Origin: Psychrobacter sp. FME6
GTDB lineage: Bacteria > Pseudomonadota > Gammaproteobacteria > Pseudomonadales > Moraxellaceae
Direction: 5' to 3'
Length of the DNA stretch: 64,000 nt
NCBI RefSeq assembly: GCF_014861365.1
Contig: NZ_RRYW01000001.1
Coordinates: forward strand, 1 to 64,000
Below the pieces are notes generated by a model. The model had not been told where the DNA came from. It saw only the letters and a program-made list of their open reading frames with translations, and searched no databases. This document shows, piece after piece, positions 1-64,000 of this stretch; position 1 is the first letter of the stretch, and every line of letters begins with the position of its first letter. The translations under genes were made by a program, and so were the position numbers.

Positions 1-219
1 TATCTTCGTCAAAGCCCGCTGGATCGTATTGCTCTGGATTTTTGGCAGCATAAAAGCTGGGGTTGGTATGCTATTACCCTATAAGAATTAATAGTAACTA
101 ACCTTTTTTTATTAACCCAATCTAGATAAACAATAGTTTAATATAGCGACTTGGACAATTCACGTAAATTATTAGTATAATCCGTCTGACTTCTCAACAA
201 AACATCTCTGTAGACTATT
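1..219 (+). repeat. Leader of tandem repeat unit, copy 1
   Basis: This stretch matches 1288-1505 almost colinearly. The first 84 bases differ at only two positions (55 and 61), and the spacing to the following start codon is 219 versus 218 bases. It precedes a SUMF1-like lipoprotein gene in both places, so the repeated unit is leader plus gene. The unit already begins at base 1, so the array or its flank continues to the left. Confidence 0.9.
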
Positions 220-1197
220 ATGACGCTAAAGCCTCTATTCGTATCTCTGTTTATATTACCGCTATTTGCCATGACTGCTTGTGCTAAAGAGCCTTCGGTT
301 GATAACGACGGCATCCCGCAAACTCGTAGCGATTTGACTGCGGATGAACAAAAACAGCTAGACGACTTCCTAGCACAGCAAAAAGAAAACATGCAATTTA
401 TCGAAGGCGGTAGCTATGAGATGGGCGACTTTGGTCCTAAGCTCGATTGGACTGAAGGAATGCCGATCTCTAGCGGTGGTGATAATAAGGCTTTACATAA
501 GGTCACGCTGGATAGTTTTAGTATGAATGCCTATAAGGCGACCTATAATGACTTTGATATCTATAGTATGGCGACTGGGCAGCCCAAAGAAGGAATGCAG
601 GAGTACACCATAGAACTACATCAACCTGACGCTGCTGCTGGTATCAACTGGCAAACTGCCCAGCACTACTGCCAGTGGCTCGGCCAACAACTTGAGGTAA
701 AGATGAGTCTGCCGACTGAGGCACAATGGGAATACGCGGCACGTAATCGTGGACAGTATGTACTATTCCCAACTGATAATGGCGAGATAGATGATGGTCG
801 AAATGTATGGACATTTGCGCAAGCAAATGAAATTAGCAGTAAATATGACTCACCAGCAACAGTCCCAATATTAGGCTTGTATCCATCTAATCCATTGGGA
901 CTATATGATATGACTAATCAGAACTACGAATGGATGAGCGACTGGTACGATGCCAACTATTATGGGAATAGTTCTGAGCATAACCCACAAGGTCCATCAA
1001 CTGGTAAAGAAAGAGTATTACGTAGCGTCGATGCCAATGAAGGTAGTGCACGAAATATTAGAGTGATGGGCGCTGTGAGCGTAAAACGCTGGTACAAAGT
1101 ACCCAATCCGCCTCTTATATTAAATGATGCTGGACTTAATCAAAATCGTGAAACTTCAGCACGTTGTGTTGCGAACACATCTGTCTCATTGAACTAA
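220..1197 (+). CDS. SUMF1/FGE-sulfatase-domain lipoprotein, copy 1
   Basis: The product has 325 residues. Residues 1-21 form a lipoprotein-like signal: a hydrophobic stretch ending in AMTAC, with Cys21 as the likely lipidated residue, so the protein is probably membrane-anchored on the periplasmic side. The rest resembles the formylglycine-generating-enzyme fold: an early EGGSYEMGDFG motif, then INWQTAQHYCQWLG, LPTEAQWEYAARNRG and a C-terminal SARCV. The catalytic pocket of true FGE uses two cysteines about five residues apart. Only the last is present here, with Glu at the other position, so a copper-dependent FGE activity is doubtful and a structural or binding role is more likely. The ribosome-binding site before ATG 220 is weak. 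It is about 75-80 percent identical by eye to the next gene, with the signal peptide nearly unchanged. Confidence 0.8.
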   Translation: MTLKPLFVSLFILPLFAMTACAKEPSVDNDGIPQTRSDLTADEQKQLDDFLAQQKENMQFIEGGSYEMGDFGPKLDWTEGMPISSGGDNKALHKVTLDSFSMNAYKATYNDFDIYSMATGQPKEGMQEYTIELHQPDAAAGINWQTAQHYCQWLGQQLEVKMSLPTEAQWEYAARNRGQYVLFPTDNGEIDDGRNVWTFAQANEISSKYDSPATVPILGLYPSNPLGLYDMTNQNYEWMSDWYDANYYGNSSEHNPQGPSTGKERVLRSVDANEGSARNIRVMGAVSVKRWYKVPNPPLILNDAGLNQNRETSARCVANTSVSLN

Positions 1198-1287
1198 GTA
1201 TTAGGTAATAAGAGAGCATGGTTCAGCTGGGTTTTAATCATTAAACCATATAACTGTCGTCATCATCTCGTCCGAAGGGCGATGTAA

Positions 1288-1505
1288 TATCTTCGTCAAA
1301 GCCCGCTGGATCGTATTGCTCTGGATTTTTGGCAGCATAAAGGCTGGAGTTGGTATGCTATTACCCTATAAAAGTTGATAATAACCAACCCTTGTTATTA
1401 ACCTAATACACCTCGACAGTAGTTTAATATTTCTACTTAGACAATCTACACAAATTATTAGTACAATCCGTCTGACTTCTCAACAAAATATCACTGTAGC
1501 CTATT
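1288..1505 (+). repeat. Leader of tandem repeat unit, copy 2
   Basis: This is the second copy of the leader seen at 1-219. The first 84 bases are nearly identical and the remainder is similar with small indels. Two substitutions in the first 84 bases are fewer than expected from the divergence of the downstream coding regions. This suggests constraint or gene conversion. Confidence 0.9.
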
Positions 1506-2492
1506 ATGCCGCTAAAGCCTTTATTCGTATCTTTGTTTATCTTACCGCTATTTGCCATGACTGCTTGCGCTAAAGAGCCAGCTACTTCGACGGACAGTAA
1601 CGGTATCCCGCAAACTCGTAGCAATCTAAGCGCTGATGAAAAAAAGCAGTTGGATAACTTCTTAGCGCAGCAAAAAGCCAACATGCGCTTTATCGAAGGG
1701 GGTAGTTATGAGATGGGTGACTTTGGTCCTAAACTTGACTGGACCGATGGCCTGCCATTGACTGGACAATCTGACAATAAGCCGCTGCATCCAGTGACGC
1801 TCGATAGCTTTAGTATGAATGCCTACAAGGCAACCTATAGCGACTTTGATGTCTATAGTATGGCAACAGGGCAAGATGAAGAGGGAATGCAACCTATAGG
1901 AATAGAGATACGTCAACCGAATGCAGCAGCTGGTATTAATTGGCAAACGGCACAGCACTACTGTCAATGGCTCGGGCAACAATTAGACGTACCGATGAGT
2001 CTATCAACCGAAGCCCAGTGGGAATACGCGGCGCGTAATCGCGGAGAGTACATCCTATTTCCAACGGATACAGGGGAAATAGATCCTGGACGCAATATGT
2101 GGACTTATGAAGAAAAAAGAGAGTTTAGTGATAAATATAATTCAATTGTCTTTACAGTACCTATTGTCGGATTATATCCACCCAATCCTTTAGGGCTTTA
2201 TGATTTAGTCAATCAAAATTATGAATGGATGTTTGATTGGTACGATCCTGAGTATTATGCCGATAGCCCAGAGAGCAATCCACAAGGGCCAGAAACAGGC
2301 ACTGAAAAAGTATTGCGAGGTGTAGATGCTGGAGAAGGCTCAGCTGGTAATGTACATGCAGGAGGTTCAGTTACCATCAAGCGATTTCAGAAAGGACCAA
2401 ACCCGCCTTTAATATCTGATGATCCTAATTTAAATCAAAATAGAACGACTTCCGCTCGCTGTGTGGCTAATTTTAGTAAGTCTATGTCATAA
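1506..2492 (+). CDS. SUMF1/FGE-sulfatase-domain lipoprotein, copy 2
   Basis: The product has 328 residues and is a tandem paralogue of the gene at 220-1197. The signal peptide and lipobox region (LFILPLFAMTAC) are identical apart from residue 2. Domain motifs are retained: EGGSYEMGDFG, INWQTAQHYCQWLG and STEAQWEYAARNRG, where the usual Pro of LPTEAQWEY is Ser. The single C-terminal Cys in SARCV is kept and the partner position is Thr. Divergence is concentrated in the loops of the C-terminal half, for example around DPEYYADSPESNPQG. This suggests a family of surface-exposed or periplasmic lipoproteins with a variable face. The function is not known. Confidence 0.8.
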   Translation: MPLKPLFVSLFILPLFAMTACAKEPATSTDSNGIPQTRSNLSADEKKQLDNFLAQQKANMRFIEGGSYEMGDFGPKLDWTDGLPLTGQSDNKPLHPVTLDSFSMNAYKATYSDFDVYSMATGQDEEGMQPIGIEIRQPNAAAGINWQTAQHYCQWLGQQLDVPMSLSTEAQWEYAARNRGEYILFPTDTGEIDPGRNMWTYEEKREFSDKYNSIVFTVPIVGLYPPNPLGLYDLVNQNYEWMFDWYDPEYYADSPESNPQGPETGTEKVLRGVDAGEGSAGNVHAGGSVTIKRFQKGPNPPLISDDPNLNQNRTTSARCVANFSKSMS

Positions 2493-2782
2493 AGAAACAT
2501 TACGCTCTGATTGGTTAAACTTGATAGATATCATCCCACTTAAAACTCCCGTGGTGGTCAGATGTTGAAACTTTGTAAACAAACCAATTACTATTTGGCT
2601 AAGTTTCATATTATGATTGAGCCTAAAATAGGCTGAATCAAGCTGTTTAAAATTGTGGCTGCGTGCTACCGAAATCGTTACAAGCGTTATGACTTAAGAA
2701 TAAAGCTGTTCGCAGGCTTAGTGAGTTTCGAAATTGGCTTCTGTCTTTTGCAAGAAGCTTAATAAAAAAATATAGAGGTTTT

Positions 2783-3625
2783 ATGAGTTTTCGCCAGCAG
2801 TATGTCATCGGTGACTTGCAAGGGTGCTATGCGGCATACCTTCAGCTACTTGAAACCTTGGACTTTGATCCTACCCAAGACAAACTATGGTTTGCTGGGG
2901 ATTTAGTAGCACGCGGCGAAGATTCGTTAAATACGTTGCGCCATGTCAAAGCACTTTGTGAGCAAGGGGCGGCTGCAACGGTGCTTGGTAATCACGATAT
3001 TAATCTAATTGCCGTCTGGCGCGGCGCGACGAAAATCAAGAAAAAAGATAAGACCGCACCGATTTTTGCTGCTGATGATTGCGATGAGTTGCTTGAATGG
3101 CTACGCCATCAGCCGATATTGGCTTACCCTGATGAGCATACGGTGTTGGTGCATGCAGGTATTCCTCCACATTGGAGTATTGAGGAAGCAGCGAATTATG
3201 CGCAGCAATTGGAGTCACAACTACAAGCCAGCTTAAAACAGCTTGATCGCTTATTGCCGCACTTATATAGGAAAACAGCCGATAACTGGCATACAGATAT
3301 TAATGGCTTTACTAAAATGCGAGCGATTGCTAACTACTTTACTCGTATGCGTTTGTGTCAACAGGATGGGTCGCTGGAGTTTAGCTTTTCTGCAGGTTTG
3401 GATGAGCGAATGCCCAAAGATTTTTTGCCTTGGTTTGAATGGCAGGTGCCGCGCAACCGTAAGATATTATTTGGTCACTGGGCGGCGCTAAAAGGTGAGG
3501 TTGATTTGCCTTATGCGCGTGCGCTTGATGGTGGCTGCGTTTGGGGCAATCATCTATTGGCCTATCGATTAAGTGACGGTAAAGCTATAACCTCAAGTGC
3601 CCATTGCTTACTGCCACAATCATAA
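2783..3625 (+). CDS. apaH: Bis(5'-nucleosyl)-tetraphosphatase, symmetrical
   Basis: The enzyme hydrolyses diadenosine tetraphosphate to two ADP and limits alarmone levels in the cytosol. At 280 residues it has the usual family length. The metallophosphatase signature is complete: GDLQGC near residue 10, GDLVARGEDS near 38-47, and GNHDINL near residue 70. The C-terminal part has the family-typical FGHWAALKG and LDGGCVWGN. ATG 2783 follows a clear AGAGG ribosome-binding site. The gene stands alone here, whereas in Escherichia coli it follows apaG and ksgA. A dispersed palindromic repeat follows it. Confidence 0.95.
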   Translation: MSFRQQYVIGDLQGCYAAYLQLLETLDFDPTQDKLWFAGDLVARGEDSLNTLRHVKALCEQGAAATVLGNHDINLIAVWRGATKIKKKDKTAPIFAADDCDELLEWLRHQPILAYPDEHTVLVHAGIPPHWSIEEAANYAQQLESQLQASLKQLDRLLPHLYRKTADNWHTDINGFTKMRAIANYFTRMRLCQQDGSLEFSFSAGLDERMPKDFLPWFEWQVPRNRKILFGHWAALKGEVDLPYARALDGGCVWGNHLLAYRLSDGKAITSSAHCLLPQS

Positions 3626-3673
3626 TATGAAGACACGTCATAATTATAAGTATATGAAAAAGTTATTTTTTAG

Positions 3674-3812
3674 GTAGCTATAGTCAGTGAGAAGTAATAT
3701 CGCTACATCACGTATTGCAGGTACCGTTTTTTCTTGCTTGCTGTGCCTACGCAGACAGAGGCTGCAAAAAAACTATACCCGCAGTATCGTAGCGTTTTTA
3801 AAGTATTTTAAC
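3674..3812 (+). repeat. Dispersed palindromic repeat, copy A
   Basis: The copy reads TATAGTCAGTGAGAAGTAAT, then a short inverted arm, then a core with TTTTTT, the block CTTGCTTGCTGTGCC, TACG, CAGACAGAGGCTGC and AAAAAA. The outer arms (around ACGTATTGCAGGTA and TATACCCGCAGTATCGT) are inverted relative to each other. Copy C at 21678 is nearly identical over the first 100 bases and in the same orientation. It fills the gap between apaH and the convergent gene at 3855. Confidence 0.85.
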
Positions 3813-3854
3813 TCTATATTTAAAAGTAACCAGTCCAGCCATCAAATAAACCCA

Positions 3855-6308
3855 TTAACTGGGTAAGTTTGGTGGCTTTTTTGGTTTTGGTAAAGGTGTT
3901 TTGGCGTCGCCCGCAGGCTTAACATCGTTGCTAGCATGAGGTTGTTCATTGTCCGTTGCCTGACCATGAGCATTAGTGAGGTTATTGAGTATTTTAGTCG
4001 CTTGATCATATTGAATGTCATCAGTATAAGGCACACTATTGAGCTCGTTATCTATTAAGCCATCATCAAGATCGACGACTCCTTTAGGAGATGCTTGAGA
4101 TTGATGATGTTCGCCTTTGGGCTGGTTGTCATAGTATATGTTGGTATTTGTTGATGCGTTTTGGGTACTAGCTTGTTTAGATTTAGGTAGGATTCTGGCA
4201 TCAGATAACCGCCTGACGACATAATTACTGGGTAACGGTTTTCCCCCTTTTTGCGCTGAGGTATCATCAAATATCATATGCCCTTGGCTATCGATACGCG
4301 CGTATTTCATTGGCTTATCACGTGGCCAAAAAAAGTCAGAAGGATGGCTTAGTATGTGACTAAAAATCTGCTTGGATAAACGACTCCATTCAAGGAATTT
4401 GACTTCTTTAGAACGCAATGCCACAAATAACGCTAGCGAGAAGCTGACCATCAGATTGACGATACCAATAAGCGCTACACCAAGAATGGATACTAAAATA
4501 ACACTCCAACTTATATCATCGGCGGAGATATTGAATAAGCCGTGCGCCAAATTAGCCGAGGCAAAGGCAATATGACGAATATCAATTGGTAAGCCAAATA
4601 TAAAACCAATAGTCGCGGTACTACCCAAGAATACCCCGAATAAAAAGTTACCCATGATTGCGCCAAGGTTAGCCTCTACAAAGCCGCCTAGACGCTGTAG
4701 CCAGGACTTGGGTAATATGTACTTTAACAGTCTATGACGTTGGATACGCGCGCCTACATTGTTATAAACGGCTAAATTATCGTAGTAGCCGGCAATGAGA
4801 CCCGACAGAAATAAATACACCCCAGCAATGGCAGCGTGGGGCAGCGCCAGCGAGCGAAAAGGATCAAGCTCATGGAGCAGGTGTCCCGCTTTTTCAGAAT
4901 CGATCATCGGCACGCCTGTATATTGCAGCCACGCAAAAGAGATAATAAGCGCAACGGGTATCGCTAACATGACGTTACCCATAATGGCGATAAATTGAGT
5001 ACGCAAAATATCGACGACCAATTCTGATAGCTTAGTCAGCTGGTGTGATTTTTTCCCCGAGCCATCAGATATGGTCGAGGCTATGGCTGCAGCAGTCATA
5101 GCGGGCTGTTTGGTCGCAACCGTACCACGGATGACATGGATAAAAACAAAACCCAAGCCATAAATCATACTGTTAATAAAGGCTCGTCCCATCGGAGCGA
5201 GTGCCAATTGGTACGCCAATATTTTAATAGTGGCCATGAAAGCAATAACAAAGCCGCCGATAGAGGCCTTTTTAAACATCTTTTGATAGCCCGCTTTATC
5301 GGTACTGATGTAATGTTCACCGACACGGCTGGCATTTTCAGTGACTTTGCGCGAGAGTAATTTGGTATTGTTATCAATCAAGTAGCCAATACTATAACGG
5401 CGATTGGCGGTGGTAATCAGCGTTTGTATCAGCTCAATAACGGCGCGATCTCGGTTTTTATTACCATCGGTCACCAGCTCGGTTAAGATGCGCATACGCT
5501 GAAGACTTTGATCCAAGCGCAGCATCATATTGGTCAAACGAATAGAGATTCCCGTCTTGTAGATACGTTTACGTACTGTAGCGACTATGTCTTCGCACTG
5601 CTCGATCATGACCAGCAGCGGCGCTGGGTCGACGGCATGTTCAGGGGTAATATCGGTTAAGGTATCAAGCTCATGTGCTTGCCTGTATTGATTAACGAAT
5701 AGTACGGCTTCTTGATTTTGTGCCACAAAAGACGCTGAATAATTTAATATTTGCGGGTAAGATTCCATCAGATCAGGATGCAAACCGATACCGCTGATGC
5801 GATAAGATAGGATAATAATAGCATTCAAAATACTGTTTTTTGCCGTTGCCACTAAATCTAAGTGCTTCTCTTGTACTTTGAGCAGCTCAACCAGCTCATC
5901 CCATTTGTTTTTTTCAATATTGGCTAGCCAGCGTTCATCAGAGTGCTTATCAAACAAATAACCGATTAGTTCAACGACTGAATCCTCTTGCGGCAATAAT
6001 GGTAAAAAACGATGACCAATGAGGCGACGTAAGCTATTAAAAAATCCTTGATCTGACATGATACCAGTGTCGGTATACAGAGCAATTTGGCGGTATTGAA
6101 TGATGAGTTTTAAGACAAAGCTAGACAGTCCATCGCCATGCTCAGGATGCTGACGAAGGATGTCAATCAGTGCTTGCATGTTTTCATTGGCCAACGCAGG
6201 TTCTTTATCACTGACCCGCAGCTCAGCTACTAAGCGTTTAAGTACCGCAGGATCGGGCACATCACTTAAGGCCGTAATCTGCTGTAAAATGTGTTTTATT
6301 TCTGACAC
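3855..6308 (-). CDS. Membrane protein of the 'site-specific recombinase' (PF10136-like) family
   Basis: The product has 817 residues. The N-terminal third (about 1-340) is soluble and helical. From about residue 345 to 670 there are several membrane segments, for example the stretches beginning GGFVIAFMATIKI, FIAIMGNVMLAIPV, GVYLFLSGLIAGYYDN, GNFLFGVFLGSTATIGF and VILVSILGVALIGIVNL. The C-terminal 130 residues are polar and low in complexity. Overall it resembles the family annotated as site-specific recombinase (Gcr). I see no catalytic tyrosine- or serine-recombinase motif, so the family name probably does not describe the function. The start is GTG at 6308, six bases after AAGGA. It is flanked by copies A and B of the dispersed repeat. 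Confidence 0.75.
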   Translation of the reverse strand: MSEIKHILQQITALSDVPDPAVLKRLVAELRVSDKEPALANENMQALIDILRQHPEHGDGLSSFVLKLIIQYRQIALYTDTGIMSDQGFFNSLRRLIGHRFLPLLPQEDSVVELIGYLFDKHSDERWLANIEKNKWDELVELLKVQEKHLDLVATAKNSILNAIIILSYRISGIGLHPDLMESYPQILNYSASFVAQNQEAVLFVNQYRQAHELDTLTDITPEHAVDPAPLLVMIEQCEDIVATVRKRIYKTGISIRLTNMMLRLDQSLQRMRILTELVTDGNKNRDRAVIELIQTLITTANRRYSIGYLIDNNTKLLSRKVTENASRVGEHYISTDKAGYQKMFKKASIGGFVIAFMATIKILAYQLALAPMGRAFINSMIYGLGFVFIHVIRGTVATKQPAMTAAAIASTISDGSGKKSHQLTKLSELVVDILRTQFIAIMGNVMLAIPVALIISFAWLQYTGVPMIDSEKAGHLLHELDPFRSLALPHAAIAGVYLFLSGLIAGYYDNLAVYNNVGARIQRHRLLKYILPKSWLQRLGGFVEANLGAIMGNFLFGVFLGSTATIGFIFGLPIDIRHIAFASANLAHGLFNISADDISWSVILVSILGVALIGIVNLMVSFSLALFVALRSKEVKFLEWSRLSKQIFSHILSHPSDFFWPRDKPMKYARIDSQGHMIFDDTSAQKGGKPLPSNYVVRRLSDARILPKSKQASTQNASTNTNIYYDNQPKGEHHQSQASPKGVVDLDDGLIDNELNSVPYTDDIQYDQATKILNNLTNAHGQATDNEQPHASNDVKPAGDAKTPLPKPKKPPNLPS

Positions 6309-6432
6309 ATTGCATCCTTGGTTATAATTATTTTAACCCGCCCTCAGGCTGCGAGCGATATTCTGTCTTGCGTTATTTTAATCATAACCAAGCAACGATA
6401 GTTAATTATTTTGTTAGCAGTTATTTTTGTCG

Positions 6433-6560
6433 TTAGAGCCAAAATGCTACAGTGCTGTTGGTATAAATTTTTTGCAGCCTCTGTCTGCGTAGGCACAGCA
6501 AGCAAGGAAAGTTTATACCAGCAGTACGTGATTTATAGATATTACTTTTCAATGACCATA
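6433..6560 (-). repeat. Dispersed palindromic repeat, copy B (inverted)
   Basis: Same element as copy A, in opposite orientation. The core reads GCAGCCTCTGTCTGCG, TAGG, CACAGCAAGCAAGG. The outer arms are strong: GTGCTGTTGGTATAAA at about 6452-6467 pairs with TTTATACCAGCAGTAC at about 6512-6527. The flank CAGTACGTGATTTATAGAT, continuing into ATTACTTTTCAATGACCATA, is the reverse complement of the start of copies A and C. It occupies the promoter-side gap of the gene at 3855-6308. Confidence 0.85.
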
Positions 6561-6582
6561 TTCTTATAAAAATTATTTTGGC

Positions 6583-6610
6583 AAAAAAAAGGACAGTTAT
6601 ATAACTGTCC
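6583..6610 (-). terminator. Intrinsic terminator of acyl-CoA dehydrogenase gene
   Basis: A perfect palindrome GGACAGTTATATAACTGTCC lies at 6591-6610. On the minus strand it is followed by eight T residues (6583-6590), 39 bases beyond the stop codon of the gene at 6649. Confidence 0.85.
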
Positions 6611-6648
6611 TCTCACTTAGAGTTTTATAAGTAAGTCTGTAATGTTAT

Positions 6649-8433
6649 TTAGCTTGCAGGCACATCAAAGTAGTCAAGATCAAAATTCATCATTGGATCA
6701 CTACCTGCTTGAACCATTTGTGCATGAGCATCAATGCGTGGCAAGATACGACCGACGAAATAATCAGCAAGTTTGGCTTTATTGGTATAAAACTCACCTT
6801 CTTTACCGTTGGCCGCTTCCACCATCAATGCAAACATGTATGAATAAGCGAGGTAACCGAAGGCATGCATATAGTCAACGGCACAGCCGTTAATTTCATT
6901 TTTACGTTCGCCAATGTTGGCCAGTACCGTGTTGGTTAGCGCCTCAATCGTATCGGCAGCATCTAATGTCGCTTGCTTGATACCATGATCTGCTTGCATA
7001 TTATTGACAAAGTCACGAATCTCACCTAAAAAATGGCTAACGTATTTGCCGTTGTTTTTCGCCACTTTACGACCTAATAAATCAAGCGCCTGAATGCCGT
7101 TAGTGCCTTCATAAATCTGCGCAATACGCGTATCACGAACGATTTGCTCCATACCCCATTCGCGGATATAGCCATGACCACCAAAGACTTGCTGGCAATC
7201 AACCGTGGCTTCTAGTGCTTTATCGGTCAAGAATGCTTTGGCCACTGGCGTTAGTAGGGCAACGCGCGCGGCGGCAGCTTTTGCCGACTCAGGATCGGTA
7301 CTAAATTTCTCTTCGTCAAGGTTTTTGGCGACGTACATAGCAAAGCAACGCGATGCCTCAGTGTTGGCTTTGGCGTTCAGTAGCATACGGCGCACATCGG
7401 CATGATAAATGATGGCGTCAGCTGGTTTTTCTGGACTTTGTAGCTGCGTGTCACTACGGCCTTGACCACGGTCATTGGCATATAGTGCCGCGTTTTGATA
7501 AGCAAGCTCAGAACCACCAAGGCCTTGCAGACCCATAGTCACGCGCTCATAGTTCATCATGATAAACATCGATGACAGACCGGTATTTTCAGCACCAACC
7601 ATCCAGCCTTTGGCACTATCAAAGTTCATCACACAAGTCGCCGAAGCTTTAATGCCCATTTTGTGTTCGATAGAGCCGACGGCTAGGGTGTTGCGCTCGC
7701 CTAGGCTGCCATCTTCATTAACCAAGAATTTTGGTACAACAAACAATGAAATGCCTTTTGAGCCAGCAGGGGCGTCTGGCGTTTTTGCCAATACCAAATG
7801 AATGATATTTTCAGTTAAGTCGTGCTCACCACCAGTGATAAAGATTTTGGTACCAGAAATATCGTAGCTACCATCATCATTTGGTATGGCTTTGGTTTTA
7901 ATAATACCTAAGTCAGTACCGGCATGTGGCTCTGTTAAACACATGGTGCCAGCCCATTCACCAGCATACATTTTTTCTAGATAGGTTTGTTTTTGCTCTT
8001 CTGAACCAGCCGCATTTAGGCAAAGCGTCGCACCAACGGTCAAGTTAGGGTAGAGGGCAAACGATTGGTTGGCAGTGAATACCATCTCTTCGGTCAGCAT
8101 GGTGACCATTTTTGGGAAGCCTTGACCACCGTATTCAGCGTTACCGCTTAAGCCAACCCAACCTGATTCAGCATATTGCTTATAAGCGTCTTTAAAGCCA
8201 GTAGGGGTCGTGACGACACCGTCGCCTTCGAAAGTGGCGCCTTCTTCATCACCACTGCGGTTGATAGGTAATAGAATGTTTTTTGACAGTTTTGCCATTT
8301 CTTCCAAAATCATATCGACTGTTTCCATGTCAACATGAGCTAGGTTTTCATTGTTTTGCCAGAATTTAGGCGCATTAAACACATCATTTAAGATAAAGCG
8401 CATGTCATTAAGAGGGGCATTATAAACAGCCAT
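6649..8433 (-). CDS. Acyl-CoA dehydrogenase, long form, paralogue 1
   Basis: The enzyme introduces the trans-2 double bond into fatty acyl-CoA with FAD, passing electrons to ETF. The product has 594 residues from the preferred start, longer than the classical 380-400 residues and typical of the form with an extra C-terminal domain. Motifs: MCLTEPHAGTDLG (FAD/substrate region), GIKASATCVMNFD, and FGGHGYIREWGMEQIVRDTR followed by IAQIYEGTNGIQALDLLGR, where the Glu of YEGT is the expected catalytic base. An ATG six bases upstream (8439) directly abuts AAAGGA, so ATG 8433 with a six-base spacing is the better start. The next gene upstream encodes a paralogue with the same architecture. The two probably differ in chain-length preference (inference). 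Confidence 0.93.
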   Translation of the reverse strand: MAVYNAPLNDMRFILNDVFNAPKFWQNNENLAHVDMETVDMILEEMAKLSKNILLPINRSGDEEGATFEGDGVVTTPTGFKDAYKQYAESGWVGLSGNAEYGGQGFPKMVTMLTEEMVFTANQSFALYPNLTVGATLCLNAAGSEEQKQTYLEKMYAGEWAGTMCLTEPHAGTDLGIIKTKAIPNDDGSYDISGTKIFITGGEHDLTENIIHLVLAKTPDAPAGSKGISLFVVPKFLVNEDGSLGERNTLAVGSIEHKMGIKASATCVMNFDSAKGWMVGAENTGLSSMFIMMNYERVTMGLQGLGGSELAYQNAALYANDRGQGRSDTQLQSPEKPADAIIYHADVRRMLLNAKANTEASRCFAMYVAKNLDEEKFSTDPESAKAAAARVALLTPVAKAFLTDKALEATVDCQQVFGGHGYIREWGMEQIVRDTRIAQIYEGTNGIQALDLLGRKVAKNNGKYVSHFLGEIRDFVNNMQADHGIKQATLDAADTIEALTNTVLANIGERKNEINGCAVDYMHAFGYLAYSYMFALMVEAANGKEGEFYTNKAKLADYFVGRILPRIDAHAQMVQAGSDPMMNFDLDYFDVPAS

Positions 8434-8698
8434 AAACATTCCTTTGGTTCAAATAAATAAAATTGGAGTGGTTAAGAATATCAATTGTTCTTTTGATTTA
8501 ATCTCGGTGATTAATAATCAAAGTTTAACAAATAAGCGTGTGCGCTGGGGTGTTTCTTCGTGAATTGTCCGTGCACCAAAAGTCAGTATAGACTATTGAA
8601 GTACTTAAATAGATCTTAAAAACCATAGCGATGTAACAAGAATAGCTAATTACCATCTATAAACGGTGTTTTTCATTGCAATATACCCACAAAATAAA

Positions 8699-8726
8699 TC
8701 GGCAACACACTTGAGTATGTTGCCGA
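8699..8726 (-). terminator. Intrinsic terminator of acyl-CoA dehydrogenase paralogue 2
   Basis: The inverted repeat TCGGCAACA (8699-8707) / TGTTGCCGA (8718-8726) has a ten-base loop. On the minus strand it is followed by a T-rich tract. It lies 34 bases beyond the stop codon of the gene at 8761. The rest of the 8434-8760 gap holds no gene that I can support. Confidence 0.75.
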
Positions 8727-8760
8727 TAAAAATACAGTAGTAGCAGTGTTTAGCCTCTAA

Positions 8761-10554
8761 TTAAAAAGCGAACTGATCCACATCCATGCTCATGTATGGT
8801 TCAACGCCAGTGCTGATGCGTTGTACATGGGTCGTCGTACGTGGCAGTAACTTAGCGAAGTAGAACTGCGCGGTTTTCACTTTGGCATCATAGAACGCCT
8901 GCTCGCTACTACCGTTAGCGATTTCGGTTTGTGCGATGAGTGCCATACGCGCCCATAAGTAGGCTAGGGTGACATAGCCACTAAAGTACATGTAATCAAC
9001 TGCTGCGCCGCCGACCGCATCTGGGTTTTCAGTCGCTTGCATACCAATACGTGACGTCAGCTCGCCCCATTCTTTTAGATGCTTGGCAAGTGGGCGGATA
9101 AACTGACCCATCTCGTCGTTGTCTTTGTTTTCTTCGCAGAATTTTTGGATGATTTGAACAAAGTTTGCTAGCAGCTTACCTTGTGAGCCGAGCACTTTAC
9201 GACCTAATAGATCAAGTGCTTGGATCTCAGTGGTGCCTTCGTACAAGCAAGCAATACGCGTATCACGGACGTTTTGCTCCATACCCCATTCGCTAACATA
9301 GCCGTGACCACCATAAACCTGTACGCCATGGTTGGCTGCTTCTAGGCCAGTTTCGGTCAAGAACGCTTTGGCAATAGGGGTCAATAATGACAGCATTTGG
9401 TCAGCAAACTTAAGATCATCGCCTTCGCCTTTTGCCACAGTATCTGCAAAATGTGAGAGGTAATAAACCAATGCGCGACCACCTTCTGCAAAGGCTTTTT
9501 CAGTCAATAGCATGTTACGAACCGCTGGATGGACGATGATAGGATCAGCGACTTTATCTGGCGCTTTAGCACCTGATAATGAACGCATCGCTAAGCGGTC
9601 TGTGGCATACGTCAGTGAGCCCTGGAATGCATATTCTGCTGCCGTCAGGCCTTGGACTGCCGTGCCAATACGAGCCACGTTCATAAAGGTAAACATGCAC
9701 TGTAGACCACGGTTTTCAGGGCCAATTAGGTAACCTGTTGCGCCGTCGAAGTTCATCACACAAGTGGCTGAGGCTTTGATACCCATTTTGTGTTCGATAG
9801 AGCCACACGCTACTTGGTTATTTTCACCTAGGCTGTTGTCTTCGTTGACCATCACTTTAGGGACGATAAACAACGAGATGCCTTTAGTACCAGCTGGCGC
9901 ACCTGGTAGGCGAGCTAAACAGATATGGATGATATTGTCGGTTAAGTCGTGCTCGCCCGCTGAGATAAAGATTTTTTGACCGGTGATGCTATAGCTGCCA
10001 TCTTCTTTTGGTTCAGCTTTGGTACGGATAATACCCAAGTCAGAACCGGCATGTGCCTCGGTCAAACACATGGTACCTGACCATTCGCCGGTGACCATTT
10101 TTTCTAGGTAAGTTTGTTTTTGTTCGTCCGTACCGTGATGCTCGATGGTTTGGATAGCACCATGCGATAGGCCAGGGTACATAGAGAATGACCAGTTTGC
10201 CGTGCCGACCATCTCATTAATAACCGTAGACAATGAAAACGGCATGTTCTGACCGCCGAATTCTTCTTCAGCAGACAATGCAGGGAAACCTAGTTCACAA
10301 TACTCTTTATACGCTTCTTTAAAGCCTTTTGGTGTGGTGACTTGACCATTGTTAAACTGGCAGCCTTCAGCATCACCGCTTTGATTGAGTGGTGACAGCT
10401 CATTTTCAGCAAAGCTTGCCGCCATCTCAAATAAGCTGTCCATTAGTTCACGATCTGCTTCTTGAAATGCAGGTAATGTTTTATAGTGGCTTTCGCTATC
10501 AAGTAACTCATGCATGACAAATTTAATATCACGTAAGGGTGCTTTATATTGCAT
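8761..10554 (-). CDS. Acyl-CoA dehydrogenase, long form, paralogue 2
   Basis: The product has 597 residues from ATG 10554, which follows AGGAAG with good spacing. A ten-codon upstream extension to 10584 is possible but has no support. The architecture matches its neighbour: MCLTEAHAGSDLG, GIKASATCVMNFD, and YGGHGYVSEWGMEQNVRDTR followed by IACLYEGTTEIQALDLLGR with the catalytic Glu in YEGT, then a C-terminal extension of about 150 residues. The two genes share clear similarity along their length, which points to an old tandem duplication. Each has its own terminator, so they appear to be separately transcribed. The role is beta-oxidation of fatty acids, with electrons passed to ETF. Confidence 0.93.
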   Translation of the reverse strand: MQYKAPLRDIKFVMHELLDSESHYKTLPAFQEADRELMDSLFEMAASFAENELSPLNQSGDAEGCQFNNGQVTTPKGFKEAYKEYCELGFPALSAEEEFGGQNMPFSLSTVINEMVGTANWSFSMYPGLSHGAIQTIEHHGTDEQKQTYLEKMVTGEWSGTMCLTEAHAGSDLGIIRTKAEPKEDGSYSITGQKIFISAGEHDLTDNIIHICLARLPGAPAGTKGISLFIVPKVMVNEDNSLGENNQVACGSIEHKMGIKASATCVMNFDGATGYLIGPENRGLQCMFTFMNVARIGTAVQGLTAAEYAFQGSLTYATDRLAMRSLSGAKAPDKVADPIIVHPAVRNMLLTEKAFAEGGRALVYYLSHFADTVAKGEGDDLKFADQMLSLLTPIAKAFLTETGLEAANHGVQVYGGHGYVSEWGMEQNVRDTRIACLYEGTTEIQALDLLGRKVLGSQGKLLANFVQIIQKFCEENKDNDEMGQFIRPLAKHLKEWGELTSRIGMQATENPDAVGGAAVDYMYFSGYVTLAYLWARMALIAQTEIANGSSEQAFYDAKVKTAQFYFAKLLPRTTTHVQRISTGVEPYMSMDVDQFAF

Positions 10555-10941
10555 AACTTCCTGTCCTTTTGGGAATATAACCAATAATAATCAATCGTAA
10601 GCAGGTGAGGGCGTTTTTATTTAGTGCCTCGATATTGCCTACTTTAATTTAAAGAAACTAAATCAATGATAAGCAGTCATGCAGATCATTTAAATTATTG
10701 ATTAGCTAAAATGGTATTGAAAAGAATGGTGATTGTTAGAATCGGTTTAAAATTCTATGAGACCTAACAAATTCACTATAAAAGATAGGCTTTCATAGGG
10801 GATTATACAAGTTTGGTGACAGCACTGATAAGTCATGAACCCATCTTGCATCGGTTGTGCAATCGACGTTAGGCGCTACAGGATACTGCGAATAACTCTA
10901 TGAAAATACTGGTGATAGTGGGTCAAAAAATACTAACTATC
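10555..10941. other. Intergenic region without recognisable gene
   Basis: The 387 bases upstream of the acyl-CoA dehydrogenase gene and downstream of the GGDEF-EAL gene are AT-rich and hold no conserved-looking frame, RNA gene or dispersed repeat. They presumably include the promoter of the gene at 8761-10554. Confidence 0.5.
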
Positions 10942-12672
10942 TTAGGTTTGTTTGGTGGCGTATTGCTGAATCAACATCTCGGTCGCTGCCTGGGCCGTGA
11001 CAGGTTTGCCAAACCAATAGCCTTGACCATACTGACAACCCATCGCCAAAAGTATATCGCGCTGCTGTTCGGTTTCGATACCTTCTGCGACTACTTGCAT
11101 ATCCAAGGCCACTGCCAAATCCAAAATAGCCTTTACAATGGCTTGCTGGGTACGATCGGTTTCGATGTTAGAAGTAAAACTTTTGTCAACTTTAATAAAA
11201 TCAAAGGGGTATTGTTGTAAGTAACTTAAAGAGGCGTAGCCAGTACCAAAGTCATCTAGCGCAAGACACACACCGAGTGCTTTGAGCAAATCCAGTTGTT
11301 TTTTGACATGGGCATGACGCTGAATTAAAGAGGATTCAGTCACTTCGATATGCAGCTGATGCGCAGAGATATCATGCTGTACCAGTAGACTATTTACCAT
11401 TTCAAAAAAATCAGGGTGGCTAAATTCAGCGGCATCAGCGTTGATACAAATGTGCTGAAAGAAGCCTTGCTGTTGCCAAACAGATATCTGCTTGGTGATT
11501 TTAATGGCCATTTGTGTGAACAGATCAAACGACAGTTTGTGAGTGATAATAGCATCGATAAAGTGTATGGGTTTTAACAGTCCACGCGTTGGGTGCTGCC
11601 AGCGTACAAGCGCCTCAAATCCAATGATGATGCCAGTCATTAATTCAAATTTTGGTTGGTAATAAGGTATAAATTGACCTTCAATAGCAGCTGATCTCAG
11701 CTCAGCTTCTAGCTGTAAACCGCCAGCTGTGGCCTCATCAATTGCCGTATCGTACCAGCAGATATCGTCCCCGCCTTGCTGCTTAGCATAATGTAATGCT
11801 TTTTCAGCCTTGGTCAATAATCCTATCAACTCTTCATCGTCTTCAGGGAAGTAGCTGACCCCGACCGATATATGACAATAAATATCGGTGTCTGTCGCTG
11901 CATTGTCTTCTAAAGAAAAGGGTCGCTCACACATTTGCATCAAACTGGTCAGCTGATTGTGTATTATGTTGGCACCATTACATTCAAACAATAAAGCAAA
12001 ATCGTCACCGCCAAAATGTGAAAAACAGTGCAAATTATCCAGTTTTAGCGCTTTGAGACGAGTGACAAAGCTTTTTATCAACGTGTTGATACCATCAGGG
12101 CCTAGTAGGCTGGCAAGGTTACGATAACGGTCAATATTTAAGCGCACAATGACGACTTTTTGGGAACTGTCCAACAGTAAGTCACTGGCTTGACTCAAGA
12201 ATACCTTACGGTTAGGTAGGCCTGTCAATTGATCATAATTGAGCAAGTGGGCTACCTGTTTTTGGTCTTTGACCGCCGAGGACATATCACGCACCATGCC
12301 AATATAATAAACAGAATCTTCAATACAAATCTTGCGATAAGTCATATGACATTCAAGTATCTGTCCATAACGGTTTGGCATCGAAAAATTACTTTCATAA
12401 AAGCCAGTACTATCTAAGCAATTAGTAATATCTTTTAAAATCGCGCTTTCTTCTTCTGATAAAAACTTTGTCGCGTATATACCAAGTGGTCGACCAAGCA
12501 AAAAATCCTCCGTATAACCAAGCATTAGCTCATAGGTGGCATTGACCGATAAATAGCGTAAATTTTTATCTAAGATGAATATAGCATCTTCAAATTGCTC
12601 ACATAATTTAACCAATAATTGCTGTTTGTCTGCCAGTGGCATAGGTGTAAAAGCGGTCATAACTGAACTCAT
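10942..12672 (-). CDS. PAS-GGDEF-EAL cyclic-di-GMP regulator
   Basis: The product has 576 residues and no membrane segment, so it is probably a cytosolic sensor. A PAS domain covers about residues 20-135 (EDAIFILDKNLRYLSVN, MLGYTEDFLLG). The GGDEF domain covers about 140-310 and reads FGGDDFALLFE at 221-225, so the fourth signature residue is Asp instead of Glu. No RxxD inhibitory site precedes it. The EAL domain covers about 325-570 with FEALVRW, EVTES, LDDFGTGYASL, KVDKSF and VVAEGIET, so the usual phosphodiesterase metal and catalytic residues look present. Likely a c-di-GMP phosphodiesterase with a weakened or regulatory GGDEF domain (inference). It lies 42 bases downstream of rsmE and may be cotranscribed. 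Confidence 0.9.
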   Translation of the reverse strand: MSSVMTAFTPMPLADKQQLLVKLCEQFEDAIFILDKNLRYLSVNATYELMLGYTEDFLLGRPLGIYATKFLSEEESAILKDITNCLDSTGFYESNFSMPNRYGQILECHMTYRKICIEDSVYYIGMVRDMSSAVKDQKQVAHLLNYDQLTGLPNRKVFLSQASDLLLDSSQKVVIVRLNIDRYRNLASLLGPDGINTLIKSFVTRLKALKLDNLHCFSHFGGDDFALLFECNGANIIHNQLTSLMQMCERPFSLEDNAATDTDIYCHISVGVSYFPEDDEELIGLLTKAEKALHYAKQQGGDDICWYDTAIDEATAGGLQLEAELRSAAIEGQFIPYYQPKFELMTGIIIGFEALVRWQHPTRGLLKPIHFIDAIITHKLSFDLFTQMAIKITKQISVWQQQGFFQHICINADAAEFSHPDFFEMVNSLLVQHDISAHQLHIEVTESSLIQRHAHVKKQLDLLKALGVCLALDDFGTGYASLSYLQQYPFDFIKVDKSFTSNIETDRTQQAIVKAILDLAVALDMQVVAEGIETEQQRDILLAMGCQYGQGYWFGKPVTAQAATEMLIQQYATKQT

Positions 12673-12714
12673 TACGTCAAAATTGATTAATAGATAGCGT
12701 GACAGTATTACAAA

Positions 12715-13593
12715 CTAATGACTGAGAGCATGTAGGGTGACTAGCGCAACCACGGGTGCGGTCTCAGTACGTAAGACTCTCGTGCCGATTTGCCAAGGCT
12801 TAAAACCCACGTTTGCGGCTTGTGCGCATTCATCGCTGCTAAGTCCGCCTTCAGGGCCAACCAAGAGCTCAATATAAGGGGTTTGTTGTTTTAGCACGGT
12901 GGATAAGGATTCAGGCCTAGCGGGTTGTCCTTCTGCTGGCACGCTTAACTGTAGTCTCAAGTCGGCTGGTTGCTGTAATACTTTATAATAGGGACTTTGG
13001 CTAAGCATGGCTACGATAGAGCTGACCGTTGTTTCTGTGTTTGAAGTTTTGGAAGGCTTATAGGGATTGGCTTCTAATTGTTTCAGCCAGTCAGTGATAG
13101 ATAGCGGGGCAAGGATAAGCGGTGGGCGATTGAGTCCACATTGTTCACAGGCGGCAATAGCGATCTGCTGCCAGTGTGCAAGCTTTTTTTCGACTTGTGC
13201 AGGTTTTAGATTAACCTCGCCATGATGACTGCTTAGCAGTTGAATAGCAGTCACCCCAAGCTCAGTCGACTTCTGAATCGCATAATCCATCCGTTCGCCG
13301 CGACTCATCACCAGACCGACTTTAGTTGATACGGATGCACTACGGTCTTCATTGATATGAGCCAATAACGTTACCGTGGCGTGCTTTTTGCTGATAGTTT
13401 TTAGCTGCACTTGATACTCACCGCCAAAGCCATCAAATAAAATACCTCGATCGCCAATATTGGCTCGTAATACCCGGCACCAATGATGAACGATACTCTC
13501 TGTTAACTCAATATCAGCGCCGATAGGCAAACTATTAAGCTGAGGGTAGGTTAGATTTGATTCATCACTGGTGGCATAAAAAAAACGTCGCAA
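12715..13593 (-). CDS. rsmE: 16S rRNA m3U1498 methyltransferase
   Basis: It methylates N3 of U1498 in 16S rRNA on the assembled 30S subunit. The N-terminus has the family-typical MRRFF and VHHWCRVLRANIGD. The C-terminal SPOUT knot is clear: LLVGPEGGLSSDE, then IGTRVLRTETAPVVAL. The start is a TTG codon at 13593, chosen because MRRFF is the usual beginning of the family. At 292 residues it is about 50 longer than usual. The extra length is an insertion of low complexity around residues 165-225, between the CEQCGLNRPP motif and the GPEGG motif. Confidence 0.93.
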   Translation of the reverse strand: MRRFFYATSDESNLTYPQLNSLPIGADIELTESIVHHWCRVLRANIGDRGILFDGFGGEYQVQLKTISKKHATVTLLAHINEDRSASVSTKVGLVMSRGERMDYAIQKSTELGVTAIQLLSSHHGEVNLKPAQVEKKLAHWQQIAIAACEQCGLNRPPLILAPLSITDWLKQLEANPYKPSKTSNTETTVSSIVAMLSQSPYYKVLQQPADLRLQLSVPAEGQPARPESLSTVLKQQTPYIELLVGPEGGLSSDECAQAANVGFKPWQIGTRVLRTETAPVVALVTLHALSH

Positions 13594-13698
13594 AGTTACT
13601 TATTCCTATAATGGCAGTCATGATATATGTTCAGTATCTTAGCAGAATATCATTTGAGTGGGTAAAGGGTTTGTCATTAATGCAATCGTAATACCAAA

Positions 13699-13730
13699 AA
13701 AAACTGGCACTCCTAAGAACGCCAGTTTTT
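13699..13730 (-). terminator. Intrinsic terminator of ahcY-metF operon
   Basis: AAAAACTGGC (13699-13708) pairs with GCCAGTTTTT (13721-13730) around a 12-base loop, followed by a T-run on the minus strand. It lies 37 bases beyond the metF stop codon. Confidence 0.85.
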
Positions 13731-13767
13731 AAGCTAATCAATATAGTACCGGTTTAAGTAGAGGATT

Positions 13768-14616
13768 CTAAGTAGACAGTCCTAAAGCTTCAACCAAACG
13801 TTTATTAGGCTCAACCTTATTCATGCTATAAAAATGCATGGCGGGCGCGCCCTCAGTGATTAAACGCTCACAAAGACGGTGTACCACCTCAAAACCAAAC
13901 TCGCGAATGGCTTTGCGGTCGTCGCCAAAGTCGGCCAATTGCTTACGCACGTAACGCGGAATATCTGCGCCACAGCTATCAGCAAAACGTACCAGATTGC
14001 TAGAGTTGGTAATCGGCATAATACCAGCAACCAATGGCTGCGCCACGGTATCGATACCGCGTTTCTCTAAGCTGTCACGCAGATATAAATAGCTATCGGC
14101 GTTATAGAAAAACTGGGTAATCGAAGAATTGGCACCAGCTTGATATTTATTAACCAAGTTATCAACATCGAACTCAAAACTACGCGCTTGGGGATGCATC
14201 TCAGGGTAGGCCGCTACCTCTATACGGAAGTGGTCACCTGAGTGTTCACGGATAAACTTAACCAAGTCTAACGCAAACGGCAGCTCACCCATACCAACTT
14301 GCCCTGATGGCAAGTCACCACGTAGTGCTACCAGACGCTTAATGCCTAAGCTTTTGTAATGCTCCAGCAATTCAGCGATTTCCGCTTTATCATCACCGAT
14401 ACAAGACATGTGCGGTGCAACATCGGTCTGACCGCGTGCGCATAAGGCTTGAACAATATCCAAGGTGCGGCTACGGGTTGAGCCGCCAGCCCCATAAGTC
14501 ACCGAAAAGTAGCTCGGTGATAGCTTATTCAGCTCATCATAAGTACTGAGTAGCTTCTCATGACCTTGCTCAGTTTTGGCCGGAAAAAACTCAAAGGAGA
14601 AAGCAGGCTTAGTCAC
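13768..14616 (-). CDS. metF: 5,10-methylenetetrahydrofolate reductase
   Basis: This flavoprotein makes 5-methyl-THF, the methyl donor for methionine synthesis. At 282 residues it has the normal length of the single-domain bacterial enzyme. It opens with SFEFFPAKTEQGHEKL, where the Glu of FEFFP is the catalytic residue of the family. It continues with FSVTYGAGGSTR, LVALRGDLP and a late QPLVAGIMPITN. The start is GTG at 14616 after a good AGGAG, seven to eight bases upstream. It lies 13 bases after ahcY, so the two form an operon joining SAH removal to methyl supply, presumably under the SAH riboswitch upstream of ahcY. Confidence 0.96.
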   Translation of the reverse strand: MTKPAFSFEFFPAKTEQGHEKLLSTYDELNKLSPSYFSVTYGAGGSTRSRTLDIVQALCARGQTDVAPHMSCIGDDKAEIAELLEHYKSLGIKRLVALRGDLPSGQVGMGELPFALDLVKFIREHSGDHFRIEVAAYPEMHPQARSFEFDVDNLVNKYQAGANSSITQFFYNADSYLYLRDSLEKRGIDTVAQPLVAGIMPITNSSNLVRFADSCGADIPRYVRKQLADFGDDRKAIREFGFEVVHRLCERLITEGAPAMHFYSMNKVEPNKRLVEALGLST

Positions 14617-14629
14617 AGTCTGGCTCCTT

Positions 14630-16054
14630 TTAATATTTATAAGCGTCAGGCTTAAATGGACCTTCTACAGGCACACCCAAGTACTCAGCTTGTTTTTCAG
14701 TCAGCTTAGTTAGCGTACCGTTAAAACCAGCAACCATCGCAGCAGCGACTTCTTCGTCAAGTTTCTTAGGCAATACTTTGACGTATAAGTTATCAGCACG
14801 TGTATCAGCTGGTAGCTCTGCAAATTTTTCTTCGAACAGATACATTTGCGCTAGTACTTGGTTGGCAAATGAGCCGTCCATCACGCGTGATGGGTGACCA
14901 GTCGCATTACCTAGGTTTACTAAGCGACCTTCAGCAAGCAAAATTAAATAGTCGTTTTCATCGTCTGAGCGGAAGATTTGATGGACTTGTGGTTTAATCT
15001 CAACCCAGCGCCAGTTATCACGCATAAACTGCGTGTCGATTTCGGTATCAAAGTGACCGATGTTACAAACCACTGCACCCGGTTTAAGCGCCGCTAGCAT
15101 ATGTCTATCACAAACATGATAGTTGCCGGTAGTGGTGACAATCATGTCGGTGTCTTCGAGCAAGCGAGTATTGATGTTTTCTGCGCCACCGCTGTTATCG
15201 CCATTGATATATGGTGATAGTACTTCAAAACCGTCCATACATGCCTGCATCGCGCAGATAGGATCGACTTCTGAAACACGGACAATCATACCTTCTTGAC
15301 GTAAGCTTTGCGTCGAGCCTTTACCCACATCGCCATAACCGATAACTAAGGCGCGACGACCAGCAAGGAACATGTCAGTAGCACGTTTGATAGCGTCATT
15401 TAAGCTATGACGGCAGCCGTATTTGTTGTCGTTTTTAGACTTGGTGACCGCATCATTGACGTTGATAGCAGGTACTTTTAGCGTGCCTTTACCAAGCATT
15501 TCAACCAAGCGATGGACGCCAGTAGTGGTTTCTTCTGAAATACCATGGATATTATCCAGCAATTGGGCATAATCATTATGAATCAAAGCAGTTAAGTCAC
15601 CGCCGTCATCCAAGATTAGGTTTGCATCCCAAAGCTGACCAGACGCTTCACCGCCAACGTGGATTTGTTGACGTAAGCACCATTCGTACTCTTCGTCAGT
15701 TTCGCCTTTCCATGCAAATACTGGAATACCAGCAGCAGCAATCGCAGCCGCAGCATGGTCTTGGGTTGAGAAGATATTACATGACGTCCAGCGTACTTCG
15801 GCACCGAGCGCAATCAGCGTCTCGATAAGAACGGCAGTCTGAATAGTCATGTGGATACAGCCAGCGATTTTCGCGCCTTTAAGCGGCTGTTCTGCTTCGT
15901 AGCGACGACGCAAACCCATCAGGGCAGGCATTTCGGCTTCAGCAAGGGTGATTTCACGGCGGCCGTAATCAGCTAAGCTGATGTCAGCGACTTTATAGTC
16001 AGTGAAAGAGGGATCGATCGTATGGGCAGATGGGGTGTTAGACACTGCGTCCAT
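14630..16054 (-). CDS. ahcY: S-adenosylhomocysteine hydrolase
   Basis: It splits S-adenosylhomocysteine into adenosine and homocysteine, relieving product inhibition of methyltransferases. The product has 474 residues, matching the bacterial long form. Visible motifs: [31 protein letters not shown], the NAD-binding [21 protein letters not shown] and the C-terminal [10 protein letters not shown]. It is the first gene of the ahcY-metF operon. The leader of about 190 bases upstream holds a probable SAH riboswitch. Confidence 0.97.
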
Positions 16055-16122
16055 AATATGCTCCTATCAGTGGTTAATTTATGATAAAAAGAATAAAAAC
16101 GCAGGTGCCGTTATTTGCGCTG

Positions 16123-16249
16123 TCAATAATCAGCGGAGTGATTATTAAACAGTTACCGAGCCTAACATAATGAATAATATGCACAGCGATATAGCTTAAA
16201 TGCAGTAATCAATGATTATGGCGCAACACCTCTCGGAGGGTGATTATTG
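16123..16249 (-). promoter_or_regulatory. Probable SAH riboswitch and downstream switching hairpin
   Basis: On the minus strand CCGAG (16236-16232) pairs with CTCGG (16160-16156) as P1. Between them lie AGGTGTTGC, resembling the conserved GAGCGYUGC segment of the SAH aptamer, a second stem CATAAT (16220-16215) / ATTATG (16172-16167), and the conserved AGG just before the 3-prime P1 strand. Downstream, AATAATCA (16146-16139) can pair with TGATTATT (16132-16125). The same 3-prime strand, as TGATTATTG (16132-16124), can also pair with CAATAATCA (16249-16241), which lies 5-prime of the aptamer. The ahcY start is at 16054. Known SAH riboswitches are ON switches in front of ahcY and metF-type genes, which fits. 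No clear T-run follows the hairpin, so the mechanism is open. Confidence 0.75.
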
Positions 16250-16340
16250 TAATAGATGCAACCTAGATTGTCACCTATTGACTGATATAAATAATAGGCA
16301 ATCATGGCATATCAAATGATGATGAGATTTCTAATACCAT

Positions 16341-16367
16341 AAAAAAAGGCCATCGAGTGATGACCTT
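16341..16367 (-). terminator. Intrinsic terminator of TonB-dependent receptor gene
   Basis: AAGGCCATC (16346-...) pairs with GATGACCTT (...-16367) around GAGT with one mismatch. On the minus strand it is followed by seven T residues, about 40 bases past the stop codon. Confidence 0.75.
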
Positions 16368-16407
16368 AATTATTTATGACCTAATTTATAACTGGCGCTA
16401 AATAAGC

Positions 16408-18315
16408 TTAGTACCAGTTATAAGTAAGTGAGGTGAAGAAGTTGATACCGTCAGTATCATAACCGGGCAGGGTAATATATTTTTTATTAGTAATATTGTT
16501 TAGACGTGCGGTCATCGATAGATTGTCAGTCAGTTTATAGTTACCACTGATATTCACTAAGCCATAAGAGTCGACCAATTGTGAGTCTGTATTGGCGACA
16601 TTGCTATAATAATCACCTACGTGTTCATATTCAGCGCGGATATCCAAGCTTGGTAGGCGATAACCAGCATATACCAACCCTTGATGTTCGGGACGAATAG
16701 ACAGGAAGTTACCATCATTCATTCCGTTACTATCATCTTTTGCTTGCTGATAGTCATAGCTACCACCAAATAGGTAGTTATCAACGACCCAGTCTGACGT
16801 TAATGTCACACCTTTGATTTTGGCTTTATCAACGTTTTCGCTGCTACCACCAAACGGATTGCTTGGGGTGGGCTTAGCAACATAGCCAATCAAATCTTCT
16901 ACTTTACTATAGTAACCGGTTAACCGTGTAGACTGAATATCAGTGTCGTACTCCATAAAGGCTTCGTAGTTATCACTGGTTTCAGGCTTCAAGTCAGTAT
17001 TTCCTGAGCCAGGATAGTATAAGTCATTAAAGGTAGGGGCGCGGAATCCTTTAGCGTAGTTAACCCCAGCGCGTATATTAGGATTAATATGATAAGCACC
17101 GCCTAAGTTATAGGTGGTTTCATTACCATATTGTGAGTCATCATCAAACCGTAGGTTGGCTTGAGCATCGAATTGATTGTTTGCTAATACGTATCCTAAA
17201 AATGCACTTTTCACATCACGATCATTGACGTCATAAGCAGTACTATCGAGACCTTGGTTAAGGTACTCTAACCCATAGATACCTTGGCCAACTGCTAGTT
17301 TGTGTTGTCCAATCAAGCTAACTTGATCTTGCTTAGTATTAAATACGTCACCAAATTGACCATAAGTATCACTCTTATCAATTGAGTGACCGTATTGAAG
17401 CTTTAAGGATGAGCCAGGCAGATAACGCCAATCAACAAACGCCTGAGCGGCTCCATTTTCTTGGTCTGCATGGGCGTTTTCAAAATCACCATCATCAAAG
17501 TCTGTCGTGGACTTGCTGTATAAAGCACTAGCACCCGCTAACCATTGCTCATTGATGCGTTGTGTTATCGCCAAACTCACATTGTCACTTTTAAAGCCAT
17601 CATCATCGCCATTGTAAGACGAGTATGGATTGCTAGGGTCCGGCAAAGTGGCATTAAAACCATCTGTTTCATTATGGCTGGCTGATAGACTTAGAGTCGT
17701 ACCACTATCATTATTAATTTGGGCACTAGCGCCGTATAAGTATTGATCATGAGAGCCTACGCCAGCAGTAACAGAGAAATGGCTTTGTTCTGCATCACGA
17801 CCTTTTGTAAAGACTTGAATCACGCCGCCCATCGCGTCTGCGCCATAGATACTAGAACCTGAGGCGCCATATAAGATTTCGATACGATCGATTTGATCTG
17901 CAGGCAATAAGCTAAGGGTTGCACCACCAGCACTGATTGAGCTATAGCGTACGCCATCTATAAGTACTAGAATTTGATTGCTGTTATAGCCTCGCATATA
18001 GAAGTTAGAGGTGGTTCCGGTCCCACCATTGGTATAATGACTGATACCTGGTTGGCGCTTAAGAACATCAAGTGCGCTTTGACCTTGATGGTGTTGCAGC
18101 TCTTCCTTATCAATTACTCGGGTTTGAGCGATGGTATTACTGATTTTAGTCGCTGTACGGGTAGCGGTTACGACGATCTTATCAAGCTCAACTTCTGGTA
18201 GCTCGCTATCATTTAATTCATTAGTGGCAGCTGTTGCATTCATGGCAAATACGCCAAGCGTGCTTAAAATACATAACCGAAGATAGGTAGTCGAAAATGC
18301 ACGTGATAAAGCCAT
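16408..18315 (-). CDS. TonB-dependent outer-membrane receptor, BtuB-like
   Basis: The product has 635 residues from ATG 18315, which follows GGA with eight bases spacing. An upstream TTG in frame is less likely. A signal peptide ends near AMNATAA. A TonB box follows as DKIVVTATR. Then comes a plug domain (SALDVLKRQPGISH, MRGYNSNQILVLIDGVR, ADQIDRIEILYGASGSSIYGA, GGVIQVFTK) and a beta-barrel ending in an aromatic residue (SLTYNWY). The size and plug resemble BtuB, the vitamin B12 receptor. No cobalamin riboswitch is visible upstream, and no B12 or iron gene lies nearby, so the substrate is uncertain. A small palindrome at 18385-18400 could be an operator for a metal repressor. Confidence 0.85.
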   Translation of the reverse strand: MALSRAFSTTYLRLCILSTLGVFAMNATAATNELNDSELPEVELDKIVVTATRTATKISNTIAQTRVIDKEELQHHQGQSALDVLKRQPGISHYTNGGTGTTSNFYMRGYNSNQILVLIDGVRYSSISAGGATLSLLPADQIDRIEILYGASGSSIYGADAMGGVIQVFTKGRDAEQSHFSVTAGVGSHDQYLYGASAQINNDSGTTLSLSASHNETDGFNATLPDPSNPYSSYNGDDDGFKSDNVSLAITQRINEQWLAGASALYSKSTTDFDDGDFENAHADQENGAAQAFVDWRYLPGSSLKLQYGHSIDKSDTYGQFGDVFNTKQDQVSLIGQHKLAVGQGIYGLEYLNQGLDSTAYDVNDRDVKSAFLGYVLANNQFDAQANLRFDDDSQYGNETTYNLGGAYHINPNIRAGVNYAKGFRAPTFNDLYYPGSGNTDLKPETSDNYEAFMEYDTDIQSTRLTGYYSKVEDLIGYVAKPTPSNPFGGSSENVDKAKIKGVTLTSDWVVDNYLFGGSYDYQQAKDDSNGMNDGNFLSIRPEHQGLVYAGYRLPSLDIRAEYEHVGDYYSNVANTDSQLVDSYGLVNISGNYKLTDNLSMTARLNNITNKKYITLPGYDTDGINFFTSLTYNWY

Positions 18316-18384
18316 ATTTAATTCCAAATTAATCAAATAAAGAAGATACAGAAGAGAAGGTCAAGAATTTAAAAATTACAAAAA

Positions 18385-18400
18385 GTAATACATTTATTAC
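18385..18400. promoter_or_regulatory. Candidate operator palindrome upstream of TonB receptor
   Basis: GTAATACATTTATTAC has perfect 6-base arms around four bases and lies 70 bases before the receptor start. It has the general shape of a Zur- or Fur-family site, but it is not a clear match to either consensus. Confidence 0.35.
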
Positions 18401-18547
18401 ACGCGCTCATTATCTATAAAAGTGCCTGATTTATAAACTACTTTAACCTAATGTTTATTCATCATAGGCTGAGTAGTTTTCATGATGAGCTAAGGTTTAT
18501 TTCCTTAAGAGCTGCTAGCATTATTATCAGCGTTTTTATAGATAGTC

Positions 18548-18722
18548 TTAGGGCATGTCCTCAATCTGAACGAAATCAACTAAATGGGCTAAGAATGGCT
18601 AAATCTTGCCAAACTGCGTCAAATAGCTGGCTAATATCTTGATATTATCTGTACTATTTTCCTTGTTTGACTGCAATTTATCTCATTTTTATCACCATTT
18701 TCAAAATGAGGACACACCCTAA
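18548..18722. mobile_element. 175-bp MITE-like element
   Basis: The ends are TTAGGGCATGTCCTCA and TGAGGACACACCCTAA, which are inverted copies of each other at 14 of 16 positions. The interior has no coding capacity for a transposase. The size and ends are those of a non-autonomous element mobilised by a transposase elsewhere. I see no clear target duplication. It sits in the divergent gap between the TonB receptor and the MscS gene. Confidence 0.75.
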
Positions 18723-18839
18723 TACAGTTAACTATAAAAATAGCCAACCATATAAAAGCCAACCAAAAGCATTGCTGTCATAAATAATTGCTATTATAGT
18801 GGCAACTCTTATCTTGTCCTTCGTCATACTATTAAAGCC

Positions 18840-20825
18840 ATGAGGTTTGTTTTGTCTATTAAGCGTCATCTGAGTACCAGCACCGCGCCACCTCCGTCAT
18901 TTTCACCTACTAAAATATCATTCACAATGATAGCCTTTCTCATTGCTGTGATATTGAGCCTAGTTGCACCGCATAGCGCAGTTGCTGCTGAAGCTGGTAT
19001 ATTGGGTGTGGGCAGTAGTAGTAATAATAATGAAGAAACGACTGATAATACCTCTATACCAGATTCATTTGGGCGAGATACGCCGCGCCATACGGTACAA
19101 GGGTTTATTGGGGCGCTGGGTGAAAACGATTATCTGCTGGCCAGTAATTATTTAAATTTATCCAAGTCTGACAATCCAACGACGATCGTACGGCAATTCA
19201 AACAGGCGCTTGATGCAGGTGGCCGCTTTCAGCCTGATTTGCAAATCAATAACACCCCCGAAGGCAATCTAACCGACCAATTACCATCAAACCAAGAAAA
19301 TGTTGGTGCTATTAATGTCGGCGAAAAAAATGTGCCACTACTATTAGAAAGAGTGGTCTCTGAGCAAGGTGAAAAATACTGGCAGTTCTCGACGGATACG
19401 CTTAGCTCAGTACCAGAGGTGATAGAAGACTACCAACCGACTTTGGTCTCTCGTTATACGATTGACTCACTAGAGGGCAAGAAGTTACTTGGTTACGAGT
19501 TAGTAGATTTGGTGGCGGCACTGGCCATGATTATCAGTAGTTTTTTGCTGACTTATATTATGGTTTGGCTATCGTATCATTTACTGAGAATCAGTTATCC
19601 TCGTGTACGCGGCGTGCCGTTACCTTTCCCTAATAAAGTAATTTTGCCACTTTCTGTGGTAATTATGGCGTTGATACTGTCTGAGGTAATGGTTTACGCT
19701 GGCGTGTCAGTGACTCTACGTGAGCCGGTTAATCGCTTTACTGAAATTGCTTCGTGGGTCGCGATTACTTGGTTATTATTACGTATTGTTGATGCATTGT
19801 TCACCCGCGCAGTGAATTTGAGCTATAAGAAAAACCATACTGAACGAGTCTCGATTTTGGGGTTGCTCCGCAAGGTGGTCAAGGCGCTGTTATTAATATT
19901 TGCCGTCATCGTCATCTTCGGTAATTTAGGTTTTGATTTGACCACAGGTATTGCGGCATTAGGGGTTGGTGGTTTAGCGTTAGCACTGGGTGCGCAAAAG
20001 ACCATCGAGAACCTCGTCGGTAGTGTGGTCGTGGTGGCTGACTCCCCAGTACGGATAGGCGACTACTGTAGTTTTGGTACGCAGGCGGGTACGGTTATCG
20101 ATATCGGTATCCGCTCATCACGGGTACGTACATTAGACCGCACAGTCGTTACTGTTCCCAACAGTGACTTCTCATCGATGCAAATTGAGAACTATACTTC
20201 ACGTGACATGTTTCATTTCTTGCATAACTTATATATCAAACGCAATGCGGATATTGACGTTATTTTTAAGATGGTCAAGGATTTAGATAAGTTTTTGAAC
20301 GATCATGAGCTGACTAACCAAGAGTGGAATCAGGCCAATATTTTAGAGTTGCGCCAAGACTGTTATATCATTCAGCTGCGCGCTTATGTTAACTCCTTTG
20401 ATGTTATAGAGTTTTATGGCAAACAAGATACTTTGTTGGTTGAGATATTAACCCTTGTCAAAAAATATAAAGTTGAGCATGCGCTGCCAACGCAGCAGCT
20501 TATCGTCAATCAAGCTGAACTTGAACCTCAACATCAGATAGAAACGGTTATCGAGGGCGACATAAATGACCCTGTAAGTGATGCATTAAGTGAGGAAAAT
20601 GATAGTGATGATACTAGTGCACAGGACACGATTGACTTAGATAAAAAGGGTAATAGCGCTGATAATAACGGGGCGGACAATAAGAAAAAGACTGCCTCCG
20701 CGAAATTAAAAAAGAATAGTACCCTTAAAGCATTAAAAAATAGAAGCCGTATACTTAAGAAAAGTAAGTTTAAGCGTACCAAGAGAAAGTTCGATTTTTC
20801 TATATGGAATCAGCCTTATAACTAG
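18840..20825 (+). CDS. Mechanosensitive ion channel, MscS family, with exported N-terminal domain
   Basis: The product has 661 residues. The N-terminus has a signal-like hydrophobic segment (about 29-48, ending HSAVAAEA), then a soluble domain of about 150 residues. Membrane helices follow near 215-240, 265-290, 300-320 and 340-365. The pore helix and MscS beta-domain are obvious: GIAALGVGGLALALGAQ, then KTIENLVGSVVVVADSPVRI, GDYCSFGTQAGTVIDIGIRS and VTVPNSDFSS. The last 110 residues are acidic, then strongly basic (KKKTASAKLKKN). Such channels release solutes on hypo-osmotic shock. The start has no strong ribosome-binding site. Confidence 0.9.
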   Translation: MRFVLSIKRHLSTSTAPPPSFSPTKISFTMIAFLIAVILSLVAPHSAVAAEAGILGVGSSSNNNEETTDNTSIPDSFGRDTPRHTVQGFIGALGENDYLLASNYLNLSKSDNPTTIVRQFKQALDAGGRFQPDLQINNTPEGNLTDQLPSNQENVGAINVGEKNVPLLLERVVSEQGEKYWQFSTDTLSSVPEVIEDYQPTLVSRYTIDSLEGKKLLGYELVDLVAALAMIISSFLLTYIMVWLSYHLLRISYPRVRGVPLPFPNKVILPLSVVIMALILSEVMVYAGVSVTLREPVNRFTEIASWVAITWLLLRIVDALFTRAVNLSYKKNHTERVSILGLLRKVVKALLLIFAVIVIFGNLGFDLTTGIAALGVGGLALALGAQKTIENLVGSVVVVADSPVRIGDYCSFGTQAGTVIDIGIRSSRVRTLDRTVVTVPNSDFSSMQIENYTSRDMFHFLHNLYIKRNADIDVIFKMVKDLDKFLNDHELTNQEWNQANILELRQDCYIIQLRAYVNSFDVIEFYGKQDTLLVEILTLVKKYKVEHALPTQQLIVNQAELEPQHQIETVIEGDINDPVSDALSEENDSDDTSAQDTIDLDKKGNSADNNGADNKKKTASAKLKKNSTLKALKNRSRILKKSKFKRTKRKFDFSIWNQPYN

Positions 20826-20968
20826 GGGCTGTCCTTATGGTCTTTACCTTATAACACTTAACTTATAACATTCACAAAAACTAGAGTAGCAGGGAAAAAG
20901 AGTGTAAGTGCTACGCATTATAGACTAAGCGAGTTTGACACGGCTAATCGTACTTTTTGGGTTTGGTA

Positions 20969-21601
20969 TTATAAAGGGAGGGCGGCTGTATTACGTAATA
21001 AGCCGTAGTAAGACCAGAGCAGTAAACCAGCTGCACTACGGTGCGGTGCCCAGTTTTGGGTGAGTGTTTTTAGCTGTTTTGGCGTTGGGCGTTCTGTCAG
21101 ATCTAATAGCGACATTGCTGCGACCTTGATGGCTAAATCATCAACCGCAAGAATGTCAGCTCGTTTTAATGAAAATAACAAGTACATCTCAGCGGTCCAT
21201 TGACCGATGCCGATAACGGCGGTTAGAGTTTTTATCACCTCTTCATCTGGCATGGTTTCTAATGCGGAAAAATCTATATCATGATCTACTAATGAGCGGA
21301 TATAGCGAACCTTTTGTTTAGACAATCCTTTTGCTTTCAAAGTCTCGTCTGTTGCTTGGCTAATCATTTTCGGGCTTATCAAGCTTGCATCAACCAATCG
21401 TTGCCAAATACTGGTAGCCGCTGCTACAGAGAGCTGTTGACCGACCATAGCTCTTACCAGCTGCTCAAACCCGCCCGTATTATGGCGTAAATCAGGCACA
21501 CCCACTTGCTCATAAACCTGAGAAAATCTTGGCTCGATAGCAATCAAAGCCGTTATGTGTGCGTTTAATTGCTGAGTACTTTCAATCGTCTGTATGCTCA
21601 T
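20969..21601 (-). CDS. DNA-3-methyladenine glycosylase II-like (HhH-GPD)
   Basis: The product has 210 residues. The helix-hairpin-helix and catalytic region is visible: LTAVIGIGQWTAEMYLLFSL followed by ADILAVDDLAIK, where the second Asp of VDD is the catalytic position in AlkA-type enzymes. It is shorter than Escherichia coli AlkA and lacks its N-terminal domain. This resembles compact Mag/AlkA forms. It removes alkylated purines to start base excision repair. A dispersed repeat lies beyond its 5-prime end. Confidence 0.88.
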   Translation of the reverse strand: MSIQTIESTQQLNAHITALIAIEPRFSQVYEQVGVPDLRHNTGGFEQLVRAMVGQQLSVAAATSIWQRLVDASLISPKMISQATDETLKAKGLSKQKVRYIRSLVDHDIDFSALETMPDEEVIKTLTAVIGIGQWTAEMYLLFSLKRADILAVDDLAIKVAAMSLLDLTERPTPKQLKTLTQNWAPHRSAAGLLLWSYYGLLRNTAALPL

Positions 21602-21677
21602 AATGGCTTCGCCTTAAAAGTGGGATTGATGCTGATATAGTTAGTTTTAAATAAAAAGAGTACAGCCATTACAGCGT

Positions 21678-21820
21678 GCTATAGTCAGTGAGAAGTAATA
21701 TCGCTACATCACGTACAGCAGGTACCGTTTTTTCTTGCTTGCTGTGCCTACGCAGACAGAGGCTGCGAAAAAATTACAGCAATAGTACTGCATTGCTTTT
21801 AAATTGGATCAGCTATACAA
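21678..21820 (+). repeat. Dispersed palindromic repeat, copy C
   Basis: Nearly identical to copy A over the left 100 bases (TATAGTCAGTGAGAAGTAAT onward) and through the core CTTGCTTGCTGTGCC, TACG, CAGACAGAGGCTGC. The left arm ACGTACAGCAGGTA and right arm TACAGCAATAGTACTGC are inverted relative to each other. Confidence 0.85.
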
Positions 21821-21844
21821 GAACCTGTGATATTTTTAATATAA

Positions 21845-21873
21845 AAAAAGGACCGCTCACAGCAGTCCTTTTT
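21845..21873 (-). terminator. Intrinsic terminator of Smr-domain gene
   Basis: AAAAAGGAC (21845-21853) pairs with GTCCTTTTT (21865-21873), followed by a T-run on the minus strand. It lies 18 bases past the stop codon. Confidence 0.85.
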
Positions 21874-21890
21874 ATGTTTAACCTTGATAC

Positions 21891-22622
21891 TTATTCGCCA
21901 TCAGCTTTAGGCTTTTTTAGCAGCACCAAAACGGCACCATTACCGCCATCTTTTGGTGGGGCAGAGCAAAAAGCCAATACTTCTGGTAGCTGGCGCAACC
22001 AGCCATTGACGCAGGTTTTTAAGATTGCCTCAGAGCCTTTGCCATGGACAATTTTTACCATCGTTTCATTGTTCTGCTTCGCTTGACTTAATAACTGAGT
22101 CATCGCATCACGTGCTTCTTCGATGGTGCAGCCATGAATATCGACCGCATCATACCAACGCAGCTTGCCTTTTTTGAGCTGATCAAAAATCTTATTTTGT
22201 AACGTTGGTTGTTTATAAGACAAGTACGCCTCAGCCGCGACAGGATTCAGCAGTGCTTGCATATCTGACAAGCCCGCACTTAAATCCGCGCTTTCGCTAC
22301 CTTGAGCCGCCGCACGTTTAGACAGCGTCGTGGCATCAGGTTTGCCGGCCTTTGCAGCATTGGCAGGTGAGCGTACGTTTTTGTCATCGAGCTGACTGAC
22401 ACCGTGCATCGCTTGCATAAACAGGACTTTATCATCATCGATATGTTCGCTGTCCAACTGTTTGACTGTTTTTTTAACTTGCTTTTGGCTGAGTAGCGAA
22501 ACAGGCTCTGTTGGTTTCTGATTGTCACCTTCAGGTGAATTGGTATCACGACCTTTGCTCAGTTGGCCTTTTAGCTCTTTGAGCTGGTCTTGCATTTCTT
22601 TTGAAAATAGAGAGTTTGACAT
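21891..22622 (-). CDS. Smr-domain protein
   Basis: The product has 243 residues. The C-terminal 90 residues are a Smr domain: DIHGCTIEEARDAMTQLLSQ, then VKIVHGKGSEAILK and a C-terminal VLVLLKK. The HGxG motif VHGKGS is intact, as in nucleases related to the MutS2 C-terminus. The first 130 residues are polar, with no recognisable domain. Proteins of this type act on nucleic acids, some in ribosome rescue, but the target here cannot be told from sequence. It lies downstream of the trp genes on the same strand, 104 bases after trpC. Confidence 0.85.
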   Translation of the reverse strand: MSNSLFSKEMQDQLKELKGQLSKGRDTNSPEGDNQKPTEPVSLLSQKQVKKTVKQLDSEHIDDDKVLFMQAMHGVSQLDDKNVRSPANAAKAGKPDATTLSKRAAAQGSESADLSAGLSDMQALLNPVAAEAYLSYKQPTLQNKIFDQLKKGKLRWYDAVDIHGCTIEEARDAMTQLLSQAKQNNETMVKIVHGKGSEAILKTCVNGWLRQLPEVLAFCSAPPKDGGNGAVLVLLKKPKADGE

Positions 22623-22726
22623 AAAGTTAACGTATCGTTGGTTGATGAATGAATTAATTATTAATAGCCATTAATTTATAAATATAAGCTATCTAGCTTG
22701 GTTAAGTCCAAACTGTTTGGGTTACT

Positions 22727-23629
22727 TTACTCGTCTGCTGCGACGCCCGCAAGTAAGGATTGTAACGCTTGTCCAGGGTGATCGGTCTTCATAAACTGCT
22801 CACCAATTAAAAAATGCTGAATATCGTGATCTAACATCAAACGAATATCATCGCTATTATGGATACCACTTTCGGTGACGATAAGTGGGCGTTTTAAGTG
22901 GTCGTTGGGATTGGCAGCCAGTGCATCATCGATCGCCAACGCCTGTAATAAGGTGTTTTTTAAATCCAGCGTGGTTTGTAGGTCGACGTCAAAGGTATTT
23001 AAATCACGATTATTAATACCATAGATATTATGCTCTGAGCGCGGCAACTGTAGTGCGCGTTCAAGCTCGCCCGCTGTATGGACTTCTATTAATACATCCA
23101 TTCCTAGCTCGATACTTAAAGCATGGAGCTCTTGCACTTGAGAGTCATCAAGGCATGCCATGATTAATAAGATGCAGTCCGCACCCATCAGATAAGACTG
23201 ATAAATCTGATACACATCAATCATAAAGTCTTTACGGAGTATCGGCAGGCTTGAGGCATTGGCAGCGGCAATAAGATAGCTATCATCACCTTGAAAGTAA
23301 TCGCGGTCGGTTAATATCGATAGGCAGCTGGCACCCGCTTGTTCATACTGCTTGGCAAATAATGCGGGCGAAAAGTTATGGTTGATAATGCCTTTAGAGG
23401 GTGAGGCCTTTTTTATTTCAGCAATGATGCCGATACCGTTCTCTTTAGTGCTGGTCGCTCTTAGCGCCGCCGCGAAGCCTCGGCGTGGTTTATTGTCAGC
23501 GGCTACTTGCGCTTGTAACTGCTCAAGCGATTGCGCCTCGCGAGCCGCTGCTACCTCGATTTTTTTGGTGGCGACAATGCGCTGCAACACCGAGGGAATA
23601 TCTGAGCGGGATGTCGTGTTGGTAGTCAT
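22727..23629 (-). CDS. trpC: Indole-3-glycerol phosphate synthase
   Basis: It closes the indole ring in tryptophan synthesis. The product has 300 residues from ATG 23629, preceded by GGA. An in-frame TTG four codons upstream is less likely. Motifs: GIIAEIKKASPSKG with the catalytic Lys, FAKQYEQAGASCLSILTD, PILRKDFMIDVYQIYQS, GINNRDLNTFDVDL and a late ESGIHN. It is monofunctional, without a TrpF domain. The last member of trpG-trpD-trpC. Confidence 0.96.
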   Translation of the reverse strand: MTTNTTSRSDIPSVLQRIVATKKIEVAAAREAQSLEQLQAQVAADNKPRRGFAAALRATSTKENGIGIIAEIKKASPSKGIINHNFSPALFAKQYEQAGASCLSILTDRDYFQGDDSYLIAAANASSLPILRKDFMIDVYQIYQSYLMGADCILLIMACLDDSQVQELHALSIELGMDVLIEVHTAGELERALQLPRSEHNIYGINNRDLNTFDVDLQTTLDLKNTLLQALAIDDALAANPNDHLKRPLIVTESGIHNSDDIRLMLDHDIQHFLIGEQFMKTDHPGQALQSLLAGVAADE

Positions 23630-23757
23630 AGCAGGATCCAAATATATTTAATATAAATAAATAGTCAATAATAGCGTGAACGGTGTACGGATAGATTTAA
23701 ACTATCGCAAATAAAGTGGCGTCATAAGTTAAATGTCATCACAAAAATAACGAGTGA

Positions 23758-24894
23758 TTAGTTTTGTGTTGCCAGCTGCTGCGTATATTCGGCTAAGGAC
23801 TCAAGCTTAATTAACGCATCACCATTTTGGATGACTTTTTGAGCTCGGCTAACACCATTGGGGTAGTTGCTAGCAAGTCCTGCGGTATATATCGCTGCGC
23901 CGGCATTAAGCGCAATCATATCACGCGCCTTTAGGATCGCGCGGTCGTGGGTCTCTGTCCCTGACAAAGCCGCACGAATCAGCGCTAAGCTCTGCTCTGG
24001 GGAAGCTACATCGAGACCGATAAGCGTTTGTGATTCGATGCCTGCATCTTCTGGCATCATCTCATATACGGAGATGTTACCGTCTTTTAATTCAGCGACA
24101 GTAGTCGATGTTGCAAGACTGATTTCATCCAAGCCGTCTTTTGCGCCGACGACCATCACATGACGTGCGCCTAAGTTTTTCATCACTTTGGCGATAGGCT
24201 CGCATAGTTGTGCGGTAAAGACGCCAATGACTAAATTGGGTGTGCCAGCAGGGTTGGTGAGTGGTCCTAAAATATTAAAAATCGTCCGCGCTTTTAGTTC
24301 GCGGCGTACGGGGTTGGCATAACGCATGGCACTGTGGTGGTTGGGTGCAAATAAGAAACCAATACCTTGGTTTTCGATACAATCTTGTGCTTGCTCAGGG
24401 GTTAGGGCGAGGCTAATACCCGCTTGCTCTAAGAGGTCTGAGCTACCAGACTTGGTAGAGACGCCGCGGTTGCCGTGCTTAGCTACTTGTGCCCCAGCCG
24501 CGGCAGCGACCAACGCTGATGCGGTAGAGACGTTAAATAAATTGGCGCCATCACCGCCTGTGCCGACGATATCCACCAGATAATCGCAATTTTTCGGGCT
24601 AATATTGGCAGCCAAGGCACGCATGGCACTGGCCGATGCGGTAATTTCATCGATTGACTCACCTTTCATACGTAGACCAGTCAACACAGCGCCCATCATG
24701 GCATCGCTGCATCTGCCTTGCATAACGATGAGCATCACTTGATACATCTCATCAAAGGTTAGATCGATGTGCTGAAAAATTCTATCTAAGGCGGTGGTTA
24801 GTATTTTATGTGTGTCTTCATCGGACAGCTGATTGATGTGTTCAGGGGTATGGATGGTTTTTGGAAGTGCATCCTGCATAGTCGTATTGGTCAT
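23758..24894 (-). CDS. trpD: Anthranilate phosphoribosyltransferase
   Basis: It transfers phosphoribose from PRPP to anthranilate. The product has 378 residues. The N-terminal 35 residues are extra compared with many family members. The core carries VDIVGTGGDGANLFNVSTAS (PRPP/Mg loop), KHGNRGVSTKSGSSDLLEQAG, HHSAMRYANPVRRELKARTI and FNILGPLTNPAG. It lies 88 bases downstream of trpG and 128 bases before trpC, all on the same strand, so cotranscription is likely. No trpE is in the window. Confidence 0.96.
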   Translation of the reverse strand: MTNTTMQDALPKTIHTPEHINQLSDEDTHKILTTALDRIFQHIDLTFDEMYQVMLIVMQGRCSDAMMGAVLTGLRMKGESIDEITASASAMRALAANISPKNCDYLVDIVGTGGDGANLFNVSTASALVAAAAGAQVAKHGNRGVSTKSGSSDLLEQAGISLALTPEQAQDCIENQGIGFLFAPNHHSAMRYANPVRRELKARTIFNILGPLTNPAGTPNLVIGVFTAQLCEPIAKVMKNLGARHVMVVGAKDGLDEISLATSTTVAELKDGNISVYEMMPEDAGIESQTLIGLDVASPEQSLALIRAALSGTETHDRAILKARDMIALNAGAAIYTAGLASNYPNGVSRAQKVIQNGDALIKLESLAEYTQQLATQN

Positions 24895-24982
24895 AGTGTT
24901 CTCACTTATTATTATCTTTTATAGTTTAAATAAATTGGTTAAATGGGTCGCGTATTTTCAAAAGCTAACGCGTTAAAAACAG

Positions 24983-25606
24983 TTAGCCTACTTGTGGCAG
25001 CTCACTTGAGTCTACTACTGCTAAGTTGTGCGCTTGTAAGAAGTTATTAAGCAGCTGATAACCAGCTTCGCTTAAAATAGACTCAGGATGGAACTGAACG
25101 CCTTCGATTGCAAATTCACGGTGGCGAATGCCCATAATTTCTTCGATATCATCATCGATGTTTTGTGTCCAAGCAGTCATTTCAAAACACTCAGGTAAGC
25201 TGGTTTTATCAACCACTAGTGAGTGATAGCGCGTGAATTGCACCGGATTAGGTAAGTTAATAAAGACCCCTTGTCCGTTATGATAAATAGCAGATAGACG
25301 TCCGTGCATGACTTCATCTGCTTTGACCACTTGTCCGCCAAACGCTTGTCCAAGCGCTTGATGACCCAAGCAAATACCTAATATCGGAATAACGCCTTTA
25401 AAGGTATCGATAACCTCTAAGGAAATACCAGCACGGTCAGGATCACATGGGCCAGGGCCAATGACAATGATATCGGGCGCAAGGGTTTTAATCTGCTCGA
25501 TGGTAGCCTGATCGTTACGCCAGACGGTGATGTCCTGCTGCAATTCACCGAAGTACTGTACAATATTGTACGTAAAGCTGTCGTAATTATCGATCATCAA
25601 AATCAT
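24983..25606 (-). CDS. trpG: Anthranilate synthase / aminodeoxychorismate synthase glutamine amidotransferase subunit
   Basis: It supplies ammonia from glutamine to TrpE, and possibly also to PabB for folate. The product has 207 residues. The class I glutaminase triad is present: Cys79 in [15 protein letters not shown], and the His and Glu in [13 protein letters not shown]. It also has [11 protein letters not shown] at the N-terminus and the YHSLVV motif. It heads the trpG-D-C cluster, which favours the tryptophan role. No trp attenuator or leader peptide is evident upstream. Confidence 0.95.
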
Positions 25607-26126
25607 TAGGGGTTCAACTCATTGATTTGGTTGGATTTCACATTTTTATAATTAACCACGTTGATTTTTACTTATAGCAAGGTGTAAAGTTAGGCAGTTT
25701 TTATGACAACGAGTACTTTTTAAACGTCGTTATCTTACCACTATTTTGCTGTCTATCAAACGCAGCCTATCATTGCCTATATTTTTATGAGTCAGATTCA
25801 ATCAGTCTTGATTGTTCAGGTTATGCTGAGTCGTTGCCTGTCTAACCAGTATGAGTGCCAAGTATTACTAGCAGCTATAAAAATATTTACTAATATGCAT
25901 TTGAAGAGTTCAGCATTATGAGTCAGATGTTGCTAAAATAGCACCTGCATTTATTCGGCGGATTATAATTTACCATTAATTCTGCCGTTAAAAACGAGAA
26001 AATACGCCCTAATTTCAGCAACAGATTTCATAGTTTTTAAATAACAGTTAATTCATCGCTTTAAGTATTGACGTTAAACCCTAATCTTTAATCTCAGTAA
26101 TACGATAACCATAAAGGAAAATATTC
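25607..26126. promoter_or_regulatory. Divergent control region between trpG and glnA
   Basis: This 520-base gap has no supportable gene. It must carry promoters for trpG and glnA. A 13-base direct repeat TTATGAGTCAGAT occurs at 25786-25798 and 25917-25929. I find no clear NtrC half-sites (TGCACY...RGTGCA) and no sigma-54 -24/-12 element. A small inverted repeat GCTAAAATAGC lies near 25934. Confidence 0.5.
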
Positions 26127-27536
26127 ATGTCGAATAAACTACTTGATCTCATCGAGTCATCTAATGCCAAATGGGTTGATTTTCGTTTCACGGATACACG
26201 TGGCAAAGAGCATCATATGAGCTTTCCGGCGCATAGTGTTGACGAAGAGGTGATGGAAGACGGCAAAATGTTTGACGGCTCATCTATTGCTGGTTGGAAA
26301 GGTATTGAAGCCTCGGATATGATTTTGCGCCCTGATCCAGAGACTGCATTTATCGATCCGTTCTTTGATGCGGTCACTGTGGTCGTGACTTGTGACATCA
26401 TTGAACCATCAACGCTACAAGGCTATGACCGGGATCCACGCTCTATCGCACGCCGTGCTGAAGAGTATTTAAAATCTACCGGTATCGGTGATACGGCTTA
26501 CTTTGGTCCTGAACCTGAGTTCTTTGTTTTTGACGAAGTTAAATGGTCGATTGATATGTCTGGTGTCAGCCACGAAATTGTCGCTGAAGAAGCAGCATGG
26601 TCAACCAATAAAGACTATGAGTGGGGCAACATGGGTCATCGTCCACGTGTCAAAGGTGCTTATGTACCAGTACCACCGGTGGATAGCTCACAAGATATGC
26701 GTACGGTTATGTGCGAGCGCATCGAAGATATCGTTGGCGAAGGCTGTATCGAAGTTCATCACCATGAAGTTGCCCCTTGTCAGCTAGAAATCGGTGTTGC
26801 TTTTAACACCCTAGTTCGTAAAGCCGATGAAGTACAGCAGCTAAAATATGCCGTTCATAACGTCGCCCATCAGTTTGGTAAAACAGCGACCTTTATGCCA
26901 AAGCCAGTCGTTGGTGATAATGGTTCGGGTATGCACGTGCATATTTCTATCTCAAAAGATGGCGTCAATACCTTCTCTGGCGATGAATATGCAGGTCTTT
27001 CTGAGACGGCGCTATATTTCATTGGTGGTATCATCAAGCATGCTCGTGCATTGAACGCGATTACCAATCCATCGACCAACAGTTATAAGCGTCTAGTGCC
27101 ACATTATGAAGCGCCTATTAAGCTTGCGTACTCAGCTTCTAACCGTTCAGCGTCTATCCGTATTCCACACGTCAGCAGCCCAAAAGCGGTCCGTGTCGAA
27201 TCGCGTTTCCCTGATCCAGCAGCCAATCCGTATCTGGCCTTTGCCGCATTGTTGATGGCAGGTCTTGATGGCATTCAAAACAAAATGCATCCAGGTGAAG
27301 CCGCTGATAAGAATTTATATGACTTGCCGCCAGAAGAAGAAGCACTGATTCCAACGGTCGCTGAAAACTTAGAAGTGGCACTGCAAGCCTTAAAAGATGA
27401 CCATGAGTTTTTATTAAAAGGTGACGTATTCACTAAAGAGATGCTAGAAGCCTATATTGCGCTCAAACAAGAAGAAGTACAGCGTCTAAACGTCACTGTG
27501 CATCCCGTTGAGTTTGACTTGTACTATAGCTGCTAA
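26127..27536 (+). CDS. glnA: Glutamine synthetase, type I
   Basis: It makes glutamine from glutamate, ammonia and ATP. At 469 residues it has the length of the GS-I-beta dodecameric enzyme. Motifs include [65 protein letters not shown] and PNPY-like [19 protein letters not shown]. The adenylylation Tyr is in [10 protein letters not shown], so regulation by GlnE is likely. ATG 26127 follows AAAGGA by eight bases. A strong terminator follows. Confidence 0.98.
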
Positions 27537-27567
27537 TCAGCAATAAAAGCTTTAACCTCTGATTAAG

Positions 27568-27602
27568 AAAAACCAGTTAAGTAACCCTTAGCTGGTTTTT
27601 TT
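27568..27602 (+). terminator. Intrinsic terminator of glnA
   Basis: AAAAACCAGTTAAG (27568-27581) pairs with CTTAGCTGGTTTTT (27587-27600) with one G-T wobble, followed by more T residues. It starts 31 bases past the stop codon. Confidence 0.9.
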
Positions 27603-27726
27603 GTTTACTAAAGAGGTTAGCTTGATTAATGAGGTTTTTTGAGGTCATTACTGATTTAATGCTAAAAATACCGCATAATAGTTTTATCTATATATTAATA
27701 ATCAATACCTATTGGGCTGATTGACT

Positions 27727-28524
27727 ATGACTTTATTATCAAAAAGCAATGTTTTACGTAAAAATCTGACCTTAAGTCTACTCACAGGACTCGTCATTAG
27801 CACAGCCAGTCTTTACGCGCCGATGGCAAATGCTGCTGCTATTTATAAAATCGTCGATGAGAAGACAGGTCAAGTTACCTTTACCGATCGTCCGCAGAAC
27901 TACGAACAACAATCAGGCAAGAAAATTAGTCAGACCAGTGTTATGACTGGGAACGATAGTGTTGGTTCAAACAGTGCTAGCCAAACTGGCAATGCAAATA
28001 ATCAGCCTGCCAATAGTACCCAAGCGCCGCCTGCACCTGCCGATAAACCATCAGCGGTTAAAGCCCCTGTCAGCTATCAGCTTGCTATTACTGAGCCTAG
28101 CGCAGAACGCGCTTATCGTCGTCCAGTTCAAAGTATCGATGTCAATGTCCAACTAAAACCCGCTCTACAAGCAGGTGATAGCGTGAGCATTTACTTAGAT
28201 GGTAATGAAGTGGCGCAAGGTCTGAGTGTTTCAATTGCCACCGTCGATATTCTACCGGGTGCACACAATATAAAAATAGTGCTTAAAAATGAAAAAGGGC
28301 AGCTGCTAAAACAGGTTGAGCGTACCGTTTATGTCATCCAAAATACACAGACGTTGCAAAATAACAAGAAGATTGCGGAACAGCTTTTGGCTTATCAGCG
28401 TCTACCATGGTATCAAAAAGTGCTATTAAAAATGCGTCAAGATGGCAAACAACCCAATATGCAATCATTCACTAAGCCGGTTGCTGATAAACCAATGACG
28501 CTTGAGCAGCCAGTAATACAATAA
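27727..28524 (+). CDS. DUF4124-type exported protein
   Basis: The product has 265 residues from ATG 27727. A TTG two codons earlier is also in frame. A signal peptide ends near PMANAAA. Directly after it is a DUF4124-like segment: IYKIVDEKTGQVTFTDRPQ. A proline- and alanine-rich linker follows at about residues 75-120, then a beta-rich domain (VQLKPALQAGDSVSIYLDGN, VDILPGAHNIKIVLK) that looks like an immunoglobulin-type fold. It is probably periplasmic. The function is unknown. Confidence 0.8.
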   Translation: MTLLSKSNVLRKNLTLSLLTGLVISTASLYAPMANAAAIYKIVDEKTGQVTFTDRPQNYEQQSGKKISQTSVMTGNDSVGSNSASQTGNANNQPANSTQAPPAPADKPSAVKAPVSYQLAITEPSAERAYRRPVQSIDVNVQLKPALQAGDSVSIYLDGNEVAQGLSVSIATVDILPGAHNIKIVLKNEKGQLLKQVERTVYVIQNTQTLQNNKKIAEQLLAYQRLPWYQKVLLKMRQDGKQPNMQSFTKPVADKPMTLEQPVIQ

Positions 28525-28587
28525 CTAGTGATAAATAGCGCCAAGTATTGACGGATATAAATCGTAAGATAAAAGCAGTTTATATAA

Positions 28588-28625
28588 ACTAAGGGCAGTC
28601 ACTGAATGCAGCGACTGCCCTTAGT
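28588..28625 (+). terminator. Terminator between convergent genes
   Basis: ACTAAGGGCAGTC (28588-28600) pairs perfectly with GACTGCCCTTAGT (28613-28625) around a 12-base loop, followed by TTTT. It lies between the DUF4124 gene (+) and the SIMPL gene (-) and could serve both. Confidence 0.88.
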
Positions 28626-28659
28626 TTTAAAATCTATTAATGATATTTATCTTCCTAAA

Positions 28660-29376
28660 TTATTTGGTCAACTCAATCGTACCGTTGGCAGTGACTGAAA
28701 TTGTACTATTACCAGACTCAAAGCTTTGGCTCGGTACAGATGCATCAGCAGACGCAGCTTTCATATTCATAGCACTATACATAGGGCGAGGGTAGTTGCT
28801 GCCAGTATTTAGATTGACATTGACGACACGATAGCCGCGTGCATTCCAAGCACGAGTCATGTTTTTAGCTTGTTGTTGAAAAGCACGAGAAGCATCGGTC
28901 ATCAGTTTTTGCTCTAGCGCATCTTTTTTGGCATCTGAAACCCCAAAGTTTAGATTGTTCATCACTAAGGTTTCTTGCAAATCAGCAATCAGCTGGCTAG
29001 TCGCCGCAAAATCAGTGCTTTTTAAGTCTATGCTTGCTTGCCCTGTCCAGCCAATAATTTTATCGTTTTTGTCATAGCGCGGATAGGTACGTTGCTGTCC
29101 GGTAGTCACTGTCACGCTTGGGTAGCGCTTGGCGATTTTCATGGCATTATTAATAGAGGTGTTTAACGTAGTAGCAAGCGTTTTGGAGTCCGCTGCCTGC
29201 GCTTTTTTGTACATGCTGGCGCGTACTTCATCGTTTGCAACTTCTTCTTTTACTTCTGTTTGAAAAGTAAGTTGGTCATAGCCGGTCGGTTCTGCATGGG
29301 CGCTACCCATCATTGCTGTCATTAGGGCAGCCGTACCAGTGGCCAGAGCCGCTTTATTAAGTAGAGTGGTTTTCAT
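28660..29376 (-). CDS. SIMPL-domain (DUF541) exported protein
   Basis: The product has 238 residues from the second of two adjacent ATG codons, which is better spaced from AGGAG. A signal peptide ends at GSAHAEP. The mature part matches the SIMPL/DUF541 layout: a long amphipathic region with ADSKTLATTLNTSINNAMKI, a central TGWTGQASIDLKSTDFAATS, and a C-terminal ISVTANGTIEL strand. Relatives include periplasmic oligomeric proteins linked to oxidative stress or outer-membrane homeostasis. The exact role is not known. Confidence 0.85.
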   Translation of the reverse strand: MKTTLLNKAALATGTAALMTAMMGSAHAEPTGYDQLTFQTEVKEEVANDEVRASMYKKAQAADSKTLATTLNTSINNAMKIAKRYPSVTVTTGQQRTYPRYDKNDKIIGWTGQASIDLKSTDFAATSQLIADLQETLVMNNLNFGVSDAKKDALEQKLMTDASRAFQQQAKNMTRAWNARGYRVVNVNLNTGSNYPRPMYSAMNMKAASADASVPSQSFESGNSTISVTANGTIELTK

Positions 29377-29692
29377 CATTGTCTCCTAAGTAAAATGTTA
29401 CTAAAATATTTAAATGGTATAGTCAGGTTCAGAATAACCTATATACAAGAAAGACGAGTGAGGCCCTAAAAAAAGTATACTGAAGAAGCCTGATACCGTA
29501 TCCAATTTATATAGGACTGATTATAGAAGCAGTCGATTCTGATTGTATTTATTGGGTGAATCCTAGGGTTTCGAATACCCCTAGTTAATTTAACAAAATT
29601 TAGAAAGCTTGCTGTGAGAATTTTGTCATTTAAGTTACAGGCGGATTTATGGAGTTATTTGGCTCATAAAGCAAACAGTTTTAAGATTGGGG

Positions 29693-29720
29693 TTGTAATA
29701 ATGAAAAAACCTTGTATAAT
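29693..29720 (+). promoter_or_regulatory. Promoter of the 4.5S RNA gene
   Basis: TTGTAA (29693-29698) and TATAAT (29715-29720) are separated by 16 bases, and the RNA begins 8-9 bases downstream. This is a good sigma-70 promoter. Confidence 0.75.
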
Positions 29721-29727
29721 TTGCAAC

Positions 29728-29842
29728 TGGTGGCTCCATTGGTAGCCTCGCAACATTGTTCTATGAATCCCGCCAGGACCGGAAGGTAGCAACGGTAATA
29801 GTTATAATGTGTGCCGAGGATGTGCTTTTGGAGTCGCTTTTT
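29728..29842 (+). ncRNA. ffs: 4.5S RNA of the signal recognition particle
   Basis: The conserved SRP hairpin apex is present on both strands of the stem: CCAGGACCGGAAGGTAGCAA near 29782-29801, and GTGTGCCGAGGATGTGC near 29810-29826. The ends GGTGGCTCC and GGAGTCGC pair, closing a hairpin of about 110 bases, typical of the small bacterial form. A run of T residues follows at 29838. The RNA binds Ffh and targets inner-membrane proteins to FtsY and the translocon. Confidence 0.95.
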
Positions 29843-29900
29843 TTTTGCCTAAAATTTGATAATAAAATCTTTTAAATTTTAAAACCCTCATATTGATAAT

Positions 29901-29929
29901 AAGTCCTTCATTATAAAGGGCTTTTTTTT
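29901..29929 (+). terminator. Second terminator downstream of 4.5S RNA
   Basis: AAGTCCTT (29901-29908) pairs with AAGGGCTT (29916-29923) including one T-G wobble, and is followed by a run of T. It insulates the lemA-like gene from the strong ffs promoter. Confidence 0.75.
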
Positions 29930-30043
29930 GGTCTACATTTCGTCTGATTTTAAACTTTGAGCCATAAATATGGGTTAAAATACAATGTAGTAACCTTTAT
30001 TAACACTAATGTTAACTATAAAGACCAAAAATTTTGGGGTTTT

Positions 30044-30643
30044 ATGATGAAAATGTTTATTTGGCTGTTTATTGCCTTTGTAGTGCTGGTGGTTGTATTT
30101 GGTGTATCAGTATTCAATAAGTTGGTGCGCGCTCGCAATCAGGCTAAGAACGGCTTTGCCCAGATAGATGTACAGCTAAAACGCCGTCACGATTTGATTC
30201 CGAATTTGGTGGAGACCGCCAAGCGCTATTTAGCGCATGAAGAAGAAACATTGACCCGTGTTGTTAGTGCGCGTAATCATGCTCAAAGTCTGCAAGATTC
30301 TAGCAAGCATCAGCCCGATTCGCTTGAGCACATGGCGCTGTTTGCCAAAGCAGAGAGTATGTTGTCGAAAGCATTAGGGCAGTTTTCTGCTGTGGTGGAA
30401 GCGTATCCTGAGCTAAAAGCGGACAGTATGATTAAAGAGTTAATGGATGAGCTGACCAATACCGAGAATCGCATAGGATTTGCGCGTCAGCATTATAATG
30501 ATAGCGTGATGTTTTATAATAACGACCGCGAAGTATTCCCGAATAATCTTGTTAGCACGACTTTTGGTTTTCGTCCGCTCAGTCCGTTGGTGTTTGAAGA
30601 TAGAAAGGCGATTGCACAAGCACCTATCGTCAATATGAGCTAA
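30044..30643 (+). CDS. LemA family protein
   Basis: The product has 199 residues from ATG 30044. Upstream in-frame codons to 29957 begin with TTG and look non-coding. A single N-terminal membrane helix (about residues 4-24) is followed by the family hallmark NQAKNGFAQIDVQLKRRHDL and LIPNLVETAKRYLAHE, then coiled helices and NDREVFPNNLVSTTFGF. LemA proteins are anchored with a helical bundle outside the cytoplasm. Their frequent partner is an M48-type or TPM-domain protein, and an M48 peptidase gene follows 58 bases downstream. The joint function is unresolved. Confidence 0.92.
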   Translation: MMKMFIWLFIAFVVLVVVFGVSVFNKLVRARNQAKNGFAQIDVQLKRRHDLIPNLVETAKRYLAHEEETLTRVVSARNHAQSLQDSSKHQPDSLEHMALFAKAESMLSKALGQFSAVVEAYPELKADSMIKELMDELTNTENRIGFARQHYNDSVMFYNNDREVFPNNLVSTTFGFRPLSPLVFEDRKAIAQAPIVNMS

Positions 30644-30701
30644 TACTTAACTATATTTATATGTTCAGGCGCATTTAGCACTCTTTAGGTAAGACAAATA
30701 G

Positions 30702-33653
30702 ATGGATTTTTTTGGTGCACAGCGTAGCCGTACTCGGCGCAGTCTATTACTGTATGGGTTGTTTTTTCTTATTATATTTGCCCATATTGCGGTGGCACTC
30801 GGTGTTATGGCGCTGCTACTGACGATATTTACTGGCGGCATTTATCATTGGGTATTAATACTGGTGGTCATATGGACGCTAGGTAGCTTTGTGATTGGTA
30901 GTTTTTTAGAATATGGACGTTTAAAAACAGGTGGTCGTGCTATCGCTCAGCGAGTTGGTGCCGTTCGGTTGTTTATCGATCACAGCCAAGATGCGTGGGA
31001 GCACAGCCGCGGGGTTGCCCATCAGCATGAGTCGGTACCAAAGGTTCGTTTTAGTGCCCTTCATATCGCAGTGCGTGACGAACGTGATTTTCCGCCTGTT
31101 TACCGCCGTTATTATGAAATTGCTCAGCAGCTAGCTATTGCTTCAGGTTTGAGTATGCCGATTCTGTATGTGCTGCCTGATGAGCAAGGGATTAATGGTT
31201 TTGTAGCAGGTCGTCATAGTCAGGATATGGTATTGGTGGTGACCCAAGGCGCGCTTGATAAGCTGTCTGATGAGGCACTATACGGACTCATTGGTCATGA
31301 ATATGGCCATATATTGCATGGCGATGCCACATTTAATTTACAGTTAATGGTGGTGTTAGCAGGCTTGCAGTTACTCTATGACTGGAGTGATTCCATTAAT
31401 AATTTTGGCGCTGGTAATCAGAATAACAAGCAGAATTATTTTGATGGCTCTTTCAATGGTGCGGTCAATCAAAAAAACCCTTTGTCTCAGAGAGCTATCG
31501 ATAGTCAGGCGCGTAGCACTGAAGCGCAGACAGCAAACTTTACCACCCATAGCGAGTGGGTAAGCTATTGGCAGAGTCAGTCGCAAAGCCAAGAGTCTTC
31601 AGCTAAGAGTCAATCAAGATGGTTACAACATAATAATAAGTTCGATAGCCAAGCACCGCGTAGTATCTGGGCGTTGTTAATACATGGATTGAGCTTTTCT
31701 AGTATGGCCAGTGCGCAGCTGATCAAACATAGCTTTAATCGTGAACGTGAGTTGCTCGCCGATGCAACCAGCGTACAGCTGACGCGCTCGCCGGCGATTA
31801 TGGAGACCTTAAAAGCCATTCATAAGGATTCGCTGGGTTCGCGCTTAACTGGTATCGCTGATATCAACGGACTTAGTCATTTCTTCTTTGCCAGTAGTGG
31901 CGCAGATTTAGGGGATTTGTCGTGGTTTGCCACGCATCCAAGTTTGGCTGAGCGCATGAGTGCTATTAACGGCAATGCTTATCATGATTTTGCTGTACAA
32001 GTGGCAAAAGAGAAGCGCATAAATCAACAAAAAATAAAAGAGATACATGAGCAGCGGCGCTTGGGTGATTGGGGTGTGATAACTGCAAATAGCCTAAGCA
32101 AAAACAATGTTAATAAAAGCAATGCTAGTAAAGACAATCATACGACGAGTAAAAACGTTGCTAGCAATCCCGATGAAGCTGCTGACAAAGTGGTCACAGC
32201 ACTTCCTACTGGCGAAATGAGTAGTGACTCAGAAGCAGATGCAGATGACGGGCTTGAGTTTGTCGTAGAGCAAGACGTCGTTATTGATGGGCGTTTGCAG
32301 GTAAAGGCAGAAGATATTGGTGCTCATAAGTTGTTAAAGCCTTGGCAAGCAAAACGGGATAGCGACTTACCAGCGAAAGCCTTAATCAGTATCGATGATA
32401 TACAAAAGGTCTCATTGCCGCAGTATATTCTCAACCATAGTTATCATCCGCTAGGGGCACAGGCTTTGATTGAAGCAGTGCTGCTATGTCATCAAGGGTG
32501 CATATTATCAACAACGGCAACTTATGATTTAACTGATATTTGGATTGGGCTGCTTAACGACAGTATATTTGTGACTGATGCCAATAGTGATTCTAAAATA
32601 GAAACTAGCAATAACGTACAAATTTTACCGCATACGCTAAACGCTAAGTTGTTAGAAATGCTGGCGAAGCTCGACCGTCGTTTGGACAGTGCTTTAATGA
32701 TATTGGCGATAAAACAACTGTCTCAGCATGATTTATCTCAGAATGCTATCAATGAATTACGCTTAAAGAGTGATAGCAGCCATAGTCACCAAAGTTACCA
32801 GCATTATATTCAGCAAGAAAAATGTCGTAACACACTTAGTCGCTATCAGAAAGGCATGCTTGAGTTATTTGAAAGTGAGCTAACAGCTGATTTAAGCCGG
32901 AATTTTGCTGATAACGTAATGGATGAAAAAGGTGATATTGGTAAAATCAAGCCAGTATTCACTCATTCGAATAATAGCAAATTACGAACCCCATCGATTT
33001 TAGCATTATGGCAGGCACTGCATTTACAGCAACTTCTACCCGTACTGACTACGATACTAAATGATGAACATTCAAATGAATACCCGTCTTGGCAGCAAAA
33101 ACTGCAAGCTGGCAGGGGTGATATAGTTGCCCAGCTTGATCCTTCAGGTCAGATTTTTTATCGCCTTAGCGTTGCTGAGCGTTCGATACTGGTTTTATTG
33201 GCTTATCGCTTATCAAACGATGGTAATAATACCAGTAATGCCAACTATGTCGTCGACCTGCGCCGCCAAGCGCGCCTGATTGATATTGATTTGACAGCCG
33301 TAAGTGAGGCAAATTTACAATGGTTGCTGCTTACCGCCCAAAACTTAAATAGTGTTCAGCTGCTGGCGTTGTTAGAAGCTGTGCCTATCTTTAAGCCCTC
33401 TACCTTTAAGCCTTCTACCACAGGTTCTAAGTACGACGATAACATTCAAGAAAAGCAACAAGAGCGACAACAGAGTAGCGGTCAAATAGATTATAATACG
33501 ACTACCAATAAGCCTTATGCTTATAATGATTACCGGCAATGGCTGAGTACATTGCATACGGCGATGTTACACGATACGATAGTCAGTCAGGATGAATATG
33601 ATTGTTTAACCTTACTATCAGAGCATTGGTTGCAGGTTCGACAGCTTTTTTAG
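30702..33653 (+). CDS. M48-family membrane metallopeptidase with long C-terminal extension
   Basis: The product has 983 residues. Two N-terminal membrane helices lie at about 14-42 and 47-70. The zinc site is HEYGH at residues 199-203, with the third ligand Glu350 in NRERELLADA, as in HtpX and Ste24 relatives. A Ser/Gln-rich segment (about 230-310) interrupts the peptidase domain. The C-terminal 550 residues are unusual: an acidic linker (about 460-530), then helical repeats without a domain I recognise. ATG 30702 follows AGGTAAG. It is paired with the upstream lemA-like gene and lies 60 bases before the HolD candidate. Likely role: membrane protein quality control or processing (inference). 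Confidence 0.85.
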   Translation: MDFFGAQRSRTRRSLLLYGLFFLIIFAHIAVALGVMALLLTIFTGGIYHWVLILVVIWTLGSFVIGSFLEYGRLKTGGRAIAQRVGAVRLFIDHSQDAWEHSRGVAHQHESVPKVRFSALHIAVRDERDFPPVYRRYYEIAQQLAIASGLSMPILYVLPDEQGINGFVAGRHSQDMVLVVTQGALDKLSDEALYGLIGHEYGHILHGDATFNLQLMVVLAGLQLLYDWSDSINNFGAGNQNNKQNYFDGSFNGAVNQKNPLSQRAIDSQARSTEAQTANFTTHSEWVSYWQSQSQSQESSAKSQSRWLQHNNKFDSQAPRSIWALLIHGLSFSSMASAQLIKHSFNRERELLADATSVQLTRSPAIMETLKAIHKDSLGSRLTGIADINGLSHFFFASSGADLGDLSWFATHPSLAERMSAINGNAYHDFAVQVAKEKRINQQKIKEIHEQRRLGDWGVITANSLSKNNVNKSNASKDNHTTSKNVASNPDEAADKVVTALPTGEMSSDSEADADDGLEFVVEQDVVIDGRLQVKAEDIGAHKLLKPWQAKRDSDLPAKALISIDDIQKVSLPQYILNHSYHPLGAQALIEAVLLCHQGCILSTTATYDLTDIWIGLLNDSIFVTDANSDSKIETSNNVQILPHTLNAKLLEMLAKLDRRLDSALMILAIKQLSQHDLSQNAINELRLKSDSSHSHQSYQHYIQQEKCRNTLSRYQKGMLELFESELTADLSRNFADNVMDEKGDIGKIKPVFTHSNNSKLRTPSILALWQALHLQQLLPVLTTILNDEHSNEYPSWQQKLQAGRGDIVAQLDPSGQIFYRLSVAERSILVLLAYRLSNDGNNTSNANYVVDLRRQARLIDIDLTAVSEANLQWLLLTAQNLNSVQLLALLEAVPIFKPSTFKPSTTGSKYDDNIQEKQQERQQSSGQIDYNTTTNKPYAYNDYRQWLSTLHTAMLHDTIVSQDEYDCLTLLSEHWLQVRQLF

Positions 33654-33713
33654 TATTACTTTTGACATTAAAATTTGTAAAACCATTTAAGATAAATAGG
33701 ATAGTAGTGTTGT

Positions 33714-34613
33714 ATGAGTGATATCCAAGAACCGCTAGTTATATTGCAGCAGCGTATGCAACAGCGTCAGATTTTAGCGATGATGGGTATTAGTCAGTGG
33801 GTACAGCCGAGCTCTGAGACTATTAATATCGCTGATATTTCTGCGCCTACTAATACTGAAGCTGACATTAATACTAACGCTAACACTCAGCCTATTTCAT
33901 CTGCTATAAGCATTGAACAGCAAAACATCAGCCATCCAAACGTAGAACGTCCAAGTGTTGATACGGCAAACGTTGCCCATTCAAATATAGAGTCTGTGGA
34001 CACTATATCAGGCATAGTAGATGATGAATCTTCTATTAACCGCTATCATGATGACGCTCATGAGCCAGATTTAAGCTATCCTGACCAACAAAGCCCCGTT
34101 ACTTATAGCTTTGATACTACGGTCCCAGAGACTTCTAATACAGCCGTTACGCCCCTCATAGATACTGTCGTCCAACAAGCCGCTGTTTCTAATATCGATA
34201 ACGCTGATAGCTTTAAAGATGATGGTTTTAAGCAGGAAAGCTTTCAAAAAGTAGCGCCATTTGATTTACAAGGTGGTCGCTATGGCGACTGGGTGATTTT
34301 GGTTGATATTCAAGCCCTCAATAATGACAGTCAAAAGCTATGGCAAAATATCACGCAAGCGCTATCAATCACTTGTGAGACGACCTCATTTCCTATCTGT
34401 GAAGGTATGGATACAGCTGAGCTTGCCAATGCCAGTCTTGCTGGATATGTTTTTAAGATTGGGCGCAGTGAAGATATACAGGTTGCGGCATTAACGCCGT
34501 TACCTGAGGGTCTTGAGCATCCCAATCTTACCACTGTGCCCACATTGGATGAGATGCTTGCTGATAGTAGCCTTAAGCGTCAGCTTTGGGAGCAGTTCTC
34601 AAGTCAGAGTTAA
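33714..34613 (+). CDS. holD: Probable DNA polymerase III psi subunit with extended linker
   Basis: The product has 299 residues. The N-terminal 35 residues contain QRQILAMMGISQW, matching the LQQLGITQW signature at the start of HolD. The C-terminal 110 residues follow the HolD layout: DWVILVDIQALNND, ITQALSI, a KIG-type strand where HolD has WRLG, then PTLDEMLADSSLKRQLWEQF, which matches LTDLRANPTARAALWQQI of Escherichia coli HolD as I recall it. Between them about 150 residues are Asn/Thr/Ser/Asp-rich and look disordered. Psi links the clamp loader to chi and SSB. The match is from memory of motifs, so a plain hypothetical protein is the alternative. Confidence 0.6.
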   Translation: MSDIQEPLVILQQRMQQRQILAMMGISQWVQPSSETINIADISAPTNTEADINTNANTQPISSAISIEQQNISHPNVERPSVDTANVAHSNIESVDTISGIVDDESSINRYHDDAHEPDLSYPDQQSPVTYSFDTTVPETSNTAVTPLIDTVVQQAAVSNIDNADSFKDDGFKQESFQKVAPFDLQGGRYGDWVILVDIQALNNDSQKLWQNITQALSITCETTSFPICEGMDTAELANASLAGYVFKIGRSEDIQVAALTPLPEGLEHPNLTTVPTLDEMLADSSLKRQLWEQFSSQS

Positions 34614-34712
34614 AGATTTGCCACTTACTATGACATAGATTAAAAATAACGATAAAACTCACCCTTAACCTTTAATAACAACGATGATTTCATCATATTT
34701 AGGATAATGATT

Positions 34713-35822
34713 ATGACGACTAAAGCTGCTCCTAACCGTGTACCTAACTTTTCAGCGGGTCCTTCCTCCATACCAACAGCCGTATTAGCACGTGCTCAAG
34801 AAGAACTGCTTGATTGGCAAGGGCGCGGTATGTCGGTGATGGAAGTCAGTCACCGTAGTAAAGAGTACGTTGCCATTACCGAAAAAGCTGAAACCAAGTT
34901 ACGCTCGTTGATGGACATTCCAGATAATTATAAAGTGCTGTTTTTACAGGGCGGCGCCAGCTTACAGTTTTCAGCGATTCCGTTAAACCTATTAAATGGC
35001 GGCCGCGCAGATTATCTGACGACCGGTACTTGGTCAGGTAAAGCCATCAAAGAAGCAGATCGATATGCGAAACTTGGTCTTGGTGAAACGAACGTCGTTG
35101 CAACAGGCAAAGATAGTAATTTTACTGATGTGCCAGCCCAAAGCGAATGGGCGATTAGCGACGATGCAGTGTATTTTCACTACTGTGCCAATGAAACGAT
35201 TCATGGCTTACAGATATTTGAGCCGCCACAAGTGGATGCGCCTATTATCGTCGATATGTCTTCTTGCATATTGTCACAGCCAGTCGATGTGTCTAAATTT
35301 GGCATGATTTACGCTGGTGCTCAAAAGAACATCGGGCCAGCAGGCTTGGTTATTGTCATTGTTCGTGAAGACTTATTGGGCAAGGCAAGCGAGTGGTGCC
35401 CGCTACTGATGAACTATGAACATCAAGCTGATAAAGGGTCGATGTCAAACACGCCAGCGACTTATTCTTGGTATTTAGCAGGACTAGTATTTGATTGGTT
35501 AGAAGAGCAGGGCGGCGTTGCTGCTATTGGTAAAATCAACCAGCAAAAAGCCGATTTACTCTATAAAACGATTGATGACAGCAGCTTCTATAGTAATCCC
35601 GTTGACCCCAAATATCGCTCTATCATGAACGTGCCGTTTACGTTAGCCGACAGCAGCCTTGATAAAGTGTTTTTAGAAGAGTCAGAGGCGGCGGGCCTCA
35701 TGAATCTAAAAGGTCACCGCGATGTCGGCGGTATGCGCGCCAGTATTTACAATGCAGTGTCATTAGAGTGGGTACAGCAGTTGGTTGACTTTATGATAGA
35801 TTTTGAAAAAAAACACGCTTAA
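34713..35822 (+). CDS. serC: Phosphoserine aminotransferase
   Basis: This PLP enzyme makes 3-phosphoserine for serine synthesis and also acts in the pyridoxal phosphate route. The product has 369 residues from ATG 34713. An ATG two codons earlier is only two bases from AGGA, so it is less likely. Motifs: NFSAGPSSIP, EVSHRSKEY, FLQGGASLQF, the PLP lysine in YAGAQKNIGPAGL, and RDVGGMRASIYNA at the C-terminus. It stands alone with its own terminator. Confidence 0.97.
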   Translation: MTTKAAPNRVPNFSAGPSSIPTAVLARAQEELLDWQGRGMSVMEVSHRSKEYVAITEKAETKLRSLMDIPDNYKVLFLQGGASLQFSAIPLNLLNGGRADYLTTGTWSGKAIKEADRYAKLGLGETNVVATGKDSNFTDVPAQSEWAISDDAVYFHYCANETIHGLQIFEPPQVDAPIIVDMSSCILSQPVDVSKFGMIYAGAQKNIGPAGLVIVIVREDLLGKASEWCPLLMNYEHQADKGSMSNTPATYSWYLAGLVFDWLEEQGGVAAIGKINQQKADLLYKTIDDSSFYSNPVDPKYRSIMNVPFTLADSSLDKVFLEESEAAGLMNLKGHRDVGGMRASIYNAVSLEWVQQLVDFMIDFEKKHA

Positions 35823-35843
35823 GTTAGTACAGGCTTTGAAACA

Positions 35844-35876
35844 AAAGGCGCAACTTTAAGAGCTGCGTCTTTTTTT
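35844..35876 (+). terminator. Intrinsic terminator of serC
   Basis: AAAGGCGCA (35844-35852) pairs with TGCGTCTTT (35864-35872) with one wobble, then a run of T. It lies 22 bases past the stop codon. Confidence 0.8.
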
Positions 35877-36065
35877 ATGTCTATTAGCGTTTTTTTAAGT
35901 AGCATAATGCGTTATGTAGCATCCTTAACACCGCAAAGCATTAGGTTAAAAAACCTAAGTTTGTTATGATAAAATTTCTTCAATTGCCTATTTTGCCGTC
36001 AGTCGCGCATTTTTTATCCAAGTCGGTTTAGAGTAGAAGGTCGTTATGAGGGGTATTACATAGTC

Positions 36066-37901
36066 ATGATGCTAAAAAACACCATACTAAAAGCCGTCTT
36101 GCTTGTCATGACTAGCAGCTGGATACCTGTTAGTATCGCAGCGCCAATCACCACGACTGCGCTTGGGCACAATAGTACCACTGAGTATATTGACGTACCA
36201 TACATGCCCTATGCCAATCCAAAGGCGCCCAAAGGTGGTACGCTTTCATTGGATGCACGCGGCACCTTTAATGCGGCCAATAAATGGATGACCACAGGTG
36301 TGGCGATGGTTGGTACGGACTATCTGTATGATACCTTGATGACAGGCTCACTCAATGAAGCCTTTACCATGTATCCGCAGCTGGCAAATAAAGTCACGTA
36401 TGATCCTGATGATACCAGTTGGATTATTTACCATATTAATCCTGCCGCACGCTTTTGGGATGGCTCGCCGGTGACCAGCAGTGACGTCAAAGCCACTTAT
36501 GATGCGATATTGAATAAAGGCCCGATGTATATCCGCAGTTATTTAGGCGATATTAAAGACGTTGAGATTATCGATAAGCAGCGGGTAAAGTTTGTTTTTA
36601 AGTCTGATGAAAATAAAGAGATTTTATTGACGGTTGGACAGTTTCCTGTCTTTGCCAAGTCCTCTATTGATACTGATTTTGAGAAAATTACCCTGACGCC
36701 ATTGATGGGTAGTGGGCCTTATAAACTCGGCCGTGTCGATGCCGGACGTGCGGTCAGCTACGTGCGTGATCCCAATTATTGGGGCCGTGATTTGATGGTC
36801 AATCGCGGTCGTTATAACTTTGATATGATTAAATTCGTCTATTATCAAAGTGATGAGATTGCTTTTGAGGGTTTTAAATCTGGGCAATATCGTTTCCGTC
36901 CGGAAAACAAAGCCTCTAATTGGGCCACCGGTTACAATTTCCCAGCCGTCAAAGCAGGTCTGATTAATAAAGAAACCATCAGCAGCGAAAATCCAGTACC
37001 GATGCAGGGTCTGGTGATGAATATGCGCCGGCCACTTTTTCAAGATATTCGCGTCCGTCAAGCATTGAGCAAGGCTTATGACTTTGAATGGATGAACAGA
37101 ACTTTATTCCATGGGCAGTATGAGCGCTTGCAAAGTTTTTTTCATGGCTCAGAGCTTGCTGCAACTGGTACGCCATCTGCGGCTGAGATGCAGGTATTAA
37201 GCCCATTGCTCGCCAAACTTGAACCGAGTCAGCGGCAAGCAGTACTAGACGAATGGCAATTGCCAACCAGCGATGGTAGCGGATTTAATCGTGAAGGATT
37301 GTTAAAGGCGCGGCAGCTGTTACTAGATGCGGGTTTTTATTATGATGATATGAAGTTGTATCAACCAAACGGCAAGCTTGCTCAGATTGAGATTTTGATG
37401 ACAGGCGAAACCATGGGGCGTGTATTATTGCCTTATATCCGTAATCTAAAGCGTTTGGGCTTTGATGCGAGCTTACGTCAAGTCGATGGGCCGCAATATT
37501 ACGAGCGCATACGCCGTTTTGACTATGATATGGTCGTCGATGTCTTCGCCCAAAGTCTATCACCTGATGCTGAGCAAGTGGGTTTTTGGGGCAGTGCCGC
37601 TGCTGATGAAGCAGGTAATCATAATACTATCGGTATTAAAAATCCTGCGATTGACAGTGTTATTAAAAAACTGGGCGACGCTAAAAATCGCGATGAGATC
37701 GTCTTATATACGCACGTACTTGATCGCCTGCTACGGGCAGGACATTATTTAGTCCCTTTATACGGCAAACCTAGCACCAATGTTGCCTACTGGAATCAAT
37801 ATCGTCATACTGCAAAACTCCCGACCAATGCTATCGGTATCGATTATTGGTGGACAGATAAAGAAGCAGAAGCTCGCGTTAATCTATACTTAAAGCAATA
37901 G
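36066..37901 (+). CDS. yejA: Periplasmic oligopeptide-binding protein, YejA-like (SBP family 5)
   Basis: The product has 611 residues. A signal peptide ends at SIAAP. The mature protein is a family 5 solute-binding protein: PKAPKGGTLSLDARGTFN, FWDGSPVTSSDVKATYDAIL, LMGSGPYKLGRVD, PNYWGRD, MNMRRPLFQDIRVRQALS and a late DYWWTDKEAE. This pattern is typical of YejA. It is followed, after gloB, by yejB, yejE and yejF homologues, so it should deliver peptides to that importer. ATG 36066 has a distant GAGGGG. Confidence 0.92.
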   Translation: MMLKNTILKAVLLVMTSSWIPVSIAAPITTTALGHNSTTEYIDVPYMPYANPKAPKGGTLSLDARGTFNAANKWMTTGVAMVGTDYLYDTLMTGSLNEAFTMYPQLANKVTYDPDDTSWIIYHINPAARFWDGSPVTSSDVKATYDAILNKGPMYIRSYLGDIKDVEIIDKQRVKFVFKSDENKEILLTVGQFPVFAKSSIDTDFEKITLTPLMGSGPYKLGRVDAGRAVSYVRDPNYWGRDLMVNRGRYNFDMIKFVYYQSDEIAFEGFKSGQYRFRPENKASNWATGYNFPAVKAGLINKETISSENPVPMQGLVMNMRRPLFQDIRVRQALSKAYDFEWMNRTLFHGQYERLQSFFHGSELAATGTPSAAEMQVLSPLLAKLEPSQRQAVLDEWQLPTSDGSGFNREGLLKARQLLLDAGFYYDDMKLYQPNGKLAQIEILMTGETMGRVLLPYIRNLKRLGFDASLRQVDGPQYYERIRRFDYDMVVDVFAQSLSPDAEQVGFWGSAAADEAGNHNTIGIKNPAIDSVIKKLGDAKNRDEIVLYTHVLDRLLRAGHYLVPLYGKPSTNVAYWNQYRHTAKLPTNAIGIDYWWTDKEAEARVNLYLKQ

Positions 37902-38033
37902 TTTAAAATAATGGCTTAAAACAGTTATTTAAAAATTATCATTTAAACCAGTAAATAAAATCGTGTTTCATTTGGTTTTTAAAATTTAATAAAAAACATC
38001 AGTAATAAAGACAATCACTGCTAAGGATTTTAT

Positions 38034-38813
38034 ATGAGTATTCGTATTCACCCCATTAAAGCGTTCAATGACAACTATATTTGGACACTCATTAATGAAA
38101 ATAATAAGCAGGCGATTGTCATTGATCCGGGTCAAGCCGAGCCAGTTATCGCCTATTTAGAAGAAAACGGCTTAGAGCTGACGTCCATCTGGACCACACA
38201 TCATCACCATGATCATATCGGAGGCGTCGCCGAGCTACAAGAATCTTATCCAATGACTCATTTGGTTGCGCATACCGAGCACAATGTCGATGAAGATCAA
38301 ACTATTAAAGACGGCAGTACGGTCAGTGCTTGGGGCTGTGCCGCGCAAGTATGGGATGTGTCCGGTCACACCGCAAGCCACGTGGCATATATTTTGGATA
38401 TCGATGGACAGAAGCATTGTTTTTGCGGTGATACCTTGTTTAGTGCCGGTTGCGGACGCGTCTTTACCGGCACGATTGAGCAATTGCATGACAGCTTTAA
38501 GCGTTTAAATGGCTTGCCAGCCGAGACATTGCTGTATCCAGCACACGAATATACTGCCAGCAACTTACGCTTTGGTTTGTCTATCGAGCCTGACAATGCG
38601 GCGATGCAGCAAGCGCTGGCTCAAGCAGAAGAAAAAACCGCTCAAGGTATCCCGACGCTGCCAGTCACTTTAGAGCATGAACGCGCAATCAATGTGTTTT
38701 TGCGTACGCAAGAATCGAGTGTGATCGCTGGTGTTAAGTCTAAGGTAAATATCGATGACGATAAGTCTTTGACCGTATTTGCCGAGTTACGTGAGCTTAA
38801 AAATAACTTCTAA
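38034..38813 (+). CDS. gloB: Hydroxyacylglutathione hydrolase (glyoxalase II)
   Basis: It hydrolyses S-lactoylglutathione to lactate in methylglyoxal detoxification. At 259 residues it is normal for the family. The metallo-beta-lactamase site is THHHHDH at residues 55-61, then SGHTASHVAYI, FCGDTLFSAGCGRVF and PAHEYTASNL, which together supply both metal sites. ATG 38034 follows AAGGA. It lies between yejA and yejB, 132 bases after the former and 42 bases before the latter, so it is probably cotranscribed with the transporter. Confidence 0.96.
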   Translation: MSIRIHPIKAFNDNYIWTLINENNKQAIVIDPGQAEPVIAYLEENGLELTSIWTTHHHHDHIGGVAELQESYPMTHLVAHTEHNVDEDQTIKDGSTVSAWGCAAQVWDVSGHTASHVAYILDIDGQKHCFCGDTLFSAGCGRVFTGTIEQLHDSFKRLNGLPAETLLYPAHEYTASNLRFGLSIEPDNAAMQQALAQAEEKTAQGIPTLPVTLEHERAINVFLRTQESSVIAGVKSKVNIDDDKSLTVFAELRELKNNF

Positions 38814-38855
38814 ATACTAAGTTGTCATCTCTCTTTATTTTAGGAAGCCGTCGTT

Positions 38856-39923
38856 ATGGGTCGTTATATCTTGAAAAGGTTACTGCTGATATTACCGACG
38901 CTTTTTTTGATATTACTCGCAAACTTTGTGATTGTACAAGCAGCGCCTGGTGGTCCTGTCGAGCAGCAGCTGGCGCTTATCGAACAAGGCGCAAAAGACA
39001 ATGTGCTTGGTGGTAATATTGGCGCGGGCAGTGCAGGCAACAACAGCACTTATCAAGGGACACGCGGTTTATCAGAGGAGATGGTGGCGGCGATTAATGC
39101 TCAATATGGCTTTGATAAATCGGCACCAGAGCGTTTTTGGCTGATGCTAAAAAATTATGCCCAGTTGGATTTTGGTGAGTCGTTTTTTAAAGGTCAGACG
39201 GTGACCGACCTGATTATAGAGAAACTACCCGTATCGATCTCGCTAGGGCTTTGGAGTACGCTGCTGATTTATATGATCGCCATTCCACTCGGGGTTTATA
39301 AAGCGATGCATCATGGTTCAGGGATTGATAAAGCAACAGCCATGCTGCTTGCTATCGGCCATGCAATACCCGTTTTTGTATTTGCTGTCATATTACTGGT
39401 GTTTTTTGCTGGGGGTAGCTACTGGAACATTTTTCCACTGCAAGGATTAACTTCCGAGAATTTTGATCAATTAAGTGCGCTTGGTAAAGTGAAAGATTAC
39501 TTTTGGCATCTGGCATTGCCGCTCTTAGCAAGTACCGTTGGTGGTTTTGCTGGCTTGACCTATTTGACCAAGTTTAGTTTTTTGGAAGAGCTGGGTAAGC
39601 AATATGTGCTTACCGCGCGAGCAAAAGGTTTGGGCGAACGGCAAGTGTTATACGGTCATGTGTTTCGTAATGCCATGCTGATTATTATTGCTGGTATCCC
39701 AGCGGCTATCGTTGGGATTTTCTTTGCCGGTAATTTTCTCATTGAAATTATCTTTAAGCTTGATGGTTTGGGGTTGTTAGGTTTCGAAGCTATTCAGCAG
39801 CGTGATTATCCGGTGATATTTGGCACGCTGTTTATCTTTACTTTGCTCGGATTATTATTGCAGTTAATTAGTGATTTGAGTTATCACTTAATTGATCCGC
39901 GTATTGATTTTGAGGGGCGCTAA
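38856..39923 (+). CDS. yejB: Peptide ABC transporter permease, YejB-like
   Basis: The product has 355 residues, in the inner membrane. It has the opening MGRYILKRLLLILPTLF, a periplasmic loop with GLSEEMVAAINAQYGFDKSA, and the BPD transport motif EELGKQYVLTARAKGLGERQVLYGHVF (shortened here to its key EAA-type residues RAKGL). About six membrane helices are visible. Its stop codon overlaps the yejE start as TAATG, a translational-coupling arrangement. Confidence 0.94.
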   Translation: MGRYILKRLLLILPTLFLILLANFVIVQAAPGGPVEQQLALIEQGAKDNVLGGNIGAGSAGNNSTYQGTRGLSEEMVAAINAQYGFDKSAPERFWLMLKNYAQLDFGESFFKGQTVTDLIIEKLPVSISLGLWSTLLIYMIAIPLGVYKAMHHGSGIDKATAMLLAIGHAIPVFVFAVILLVFFAGGSYWNIFPLQGLTSENFDQLSALGKVKDYFWHLALPLLASTVGGFAGLTYLTKFSFLEELGKQYVLTARAKGLGERQVLYGHVFRNAMLIIIAGIPAAIVGIFFAGNFLIEIIFKLDGLGLLGFEAIQQRDYPVIFGTLFIFTLLGLLLQLISDLSYHLIDPRIDFEGR

Positions 39924-41005
39924 TGTCAAGTCATCCATTATCCTCAACGCCCTCAACTGCCTCTTCTATTCCACTAGAAAAAAAACGCCGCCTAAATCCT
40001 ATTTGGCAGGCACGCCTAAACCGTTTTCGTCACAATCGCCTTGGAGTGATATCGCTATTTATTTTTGCCCTGATATTTGTTATTTGTATGGCAGCCAATG
40101 TGATTGCCAATGACAAGCCGCTACTGGTGCAGTATCAAGGTGATTATTATTTTCCCGTACTAAAAGCCTATCCCGAAACGACTTTTGGCGGGGTGTTCGA
40201 GACCGAAGCCAACTATAAAGACCCTGCGGTACAAATGCTGATTGATGAGCAGGGCTTTTATATTATGCCGCCCATCCCTTTTGCTGATCAGACACCGAAC
40301 GTTGAGCTAGGAATTCCATATCCAGCCGCGCCCAATAGCCAAAATTGGCTTGGGACAGATGATTTGGGTCGTGATGTGCTGGCGCGGATACTTTACGGCA
40401 TGCGGGTATCTTTGTTGTTCGGTCTGGCCTTGACGCTAGCAGGCGCGCTTATTGGTATTATCGTTGGTGCGATACAAGGTTATTATGGTGGTTGGGTAGA
40501 TTTAGCAGGGCAGCGCTTTATGGAAGTATGGGGCGGTATGCCGCAGCTGTTTATGATTATTATTTTGGTCAGCTTGTTTAGCCCTAGTATTACTATGCTA
40601 TTTGCCATGATGTTGTTATTTGGTTGGATGGGCTTGGTCGGTTTGGTGCGGGCTGAGTTTTTGCGTGCCCGTAACTTTGACTATGTGCGTGCGGCGCGTA
40701 ATTTGGGTGTGTCGGACAGTCAAATCATGCTCAGACATATTATGCCCAATGCCTTAGCGTCAAGCTTGTCACAGCTGCCGTTTATATTGACTGCTAATAT
40801 TATTGCTCTGACGGCATTGGATTTCTTGGGTTATGGTTTGCCGCCTGGGTCGCCGTCGCTCGGCGAGCTGATGGTACAAGGAAAAAACAATCTTGATGCA
40901 CCTTGGCTTGCGCTATCGGGATTTTTTAGTCTAACCTTTATTTTATCATTGCTAATCTTCGTTGGCGAAGCGCTGCGCGATGCGTTTGATCCGAGGCGTT
41001 CCTGA
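39923..41005 (+). CDS. yejE: Peptide ABC transporter permease, YejE-like
   Basis: The product has 360 residues. The N-terminus is cytosolic (KKRRLNPIWQARLNRFRHN), followed by a membrane helix, a periplasmic domain with GVFETEANYKDPAVQ, and the canonical NWLGTDDLGRDVLARILYGM. The EAA-type loop is RARNFDYVRAARNLGVSDSQ. It forms the heterodimeric channel with YejB. Its start overlaps the yejB stop, and its stop is one base from the yejF start. Confidence 0.94.
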   Translation: MSSHPLSSTPSTASSIPLEKKRRLNPIWQARLNRFRHNRLGVISLFIFALIFVICMAANVIANDKPLLVQYQGDYYFPVLKAYPETTFGGVFETEANYKDPAVQMLIDEQGFYIMPPIPFADQTPNVELGIPYPAAPNSQNWLGTDDLGRDVLARILYGMRVSLLFGLALTLAGALIGIIVGAIQGYYGGWVDLAGQRFMEVWGGMPQLFMIIILVSLFSPSITMLFAMMLLFGWMGLVGLVRAEFLRARNFDYVRAARNLGVSDSQIMLRHIMPNALASSLSQLPFILTANIIALTALDFLGYGLPPGSPSLGELMVQGKNNLDAPWLALSGFFSLTFILSLLIFVGEALRDAFDPRRS

Positions 41006-41006
41006 T

Positions 41007-42719
41007 ATGAAAACCGATAATATGATAAGCGCTAATATGGCAACTGCTACTGATAAAAATAACCTTTTAGGCGAAAGTCATAGCAATGTAAAAAATAAGC
41101 TAATGCTAGCAGTAGATAAACTTAGCATCGTCACTGATGCAAGTGTTGTTCTAGTCGATAAACTATCATATGAGCTGAGACAAGGACAAACCTTGGCCAT
41201 CGTTGGTGAGTCAGGCTCGGGAAAATCTATCGCCAGTCTGGCGCTATTGGGGCTGTTACCCGATAATTTGAGCATTAGCGGTGAGGTAAAGCTAGCAAGC
41301 TCAACAGGGTTGACGGCACTACCAATAACCAATGCCAATGTTAGTGCTAATGCACGTAATGCTGCGCTGCGCTCTATCCGCGGACAGCGTATCGGCATGG
41401 TGTTTCAAGAGCCGATGACGGCATTAAACCCGCTACATACCGTTGCCAAGCAAATCGCTGAGTCTCTTCGTCTAAGCGGTGTACCTAAGAAACAATGGCG
41501 CGAAAAAAGTATCGCTTTGTTAGCTGATGTTAATATCACTGATCCTACTGATAAACTAGGTCGCTATCCACATGAGCTATCAGGCGGTCAACGCCAGCGC
41601 GTAATGATAGCAATGGCGTTGGCGCAACAGCCCGATATTTTAATCGCTGATGAACCAACCACGGCGCTAGATGTGACTTTGCAACATGAAATCCTTAAGC
41701 TGTTAGATGATCTTAAGCGTCAGCATAATATGGCGATGGTGCTTATAAGCCATGATTTGAATTTAGTTAGGCGCTACAGTGACGACGTCATCGTCATGCG
41801 CCAAGGGCAGACGATTGAGCAAGGGCAGACGGCAGCAGTATTTAACCAGCCTAAAGCCGAATATACCCGCTCGCTGATTCAGCAAGACTTTGGGCAAGCG
41901 CTAAACTTTTCTAATGACGAGCAAAGTCAGCAATCAACTGTATTGCAAGTAAATAACCTACAAGTAAAGTTTGCAATTGAAAAAAGCTTGTTTGGCGCAA
42001 CCAAACGTTGGTTTGATGCAGTAAAAGACGTCGACATGACGTTACAAAAAGGGCATGCGCTGGGTATCGTTGGTGAGTCAGGCTCTGGCAAAACGACGAT
42101 TGCCCTTGCCTTAAGTCAGTTACTTAGCAATCAAGCACGTGTCAGTGGACAGATAATAATCAATGGACAAGAAGTTACAACCTTGTCAAAACGTGAGCTG
42201 CGTCAGTTTCGCTCGCAGATTCAAATGGTATTTCAAGATCCCTTTGCTAGTATCAACCCTCGTATGACAGTGATGCAAATCGTAGAAGAAGGATTGCTAG
42301 TACAAGGCGTTGATAAGGTAGCACGCCAGCAGGCGGTAATGGACAGTCTTGCTACCGTGCATTTGCCAGCTGATTTTTCCCAGCGTTATCCGCATGAGCT
42401 CTCAGGTGGTCAACGTCAACGTGTGGCATTGGCGCGTGCCCTGATTATGCGGCCAAGTCTATTGATATTAGATGAGCCGACTTCGGCGCTTGATAGCACC
42501 ACCCAGGTGACTGTCGTCAACTTGCTACGAGAAATTCAACAAAAATTGCAAATCAGTTATGTCTTCATCAGTCATGATTTAAAAGTAGTGCGCGCCTTAT
42601 GTCAGTATATTATGGTGCTCAAAGACGGAATGTGTGTTGAGTCTGGGCGTACTGAAGATGTTTTTAATAACCCGCAGCATCCCTATGCTCAGCAATTATT
42701 GCAGGCGAGTATGCTTTAG
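41007..42719 (+). CDS. yejF: Peptide ABC transporter ATP-binding protein, fused two-domain YejF-like
   Basis: The product has 570 residues from ATG 41007. A longer frame starting at a TTG would overlap yejE by 44 bases and lacks support. Two complete ATPase domains are present. Walker A GESGSGKS and signature [18 protein letters not shown] lie in the first half, followed by Walker [12 protein letters not shown]. The second half has [24 protein letters not shown] and [11 protein letters not shown]. This fusion is the hallmark of YejF. It powers uptake of peptides through YejBE with YejA. Confidence 0.95.
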
Positions 42720-42933
42720 CTTATACAGACAGCGACAGCCTTAAATAATCAGAACATAGCAGTTCATAGTAATCACAACATCCTAAAAAAGACGGTGATA
42801 CAATAAGTTAAACAGACGTTCACTTTAGTTAAATGCATAAATTTGTTTAATTTTTAGTTAAAGAGCAGTTTAAATCGCTGCTTTAAATGGTTGCCATTGC
42901 TATTATTACCGTCATTAAAAAGGATTTTTACCC

Positions 42934-44244
42934 ATGAAAAAACACAATAGTATCTCTAAGCTAGTAAGCAATAACCCGTTGCAATATGCCGGTTATTTAG
43001 CAGTTGCCAAAACTCGCGCCAAAGTACTAAAAGCATTTGCTTACGTTGTACCTATTAGAAGACCGATGTTATTTGTCGGTGAGAGCTCTTGCGATGAGCT
43101 ATGCGATATGGCCATTAATGAAGGTAGTAGCAATGTGTTTATCGTCACTGACGCCGTGCTCAATAAGCTTGGTATACCCGCTAAAATTACTGATTACTTA
43201 GACAAAAAAAATATTAGCTATACCGTCTATGATGGTATTACCCCAGACCCTACTTTTCAGGTTGTCGAAGAGGGATTACGTAAATCTGTAGAGGCTAAGT
43301 GCGATTCGATCATAGCTATCGGTGGTGGCTCGGTGATTGATGCCGCCAAGATGATTGCCATGTCTCAAGGCAATAACTGCAAGCCAAAACAACTTATGGG
43401 TATTCTTAAAGCCAGAAAGCCTTCTGTACCGTTATATTGTGTGCCTACGACTGCGGGTACTGGCTCAGAAGCAACGCTTGGCGCAGTTGTATCAGACGAC
43501 AAAACTCATCAAAAATCCCTGTCTATCGACCCCAAAATGGTGCCACTAGCGGCGGCGATTGACCCTGTGATTATGAAAGGCATGCCTGCGCATATTACCG
43601 CTGATACCGGTATCGATGTCTTAACCCATGCGTTAGAGGCATGGATGAGTGCCAATGCTAGTGTCGAGACTGATTATTATGCTGCCTCTGCTGCCAAATC
43701 TGTCATGCAAAACTTACCGCTGGTTTATAAAGATGGCGGCAATCTTAAAGCCAGAGAAGAGATGGGTATCGCCGCTCATTACGGCGGGATAGCCTTTAAC
43801 AAAGCTGGTCTCGGTTATGTCCATGCCATCGCTCACCAGTTAGGGGCTTACTACCATATTCCACATGGTCGTGCCAATGCCATCGTGCTGCCATATGTCC
43901 TCGATGTAAATCGTAAAGCCACTAAAAAACGCTTAGCTGAATTGGCTAGAAAAACGGGCATGGTACAAGTAGGTCAGGCTAGCAGTAGTGATAGCGATAT
44001 AACTGATCATCTAATCGCCCAAGTACGCGATTTGATAGCAAGCTTAAATATCGATCCAATGGTTAAAGGGATGCAGAGCAGTGATTTTGATAACATTGCT
44101 AAAGCAGCGGCAAAAGAAGTCAGTGACACCTATGCCGTGCCAACGTATCTATCCGCATCTGAAATTAAAGGTATCCTAACGAAGATTAAGCAGGCTAGTG
44201 ATGAGTATGCGGGTAGTGAGTCTAAGAGTGATAAAGTCGCTTAG
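42934..44244 (+). CDS. Iron-containing alcohol dehydrogenase
   Basis: The product has 436 residues. The group III ADH fold is clear: NAD-binding GGGSVIDAAKMIA, PTTAGTGSEAT, and metal-ligand segments DTGIDVLTHALEAWMS and YVHAIAHQLGAYYHIPHGRANAI. The start follows AAGGA by nine bases. The N-terminal 40 residues (KKHNSISKLVSNNPLQY) are longer than in minimal members. The substrate cannot be inferred from context. Confidence 0.9.
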   Translation: MKKHNSISKLVSNNPLQYAGYLAVAKTRAKVLKAFAYVVPIRRPMLFVGESSCDELCDMAINEGSSNVFIVTDAVLNKLGIPAKITDYLDKKNISYTVYDGITPDPTFQVVEEGLRKSVEAKCDSIIAIGGGSVIDAAKMIAMSQGNNCKPKQLMGILKARKPSVPLYCVPTTAGTGSEATLGAVVSDDKTHQKSLSIDPKMVPLAAAIDPVIMKGMPAHITADTGIDVLTHALEAWMSANASVETDYYAASAAKSVMQNLPLVYKDGGNLKAREEMGIAAHYGGIAFNKAGLGYVHAIAHQLGAYYHIPHGRANAIVLPYVLDVNRKATKKRLAELARKTGMVQVGQASSSDSDITDHLIAQVRDLIASLNIDPMVKGMQSSDFDNIAKAAAKEVSDTYAVPTYLSASEIKGILTKIKQASDEYAGSESKSDKVA

Positions 44245-44268
44245 CCATAATAAAAAAGTCACTAAAAG

Positions 44269-44304
44269 AAAAAGCACCTTACTTTCATAGTAAGGTGCTT
44301 TTTT
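44269..44304. terminator. Bidirectional terminator between Fe-ADH and folE
   Basis: AAAAAGCACCTTAC (44269-44282) pairs perfectly with GTAAGGTGCTTTTT (44290-44303) around seven bases. A-rich and T-rich flanks on the two sides make it usable from both convergent genes. Confidence 0.9.
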
Positions 44305-44323
44305 ATGTTTCTAAACAGCTAAA

Positions 44324-44935
44324 TTAAAATGCTGGACGGCGTTTTGGCACAGCGTCTAAAAACTCATTACGTGCTTGGTTGTCGTGTACATACTCACCTA
44401 ACATCGCTGTACTGCGCGTGGTCGAATGCTGTTTGTTGACACCGCGCATCATCATGCACATGTGCGCTGCATCCATGACGACCGCTACACCGCGGCAGCC
44501 AGTCACATCCATAATCGTTTGCGCCACTTGTTCGCTTAAATTCTCTTGAATTTGTAAGCGACGAGCAAACATATCGACGATACGGGCGAATTTTGATAGC
44601 CCTAAGACTTGACCATTTGGTAAATAGCCAATGTGCGCGACACCATGAAACGGCAACATATGATGCTCGCATAATGAATAAAATTCAATGTTTTGCACCA
44701 AGACCAATTCACGATTGGTCGATGGGAAGACCGCATCATTGACGACTTCATCCAAGCTTTGATGATAACCCTGAGTCAAGTGAGCAAAGGCTTTTGCTGC
44801 ACGCATTGGGGTTTCTTCTAAGCCTGGGCGCTGTAGGTCTTCGCCAGTCGAGGTAATAAGCTGGCGATAGGACTCGATGCTTTCTTGATAATCTGATGTT
44901 ATTGTTGGGGTATTGCTCATAAGTTTGGCAGCCAT
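44324..44935 (-). CDS. folE: GTP cyclohydrolase I
   Basis: It converts GTP to dihydroneopterin triphosphate, the first step of folate synthesis. The product has 203 residues. The zinc and catalytic motifs are present: [40 protein letters not shown] and [14 protein letters not shown]. The start is uncertain. ATG 44935 and an ATG five codons later (MSNTPTI) are both possible, and neither has a strong ribosome-binding site. Confidence 0.96.
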
Positions 44936-45303
44936 CCAAAATGTGGGTGTAGCTTAACGCTAAATCCTTAATTACAAACAACGCTTGTAAAGGATTTTTA
45001 TAAAAATTGTGCAAGCTGGAGGGTTGTGATTATACTTGAAAATAGCTCAACTTCATACCGTTATGGATAAACCCTTTCAGCTAATTAAAGTAATACTGTC
45101 TGAATATTTGTATATATAAAATACCATTTAGAGTGATACAAGAAAGTATCATTAATGAACGACAGGGCTCTGTTTAGGTAGCTATAGTTTACGACTGTTT
45201 ACTTAAACTGATTCGTGTATAATATAGCAACTTTTATATTTTTATTTGCCATTTTTATACCGGCTCATTTTACCGAGTTTTAACCGTTCAACAAGGAAAT
45301 ATT
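44936..45303. promoter_or_regulatory. Divergent control region between folE and fabI
   Basis: No gene is visible in these 368 bases. A TATAAT at 45218-45223 with a weak TGTTTA-type -35 about 16 bases upstream could be the fabI promoter. A short piece GGTAGCTATAGT near 45178 matches the left edge of repeat copy A and may be a remnant. Confidence 0.45.
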
Positions 45304-46110
45304 ATGCTACTACAAGGACAACGCTTTGTCGTCACCGGCATCGCCAGCAAACTTTCTATTGCCTGGGCAATCGCTGAAGCCTTACATCGTGAAGGCGCAT
45401 CGCTGATTCTTACCTATCCCAATGATAAAATCAAAAAACGTGTGGATATGGCCGCGGAAAAGTTCGAAGCAGATTTAGTTCTTGAGTGTGACGTGGCGTC
45501 TGATGAGTCGATTGCTGCATGTTTTGAGCAAGTCACTGCCCATTGGGGTGATGGTATCGATGGGGTGGTACACGCAATTGGCTTTGCACCGATGGATCAG
45601 CTGGATGGGGATTTCGTCAACGCAACGACCCGTGAAGGTAGCCAAATTGCTCATGACATCTCAAGCTATAGCTTTGTGGCATTAGCAAAAGCCTCACGTG
45701 AGTTGTTGGCAATGCGCCACGGCTCGATGCTGACCTTGACTTATGAAGGTAGTATTTCAGTCTTGCCAAATTACAACGTCATGGGTATGGCAAAAGCCAG
45801 TCTTGAAGCGAGCGTGCGCTATCTTGCTACTTCTATGGGCGGTGAAGGGATTCGTGTCAATGCGATTTCTGCTGGTCCTATCCGTACGCTTGCTGCCAGT
45901 GGTATCAAGTCATTCCGTAAAATGCTTGATGTCAGTGAAAAAATTGCCCCGCTACAGCGTAATATTACCCAAACTGAAGTAGGCAATGCTGCCCTTTTCT
46001 TACTATCACCTTGGGCGTCTGGTATCACTGGCGAGATTATGTTCGTTGATGCAGGTTTTAATACCGTTGCTATTAGCGAGCAATTAATGATGCTTGATGA
46101 ACAGAAATAA
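45304..46110 (+). CDS. fabI: Enoyl-ACP reductase (NADH), FabI type
   Basis: It catalyses the last step of each fatty-acid elongation cycle and is the target of triclosan-type inhibitors. The product has 268 residues. Motifs: [19 protein letters not shown] (nucleotide binding), [16 protein letters not shown], and the active site [20 protein letters not shown], with the Tyr and Lys of the Y-x6-K arrangement. It continues with [21 protein letters not shown] 45304 follows AAGGA. Confidence 0.97.
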
Positions 46111-46117
46111 TTAAAGG

Positions 46118-46146
46118 TATTTCTCAATAATGTATATTGAGAAATA
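46118..46146 (+). other. Perfect inverted repeat downstream of fabI
   Basis: TATTTCTCAATA (46118-46129) pairs perfectly with TATTGAGAAATA (46135-46146). The hairpin begins eight bases past the fabI stop and has no T-run. It lies directly before the terminator at 46151 and may protect the 3-prime end of the mRNA. Confidence 0.55.
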
Positions 46147-46150
46147 AGGA

Positions 46151-46175
46151 AGACAGCCAATCGGTTGTCTTTTTT
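46151..46175 (+). terminator. Intrinsic terminator of fabI
   Basis: AGACAGCC (46151-46158) pairs with GGTTGTCT (46163-46170) with one G-T pair, followed by TTTTT. Confidence 0.8.
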
Positions 46176-46221
46176 AGTTATACTATGGGCTTTTTTGGTG
46201 ATGAGCCTTTAGGCGACAAAT

Positions 46222-46923
46222 ATGATAACCAGACTACCAAGATGGATATTGTGGGGCGGCGCCGTGCTGGCGTTTAGTGCAGGCTGCGTCAATACAGCCG
46301 CATTGATGGGTTTTACCAACTTATCTGTCTCTCATGTGACGGGCAATGTGAGCTTGTTTGCCGCGGCGGTTGCTTATCTAGATGCTCGTAGTATCTTGTT
46401 TATTGGTGCGATATTGCTGTCTTTTTTGGCAGGGGCAATATTGAGCGGTTTTGTCATTGGTCAGACGTCATTGACACTAGGCAGGCGTTACGGTAATGCT
46501 CTTTATATTGAAGCAGGTTTATTATTGCTCAGCTATTGGTTATATCAGCAGCACGATTATCTAGGGCAGTTGGCTGCCGCGATGGCTTGTGGGTTGCAGA
46601 ATGCGATGGTCGCGACTTATAGCGGTGCAGTGATTCGTACCACACACTTGACCGGACTGACCTCGGATATGGGCGCGGCCATCGGTAATTGGCTGGCAGG
46701 TCGTTCGATTAGCAAGCCGACATTAGGCTTTCAAGCGATTATTTGGTACTGCTTTTGCGGTGGTAGTACGGTCGGTGCGTTTTTATATGCCAAAGTGGGC
46801 TATGGCGCGTTGTTTTTACCCATTACTATTGTTCTCACTGCCGCCTTTGTTTATAACTATGTGTCAGACAATCTGCCAGAAAAAAGACAACCGAGAAAAC
46901 GTAAAGAGCGCTCATCTAATTGA
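46222..46923 (+). CDS. DUF1275 (YoaK-like) membrane protein
   Basis: The product has 233 residues with about six membrane helices. It has the family features GGAVLAFSAGCVNTAALMGF, SHVTGNVSLFA, MACGLQNAMVATYSGAVIRT and THLTGLTSDMGAAIG. The C-terminus is basic (KKRQPRKRKERS). The family resembles small transporters, but no substrate is established. The stop codon lies inside a strong hairpin at 46904-46934. Confidence 0.88.
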   Translation: MITRLPRWILWGGAVLAFSAGCVNTAALMGFTNLSVSHVTGNVSLFAAAVAYLDARSILFIGAILLSFLAGAILSGFVIGQTSLTLGRRYGNALYIEAGLLLLSYWLYQQHDYLGQLAAAMACGLQNAMVATYSGAVIRTTHLTGLTSDMGAAIGNWLAGRSISKPTLGFQAIIWYCFCGGSTVGAFLYAKVGYGALFLPITIVLTAAFVYNYVSDNLPEKRQPRKRKERSSN

Positions 46924-46934
46924 TGAGCGCTCTT
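46904..46934. terminator. Hairpin spanning the end of the DUF1275 gene
   Basis: AAGAGCGCTCATC (46904-46916) pairs perfectly with GATGAGCGCTCTT (46922-46934) around five bases. The left arm is coding and the stop codon TGA at 46921-46923 overlaps the right arm. T-runs are short on both sides. It separates the convergent genes at 46222 and 46955. Confidence 0.7.
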
Positions 46935-46954
46935 AAGTTTGTTGGCTAAGTAGA

Positions 46955-47116
46955 TTACTTATCATCTTCCTTATGGTCCTCGTGTTCGTGCATGCCTTGC
47001 ATCATATCCAGTGCAGAGTCATCAGTACGCTGCTGGTCCTGTTTGGACAGTCCATCTTGATTGATATCTTTTCGTGCCATTTTAGTAGTCGAGTCGGTTT
47101 TGTTTGAATCTGTCAT
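46955..47116 (-). CDS. Small acidic protein of unknown function (53 residues)
   Basis: ATG 47116 follows AGGAGC by seven bases, an excellent ribosome-binding site. A longer frame to 47197 looks non-coding. The protein is very hydrophilic, without signal or membrane segment. A DINQDGLSKQD segment resembles an EF-hand calcium loop shortened by one residue. The tail (MHEHEDHKEDDK) is rich in His, Glu and Asp and could bind metal. I do not recognise the family. Confidence 0.65.
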   Translation of the reverse strand: MTDSNKTDSTTKMARKDINQDGLSKQDQQRTDDSALDMMQGMHEHEDHKEDDK

Positions 47117-47561
47117 AAAGTGCTCCTGTTTGTTTTTATTAACCTTCCAATAAAAGCGCCAATAAAATATGCTTGCTGTACATTTTATCCTACGCATTTT
47201 ATTACGCGTCTTATACTGGTGTTTAGTTTTTTACTGATTTAGTATGGAATAGCACCATGACGTTGTACAGATACGATGTGCGCTTGTTTAGTGACGTTGT
47301 GTAACTATGCATCACAATGGTTGCTACTACCTAACGATGGATAATTATAAGAGTATACTCAGAATAGTAAGTTGTTAAATTTAAAGCACTACTAAAAGCA
47401 TGGCTCAGTATGGGTTTGCAAAAGACTTTGCCAAATGATTTTTCTGCTATATATCTATTATGATAGCGGCGTATCTTTTTGGGTTGATGGCTAAATGATC
47501 ACTAAAACACGTCGGTATATATAAGTTTCTTCCCCTGTCTTTAAGGAAATAAGGACATTTT
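47117..47561. other. Intergenic region without recognisable gene
   Basis: These 445 bases between the divergent small acidic gene and the DASS transporter gene are AT-rich. I see no conserved frame, RNA gene or dispersed repeat. They presumably contain both promoters. Confidence 0.5.
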
Positions 47562-48983
47562 ATGTCAGAGCAAAAGCTAGATAGCCATCTACCTGATGAT
47601 GGCAATGAGTATTTATTTACCGATACCTTTCCGAAGGGCACAGGTAAAGGGTTGATCGTTGTTGCCGTTGCAGCGATTATTAGTATGATCATCTACAACG
47701 TATTACCGTTCGATATCAATGCCAATAAAGGCTTGGCGATGTTGTTCTTTATCGGCGTGTTGTGGCTAACGGAAGCAGTACATGTGACCATCACCGCGCT
47801 CTTAGTGGTCGTGGTTGGTGCATTGATTGGCATTCCAGAGTTTGATGCCAAAATAGGCTTGCAGAGCTTTGCCAGTCCGACGATTTATTTATTCTTTGGT
47901 GGTTTTGCTCTGGCAGCGGCGTTGCACGTGCAGCAATTAGACAAGAAAATTGCCCTAAAAATACTATCGATGTCAGGCGGCAAGCTAGGCACGGCGGTAT
48001 TTTTGATATTTGGGGTGACAGCGTTTTTGTCAATGTGGATATCGAACACTGCCACAGCGGCTATGATGTTGCCGTTAGCACTCGGTATCTTGACCCAAGT
48101 TGACCGTGAAAAAGATCGCGGCACTTTTGTGTTTGTACTACTGGGTATTGCTTACTCAGCAAGTCTTGGTGGCTTAGGAACTATCGTTGGTTCACCGCCC
48201 AACGCCATCGCTGCAAAAGCGCTTAATATCGCTTTTGTTGATTGGATGAAGTTTGGTGTACCGATGATGTTGGTGTTACTACCATTATTGCTCGGTGCGA
48301 TGTATCTGTTCCTAAAGCCCAACCTAAATCGTAAAATTGTCATGGTTGAAGACGAGCCTATCGCTTGGAATAAACCGCGTGTGGTGACGATTATCGTCTT
48401 TATTATCACCGCATTAAGCTGGATATTTTCTAAAAAAATTGGTGCCGCGCTTGATATTACTGATACTGATGCGATTATTGCCTTATCAGCCGCAGCGGCA
48501 GTAGTCAGTCTGGGTTTGGTGTCATGGAAACAGGTCTCTGATAACACCGATTGGGGCGTACTCATGTTATTCGGTGGCGGTATTGCGCTATCGACGGTTT
48601 TAAAGGTATCAGGAGCTTCCTTGGTACTTGGTGAGACGGTGGCCAATGCATTATCATCTGCACCACTCATCATTGTGATGATTGCCATATCGGCATTTAT
48701 TATATTTTTGACGGAGTTTGCTTCTAATACGGCTTCTGCTGCACTATTGGTGCCAGTGTTCGCCGCGATTGCTGAACAAATGGGATTGCCACATGAGGTG
48801 TTGGTATTGGTCATCGGTATCGGTGCGTCGTGTGCCTTTATGCTACCCGTTGCCACACCGCCAAACGCCATTGTGTTTGGTACTGGGCTCATTAAGCAGT
48901 CAGAGATGATCCGTACAGGTGTCATTTTGAATATTATTGCCACAGTTGTAGTAGGGCTGTGGGCGTATTTCTTCTTAATATAG
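47562..48983 (+). CDS. DASS/SLC13-family anion:sodium symporter
   Basis: The product has 473 residues and about 11 membrane helices. The two family signature motifs occur in inverted halves: WISNTATAAMMLPLALGI and EFASNTASAALLVPVFAAI, each with the SNT sequence that binds substrate carboxylate and sodium. It also has SLGGLGTIVGSPPNAIAA. Family members import dicarboxylates such as succinate or malate, or sulfate. The likeliest substrate is a dicarboxylate (inference). ATG 47562 follows AAGGA. It has its own terminator. Confidence 0.9.
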   Translation: MSEQKLDSHLPDDGNEYLFTDTFPKGTGKGLIVVAVAAIISMIIYNVLPFDINANKGLAMLFFIGVLWLTEAVHVTITALLVVVVGALIGIPEFDAKIGLQSFASPTIYLFFGGFALAAALHVQQLDKKIALKILSMSGGKLGTAVFLIFGVTAFLSMWISNTATAAMMLPLALGILTQVDREKDRGTFVFVLLGIAYSASLGGLGTIVGSPPNAIAAKALNIAFVDWMKFGVPMMLVLLPLLLGAMYLFLKPNLNRKIVMVEDEPIAWNKPRVVTIIVFIITALSWIFSKKIGAALDITDTDAIIALSAAAAVVSLGLVSWKQVSDNTDWGVLMLFGGGIALSTVLKVSGASLVLGETVANALSSAPLIIVMIAISAFIIFLTEFASNTASAALLVPVFAAIAEQMGLPHEVLVLVIGIGASCAFMLPVATPPNAIVFGTGLIKQSEMIRTGVILNIIATVVVGLWAYFFLI

Positions 48984-49014
48984 CTTAGCAACCCCAATAG
49001 TTGTGATTAACAAT

Positions 49015-49053
49015 AACCCGATATTTAAGTGATCCTTGAATATCGGGTTTTTC
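49015..49053 (+). terminator. Intrinsic terminator of DASS transporter gene
   Basis: AACCCGATATT (49015-49025) pairs perfectly with AATATCGGGTT (49039-49049), followed by a T-rich tail. It lies 31 bases past the stop. Confidence 0.85.
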
Positions 49054-49164
49054 ATTTACTAATAACTATAATGCCTGTATAAAAGACGTATCGTTTGTTA
49101 TCTTGCAGCTATGAGCACTCGAATCGGCTTTAGCAATATAGGCAATTCTAAATAAAATAGATAC

Positions 49165-49300
49165 GTTGGCAAGTTGGTAACCACGTGCTACTGTTATAAA
49201 TTTTTCTTATTTGCGGTTCGCAAGCGTGACAGAGGCTACGAAAAATCTACTCCAGTAGCACTCGCATTGGTTTTAAAGTGAATCAGCCATAGTAAGTAAC
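49165..49300 (+). repeat. Dispersed palindromic repeat, copy E (diverged)
   Basis: Outer arms GTGCTACTG (about 49185-49193) and CAGTAGCAC (about 49253-49262) pair perfectly. Inside, TTTTTC, a GC-rich centre and GACAGAGGCTACGAAAAA follow the layout of copies A and C, but the centre differs. The right flank GGTTTTAAAGTGAATCAGCC is shared with the fragment at 55830 in inverse orientation. Confidence 0.7.
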
Positions 49301-49327
49301 GTCATCTCATTAAACGGATTTAATAAA

Positions 49328-50347
49328 TTGGCACAATGGCTCGTAAAAGCAATCATTTATTTACTCATCGCTATGATGGCGCTACTGGTTGCTCTCGTAG
49401 CCTTTTATTGGGCGCCTGATCGTAGCGTGGCTGAACTCAAGCAATGGCAATTGCCTAACAGCGAGTTTATAGACGTGCAAGGGATGCAGGCTCATGTTGT
49501 ACGGTCAGATAAATGTGATGTGTATCGTAGCCAAACCACAATCGATAAAGCAGTTAACACTGGAGCATCGCTACCGGAAGCGTTGGTTTTATTACATGGG
49601 ACATCAGCAAGTTTGCATACGTGGCAAGGCTGGACGAAAGCATTAAGTGCTAACTATTGTGTCGTTAGTATGGATTTGCCTGGTTTTGGTTTAACAGGCC
49701 CATATACCGATGCGACGACAAAGTATAGTAGCGCTAATTACGCTAAATTTGTCATGCAAGTGCTCGATCATCTCAACCTAAATCAAGTGACAAAAGTGAC
49801 ATTGGCAGGTAATTCTTTAGGGGGTAAAGTCGCTTGGCGTACAGCGGCTCTATATCCTGAGCGCATTGATAAACTGATCCTAGTTGATGCCGTTGGCTAT
49901 CCAGCGACGCCCAAGCAGGTGCCAATGGGCTTTAAACTAGCGAAATATCCAGCGTTGACGCCTATTTTAACCCGGATACTGCCGCGAGATGTGGTCAAAA
50001 AAAGTGTGCTAAGTGTGTATGCTGATGATAGCAAAGTCGATGAAGCGTTGGTTGATCGATATTATGATTTGACGCTGCGCCAAGGCAACCGCCAAGCATT
50101 GAATCGTCGTCTACAAGAGACAGATAGTACCAGTAACCAAGCGCAAATAAAAAAGTTGAATTTGCCAACCTTAATCATTTGGGGCGTACAAGATGATTTG
50201 ATTCCCGTCGAAAATGCGACGCTTTTTCATAAAGATATTGCCAATAGTCAGCTTAAGATATTTGATAATTTAGGGCATGTGCCACATGAAGAGGATCCTA
50301 TCGCCACTGTTAACGTGGTCAAAGACTTTTTAGCACAAACCGAGTAG
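49328..50347 (+). CDS. Alpha/beta hydrolase
   Basis: The product has 339 residues. The frame opens with TTG at 49328, which gives a sensible N-terminal membrane helix (about 8-28); ATG 49373 would cut it. The catalytic triad is visible: LVLLHGTSASLHTWQGW (oxyanion region), Ser163 in LAGNSLGGKVAW, Asp in WGVQDDLIP and His in LGHVPHEEDP. It is probably membrane-anchored and facing the periplasm. The substrate is unknown. Similarity to lipases and meta-cleavage hydrolases is only at fold level. Confidence 0.85.
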   Translation: MAQWLVKAIIYLLIAMMALLVALVAFYWAPDRSVAELKQWQLPNSEFIDVQGMQAHVVRSDKCDVYRSQTTIDKAVNTGASLPEALVLLHGTSASLHTWQGWTKALSANYCVVSMDLPGFGLTGPYTDATTKYSSANYAKFVMQVLDHLNLNQVTKVTLAGNSLGGKVAWRTAALYPERIDKLILVDAVGYPATPKQVPMGFKLAKYPALTPILTRILPRDVVKKSVLSVYADDSKVDEALVDRYYDLTLRQGNRQALNRRLQETDSTSNQAQIKKLNLPTLIIWGVQDDLIPVENATLFHKDIANSQLKIFDNLGHVPHEEDPIATVNVVKDFLAQTE

Positions 50348-50429
50348 GGTTGTCGACTATTGATAGTAATTTTTTATGGCAGCTATGTCGGTTATCTAAG
50401 TATTAACAATCTAAGGAAGGGGTTATAGT

Positions 50430-50756
50430 ATGGCTTTAAATATGTATTACAAAAACGGCATGATTCGTAAAATACACTGCCAAATCACTGATGATTTAGT
50501 GCCCACCCTTTATCAGGTTCATGATAGTGCTAAGTTTCCACAATTAACGTGGCTAATCGATAATCTGTATGAAAATCCGCAGATTCAACCTGCTATCGCT
50601 CGCGCATTAGCTGATGAGATGGTAGCGTTTGAGACCTTAATACTTTCGCTGCATCTGCCTTTTCCTAGGATACCTCTAAAAAATATGCAGACTTTCTTTA
50701 CTGGAGCTGCTACTAGTCAACAGGTTGTATTCGTTCAAAGTGAGCACACATCCTAG
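50430..50756 (+). CDS. Small conserved-looking protein of unknown function
   Basis: The product has 108 residues. ATG 50430 follows AAGGAAGGGG, a strong ribosome-binding site. The protein is mixed helical, with no signal or membrane segment. A central stretch LTWLIDNLYENPQIQPAIAR and a hydrophobic helix VAFETLILSLHLPF are notable. I do not recognise it. It lies 82 bases after the hydrolase gene on the same strand and may be cotranscribed. It ends seven bases before the convergent gene at 50764. Confidence 0.65.
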   Translation: MALNMYYKNGMIRKIHCQITDDLVPTLYQVHDSAKFPQLTWLIDNLYENPQIQPAIARALADEMVAFETLILSLHLPFPRIPLKNMQTFFTGAATSQQVVFVQSEHTS

Positions 50757-50763
50757 TCTTTTC

Positions 50764-51276
50764 TTAATGGTCTGCGCAATATTGGCCATATTGCGATAGG
50801 CTATAATCGTTAATATTTTTACTATCGCACCAGACCTGTCTTAATGCTGGCAATTGCATTATGTCTATCTGTCTATGAAAACCTTGCGCGTTAAGCTGTC
50901 TATAATTATGGCCTCGCTCTAGTATACCGTTTGAGTATAAAGAAAAACTAGCAACCATGGTTTCAGTGTGGCTGTATAGCTTGACAGAGACAGCATTTAT
51001 ACTTTCTTTACCGCCTATATTCTCACGCCATTTTCCATAACTTTGGCTATTGATATCATTGGTGATGGCTTCGACGGTTTTAGGATGATGCTTTATAGTA
51101 TAAACCTTAGTATCGTTGGAATAAGGGTATTTGATTTCAACTTTAATGATGTGTTGATAAATTGCTCTTTGGGTTAGTACTACTTGGTTTGATAAAGAGT
51201 ATACAACGCATACTAAAACAATAAATCCAATAACAATGGGTATCGACTTTATAGCCAACCTATTTAATTTAGACAT
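50764..51276 (-). CDS. Single-span membrane protein of unknown function
   Basis: The product has 170 residues. One membrane helix (about 12-31: SIPIVIGFIVLVCVVYSL) is followed by a periplasmic domain with alternating strands (VEIKYPYSNDTKVYTIKHH, VSVKLYSHTETMVASFSLYS) and two late cysteines that could form a disulfide (VWCDSK, QYCADH). ATG 51276 follows AAGAAGG. I do not recognise the family. Confidence 0.65.
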   Translation of the reverse strand: MSKLNRLAIKSIPIVIGFIVLVCVVYSLSNQVVLTQRAIYQHIIKVEIKYPYSNDTKVYTIKHHPKTVEAITNDINSQSYGKWRENIGGKESINAVSVKLYSHTETMVASFSLYSNGILERGHNYRQLNAQGFHRQIDIMQLPALRQVWCDSKNINDYSLSQYGQYCADH

Positions 51277-51491
51277 ATAAAACCTTCTTTATGATATAAG
51301 TCTTATTGAATTGATGGTTTCTTCAATAGAGTATGATTTAAGCATATCGATCAAAGTCAGTAATAGTGTATCAGATGATTTTATATATCGGACGCTAACG
51401 TCGGTATTAGAAACACCACAACCAACTTGAATCACTGCCAAATTACCCCCATAATCTAGTCACTTCCAAATAATAAATAGCCTAAGTAAAT

Positions 51492-54400
51492 ATGCCCAAT
51501 ACTTCTAAGAATGCCTCAGAAATGCCTACTGAAAACAAAACTAATGAACTAAGCTCCGATGAAATAAGTAAAGTAGCAACCCCAAATAACGATGACTCAA
51601 ATATCATGGCAAACAATGATAAAGCGCAAGCGCAAACGCAAACTAAGGTCGCTACTGATTTACCCGTTCTTGCCAAAGATAGTTATTATTTAAGCCGTCT
51701 GGAGCGTGAATTGGCTCGTGCTGCTGTGGCAAAAAATAAAAAACCGAATGCTAAGACTGATAACGGCGATAATAATAAAGCAGACGATGTGCTGACTAAA
51801 AAACGGGCGCAATATGACAAAATAAAAACCCGTTCACAGCAAGCGGTACAGGCACGTATAGATAGTATTCCGAATGATTTACCAGCCAAATTAAACCTTG
51901 ATTTGCCGGTTAGTCAACGTGCTGAGGATTTAATCCAAGCGATTACCGACAACCAAATCATTATCGTAGCGGGTGAGACAGGCTCTGGTAAAACCACGCA
52001 GTTGCCAAAGCTTGCGATGCTGGCAGGTCGCGGTATTACTGGGCAAATAGGGCATACGCAGCCGCGAAGACTGGCGGCAAGAAGTGTATCGAATCGAATT
52101 GCGGAAGAGTTGGGTGAGCAGTTAGGCAATACCGTTAGTTTCAAGATTCGCTTTAATGAGCAGGGCACAGCGCAGTCTGTCGTTAAGTTGATGACCGATG
52201 GTATTTTACTGGCTGAATTGGGTCATGACAGGTTTCTCAGTAAATACGACACTATTATCATCGATGAAGCGCATGAGCGTAGTTTAAACATCGACTTTAT
52301 TATGGGTTATCTCAAGAAGCTCCTGCCCAAGCGTCCTGATTTAAAAGTGATTATTACCTCGGCAACGCTTGATACCAAGCGTTTTAGCGAATACTTTAGT
52401 CGTTATGATAATAAGCTAAAACGGCAAGTTCCTGCACCTATCTTTAATGTCGAAGGGCGCAGCTTTCCTGTAGAAGTGCGTTATCGTCCGTTGACTGATG
52501 AGCCGGTGACCAGCTCTGATGATGATAGCTATGATGACTTTGAAGATAATTTACCGCGTGCGGTGGTTGCTGCGGTAGATGAGTGTTTTAGTGATGCGCA
52601 AAACAAAGGTCATGCCGACCAAGCCGATATCTTGATATTTGCTGCCACTGAAGCGGAGATTCGTGAGACGCAAGAAATACTTGTGCGTCACGGGCCCAAG
52701 CATACCGAAGTATTGCCATTATTTGCACGTCAAACTTATGAAGAACAGCAGCGTATTTTTCAACCCTCGGGTCGAGGTCGGCGTATCGTTATCGCCACCA
52801 ACGTAGCTGAGACTGCGCTGACCGTACCTGGTATTCGCTATGTGATTGATTTGGGTTTTGCGCGGATTTCGCGTTATTCTTATCGTTCACGTGTCCAGCG
52901 TTTACCAATTGAAGCCATCTCACAAGCCGCCGCCAATCAGCGTAAGGGTCGTTGTGGTCGCGTGGCGCCCGGTGTTTGTATTCGACTCTATAGTGAGGAA
53001 GACTTTAGCGGTCGTCCAGAATTCACCGAGCCGGAAATTCTGCGTACTAATTTAGCGTCAGTCATTTTGCAGATGGCAAACCTGCGCTTAGGCAGTGTCG
53101 ATGATTTTGCGTTTATCGAGCCACCTGATAGCCGCTTGGTCACGGATGGTCATAAATTACTTGATGAGCTAGGCGCGATTACGTCCAAAAACGCAACCAC
53201 GTCTACCAAGTCAAAACCTGCAAAAGGTTTGGATCATCTACGACTGACAGCAACCGGTCAAAAGATGGCGCGTATGCCAATCGACCCAAGGCTAGCGCGC
53301 ATGCTGGTCGCTGGTTCTGATTTCGACTGTATTCGCGAAATGCTAATCGTTGTTGCCGCGCTTGCGGTACAAGACCCGCGCGAACGTCCCGCTAATAAGC
53401 GCCAGCAAGCTGACCAAAAGCATGCTGAATTTCGCCAAGATGATTCTGACTTTTTATTCTATTTAAGTCTGTGGAAGGCGCTGTTTGAAAAAGATGAAAA
53501 CGGCAATAAGCTGTCGGGCAATCAGCGTAGACAGTTTGCTAAGAAAAACTACCTCAGTTTTCCGCGCGTGCGTGAGTGGCATCAAACGCATCGTCAGCTG
53601 GTACAAATGGTCACTGAGCTTAATCTAACGGATGCTAGTGATTCAAAAAGTGCTGCTAAAAATAGCTCAACAAAAAATACCACCAGCGACCCGACAGCGA
53701 TTGAAGATGAAGCGCTTAAAGCGGTTAAATACGCCAATTTACACCGTGCCTTGCTAACCGGTTTATTGTCTATTATTGCCCATAAAACCGAAAATCGCGG
53801 TGAGTACTTAGCGGCTCGTCAGCAAAAAACCAAGATATTCCCAGCCAGCACCGTATTTAAGCAGATACCGCCGTGGGTGATGGCATTTGAGATGGTCGAA
53901 ACATCACAAGTCTTTATGCGTACCGTTGCCAAGATTGAACCTGAATGGATTATTTCTGCCGCGGGTAACTTATTAAAATATCACTATTTTGAACCACATT
54001 GGTCGAAAAAGACGGGGCGGGTTAAAGCCTACGCCCAAATCAGCTTATTTGGTCTGATTATTATCAGTAAGCAGTTGGCCAACTATGAGCAAGTTAACTT
54101 AATAGAGTCACGAGAAATCTTTATTCGTGATGGTCTAGTGACCGGTAATCTGGGTCGCCAAGCGCCTTTTTTACAGCATAATATGGATAAGGTTGCCGAC
54201 ATTGAACGTATTGAAGATAAGTTACGTCGGCGTGATTTATTGGTCGATGAAGAATCACTGTATCAGTTTTATGATAAAAAAATCCCTGAGCATATTGCCA
54301 GCCGTAAAACGTTTGAAGATTGGCGTGCCGAGGTTGAAAAAACCGATACTAAGTATTTATTCTTTACCGATGAAGACGTCCTCAACAGCCAAGCACCCAC

Positions 54401-55793
54401 TACAGGCGACTTTCCAGAAGTTTGGAGACTGGGTGACTTAAAGCTACCGTTACGCTATGTTTTTGACCCTGCCAGCGATGATGATGGGGTCACTATTCGT
54501 GTACCGCTTGTTGCTTTGCCGCAGCTTGATGCAATTGAGCTATTATGGGGTGTACCTGGCTGGCGTTTTGAGCTAGTATTACAGTTACTAAAATCTTTAC
54601 CAAAAGACATTCGCCGTCAGATTGTACCGATTCCTGACACTGCCGATAGCTTGTTTGATGAATTGCAGCCCGCTGGTGAACAAGGATTACTAAAACAGCT
54701 TTGCCAAGCACTTAATCGCCGTGGCATCATGTCAGTGACACCTGATAATTTTAACCCGTCTACTATCGATCGCTATCTACAGCCACAAATCTGCGTGGTC
54801 GATGATAAAAACCGTATCATCGAAAAAGGACGCGACCTACAAACGCTACAAATTCGCCATGCCTCTGAAACTCGCCAAGCCGTGAATGAACAACAAGGCG
54901 CTCATACAGAATTCCCTGAGCATTTTGCTTTTAGTAAGAACCATCATAGTGCAGGCGTAGTAATGAAGCAGTTTGCCGCTTTGGTCGCTGATGAGGCAGG
55001 CGAGGCAGTATCTATCCATCAATACACTGATGTCAATGCTGCATTGCAGGCGCACCGTAATGGGGTGCTGACTTTAATGAAAGGTAAGCTTGGCGCGAAG
55101 AAAAAGCAGCTAACCAGTCAGGTGGATAAAATATTTAAATTGGCGTTTGCCCCGCTTGGCGATATGGAAAAGCTCAAAACCATCATTATAGATGCAACGT
55201 TAGATGCAGCACTAGAAGAACACTATGTGTTATTCGACCATACTACAGACTTACCTGAAAGCGCCGATAACATTGCGATTGGACTCAGTGAAGAGCTGCC
55301 ATTTACTCCTGAAGAATACAATCAAACGCTTGATGTGGTATTAACTAACTTCTTGTTAATCGGTCAAACAGTCATAAAAACGCTCAAAAACGTTTATACT
55401 CGTTGGCAACGTATCCGCCAGAGTTTGCTGATGCTCGATCGTGAGATATTCGGCGAGTCTATTGAAGATATCGAAGATCAATTAGAAGATTTACATTTGG
55501 CTGATTTTGTCTACCGTATGGATTACAGTCATTGGCAACAGTATCCGCGCTACCTAGAGGCGTTGGAAGTTCGTATAGAACGCCTCGAGCACAATATCGA
55601 AGCTGATCTTGATGGCGTCTATGCCCTTGACTTACATATGGAGCGCCTAGCTGGACGCGCCAATGATAAAGCCATTAGCGACTATCGCTGGATGGTAGAA
55701 GAATATCGCATTCAACTGTTCGCCCAACCGATGAAAACCCGTATGGCCGTATCACCCAAACGTCTTAGTAAAATGTGGGATAAGACGACTTGA
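51492..55793 (+). CDS. hrpA: ATP-dependent RNA helicase HrpA (DEAH box)
   Basis: The product has 1433 residues, somewhat longer than Escherichia coli HrpA. The first 100 residues are low-complexity and Asn/Lys/Asp-rich. The helicase core shows GETGSGKT at 161-168, HTQPRRLAARSV, DEAH at 258-261, ITSATLDTKRFSEYF, TNVAETALTVPGIRYVIDLG and NQRKGRCGRVAPG. A winged-helix and OB-type region follow, then the long HrpA-specific C-terminus. HrpA acts on structured mRNA and stalled ribosomes in gamma-proteobacteria. Confidence 0.95.
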   Translation: MPNTSKNASEMPTENKTNELSSDEISKVATPNNDDSNIMANNDKAQAQTQTKVATDLPVLAKDSYYLSRLERELARAAVAKNKKPNAKTDNGDNNKADDVLTKKRAQYDKIKTRSQQAVQARIDSIPNDLPAKLNLDLPVSQRAEDLIQAITDNQIIIVAGETGSGKTTQLPKLAMLAGRGITGQIGHTQPRRLAARSVSNRIAEELGEQLGNTVSFKIRFNEQGTAQSVVKLMTDGILLAELGHDRFLSKYDTIIIDEAHERSLNIDFIMGYLKKLLPKRPDLKVIITSATLDTKRFSEYFSRYDNKLKRQVPAPIFNVEGRSFPVEVRYRPLTDEPVTSSDDDSYDDFEDNLPRAVVAAVDECFSDAQNKGHADQADILIFAATEAEIRETQEILVRHGPKHTEVLPLFARQTYEEQQRIFQPSGRGRRIVIATNVAETALTVPGIRYVIDLGFARISRYSYRSRVQRLPIEAISQAAANQRKGRCGRVAPGVCIRLYSEEDFSGRPEFTEPEILRTNLASVILQMANLRLGSVDDFAFIEPPDSRLVTDGHKLLDELGAITSKNATTSTKSKPAKGLDHLRLTATGQKMARMPIDPRLARMLVAGSDFDCIREMLIVVAALAVQDPRERPANKRQQADQKHAEFRQDDSDFLFYLSLWKALFEKDENGNKLSGNQRRQFAKKNYLSFPRVREWHQTHRQLVQMVTELNLTDASDSKSAAKNSSTKNTTSDPTAIEDEALKAVKYANLHRALLTGLLSIIAHKTENRGEYLAARQQKTKIFPASTVFKQIPPWVMAFEMVETSQVFMRTVAKIEPEWIISAAGNLLKYHYFEPHWSKKTGRVKAYAQISLFGLIIISKQLANYEQVNLIESREIFIRDGLVTGNLGRQAPFLQHNMDKVADIERIEDKLRRRDLLVDEESLYQFYDKKIPEHIASRKTFEDWRAEVEKTDTKYLFFTDEDVLNSQAPTTGDFPEVWRLGDLKLPLRYVFDPASDDDGVTIRVPLVALPQLDAIELLWGVPGWRFELVLQLLKSLPKDIRRQIVPIPDTADSLFDELQPAGEQGLLKQLCQALNRRGIMSVTPDNFNPSTIDRYLQPQICVVDDKNRIIEKGRDLQTLQIRHASETRQAVNEQQGAHTEFPEHFAFSKNHHSAGVVMKQFAALVADEAGEAVSIHQYTDVNAALQAHRNGVLTLMKGKLGAKKKQLTSQVDKIFKLAFAPLGDMEKLKTIIIDATLDAALEEHYVLFDHTTDLPESADNIAIGLSEELPFTPEEYNQTLDVVLTNFLLIGQTVIKTLKNVYTRWQRIRQSLLMLDREIFGESIEDIEDQLEDLHLADFVYRMDYSHWQQYPRYLEALEVRIERLEHNIEADLDGVYALDLHMERLAGRANDKAISDYRWMVEEYRIQLFAQPMKTRMAVSPKRLSKMWDKTT

Positions 55794-56196
55794 TGAGGCG
55801 TGGTGTTCTAATCATCGTCTGTACATAGAGTTGATTCACTTTAAAACCGACACAGTAAGTGCTATTGGCTATAAATTTATCTCTTTTTTCAGTTCTTATC
55901 GCCGTTTTGCTTTTAATAGCTTAATTCTTGATTACCCTGTCTTTAGTTGTTCAGCTTTTAGTTATCACGATTAAAAGCTGACATTTGATTAAGCAGCTCA
56001 TCTAGTTATTTTATACACTATCATGATATTGGCTGGTAGCTTATACCTAGCAGCCTTTCCTAAAATGATAAATATTGAAGAAGTCGCTAGGCATTGGCTT
56101 TTCTTCAATGCTTTTATCAACCATGGACATCTCTTTATTTATCAAAAAGTGCCGTAAAGCCACGTCCTTCTATGGGGTGGATGTAAGGCATAAATA
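55794..56196. other. Intergenic region with a repeat fragment
   Basis: After hrpA, bases 55830-55880 (TTGATTCACTTTAAAACC, then ACAGTAAGTGCTATTGGCTA and TAAATTT) match the outer part of the dispersed palindromic repeat, but the core is missing. I see nothing else in this stretch apart from possible degenerate 5-prime sequence of the following pseudogene. Confidence 0.55.
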
Positions 56197-56788
56197 ATAC
56201 TAAATTCTGCGCTTATTGTGTTACCTATGTTATGTACGGGTATGTTTCCTCTATTGCTGCCTTGGATTGGTCGACGACTCAGCGAGAGCGCATGGATATC
56301 TAGTAGATTATTTGCCATTGCCTCAGCAAGCTTGTGGCGTCTATGGCTAGATACCAGTTGGGCTTTGATTGCCAGCGCGCTAATAGGCGGTACTATCATC
56401 GAATCGCTTAGATCGCCGCCCGTGGTTATTTTTTGCTATAGGCATTCAGGTTATCGGTTTTATAGGGTTAATGCTGATGCCAGCATCACTACTTATTCTT
56501 TGGGTCGCTATGATTGGTTGTGGACTTGGTGCTTGTTTTTCACTGACATTGACCGTGGCGCTTGATCACTTATCAGATCCTAAGTTGGCTGGCGCATTGA
56601 CAGCATTTGTACAAGGTATTGGCTTTATTATTACCGCAATTATTCCGTACTTTGCCGGATTTTTGCGTCAGTGGTCGGGTAGTTTTCAGTCAGTTTGGCT
56701 GATGTTACTTATCACACTGGTGAGCATGCTGATCGTCACTATGAGATTTGCTCCTCAAAATTATGCAAAGGTAATGAATTATTCATAA
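56197..56788 (+). pseudogene. cynX: Remnant of a CynX/NimT-type MFS transporter
   Basis: Two pieces in different frames match CynX as I recall it. Piece one (about 56197-56385) reads SALIVLPMLCTGMFPLLLPW, then IGRRLSESAW and ALIASALIGG, like an N-terminal segment of CynX. Piece two (about 56390-56788) reads LDRRPWLFFAIGIQVIGFIG, MIGCGLGACFSLTLTVALDH, FVQGIGFII and a final RFAPQNY, like the last 125 residues (QDRRKLL..., LALDH, FMQGIGFII, RFAP). About 150 residues between them are missing, the frame changes at the join, and the N-terminus is lost. The gene is therefore a pseudogene by internal deletion. Confidence 0.75.
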
Positions 56789-56808
56789 AACTAAATCAAG
56801 GATTGAAA

Positions 56809-57312
56809 ATGGAAAATATAGCTATGGATGGCATATGCAATCACAAAGTTCATGAAAATTATGTAGAAAAAGTCTCGTTACTAACGGGTGAGATGGCACA
56901 GAAGATAGCAAATGCTGCTTTTTTGGCCGCACAAAATTATCGGTTAATGGTGTCGATTACGGTTGTTGATCGCTCAGGACAGACGCTGGCTTTTTTAAGG
57001 GACCATCGAGCAGGGGTACATACTATCCGCTCTAGTTATAAAAAAGCTTACACTGCTAACTCACAAAAAAGAGAAACAGCAGTGATTGGTAAAGGGGTTA
57101 AAGACGGCACGATTCCTGAAGATATAAGATACTTAGATGAAAACATACTAATAATGGATGGTGGTATACCTATTTCTATAGATGGTGTTGTGGTTGGCGG
57201 TATTGGTGTAGGCGGCGCTCATGGTAGTGAGGATGTTCAAATTGCTAAAGCAGGATTGAAGGCTTTAGAGACGACGGGTTGGACTCAGCTTAAAAAAACC
57301 GAACTGTCATAA
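56809..57312 (+). CDS. GlcG/HbpS-like (DUF336) protein
   Basis: The product has 167 residues from ATG 56809, which follows AAGGA by seven bases. A longer frame overlaps the pseudogene and is not credible. Family features: [79 protein letters not shown]. Relatives include the heme-binding HbpS and GlcG of the glycolate operon, and corrinoid-pathway members. There is no signal peptide, so it is probably cytosolic. No glycolate gene is adjacent. Confidence 0.85.
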
Positions 57313-57328
57313 TGGTTTTTACTGCACA

Positions 57329-57366
57329 AAAAAGGCTGGATTAGCAATCGCTAATCCAGCCTTTTT
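57329..57366. terminator. Bidirectional terminator between GlcG-like gene and aspA
   Basis: AAAAAGGCTGGATTAGC (57329-57345) pairs perfectly with GCTAATCCAGCCTTTTT (57350-57366) around a four-base loop, giving a T-run on either strand. Confidence 0.92.
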
Positions 57367-57383
57367 ATTGAGTTGCAGACAAA

Positions 57384-58796
57384 TTACAGTAAGGCTTTAA
57401 CCTTTGGATAAACCATATTAGCAGGAGAGAGGATATCATCCAACGTCGCTTTGTCCATCAGCTTTTCTTCTAAAACGATGTCATAAACACTGCCGCCGGT
57501 TTCTTGTGCTTTTCTAGCAACATAAGAAGAAGAGTCATAACCCAGATGTGGGTTAAGGGCAGTCACAAGACCGATATTGTTGAATACTTCGACGTTACAA
57601 GCCTCGTTATTCATGATGAGGCCATCGATACAGCGTGTGGCAAATATCTCGCAAATATTAGCCAGCATACTCATACCAGTAAATAAGTTAAAGGCAATCA
57701 CTGGCTCAAAAACGTTGAGTTGTAGCTGACCATTTTCAGACGCCATGACGATGGTATTATCGATACCCATGACTTGAAAACAGGCTTGATTCACCACTTC
57801 TGGGATGACTGGATTTACTTTGCCAGGCATAATTGAGCTGCCAGGCTGCATTTCAGGCAAACGATATTGCGCCAAACCAGCACGAGGACCAGAAGACTGT
57901 AAACGTAAATCATGCGCAATTTTAGATAAGCGCGCAGCGAGTAGGCGTAAGTTACCAGACAAAGCCACATAAGCGCTGGTGTCTTGGGTGGCTTCAATCA
58001 AGTCTTCAGCGATATAGTAAGGTCTACCAGTCAGCTCAGATAAGGTCTTGGCAACCTCTTCTGAATAGCCAGCTGGCGCATTCAGACCTGTGCCAATCGC
58101 TGTACCACCCATATTGATTTCATGAAATAGCGCACGAGTCGCTTCGATTCGCTCCATTTCTTTTTTTATCATCGTTGCAAAAGCATTAAACTCTTGACCC
58201 GCTGTCATAGGCACGGCATCTTGCAAATGGGTGCGGCCCATTTTTAGCTTGTCAGCCAGCTCAACACTTTTATTTTTAAAGCTATTGTACAAAACATCCA
58301 TTTTGGCAAGCAAGCGAACGCAATAATCATCTAAGGCGACATTCATCGCAGTGGGGTAAGCGTCGTTGGTGGACTGTGAAAGGTTAACATCGTTATTTGG
58401 GTGTACGTACTGATATTCACCTTTTTTGTGACCTAAAATTTCTAATGCACGATTGGCGATCACTTCGTTGGCGTTCATGTTAGTTGAAGTACCAGCGCCG
58501 CCCTGAAACATATCAACAATAAACTCATCATGGTATTTATTAGCGATCAAATCATCGCAAGCAGCCACAATAGCGTCTTTGGTTGTTTCGTTTAACACGC
58601 CTACTTTATTATTGGCAATGGCAGCTGCTTTTTTGACGGTCGCAAGTGCGCGAATAAAAGTAGAAAATTGATGTAAGCGTACACCACTGACGGTGAAGTT
58701 TTCAAAAGCACGTAAGGTTTGGATACCATAGTAAGCATCGGCGGGTACGTCACGATAGCCGAGTAAATCATGTTCTTGGCGCGTAGTAGTGGTCAT
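57384..58796 (-). CDS. aspA: Aspartate ammonia-lyase
   Basis: It converts aspartate reversibly to fumarate and ammonia. The product has 470 residues, normal length. Motifs: DLLGYRDVPADAYYGIQTLR, FQGGAGTSTNMNANEVIANR, NDVNLSQSTNDAYPTAMN, GRTHLQDAVPMTAGQEF, and the fumarase/aspartase signature GSSIMPGKVNPVIPE with the catalytic Ser. Aspartase rather than fumarase is supported by TSTNMNANEVIANRALE. ATG 58796 follows AGGAAG. Confidence 0.95.
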   Translation of the reverse strand: MTTTTRQEHDLLGYRDVPADAYYGIQTLRAFENFTVSGVRLHQFSTFIRALATVKKAAAIANNKVGVLNETTKDAIVAACDDLIANKYHDEFIVDMFQGGAGTSTNMNANEVIANRALEILGHKKGEYQYVHPNNDVNLSQSTNDAYPTAMNVALDDYCVRLLAKMDVLYNSFKNKSVELADKLKMGRTHLQDAVPMTAGQEFNAFATMIKKEMERIEATRALFHEINMGGTAIGTGLNAPAGYSEEVAKTLSELTGRPYYIAEDLIEATQDTSAYVALSGNLRLLAARLSKIAHDLRLQSSGPRAGLAQYRLPEMQPGSSIMPGKVNPVIPEVVNQACFQVMGIDNTIVMASENGQLQLNVFEPVIAFNLFTGMSMLANICEIFATRCIDGLIMNNEACNVEVFNNIGLVTALNPHLGYDSSSYVARKAQETGGSVYDIVLEEKLMDKATLDDILSPANMVYPKVKALL

Positions 58797-58948
58797 TCAA
58801 TAAACTTCCTTTAGTAAAAACTTTAATCATTGTAGATAGCATTATAGCGTAAGTGTTTTATATTAGGATTAATAATGAAAATTTATTATATGACGCATAA
58901 TTAAGTCAGACGAGCCTGATACCGTATCGGACAGACTGTCGTTAATAT

Positions 58949-59278
58949 TTAGTGACGGATGTTTTCTGTCATTACTCCCATGTTATAAAGTATGAAGGCA
59001 ATCACTGTCAGTGCGACAATGAATGGTGTGAGCATCCAAATGATAATGTTAATTATTAACGATGGCACCAATCCGTTAAATAAAAGAAGGTTTGGGGCAA
59101 AAAAATCGGTCATCACATCGATTGAACGCTTAGCAATAGGAAACAATAAAGTACTTAGCCCCAACATATAAACGTACTTACCAAAGCTAGGGTCACTCAT
59201 TAGTATTGTAAAGTAAAACGCTGAGAAGAAAGCCATGCCTAACGCCCAGCATTTAAGAGTGTAGCTTAAATGAATCAT
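58949..59278 (-). CDS. Small membrane protein of unknown function
   Basis: The product has 109 residues from ATG 59278, which follows GGAGG by seven bases. A 20-codon extension to 59338 is not supported. Three to four membrane helices are visible: WALGMAFFSAFYFTILM, MLGLSTLLFPIAK, GLVPSLIINIIIWMLTP and VALTVIAFILYN. It resembles small inner-membrane proteins without known function. The gene stands alone between aspA and the divergent methyltransferase gene. Confidence 0.7.
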   Translation of the reverse strand: MIHLSYTLKCWALGMAFFSAFYFTILMSDPSFGKYVYMLGLSTLLFPIAKRSIDVMTDFFAPNLLLFNGLVPSLIINIIIWMLTPFIVALTVIAFILYNMGVMTENIRH

Positions 59279-59519
59279 ATTACTTCCTCCCAAGGCATTA
59301 TTGTGGTGGCAGCCAAAACACGCCTCTAATACTTTCATTATAGTGAATATACTATATATGTTATATTATGAATATATAGACTAAGTCAACTGTTTTCTAT
59401 AATTATCTTCATTTTACTAATCACTCACTGGGTGTTAGCTTTATACATAAGCATTTATCAGCTAATAATAAATAGCCTAAGTAGTAATAAATAATTAAGA
59501 ACTAAAAAAGGAAAATAAA

Positions 59520-60122
59520 ATGTGGAACGAACGCTATAACGAAGCGGAGTACATCTTTGGCACAGAACCCAATGATTTTCTAAAAGAAAATTTTCAGAAA
59601 ATAGCAGCAGGTGGCAAGGTTTTATGTTTGGCTGAAGGCGAAGGCAGGAATGCGGTGTTTTTAGCGGAGCAAGGCTATCAAGTCACCGCCATGGATATGT
59701 CTGAAGTGGGCTTAAATAAAGCGTTAAAGCTGGCGCAAGATAGAGGCGTGCAGGTTACCACGCAGGTTGCCGACTTAGCCGACTATAATTTTGGAGAAGA
59801 GCAGTGGGATAGTATCGTCTCTATTTGGGCGCATTTACCCGACGCTGTCCGTCGACACGTTCATGCCCAAATTGTACCGGCATTAAAACCAAATGGGGTA
59901 TTTATCCTTGAAGCTTACACCGAACAGCAATTAACTATGGATGCTGTCGGTGGACCACCAGAGACGCAAAGAGAGCGTTTTGGTTCGTTAACAGTTTTAC
60001 GTAGTGAACTGGCAGCGTTAGAAGAAATAACCGGTACTGAAAAACAGCGTATGATTTCAGAAGGTAAGCGCCATCAAGGCTTGAGTGCGGTGGTTCAGTT
60101 TATTGCTAAGAAAGACAGCTAG
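59520..60122 (+). CDS. SAM-dependent methyltransferase, TehB-like
   Basis: The product has 200 residues. It opens with MWNERYNEAEYIFGTEPNDF, typical of the small TehB-like group. The SAM-binding motif I is VLCLAEGEGRNAVFLAEQGY, followed by VTAMDMSEVGLNKA (motif II acidic residue), and WDSIVSIWAHLPDAVR (motif IV). TehB relatives methylate tellurite or selenite, but most members have unknown substrates. ATG 59520 follows AAGGA by eight bases. Confidence 0.85.
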   Translation: MWNERYNEAEYIFGTEPNDFLKENFQKIAAGGKVLCLAEGEGRNAVFLAEQGYQVTAMDMSEVGLNKALKLAQDRGVQVTTQVADLADYNFGEEQWDSIVSIWAHLPDAVRRHVHAQIVPALKPNGVFILEAYTEQQLTMDAVGGPPETQRERFGSLTVLRSELAALEEITGTEKQRMISEGKRHQGLSAVVQFIAKKDS

Positions 60123-60381
60123 GATCTGATAAAAAGTATTTAAAAGAAATGTTTTGAAACTTTGTCGACTTAATGTGAAGAGAAAAGGGTTTGCGTTAAT
60201 CAGGTGTTCTGTTTTGTTGAGTTAAATTGCTCTGTTTTGATTCAATATTTATTTTTGCTATGGTAGTTGGAAATAAGTCTATGGGCGTATGAAAGGCTTG
60301 TTTTTTTAGTTATGAAAAATAATTAACAATACTAAATTCTCAATATTATAAAAACGATAATTAACTATAAGGGCAGAAACT

Positions 60382-60999
60382 ATGAGTAATAGTGCTAAAA
60401 ATAAAAGAAAGCATATCATCGATAACTCTGAAGACCTAAAAGATAAAATTACTGAGTCTATTGATGATTTTAAGCTACGGGCTGAGCTGTTGGTCGCCAA
60501 TTTAAAAGAAGGCGGCGATGATGGCTATGATCATTCGACAAGCACTGCCGGTGAAAAAGGGCTTAAATCGGGTAAAGTTTCAGAGCTGACGGTTATTGCA
60601 CCTCTGAAAGAGGGCGGTGCTGAGCGTTTAAGAAAAGTTTTGGAAATCGCTGGTGGTAATTTAGAAGGGGCAACGCGAGTTGGTACGCTACACGACTTAC
60701 GCTTTGTATTTTTAGATGATGACACTAGAGTGTTGTTTTGTACCGCTTATGATGGCGATTGGGACCCTTATATCGACGACTTTGCGACCAAAATTCCTGA
60801 GCTAATGGATATCTTGTTTGGTAGTGTCAAAGGCTGGCCTGGTATTAAAGACCCCAGTGTTAAGCAATTTATTTTAGACCATCAAATTACAGCAGCCGGT
60901 TGGTATGTCGGTGTACCACATCTAACCATTCAAGATATCCGCCGCCAAGATCGTATTGTCAAAGGTATCAATAAAGCCTTAGACGAAGCACAGTCTTAA
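60382..60999 (+). CDS. Protein of unknown family linked to heme peroxidases
   Basis: The product has 205 residues. After a charged helical N-terminus (about 1-60, NSEDLKDKITESIDDFKLR) comes a compact domain with repeated strand-helix pattern: ELTVIAPLKEGGAERLRKVL, TLHDLRFVFLDDDTRVLFC, AYDGDWDPYIDDFATKIPEL and ITAAGWYVGVPHLTIQDIRR. The pattern resembles a dimeric alpha-beta barrel (ferredoxin-like) and recalls domains found next to or fused with heme peroxidases. It is the first of three same-strand genes ending in DyP and a catalase-like protein. The function is unknown. Confidence 0.7.
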   Translation: MSNSAKNKRKHIIDNSEDLKDKITESIDDFKLRAELLVANLKEGGDDGYDHSTSTAGEKGLKSGKVSELTVIAPLKEGGAERLRKVLEIAGGNLEGATRVGTLHDLRFVFLDDDTRVLFCTAYDGDWDPYIDDFATKIPELMDILFGSVKGWPGIKDPSVKQFILDHQITAAGWYVGVPHLTIQDIRRQDRIVKGINKALDEAQS

Positions 61000-61110
61000 C
61001 GTCAGCTGTGAACCAGTATGCTGTTATTAATAAGCAGCTATAGATAAGCTGCTATCTATATCACCCTTTTAAAATGGGCTGGGTGAGATAGTTAGTTCAA
61101 TATAAAAGAG

Positions 61111-61236
61111 ATACAGCGGGGCTGGAATAAATTTTTTGTAGCCTCTGTCGGCGTAGGCACAGCAAGCAAGAAAAATTTGTACCAGTCACGCAGCATAGTA
61201 TCGTGTATCTATTTTATTCAGTATCAGCTATATAGA
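61111..61236 (-). repeat. Dispersed palindromic repeat, copy D (inverted)
   Basis: In the orientation of copy B: GGGCTGGAATAAATTTTTT, core GCCTCTGTCGGCG, TAGG, CACAGCAAGCAAG, then AAAAATTTGTACCAGTCACG. The core differs from copy B by single substitutions. It sits between the unknown-family gene at 60382 and the DyP gene. Confidence 0.8.
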
Positions 61237-61283
61237 GAATAAGGGCGGCATAAATCAATATAACTATAAAAATAGGTTGAATA

Positions 61284-62897
61284 ATGAGTACAAATACTTC
61301 TAATAATGATAAGAAAAACGACAGCACTCAAAGCAATGACCACCAAAATAACCCTCAGCAAGAAAATAAATCTAACAATAGTTTGGGGGATAAACTGCAT
61401 GACTTAAAAGATGAGTTTGGCAATCGTATCGAGGACAGTAAGTTTGAATCTTGGTTACAAGATATCAAAAAAGAAGTCGGTGATGGTATTGAAACATTGA
61501 CTCATAAAGCGCGCGGGGTGTTCAATCCTAATTTAGTGAGCATGGAATTAGAAGACATCCAATCCATTATTTTACGAGATCGTCCGACGCCTTATTTTGG
61601 GACGGTCGTTGCGCTTAAAATTAATAATGCTAAAGTTGGGCGACAAATGCTCGCGCAAGTTTTGGCTGATGTCACTGGTAGTAAAGAATGGCATAAAGAT
61701 ATGGAAGCCACGCTATCTGTGGTCATGACTTATGCCGGTCTAGAGGCGTTGGATGTACCGCAATCCTCGTTAGATAGCTTTCCAGACTCTTTTAAAGCAG
61801 GTATGGCAGGACGGGCTGATAAACTGCGTGATAATGGCGTGAACGCACCACAAAATTGGGCAGCACCGTTTGGTGAACAAGGCGATGTTCATGTTTGCGC
61901 AGCCATCATCGCAGATAGCAAAGACAAATGGCAAGTAAAGCTTAGCGAGCTAAAAGACAATATTAAGTCACATATCAATAAAGACGATCCTGCCAGTGGT
62001 GACATTGAAATCCTAATGGAGCATGATTTTGGCTCTGATAATAATGTCAAAAATGTCTTTGGTTATCGTGATGGTATTAGTAATCCAGAAATCAAAGGCA
62101 GCGGTATTCAGACACCACCAAGCAACACGGATGACGCCATTGCAGCGGGCGAGTTTGTACTGGGCTATAAAGGTGAAGCGGGTACGATACCGCCTATGCC
62201 GCAGCCTGAAGTTTTGGGTAAAAACGGCTCGTTTATGGTATTAAGGGCTTATAACAGTCATGTTGCCGCTTTTAATAAATTTTTAAAAGACAACAGCGCA
62301 AGTGATGAAGCAGCTGAGTTACTGGGCGCGAAAATGTGGGGGCGTTGGCGTTCAGGTGCACCTTTAGTATTGTCGCCTGATTATGATGATGAGGCGCTGG
62401 GCGATGACCCAAACCGGAATAATGATTTTGGCTATAAAGACGACCCATATGGCAAAAAATGCCCGTTTGGTGCGCATACTAGACGTATGAACCCACGAGA
62501 CAGCAAGGACTTTATTTTATCTGATGTGCGTATCCACCGAATTGTCAGACGTAGTGTGGGCTTCGGTGAGGTGTTACCAGCTGATGTCACCGAAGAGGAT
62601 GGCAAAGAGCGTGGCTTGTTCTTTATTGGTATCAATGCCCATGCTATGGAAACGGTTGAATTTTTGCAATCTCAATGGATCAATGATGGTAACTTTATGA
62701 GTTTAGGCGAAGAAAAAGACCCTATGCTTGGCGTCCATCATGGCGATAAAGACGCGGCTGCCGATACTTTTACCGTTCCTGCCGAGCCAATTCGTCAGCG
62801 CTATCATGGTATCGAAACCTTTAATACCTTGTACGGTGGTGAATATTTATTTATCCCAAGTTTGTCGGCGTTGAAATGGATTAGTGAATTATCCTAA
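61284..62897 (+). CDS. DyP-type heme peroxidase
   Basis: The product has 537 residues. The DyP signature GxxDG is GYRDG at 260-264 with the distal Asp263. The proximal heme ligand is probably His398 in FGAHTRRMNPRD, and the conserved Arg region is IHRIVRRSVGFGE (around 418-428). The first 90 residues are unusual: about 30 low-complexity Asn/Gln/Lys residues, then amphipathic helices (LHDLKDEFGNRIEDSKFESW). There is no signal peptide or Tat motif, so it is probably cytosolic or peripherally membrane-bound. It should oxidise substrates with hydrogen peroxide. A catalase-like gene follows 53 bases downstream. Confidence 0.92.
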   Translation: MSTNTSNNDKKNDSTQSNDHQNNPQQENKSNNSLGDKLHDLKDEFGNRIEDSKFESWLQDIKKEVGDGIETLTHKARGVFNPNLVSMELEDIQSIILRDRPTPYFGTVVALKINNAKVGRQMLAQVLADVTGSKEWHKDMEATLSVVMTYAGLEALDVPQSSLDSFPDSFKAGMAGRADKLRDNGVNAPQNWAAPFGEQGDVHVCAAIIADSKDKWQVKLSELKDNIKSHINKDDPASGDIEILMEHDFGSDNNVKNVFGYRDGISNPEIKGSGIQTPPSNTDDAIAAGEFVLGYKGEAGTIPPMPQPEVLGKNGSFMVLRAYNSHVAAFNKFLKDNSASDEAAELLGAKMWGRWRSGAPLVLSPDYDDEALGDDPNRNNDFGYKDDPYGKKCPFGAHTRRMNPRDSKDFILSDVRIHRIVRRSVGFGEVLPADVTEEDGKERGLFFIGINAHAMETVEFLQSQWINDGNFMSLGEEKDPMLGVHHGDKDAAADTFTVPAEPIRQRYHGIETFNTLYGGEYLFIPSLSALKWISELS

Positions 62898-62950
62898 AAA
62901 AATAAATAATAAAAAATGCATATCTACTTATAAAAAAGGGCGAAAAAACC

Positions 62951-64000
62951 ATGTTAAAGAAACTATTTAAACCTAAATATGTGCCATACGATAATAAGTA
63001 TATTCAGTTATCAGAGCAGGATGAGCGTAATATTCGTACCATTACTGACGATATTAAAAACTATATTGCTAAAAGTGATGAAGCTAGTGGCATCGACTAT
63101 CATACCCGCGATGCCCATGCCAAAGGTTATTGCGCACTGAAAGCGAAATTTGAGATTTTGGACAATATTCCTGCCGAGTATGCCCAAGGTTTTTATGCCA
63201 CATCAGGTATTCATGATGCGGTTATTCGCTTCTCCAATGGCGCCTCTCGCGTGTCAGCCGATCGAGAACTTGGCTTAGCACAAGGTCTAGCCATTAAGGT
63301 GTTCGACGTACCCGGTGAGAAATTAGCGCCTGGTGAAGAGGATAGCCCTAATTTTGACTTTAACTTAATCAATCATCCGGTATTCTTTTGCAATAGAATC
63401 GAAGACTACGCTTATATCTCTAAGCTATTTTTAGAGATACCTAAATATGCTAAACAAGGCGCAGTCGGCAAAGCAAAATTAGCGTTTAACTGGTTGACCA
63501 ACTATGGCTCAACTCTGCCAAGCAAAGAGTCATTAAAAACCTTTAAAGCATTGGGCGGGTTTACGACAATTGAGCCAAAAAATACTTTGCTTTATGATTT
63601 CCATTCGCAAGGCGTGGTACGTCATGGCGACTATATGGCTAAAATAAGAGTGACACCGACAACGGCATCGGCTAAAAAGATCACCCGTCGCGAAGTAGAT
63701 ATCGCTGCCAAAGAAGAAGCGATTGGTCCGCTGATTATCGATGAGATACGTGAGCACGATTATCAGTTTGAGGTGCAGATCCAGCTTTGTCGTAACCTTA
63801 AAAAGCAGCCGATTGAAGAGCTCACTACTGAATGGAAAGCGTCTGATACGCCTTTTGTGACAGTGGCAACGCTCACGATTCCTTGTCAAGATGTACCTGA
63901 TGATGGCAATTTTGAGGTTATGGAAAACCTATCTTTTACGCCATTTCGTTGTTTAGAAGAAAACCGTCCGATTGGCAATCTACAGCAATCGCGATTAAAA
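62951..64000 (+). CDS. Catalase-like heme protein (y4iL-like), incomplete at window edge
   Basis: An open frame of 350 codons starts at ATG 62951 and runs off the right edge, so only the N-terminal and central part is seen. Catalase-family features: DAHAKGYCALKAKFEI with the distal His, AVIRFSNGAS, DFNLINHPVFFCN with the distal Asn, and PFRCLEENRPIGNLQQSRLK. In related proteins the heme-ligand Tyr follows this last motif, so it should lie just outside the window. Similarity is to the small y4iL-type catalase family rather than to classical catalase. It is probably cotranscribed with the DyP gene. Confidence 0.85.
   Translation, partial: MLKKLFKPKYVPYDNKYIQLSEQDERNIRTITDDIKNYIAKSDEASGIDYHTRDAHAKGYCALKAKFEILDNIPAEYAQGFYATSGIHDAVIRFSNGASRVSADRELGLAQGLAIKVFDVPGEKLAPGEEDSPNFDFNLINHPVFFCNRIEDYAYISKLFLEIPKYAKQGAVGKAKLAFNWLTNYGSTLPSKESLKTFKALGGFTTIEPKNTLLYDFHSQGVVRHGDYMAKIRVTPTTASAKKITRREVDIAAKEEAIGPLIIDEIREHDYQFEVQIQLCRNLKKQPIEELTTEWKASDTPFVTVATLTIPCQDVPDDGNFEVMENLSFTPFRCLEENRPIGNLQQSRLK

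Follow-up and report, generated by a model that had tools for sequence, protein, structure and literature searches.

The ahcY-metF locus

The window analysed here (the whole stretch of 64,000 nucleotides from Psychrobacter sp. FME6) carries on its minus strand the gene ahcY (14630..16054), which encodes an adenosylhomocysteinase of 474 amino acids and exceeds the cut-off of TIGR00936 (521.9 bits; cut-off 497.6). Downstream of ahcY, after a gap of 13 nt, follows a metF-like gene for a methylenetetrahydrofolate reductase (13768..14616, minus strand), which begins with GTG and scores just below the cut-off of TIGR00676 (293.6 against 293.7 bits). Judging from this short gap, a co-control of metF by co-transcription with ahcY is plausible. 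A terminator-like site on the same strand (13699-13730), composed of 14 pairs and a T tail, lies between metF and an rsmE-like gene (12715-13593). The gene upstream of the ahcY leader (16408-18336, minus strand) resembles genes for TonB-dependent vitamin B12 receptors, with a TIGR01779 score of 394.8 bits that is below the cut-off of 599.7, and it is followed by another terminator-like site (16367-16346, minus strand; terminator scan), which separates it from the leader. Elsewhere in the window, a bacterial small SRP RNA is encoded on the plus strand (29737-29833; RF00169, 69.5 bits).

The ahcY leader and the SAH riboswitch class

The preliminary description of this DNA had proposed an SAH-class aptamer upstream of ahcY-metF. 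All pieces that it named are present on the minus strand at the letters given, P1, P2 and AGGTGTTGC are conserved genus-wide beyond chance, and the features of the Rfam family RF01057 are found in the leader: P1, P2 inside P1, a P4 pseudoknot, the conserved letters, and a position upstream of the SAH-recycling genes ahcY and metF. The unpaired TGC, AGG and AACG of RF01057 are kept in 104/104 leaders from the same genus. What sets the leader apart from RF01057 is an apical insertion in P2 and a hairpin in the linker between P1 and P4, together with a low score. At 16124-16240 the stock model reached 18.5 bits (E 0.68 in 801 bases), where the gathering cut-off is 37, and an Rfam scan of the whole window at cut-off gave no RF01057 match. 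This score is explained by the long insertions and by a misplaced P4 strand in the Rfam alignment, which sets the P4 3' strand on the linker hairpin, whereas the likely strand lies further downstream (16110-16103).

A custom model, R1, was built from 22 SAH leaders of other genera, with zero Psychrobacter sequences among them (16 above the Rfam cut-off, 6 below), which had been selected for compactness from the loci collected and in which TGC, AGG and AAC are invariant. Its automatic structure comprises P4 and part of P2, without P1. R1 matched the window with 33.6 bits and an E of 1.2e-7 in 64 kb (a rough value owing to short calibration) and placed P4 at 16103-16110; the second-best match in the window had 10.3 bits. 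The proposed aptamer is well supported: the stock model stays under its cut-off, but the model from relatives matches, and P1, P2 and P4 are conserved with compensating changes. Judged from its sequence, the leader before ahcY is very probably a genuine RNA switch that senses SAH and belongs to a class described before from Moraxellaceae; as expected of this class, its RNA would bind SAH and discriminate against SAM.

The passages on the SAH riboswitch in Leyn et al. (2014; PMC4239095) describe such elements in Moraxellaceae with ahcY and metF as core genes, list rsmE (COG1385) as a member of the SAH regulon in this family, and give no SAH expression platform; according to the columns of Table 1, two of the four Moraxellaceae genomes possess an SAH riboswitch. 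Class, family and core genes agree with these passages, and the difference is the terminator-like site that parts metF from rsmE here. Because of this site, rsmE may lie outside the ahcY transcript in our strain, despite the published regulon. The SAM/SAH riboswitch RF01727 resembles the leader in SAH recognition, as SAH is among its ligands (PMC7367207), and differs in its setting upstream of metK in Rhodobacterales (PMC2864571, relevant passages); no RF01727 match was obtained in the leader up to E 10.

Anatomy of the aptamer and its conservation in Psychrobacter

Of 105 genomes of the genus, among them the window's own, 104 yielded ahcY, and each of these contributed one leader to the genus set. 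The motifs C[CT]GAG, T[TC]AGGCTC[GA]G, [CT]AACG[AG]CACCTGC and ATG[GA]ACGCAGTGTC are shared by 104/104 leaders, so that core, P4 strand and ahcY start ACGCAGTGTC are present throughout; these counts, like all counts across leaders and loci given here, ignore relatedness. Two short patterns, one for each half of the element, were each detected in 39/40 genomes. The window's genome has two matches to each half-pattern, and the sole pair lying together is on contig C108.

All elements of the leader are on the minus strand. P1 is formed by CCGAG (16232..16236) and CTCGG (16160-16156), the latter directly preceded by AGG (16163-16161). CCGAG/CTCGG occurs in 102/104 leaders and the compensated CTGAG/CTCAG in 2/104. 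Over 194 Moraxellaceae loci, pairs 1-3 of P1 were standard in 168, 171 and 186, numbers which include wrong AGGCT sites taken by the script at some loci, and the genus counts are used instead.

The segment AGGTGTTGC (16231-16223) is exact in 102/104 leaders and reads GGGTGTTGC in two. It contains the P4 5' strand AGGTGTTG (16224..16231), which forms a pseudoknot of 8 bp with the P4 3' strand CGGCACCT (16103..16110). This latter strand is the key piece, and the element as delimited in the preliminary description (16123-16249) ends short of it. Across the 194 loci, 1551/1552 pair cells of P4 are standard (0.999), a value obtained with a strand finder that allowed limited letters, among which mismatches were nevertheless possible, and with 52/194 loci from a pattern scan; when the partner was slid by 1-3 positions, the fraction fell to 0.29-0.70. 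Pairs 1, 3 and 6 of P4 vary on both sides.

P2 (16166..16220) consists of CATAAT (16215-16220) paired with ATTATG (16166-16171) and a long, variable apical insertion. Over the 104 leaders, 570/624 P2 cells are standard, compared to 161, 161 and 275 after sliding by 1, 2 or 3 positions, and 42 distinct arm pairs were encountered. The distance from TGC to T[TC]AGG, which covers P2 and its insertion, varies between 20 and 109 nt, and P1-P4 linkers are 23-240 nt long. The window's linker contains an inserted hairpin (16120..16152) with AATAATCA (16146-16139) and TGATTATTG (16132-16124). Among linkers of at most 70 nt, 91/95 fold at -5 kcal/mol or better in a count without shuffled control. The AATAATCA/TGATTATTG hairpin is the window's version of the variable P1-P4 linker insertion. 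Linkers of 129-240 nt occur in 8/104 Psychrobacter leaders (L077, L079, L080, L134, L135, L136, L139 and L162), with the P4 strand still kept.

A probable second partner of the P4 strand at the ahcY start

The P4 3' strand and its conserved flank constitute a putative switching strand, GGCACCTGCGT (16099..16109), whose partner would be either the P4 5' strand or codons 2-5 of ahcY. The ahcY start is ATGGACGCAGTGTC (16041..16054), and ACGCAGTGTC (16041-16050) within it is the candidate decoy: GGCACCTGCGT and ACGCAGTGTC can form 10 pairs with one bulged C. Between both lies a predicted weak hairpin (16061..16090) made of TTTTTATCA (16082-16090) and TGATAGGAG (16061-16069), which holds the Shine-Dalgarno sequence GGAG (16061-16064).

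Across 58 ahcY genes with 474 codons each, no invariant run is longer than ATGGACGCAGTGTC (14 nt; next 9), and when M and W are excluded just 18 of 351 invariant residues have an invariant codon. Two divergent genomes have AAC instead of GAC as codon 2, with ACGCAGTGTC unchanged. CTGCG in the leader and CGCAG in the gene are partners in 102/104 Psychrobacter leaders, and the remaining two (L037 and L131) have TGCTT, by which one switch pair is lost. When all ahcY windows were ranked by energy, the leader strand had its best complement at the ahcY start in 13/59 ahcY genes and a stronger one elsewhere in the gene in 46/59, a weak result that counts against uniqueness of the start pairing.

Potential start pairing in other Moraxellaceae

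A comparison of lineage partners covered 52 Acinetobacter loci, 10 other Moraxellaceae-type loci and one control. Leader CCGCG is accompanied by gene CGCGG in 51/52 Acinetobacter loci, all taken from a pattern scan that already demanded near-complementarity; the 52nd, A. qingfengensis, has CTGCG/CGCAG. Among the 80 of 117 scan loci that were examined, the varying pair was matched in 63/63 with an aptamer and also in 10/14 unrelated hits, so that the match in Acinetobacter weighs less than it seems. CCGCG/CGCGG is found as well in L095, L097-L099, L104 and L322-L324. Two of the sequences collected stand out by their origin: the ahcY start on a 177-kb plasmid of A. cumulans (L282, NZ_CP035936.1) comes with an SAH riboswitch, and a record titled Streptomyces cinereus JCM 3040 (L233, BMPS01000002.1) has a Moraxellaceae-type ahcY leader and looks mislabelled or contaminated.

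Moraxella-type leaders were fetched from g28 and g31, 25 in all (L081-L094, L311-L321). Among them, L086, L087 and L090 combine GACATCTGTTTAT with ATAGACAGATGTC, which gives 13 pairs spanning the start codon. Many others (e.g., L088, L091, L093, L311-L313) have the motif between the Shine-Dalgarno sequence and a GTG start, as placed by Shine-Dalgarno spacing, where it is mostly non-coding; protein sequence therefore fails to explain the motif. It is coding in L089, L092 and L314. The helix is absent or weak in 5/25 Moraxella-type leaders (L085, L094, L315, L316, L319) and, by eye, in L096. L315 yielded no aptamer by motif, and L094 and L316 have both aptamer and P4 strand far upstream of the start. 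In these five leaders start helix or aptamer seems lost or decoupled, and they may form a natural decay series. Leader and start motif change together in Acinetobacter and Moraxella-type genomes.

Duplex energies were compared for the 148/194 loci at which the start was available; the 46 left out had mostly just 30 nt of the gene. Psychrobacter leaders reached -15.6 with their own starts and -12.1 with Acinetobacter starts, Acinetobacter leaders -12.6 with their own and -9.6 with Psychrobacter starts, and Moraxella-type leaders -15.4 with their own and -9.0 with Acinetobacter starts (here and in the P4 counts, the Moraxella group also contains L089 and L090, two members of g28). For these three large groups, own duplexes thus beat the cross pairs of Psychrobacter or Moraxella-type with Acinetobacter. 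There is no separation where groups share letters: leaders of other Moraxellaceae gave -12.2 with their own and -12.5 with Acinetobacter starts, Psychrobacter leaders gave -15.6 with the one g28 start, and the g28 leader gave -10.9 with its own start and -11.5 with Moraxella-type starts.

Predicted folds of the start region

The minimum free energy of the window region is -18.8 kcal/mol, compared to a mean of -10.6 for shuffled versions (z -2.96), and one of 200 shuffles was as low. Four other Psychrobacter regions gave z values of -2.95 to -3.54, and L086, L087, L090 and L320 about -5. Weak values came from all three Acinetobacter leaders that were folded (-0.8 to -1.6) and from L084 (-1.4), L085 (-0.5), L095 (-1.1) and L319 (+1.0). 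Four core switch pairs are predicted with a mean probability above 0.9 in 102/104 leaders and above 0.5 in all.

When the P4 strand was withheld, the median unpaired probability of positions +4 to +14 rose from 0.01 to 0.54, with a rise of more than 0.3 in 104/104 leaders. The Shine-Dalgarno sequence was still paired in the weak hairpin (median 0.06 unpaired) and the AUG was unchanged (0.57). For the window transcript to +45, the same treatment made the AUG more paired (0.57 to 0.09 unpaired). The folds predict a partial opening of the start region and no more. Calculated without pseudoknot terms, the switch duplex (-14.4) is more stable than the P4 duplex (-9.5), and the energy of the ligand must therefore tip the balance.

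The promoter and alternative modes of switching

The leader promoter appears to consist of a -35 box GTGACA (16269..16274) and a -10 box TACAAT (16246..16251), both on the minus strand, from which transcription would start at about 16241-16238. Since a promoter scan of the window itself gave three sites with 2.2 expected from shuffles, the argument for this promoter rests on conservation: TACAAT is found at most 22 nt before P1 in 103/104 leaders, [AG]TGAC[AT] at 16-18 nt from TACAAT in 103/104, and GTGACA or GTGACT-17-TACAAT in 91/104, where the -10 box ends 7-9 nt before P1. The -10 box overlaps CAATAATCA (16241-16249), and this arm should lie almost wholly outside the transcript. That bears on the switching model of the preliminary description, in which TGATTATTG has two alternative partners, its neighbour AATAATCA and the CAATAATCA arm that precedes the aptamer; the second of these helices would enclose the aptamer. 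Both complements of TGATTATTG do exist in the window (local linker fold -10.6 kcal/mol; upstream duplex -9.1), and the local hairpin with AATAATCA has counterparts of altered sequence. The 5' pairing, 9 bp here, is at chance genus-wide: when the linker is paired with the 16 nt preceding P1 in the 104 leaders, the mean length of the longest helix is 5.48 bp for the real and 5.50 bp for shuffled upstream sequence, and helices of at least 8 bp occur in 9.6% against 8.2% of shuffles. The terminator-like site at 16367-16346, which sets the upstream gene apart, also speaks against the model. On account of the promoter overlap and the genus-wide shuffled control we reject the upstream arm CAATAATCA as a switch element, and an enclosing helix as the switch is highly improbable.

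Another reading is an SAH riboswitch that acts on transcription termination, in which the T-rich stretch that follows TGCG (TGCGTTTTTATTCTTTTT) would be a terminator tail and CGCA/TGCG its short stem. TGCGT is present in 99/104 leaders, in 89/104 the 11 nt that follow contain 8 or more T, and GC-rich hairpins GCTCGC..GCGAGC from the P4 3' strand, some terminator-like by eye, are seen in some other Moraxellaceae (L108, L109, L326, L327, L329). Yet the CGCA arm is not kept, with relatives having GCATAA, GCGTGAA or GTCAAAA, the Acinetobacter leaders L100-L103 are without a T-run there, and a terminator scan of 15950-16500 found none at the T-rich run; we judge a terminator platform in the window to be unlikely. 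A little less doubtful, but still improbable, is that the ahcY start is kept for another reason, such as a translation enhancer or the N-terminal peptide, and that the switch frees just the Shine-Dalgarno hairpin TTTTTATCA/TGATAGGAG. This hairpin is predicted in both states, and Pseudomonas-like SAH leaders carry a Shine-Dalgarno hairpin (GCCCATTCG..CGAATGGAG) directly after P4 (e.g., L168, L171). Against such a view, a changed leader goes with a changed start motif across genera, and in many Moraxella-type leaders the motif lies mostly outside the coding sequence. It is most likely that the switch acts through pairing with the first codons of ahcY itself and not through the helix proposed earlier.

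Discussion

The best explanation, to which we assign a probability of about 0.8, is an RF01057-type SAH riboswitch that turns ahcY translation on, with the P4 strand pairing alternatively with the start of the gene. P1, a long P2 and the P4 pseudoknot would make up its aptamer, and the linker from P1 to P4 would carry a hairpin. When SAH is lacking, GGCACCUGCGU, which comprises the P4 3' strand with its flank, would form 10 pairs and one bulged C with ACGCAGUGUC in ahcY codons 2-5, so that Shine-Dalgarno sequence and start would be enclosed by a hairpin. When SAH is present, P4 would capture the switching strand, the start region would be freed and AhcY would be made, which would then remove SAH; metF would follow by co-transcription. 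PMC7057144 states, citing Wang et al. (2008), that the SAH riboswitch upregulates ahcY expression.

In Pseudomonas-type SAH leaders, judging from their sequences, the P4 3' strand likewise borders on, or shares letters with, a hairpin in which the Shine-Dalgarno sequence is hidden; there the hairpin is a local one and extends no further than the Shine-Dalgarno sequence, whereas here the P4 strand itself reaches codons 2-5. Switching in such leaders was reportedly treated by Wang et al. in 2008. Dual use of the P4 3' strand looks general, and the reach into the coding start looks to be what differs here. No account of a start-pairing platform was found among the matches listed in the literature on the SAH riboswitch in Psychrobacter, Acinetobacter, Moraxellaceae or P. 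syringae or on expression platforms, a coverage outside which most subscription journals lie; a term search of PMC13273304 gave no mention of SAH. The leader is very probably a known element with a corrected anatomy, and it has a probable expression platform for which no description was found.

Besides correcting the switch model, these results show that stock searches miss members of the class, as 104 leaders of one genus carry the element and the window scores at half the cut-off. The one-pair swap from CTGCG/CGCAG to CCGCG/CGCGG, which occurs between natural lineages, provides a handle for testing translational control by SAH. For the clade of Psychrobacter, Moraxella, Acinetobacter and Alkanindiges, we think it rather probable that the first codons of ahcY, or the spacer between Shine-Dalgarno sequence and start, are a decoy of the P4 5' strand, and that in most of the clade the riboswitch has fixed synonymous codons, and partly N-terminal residues, of its target gene, re-matched after change on either side. 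If true, this would be a clear case of a coding sequence whose start is constrained by an RNA switch and not by the protein.
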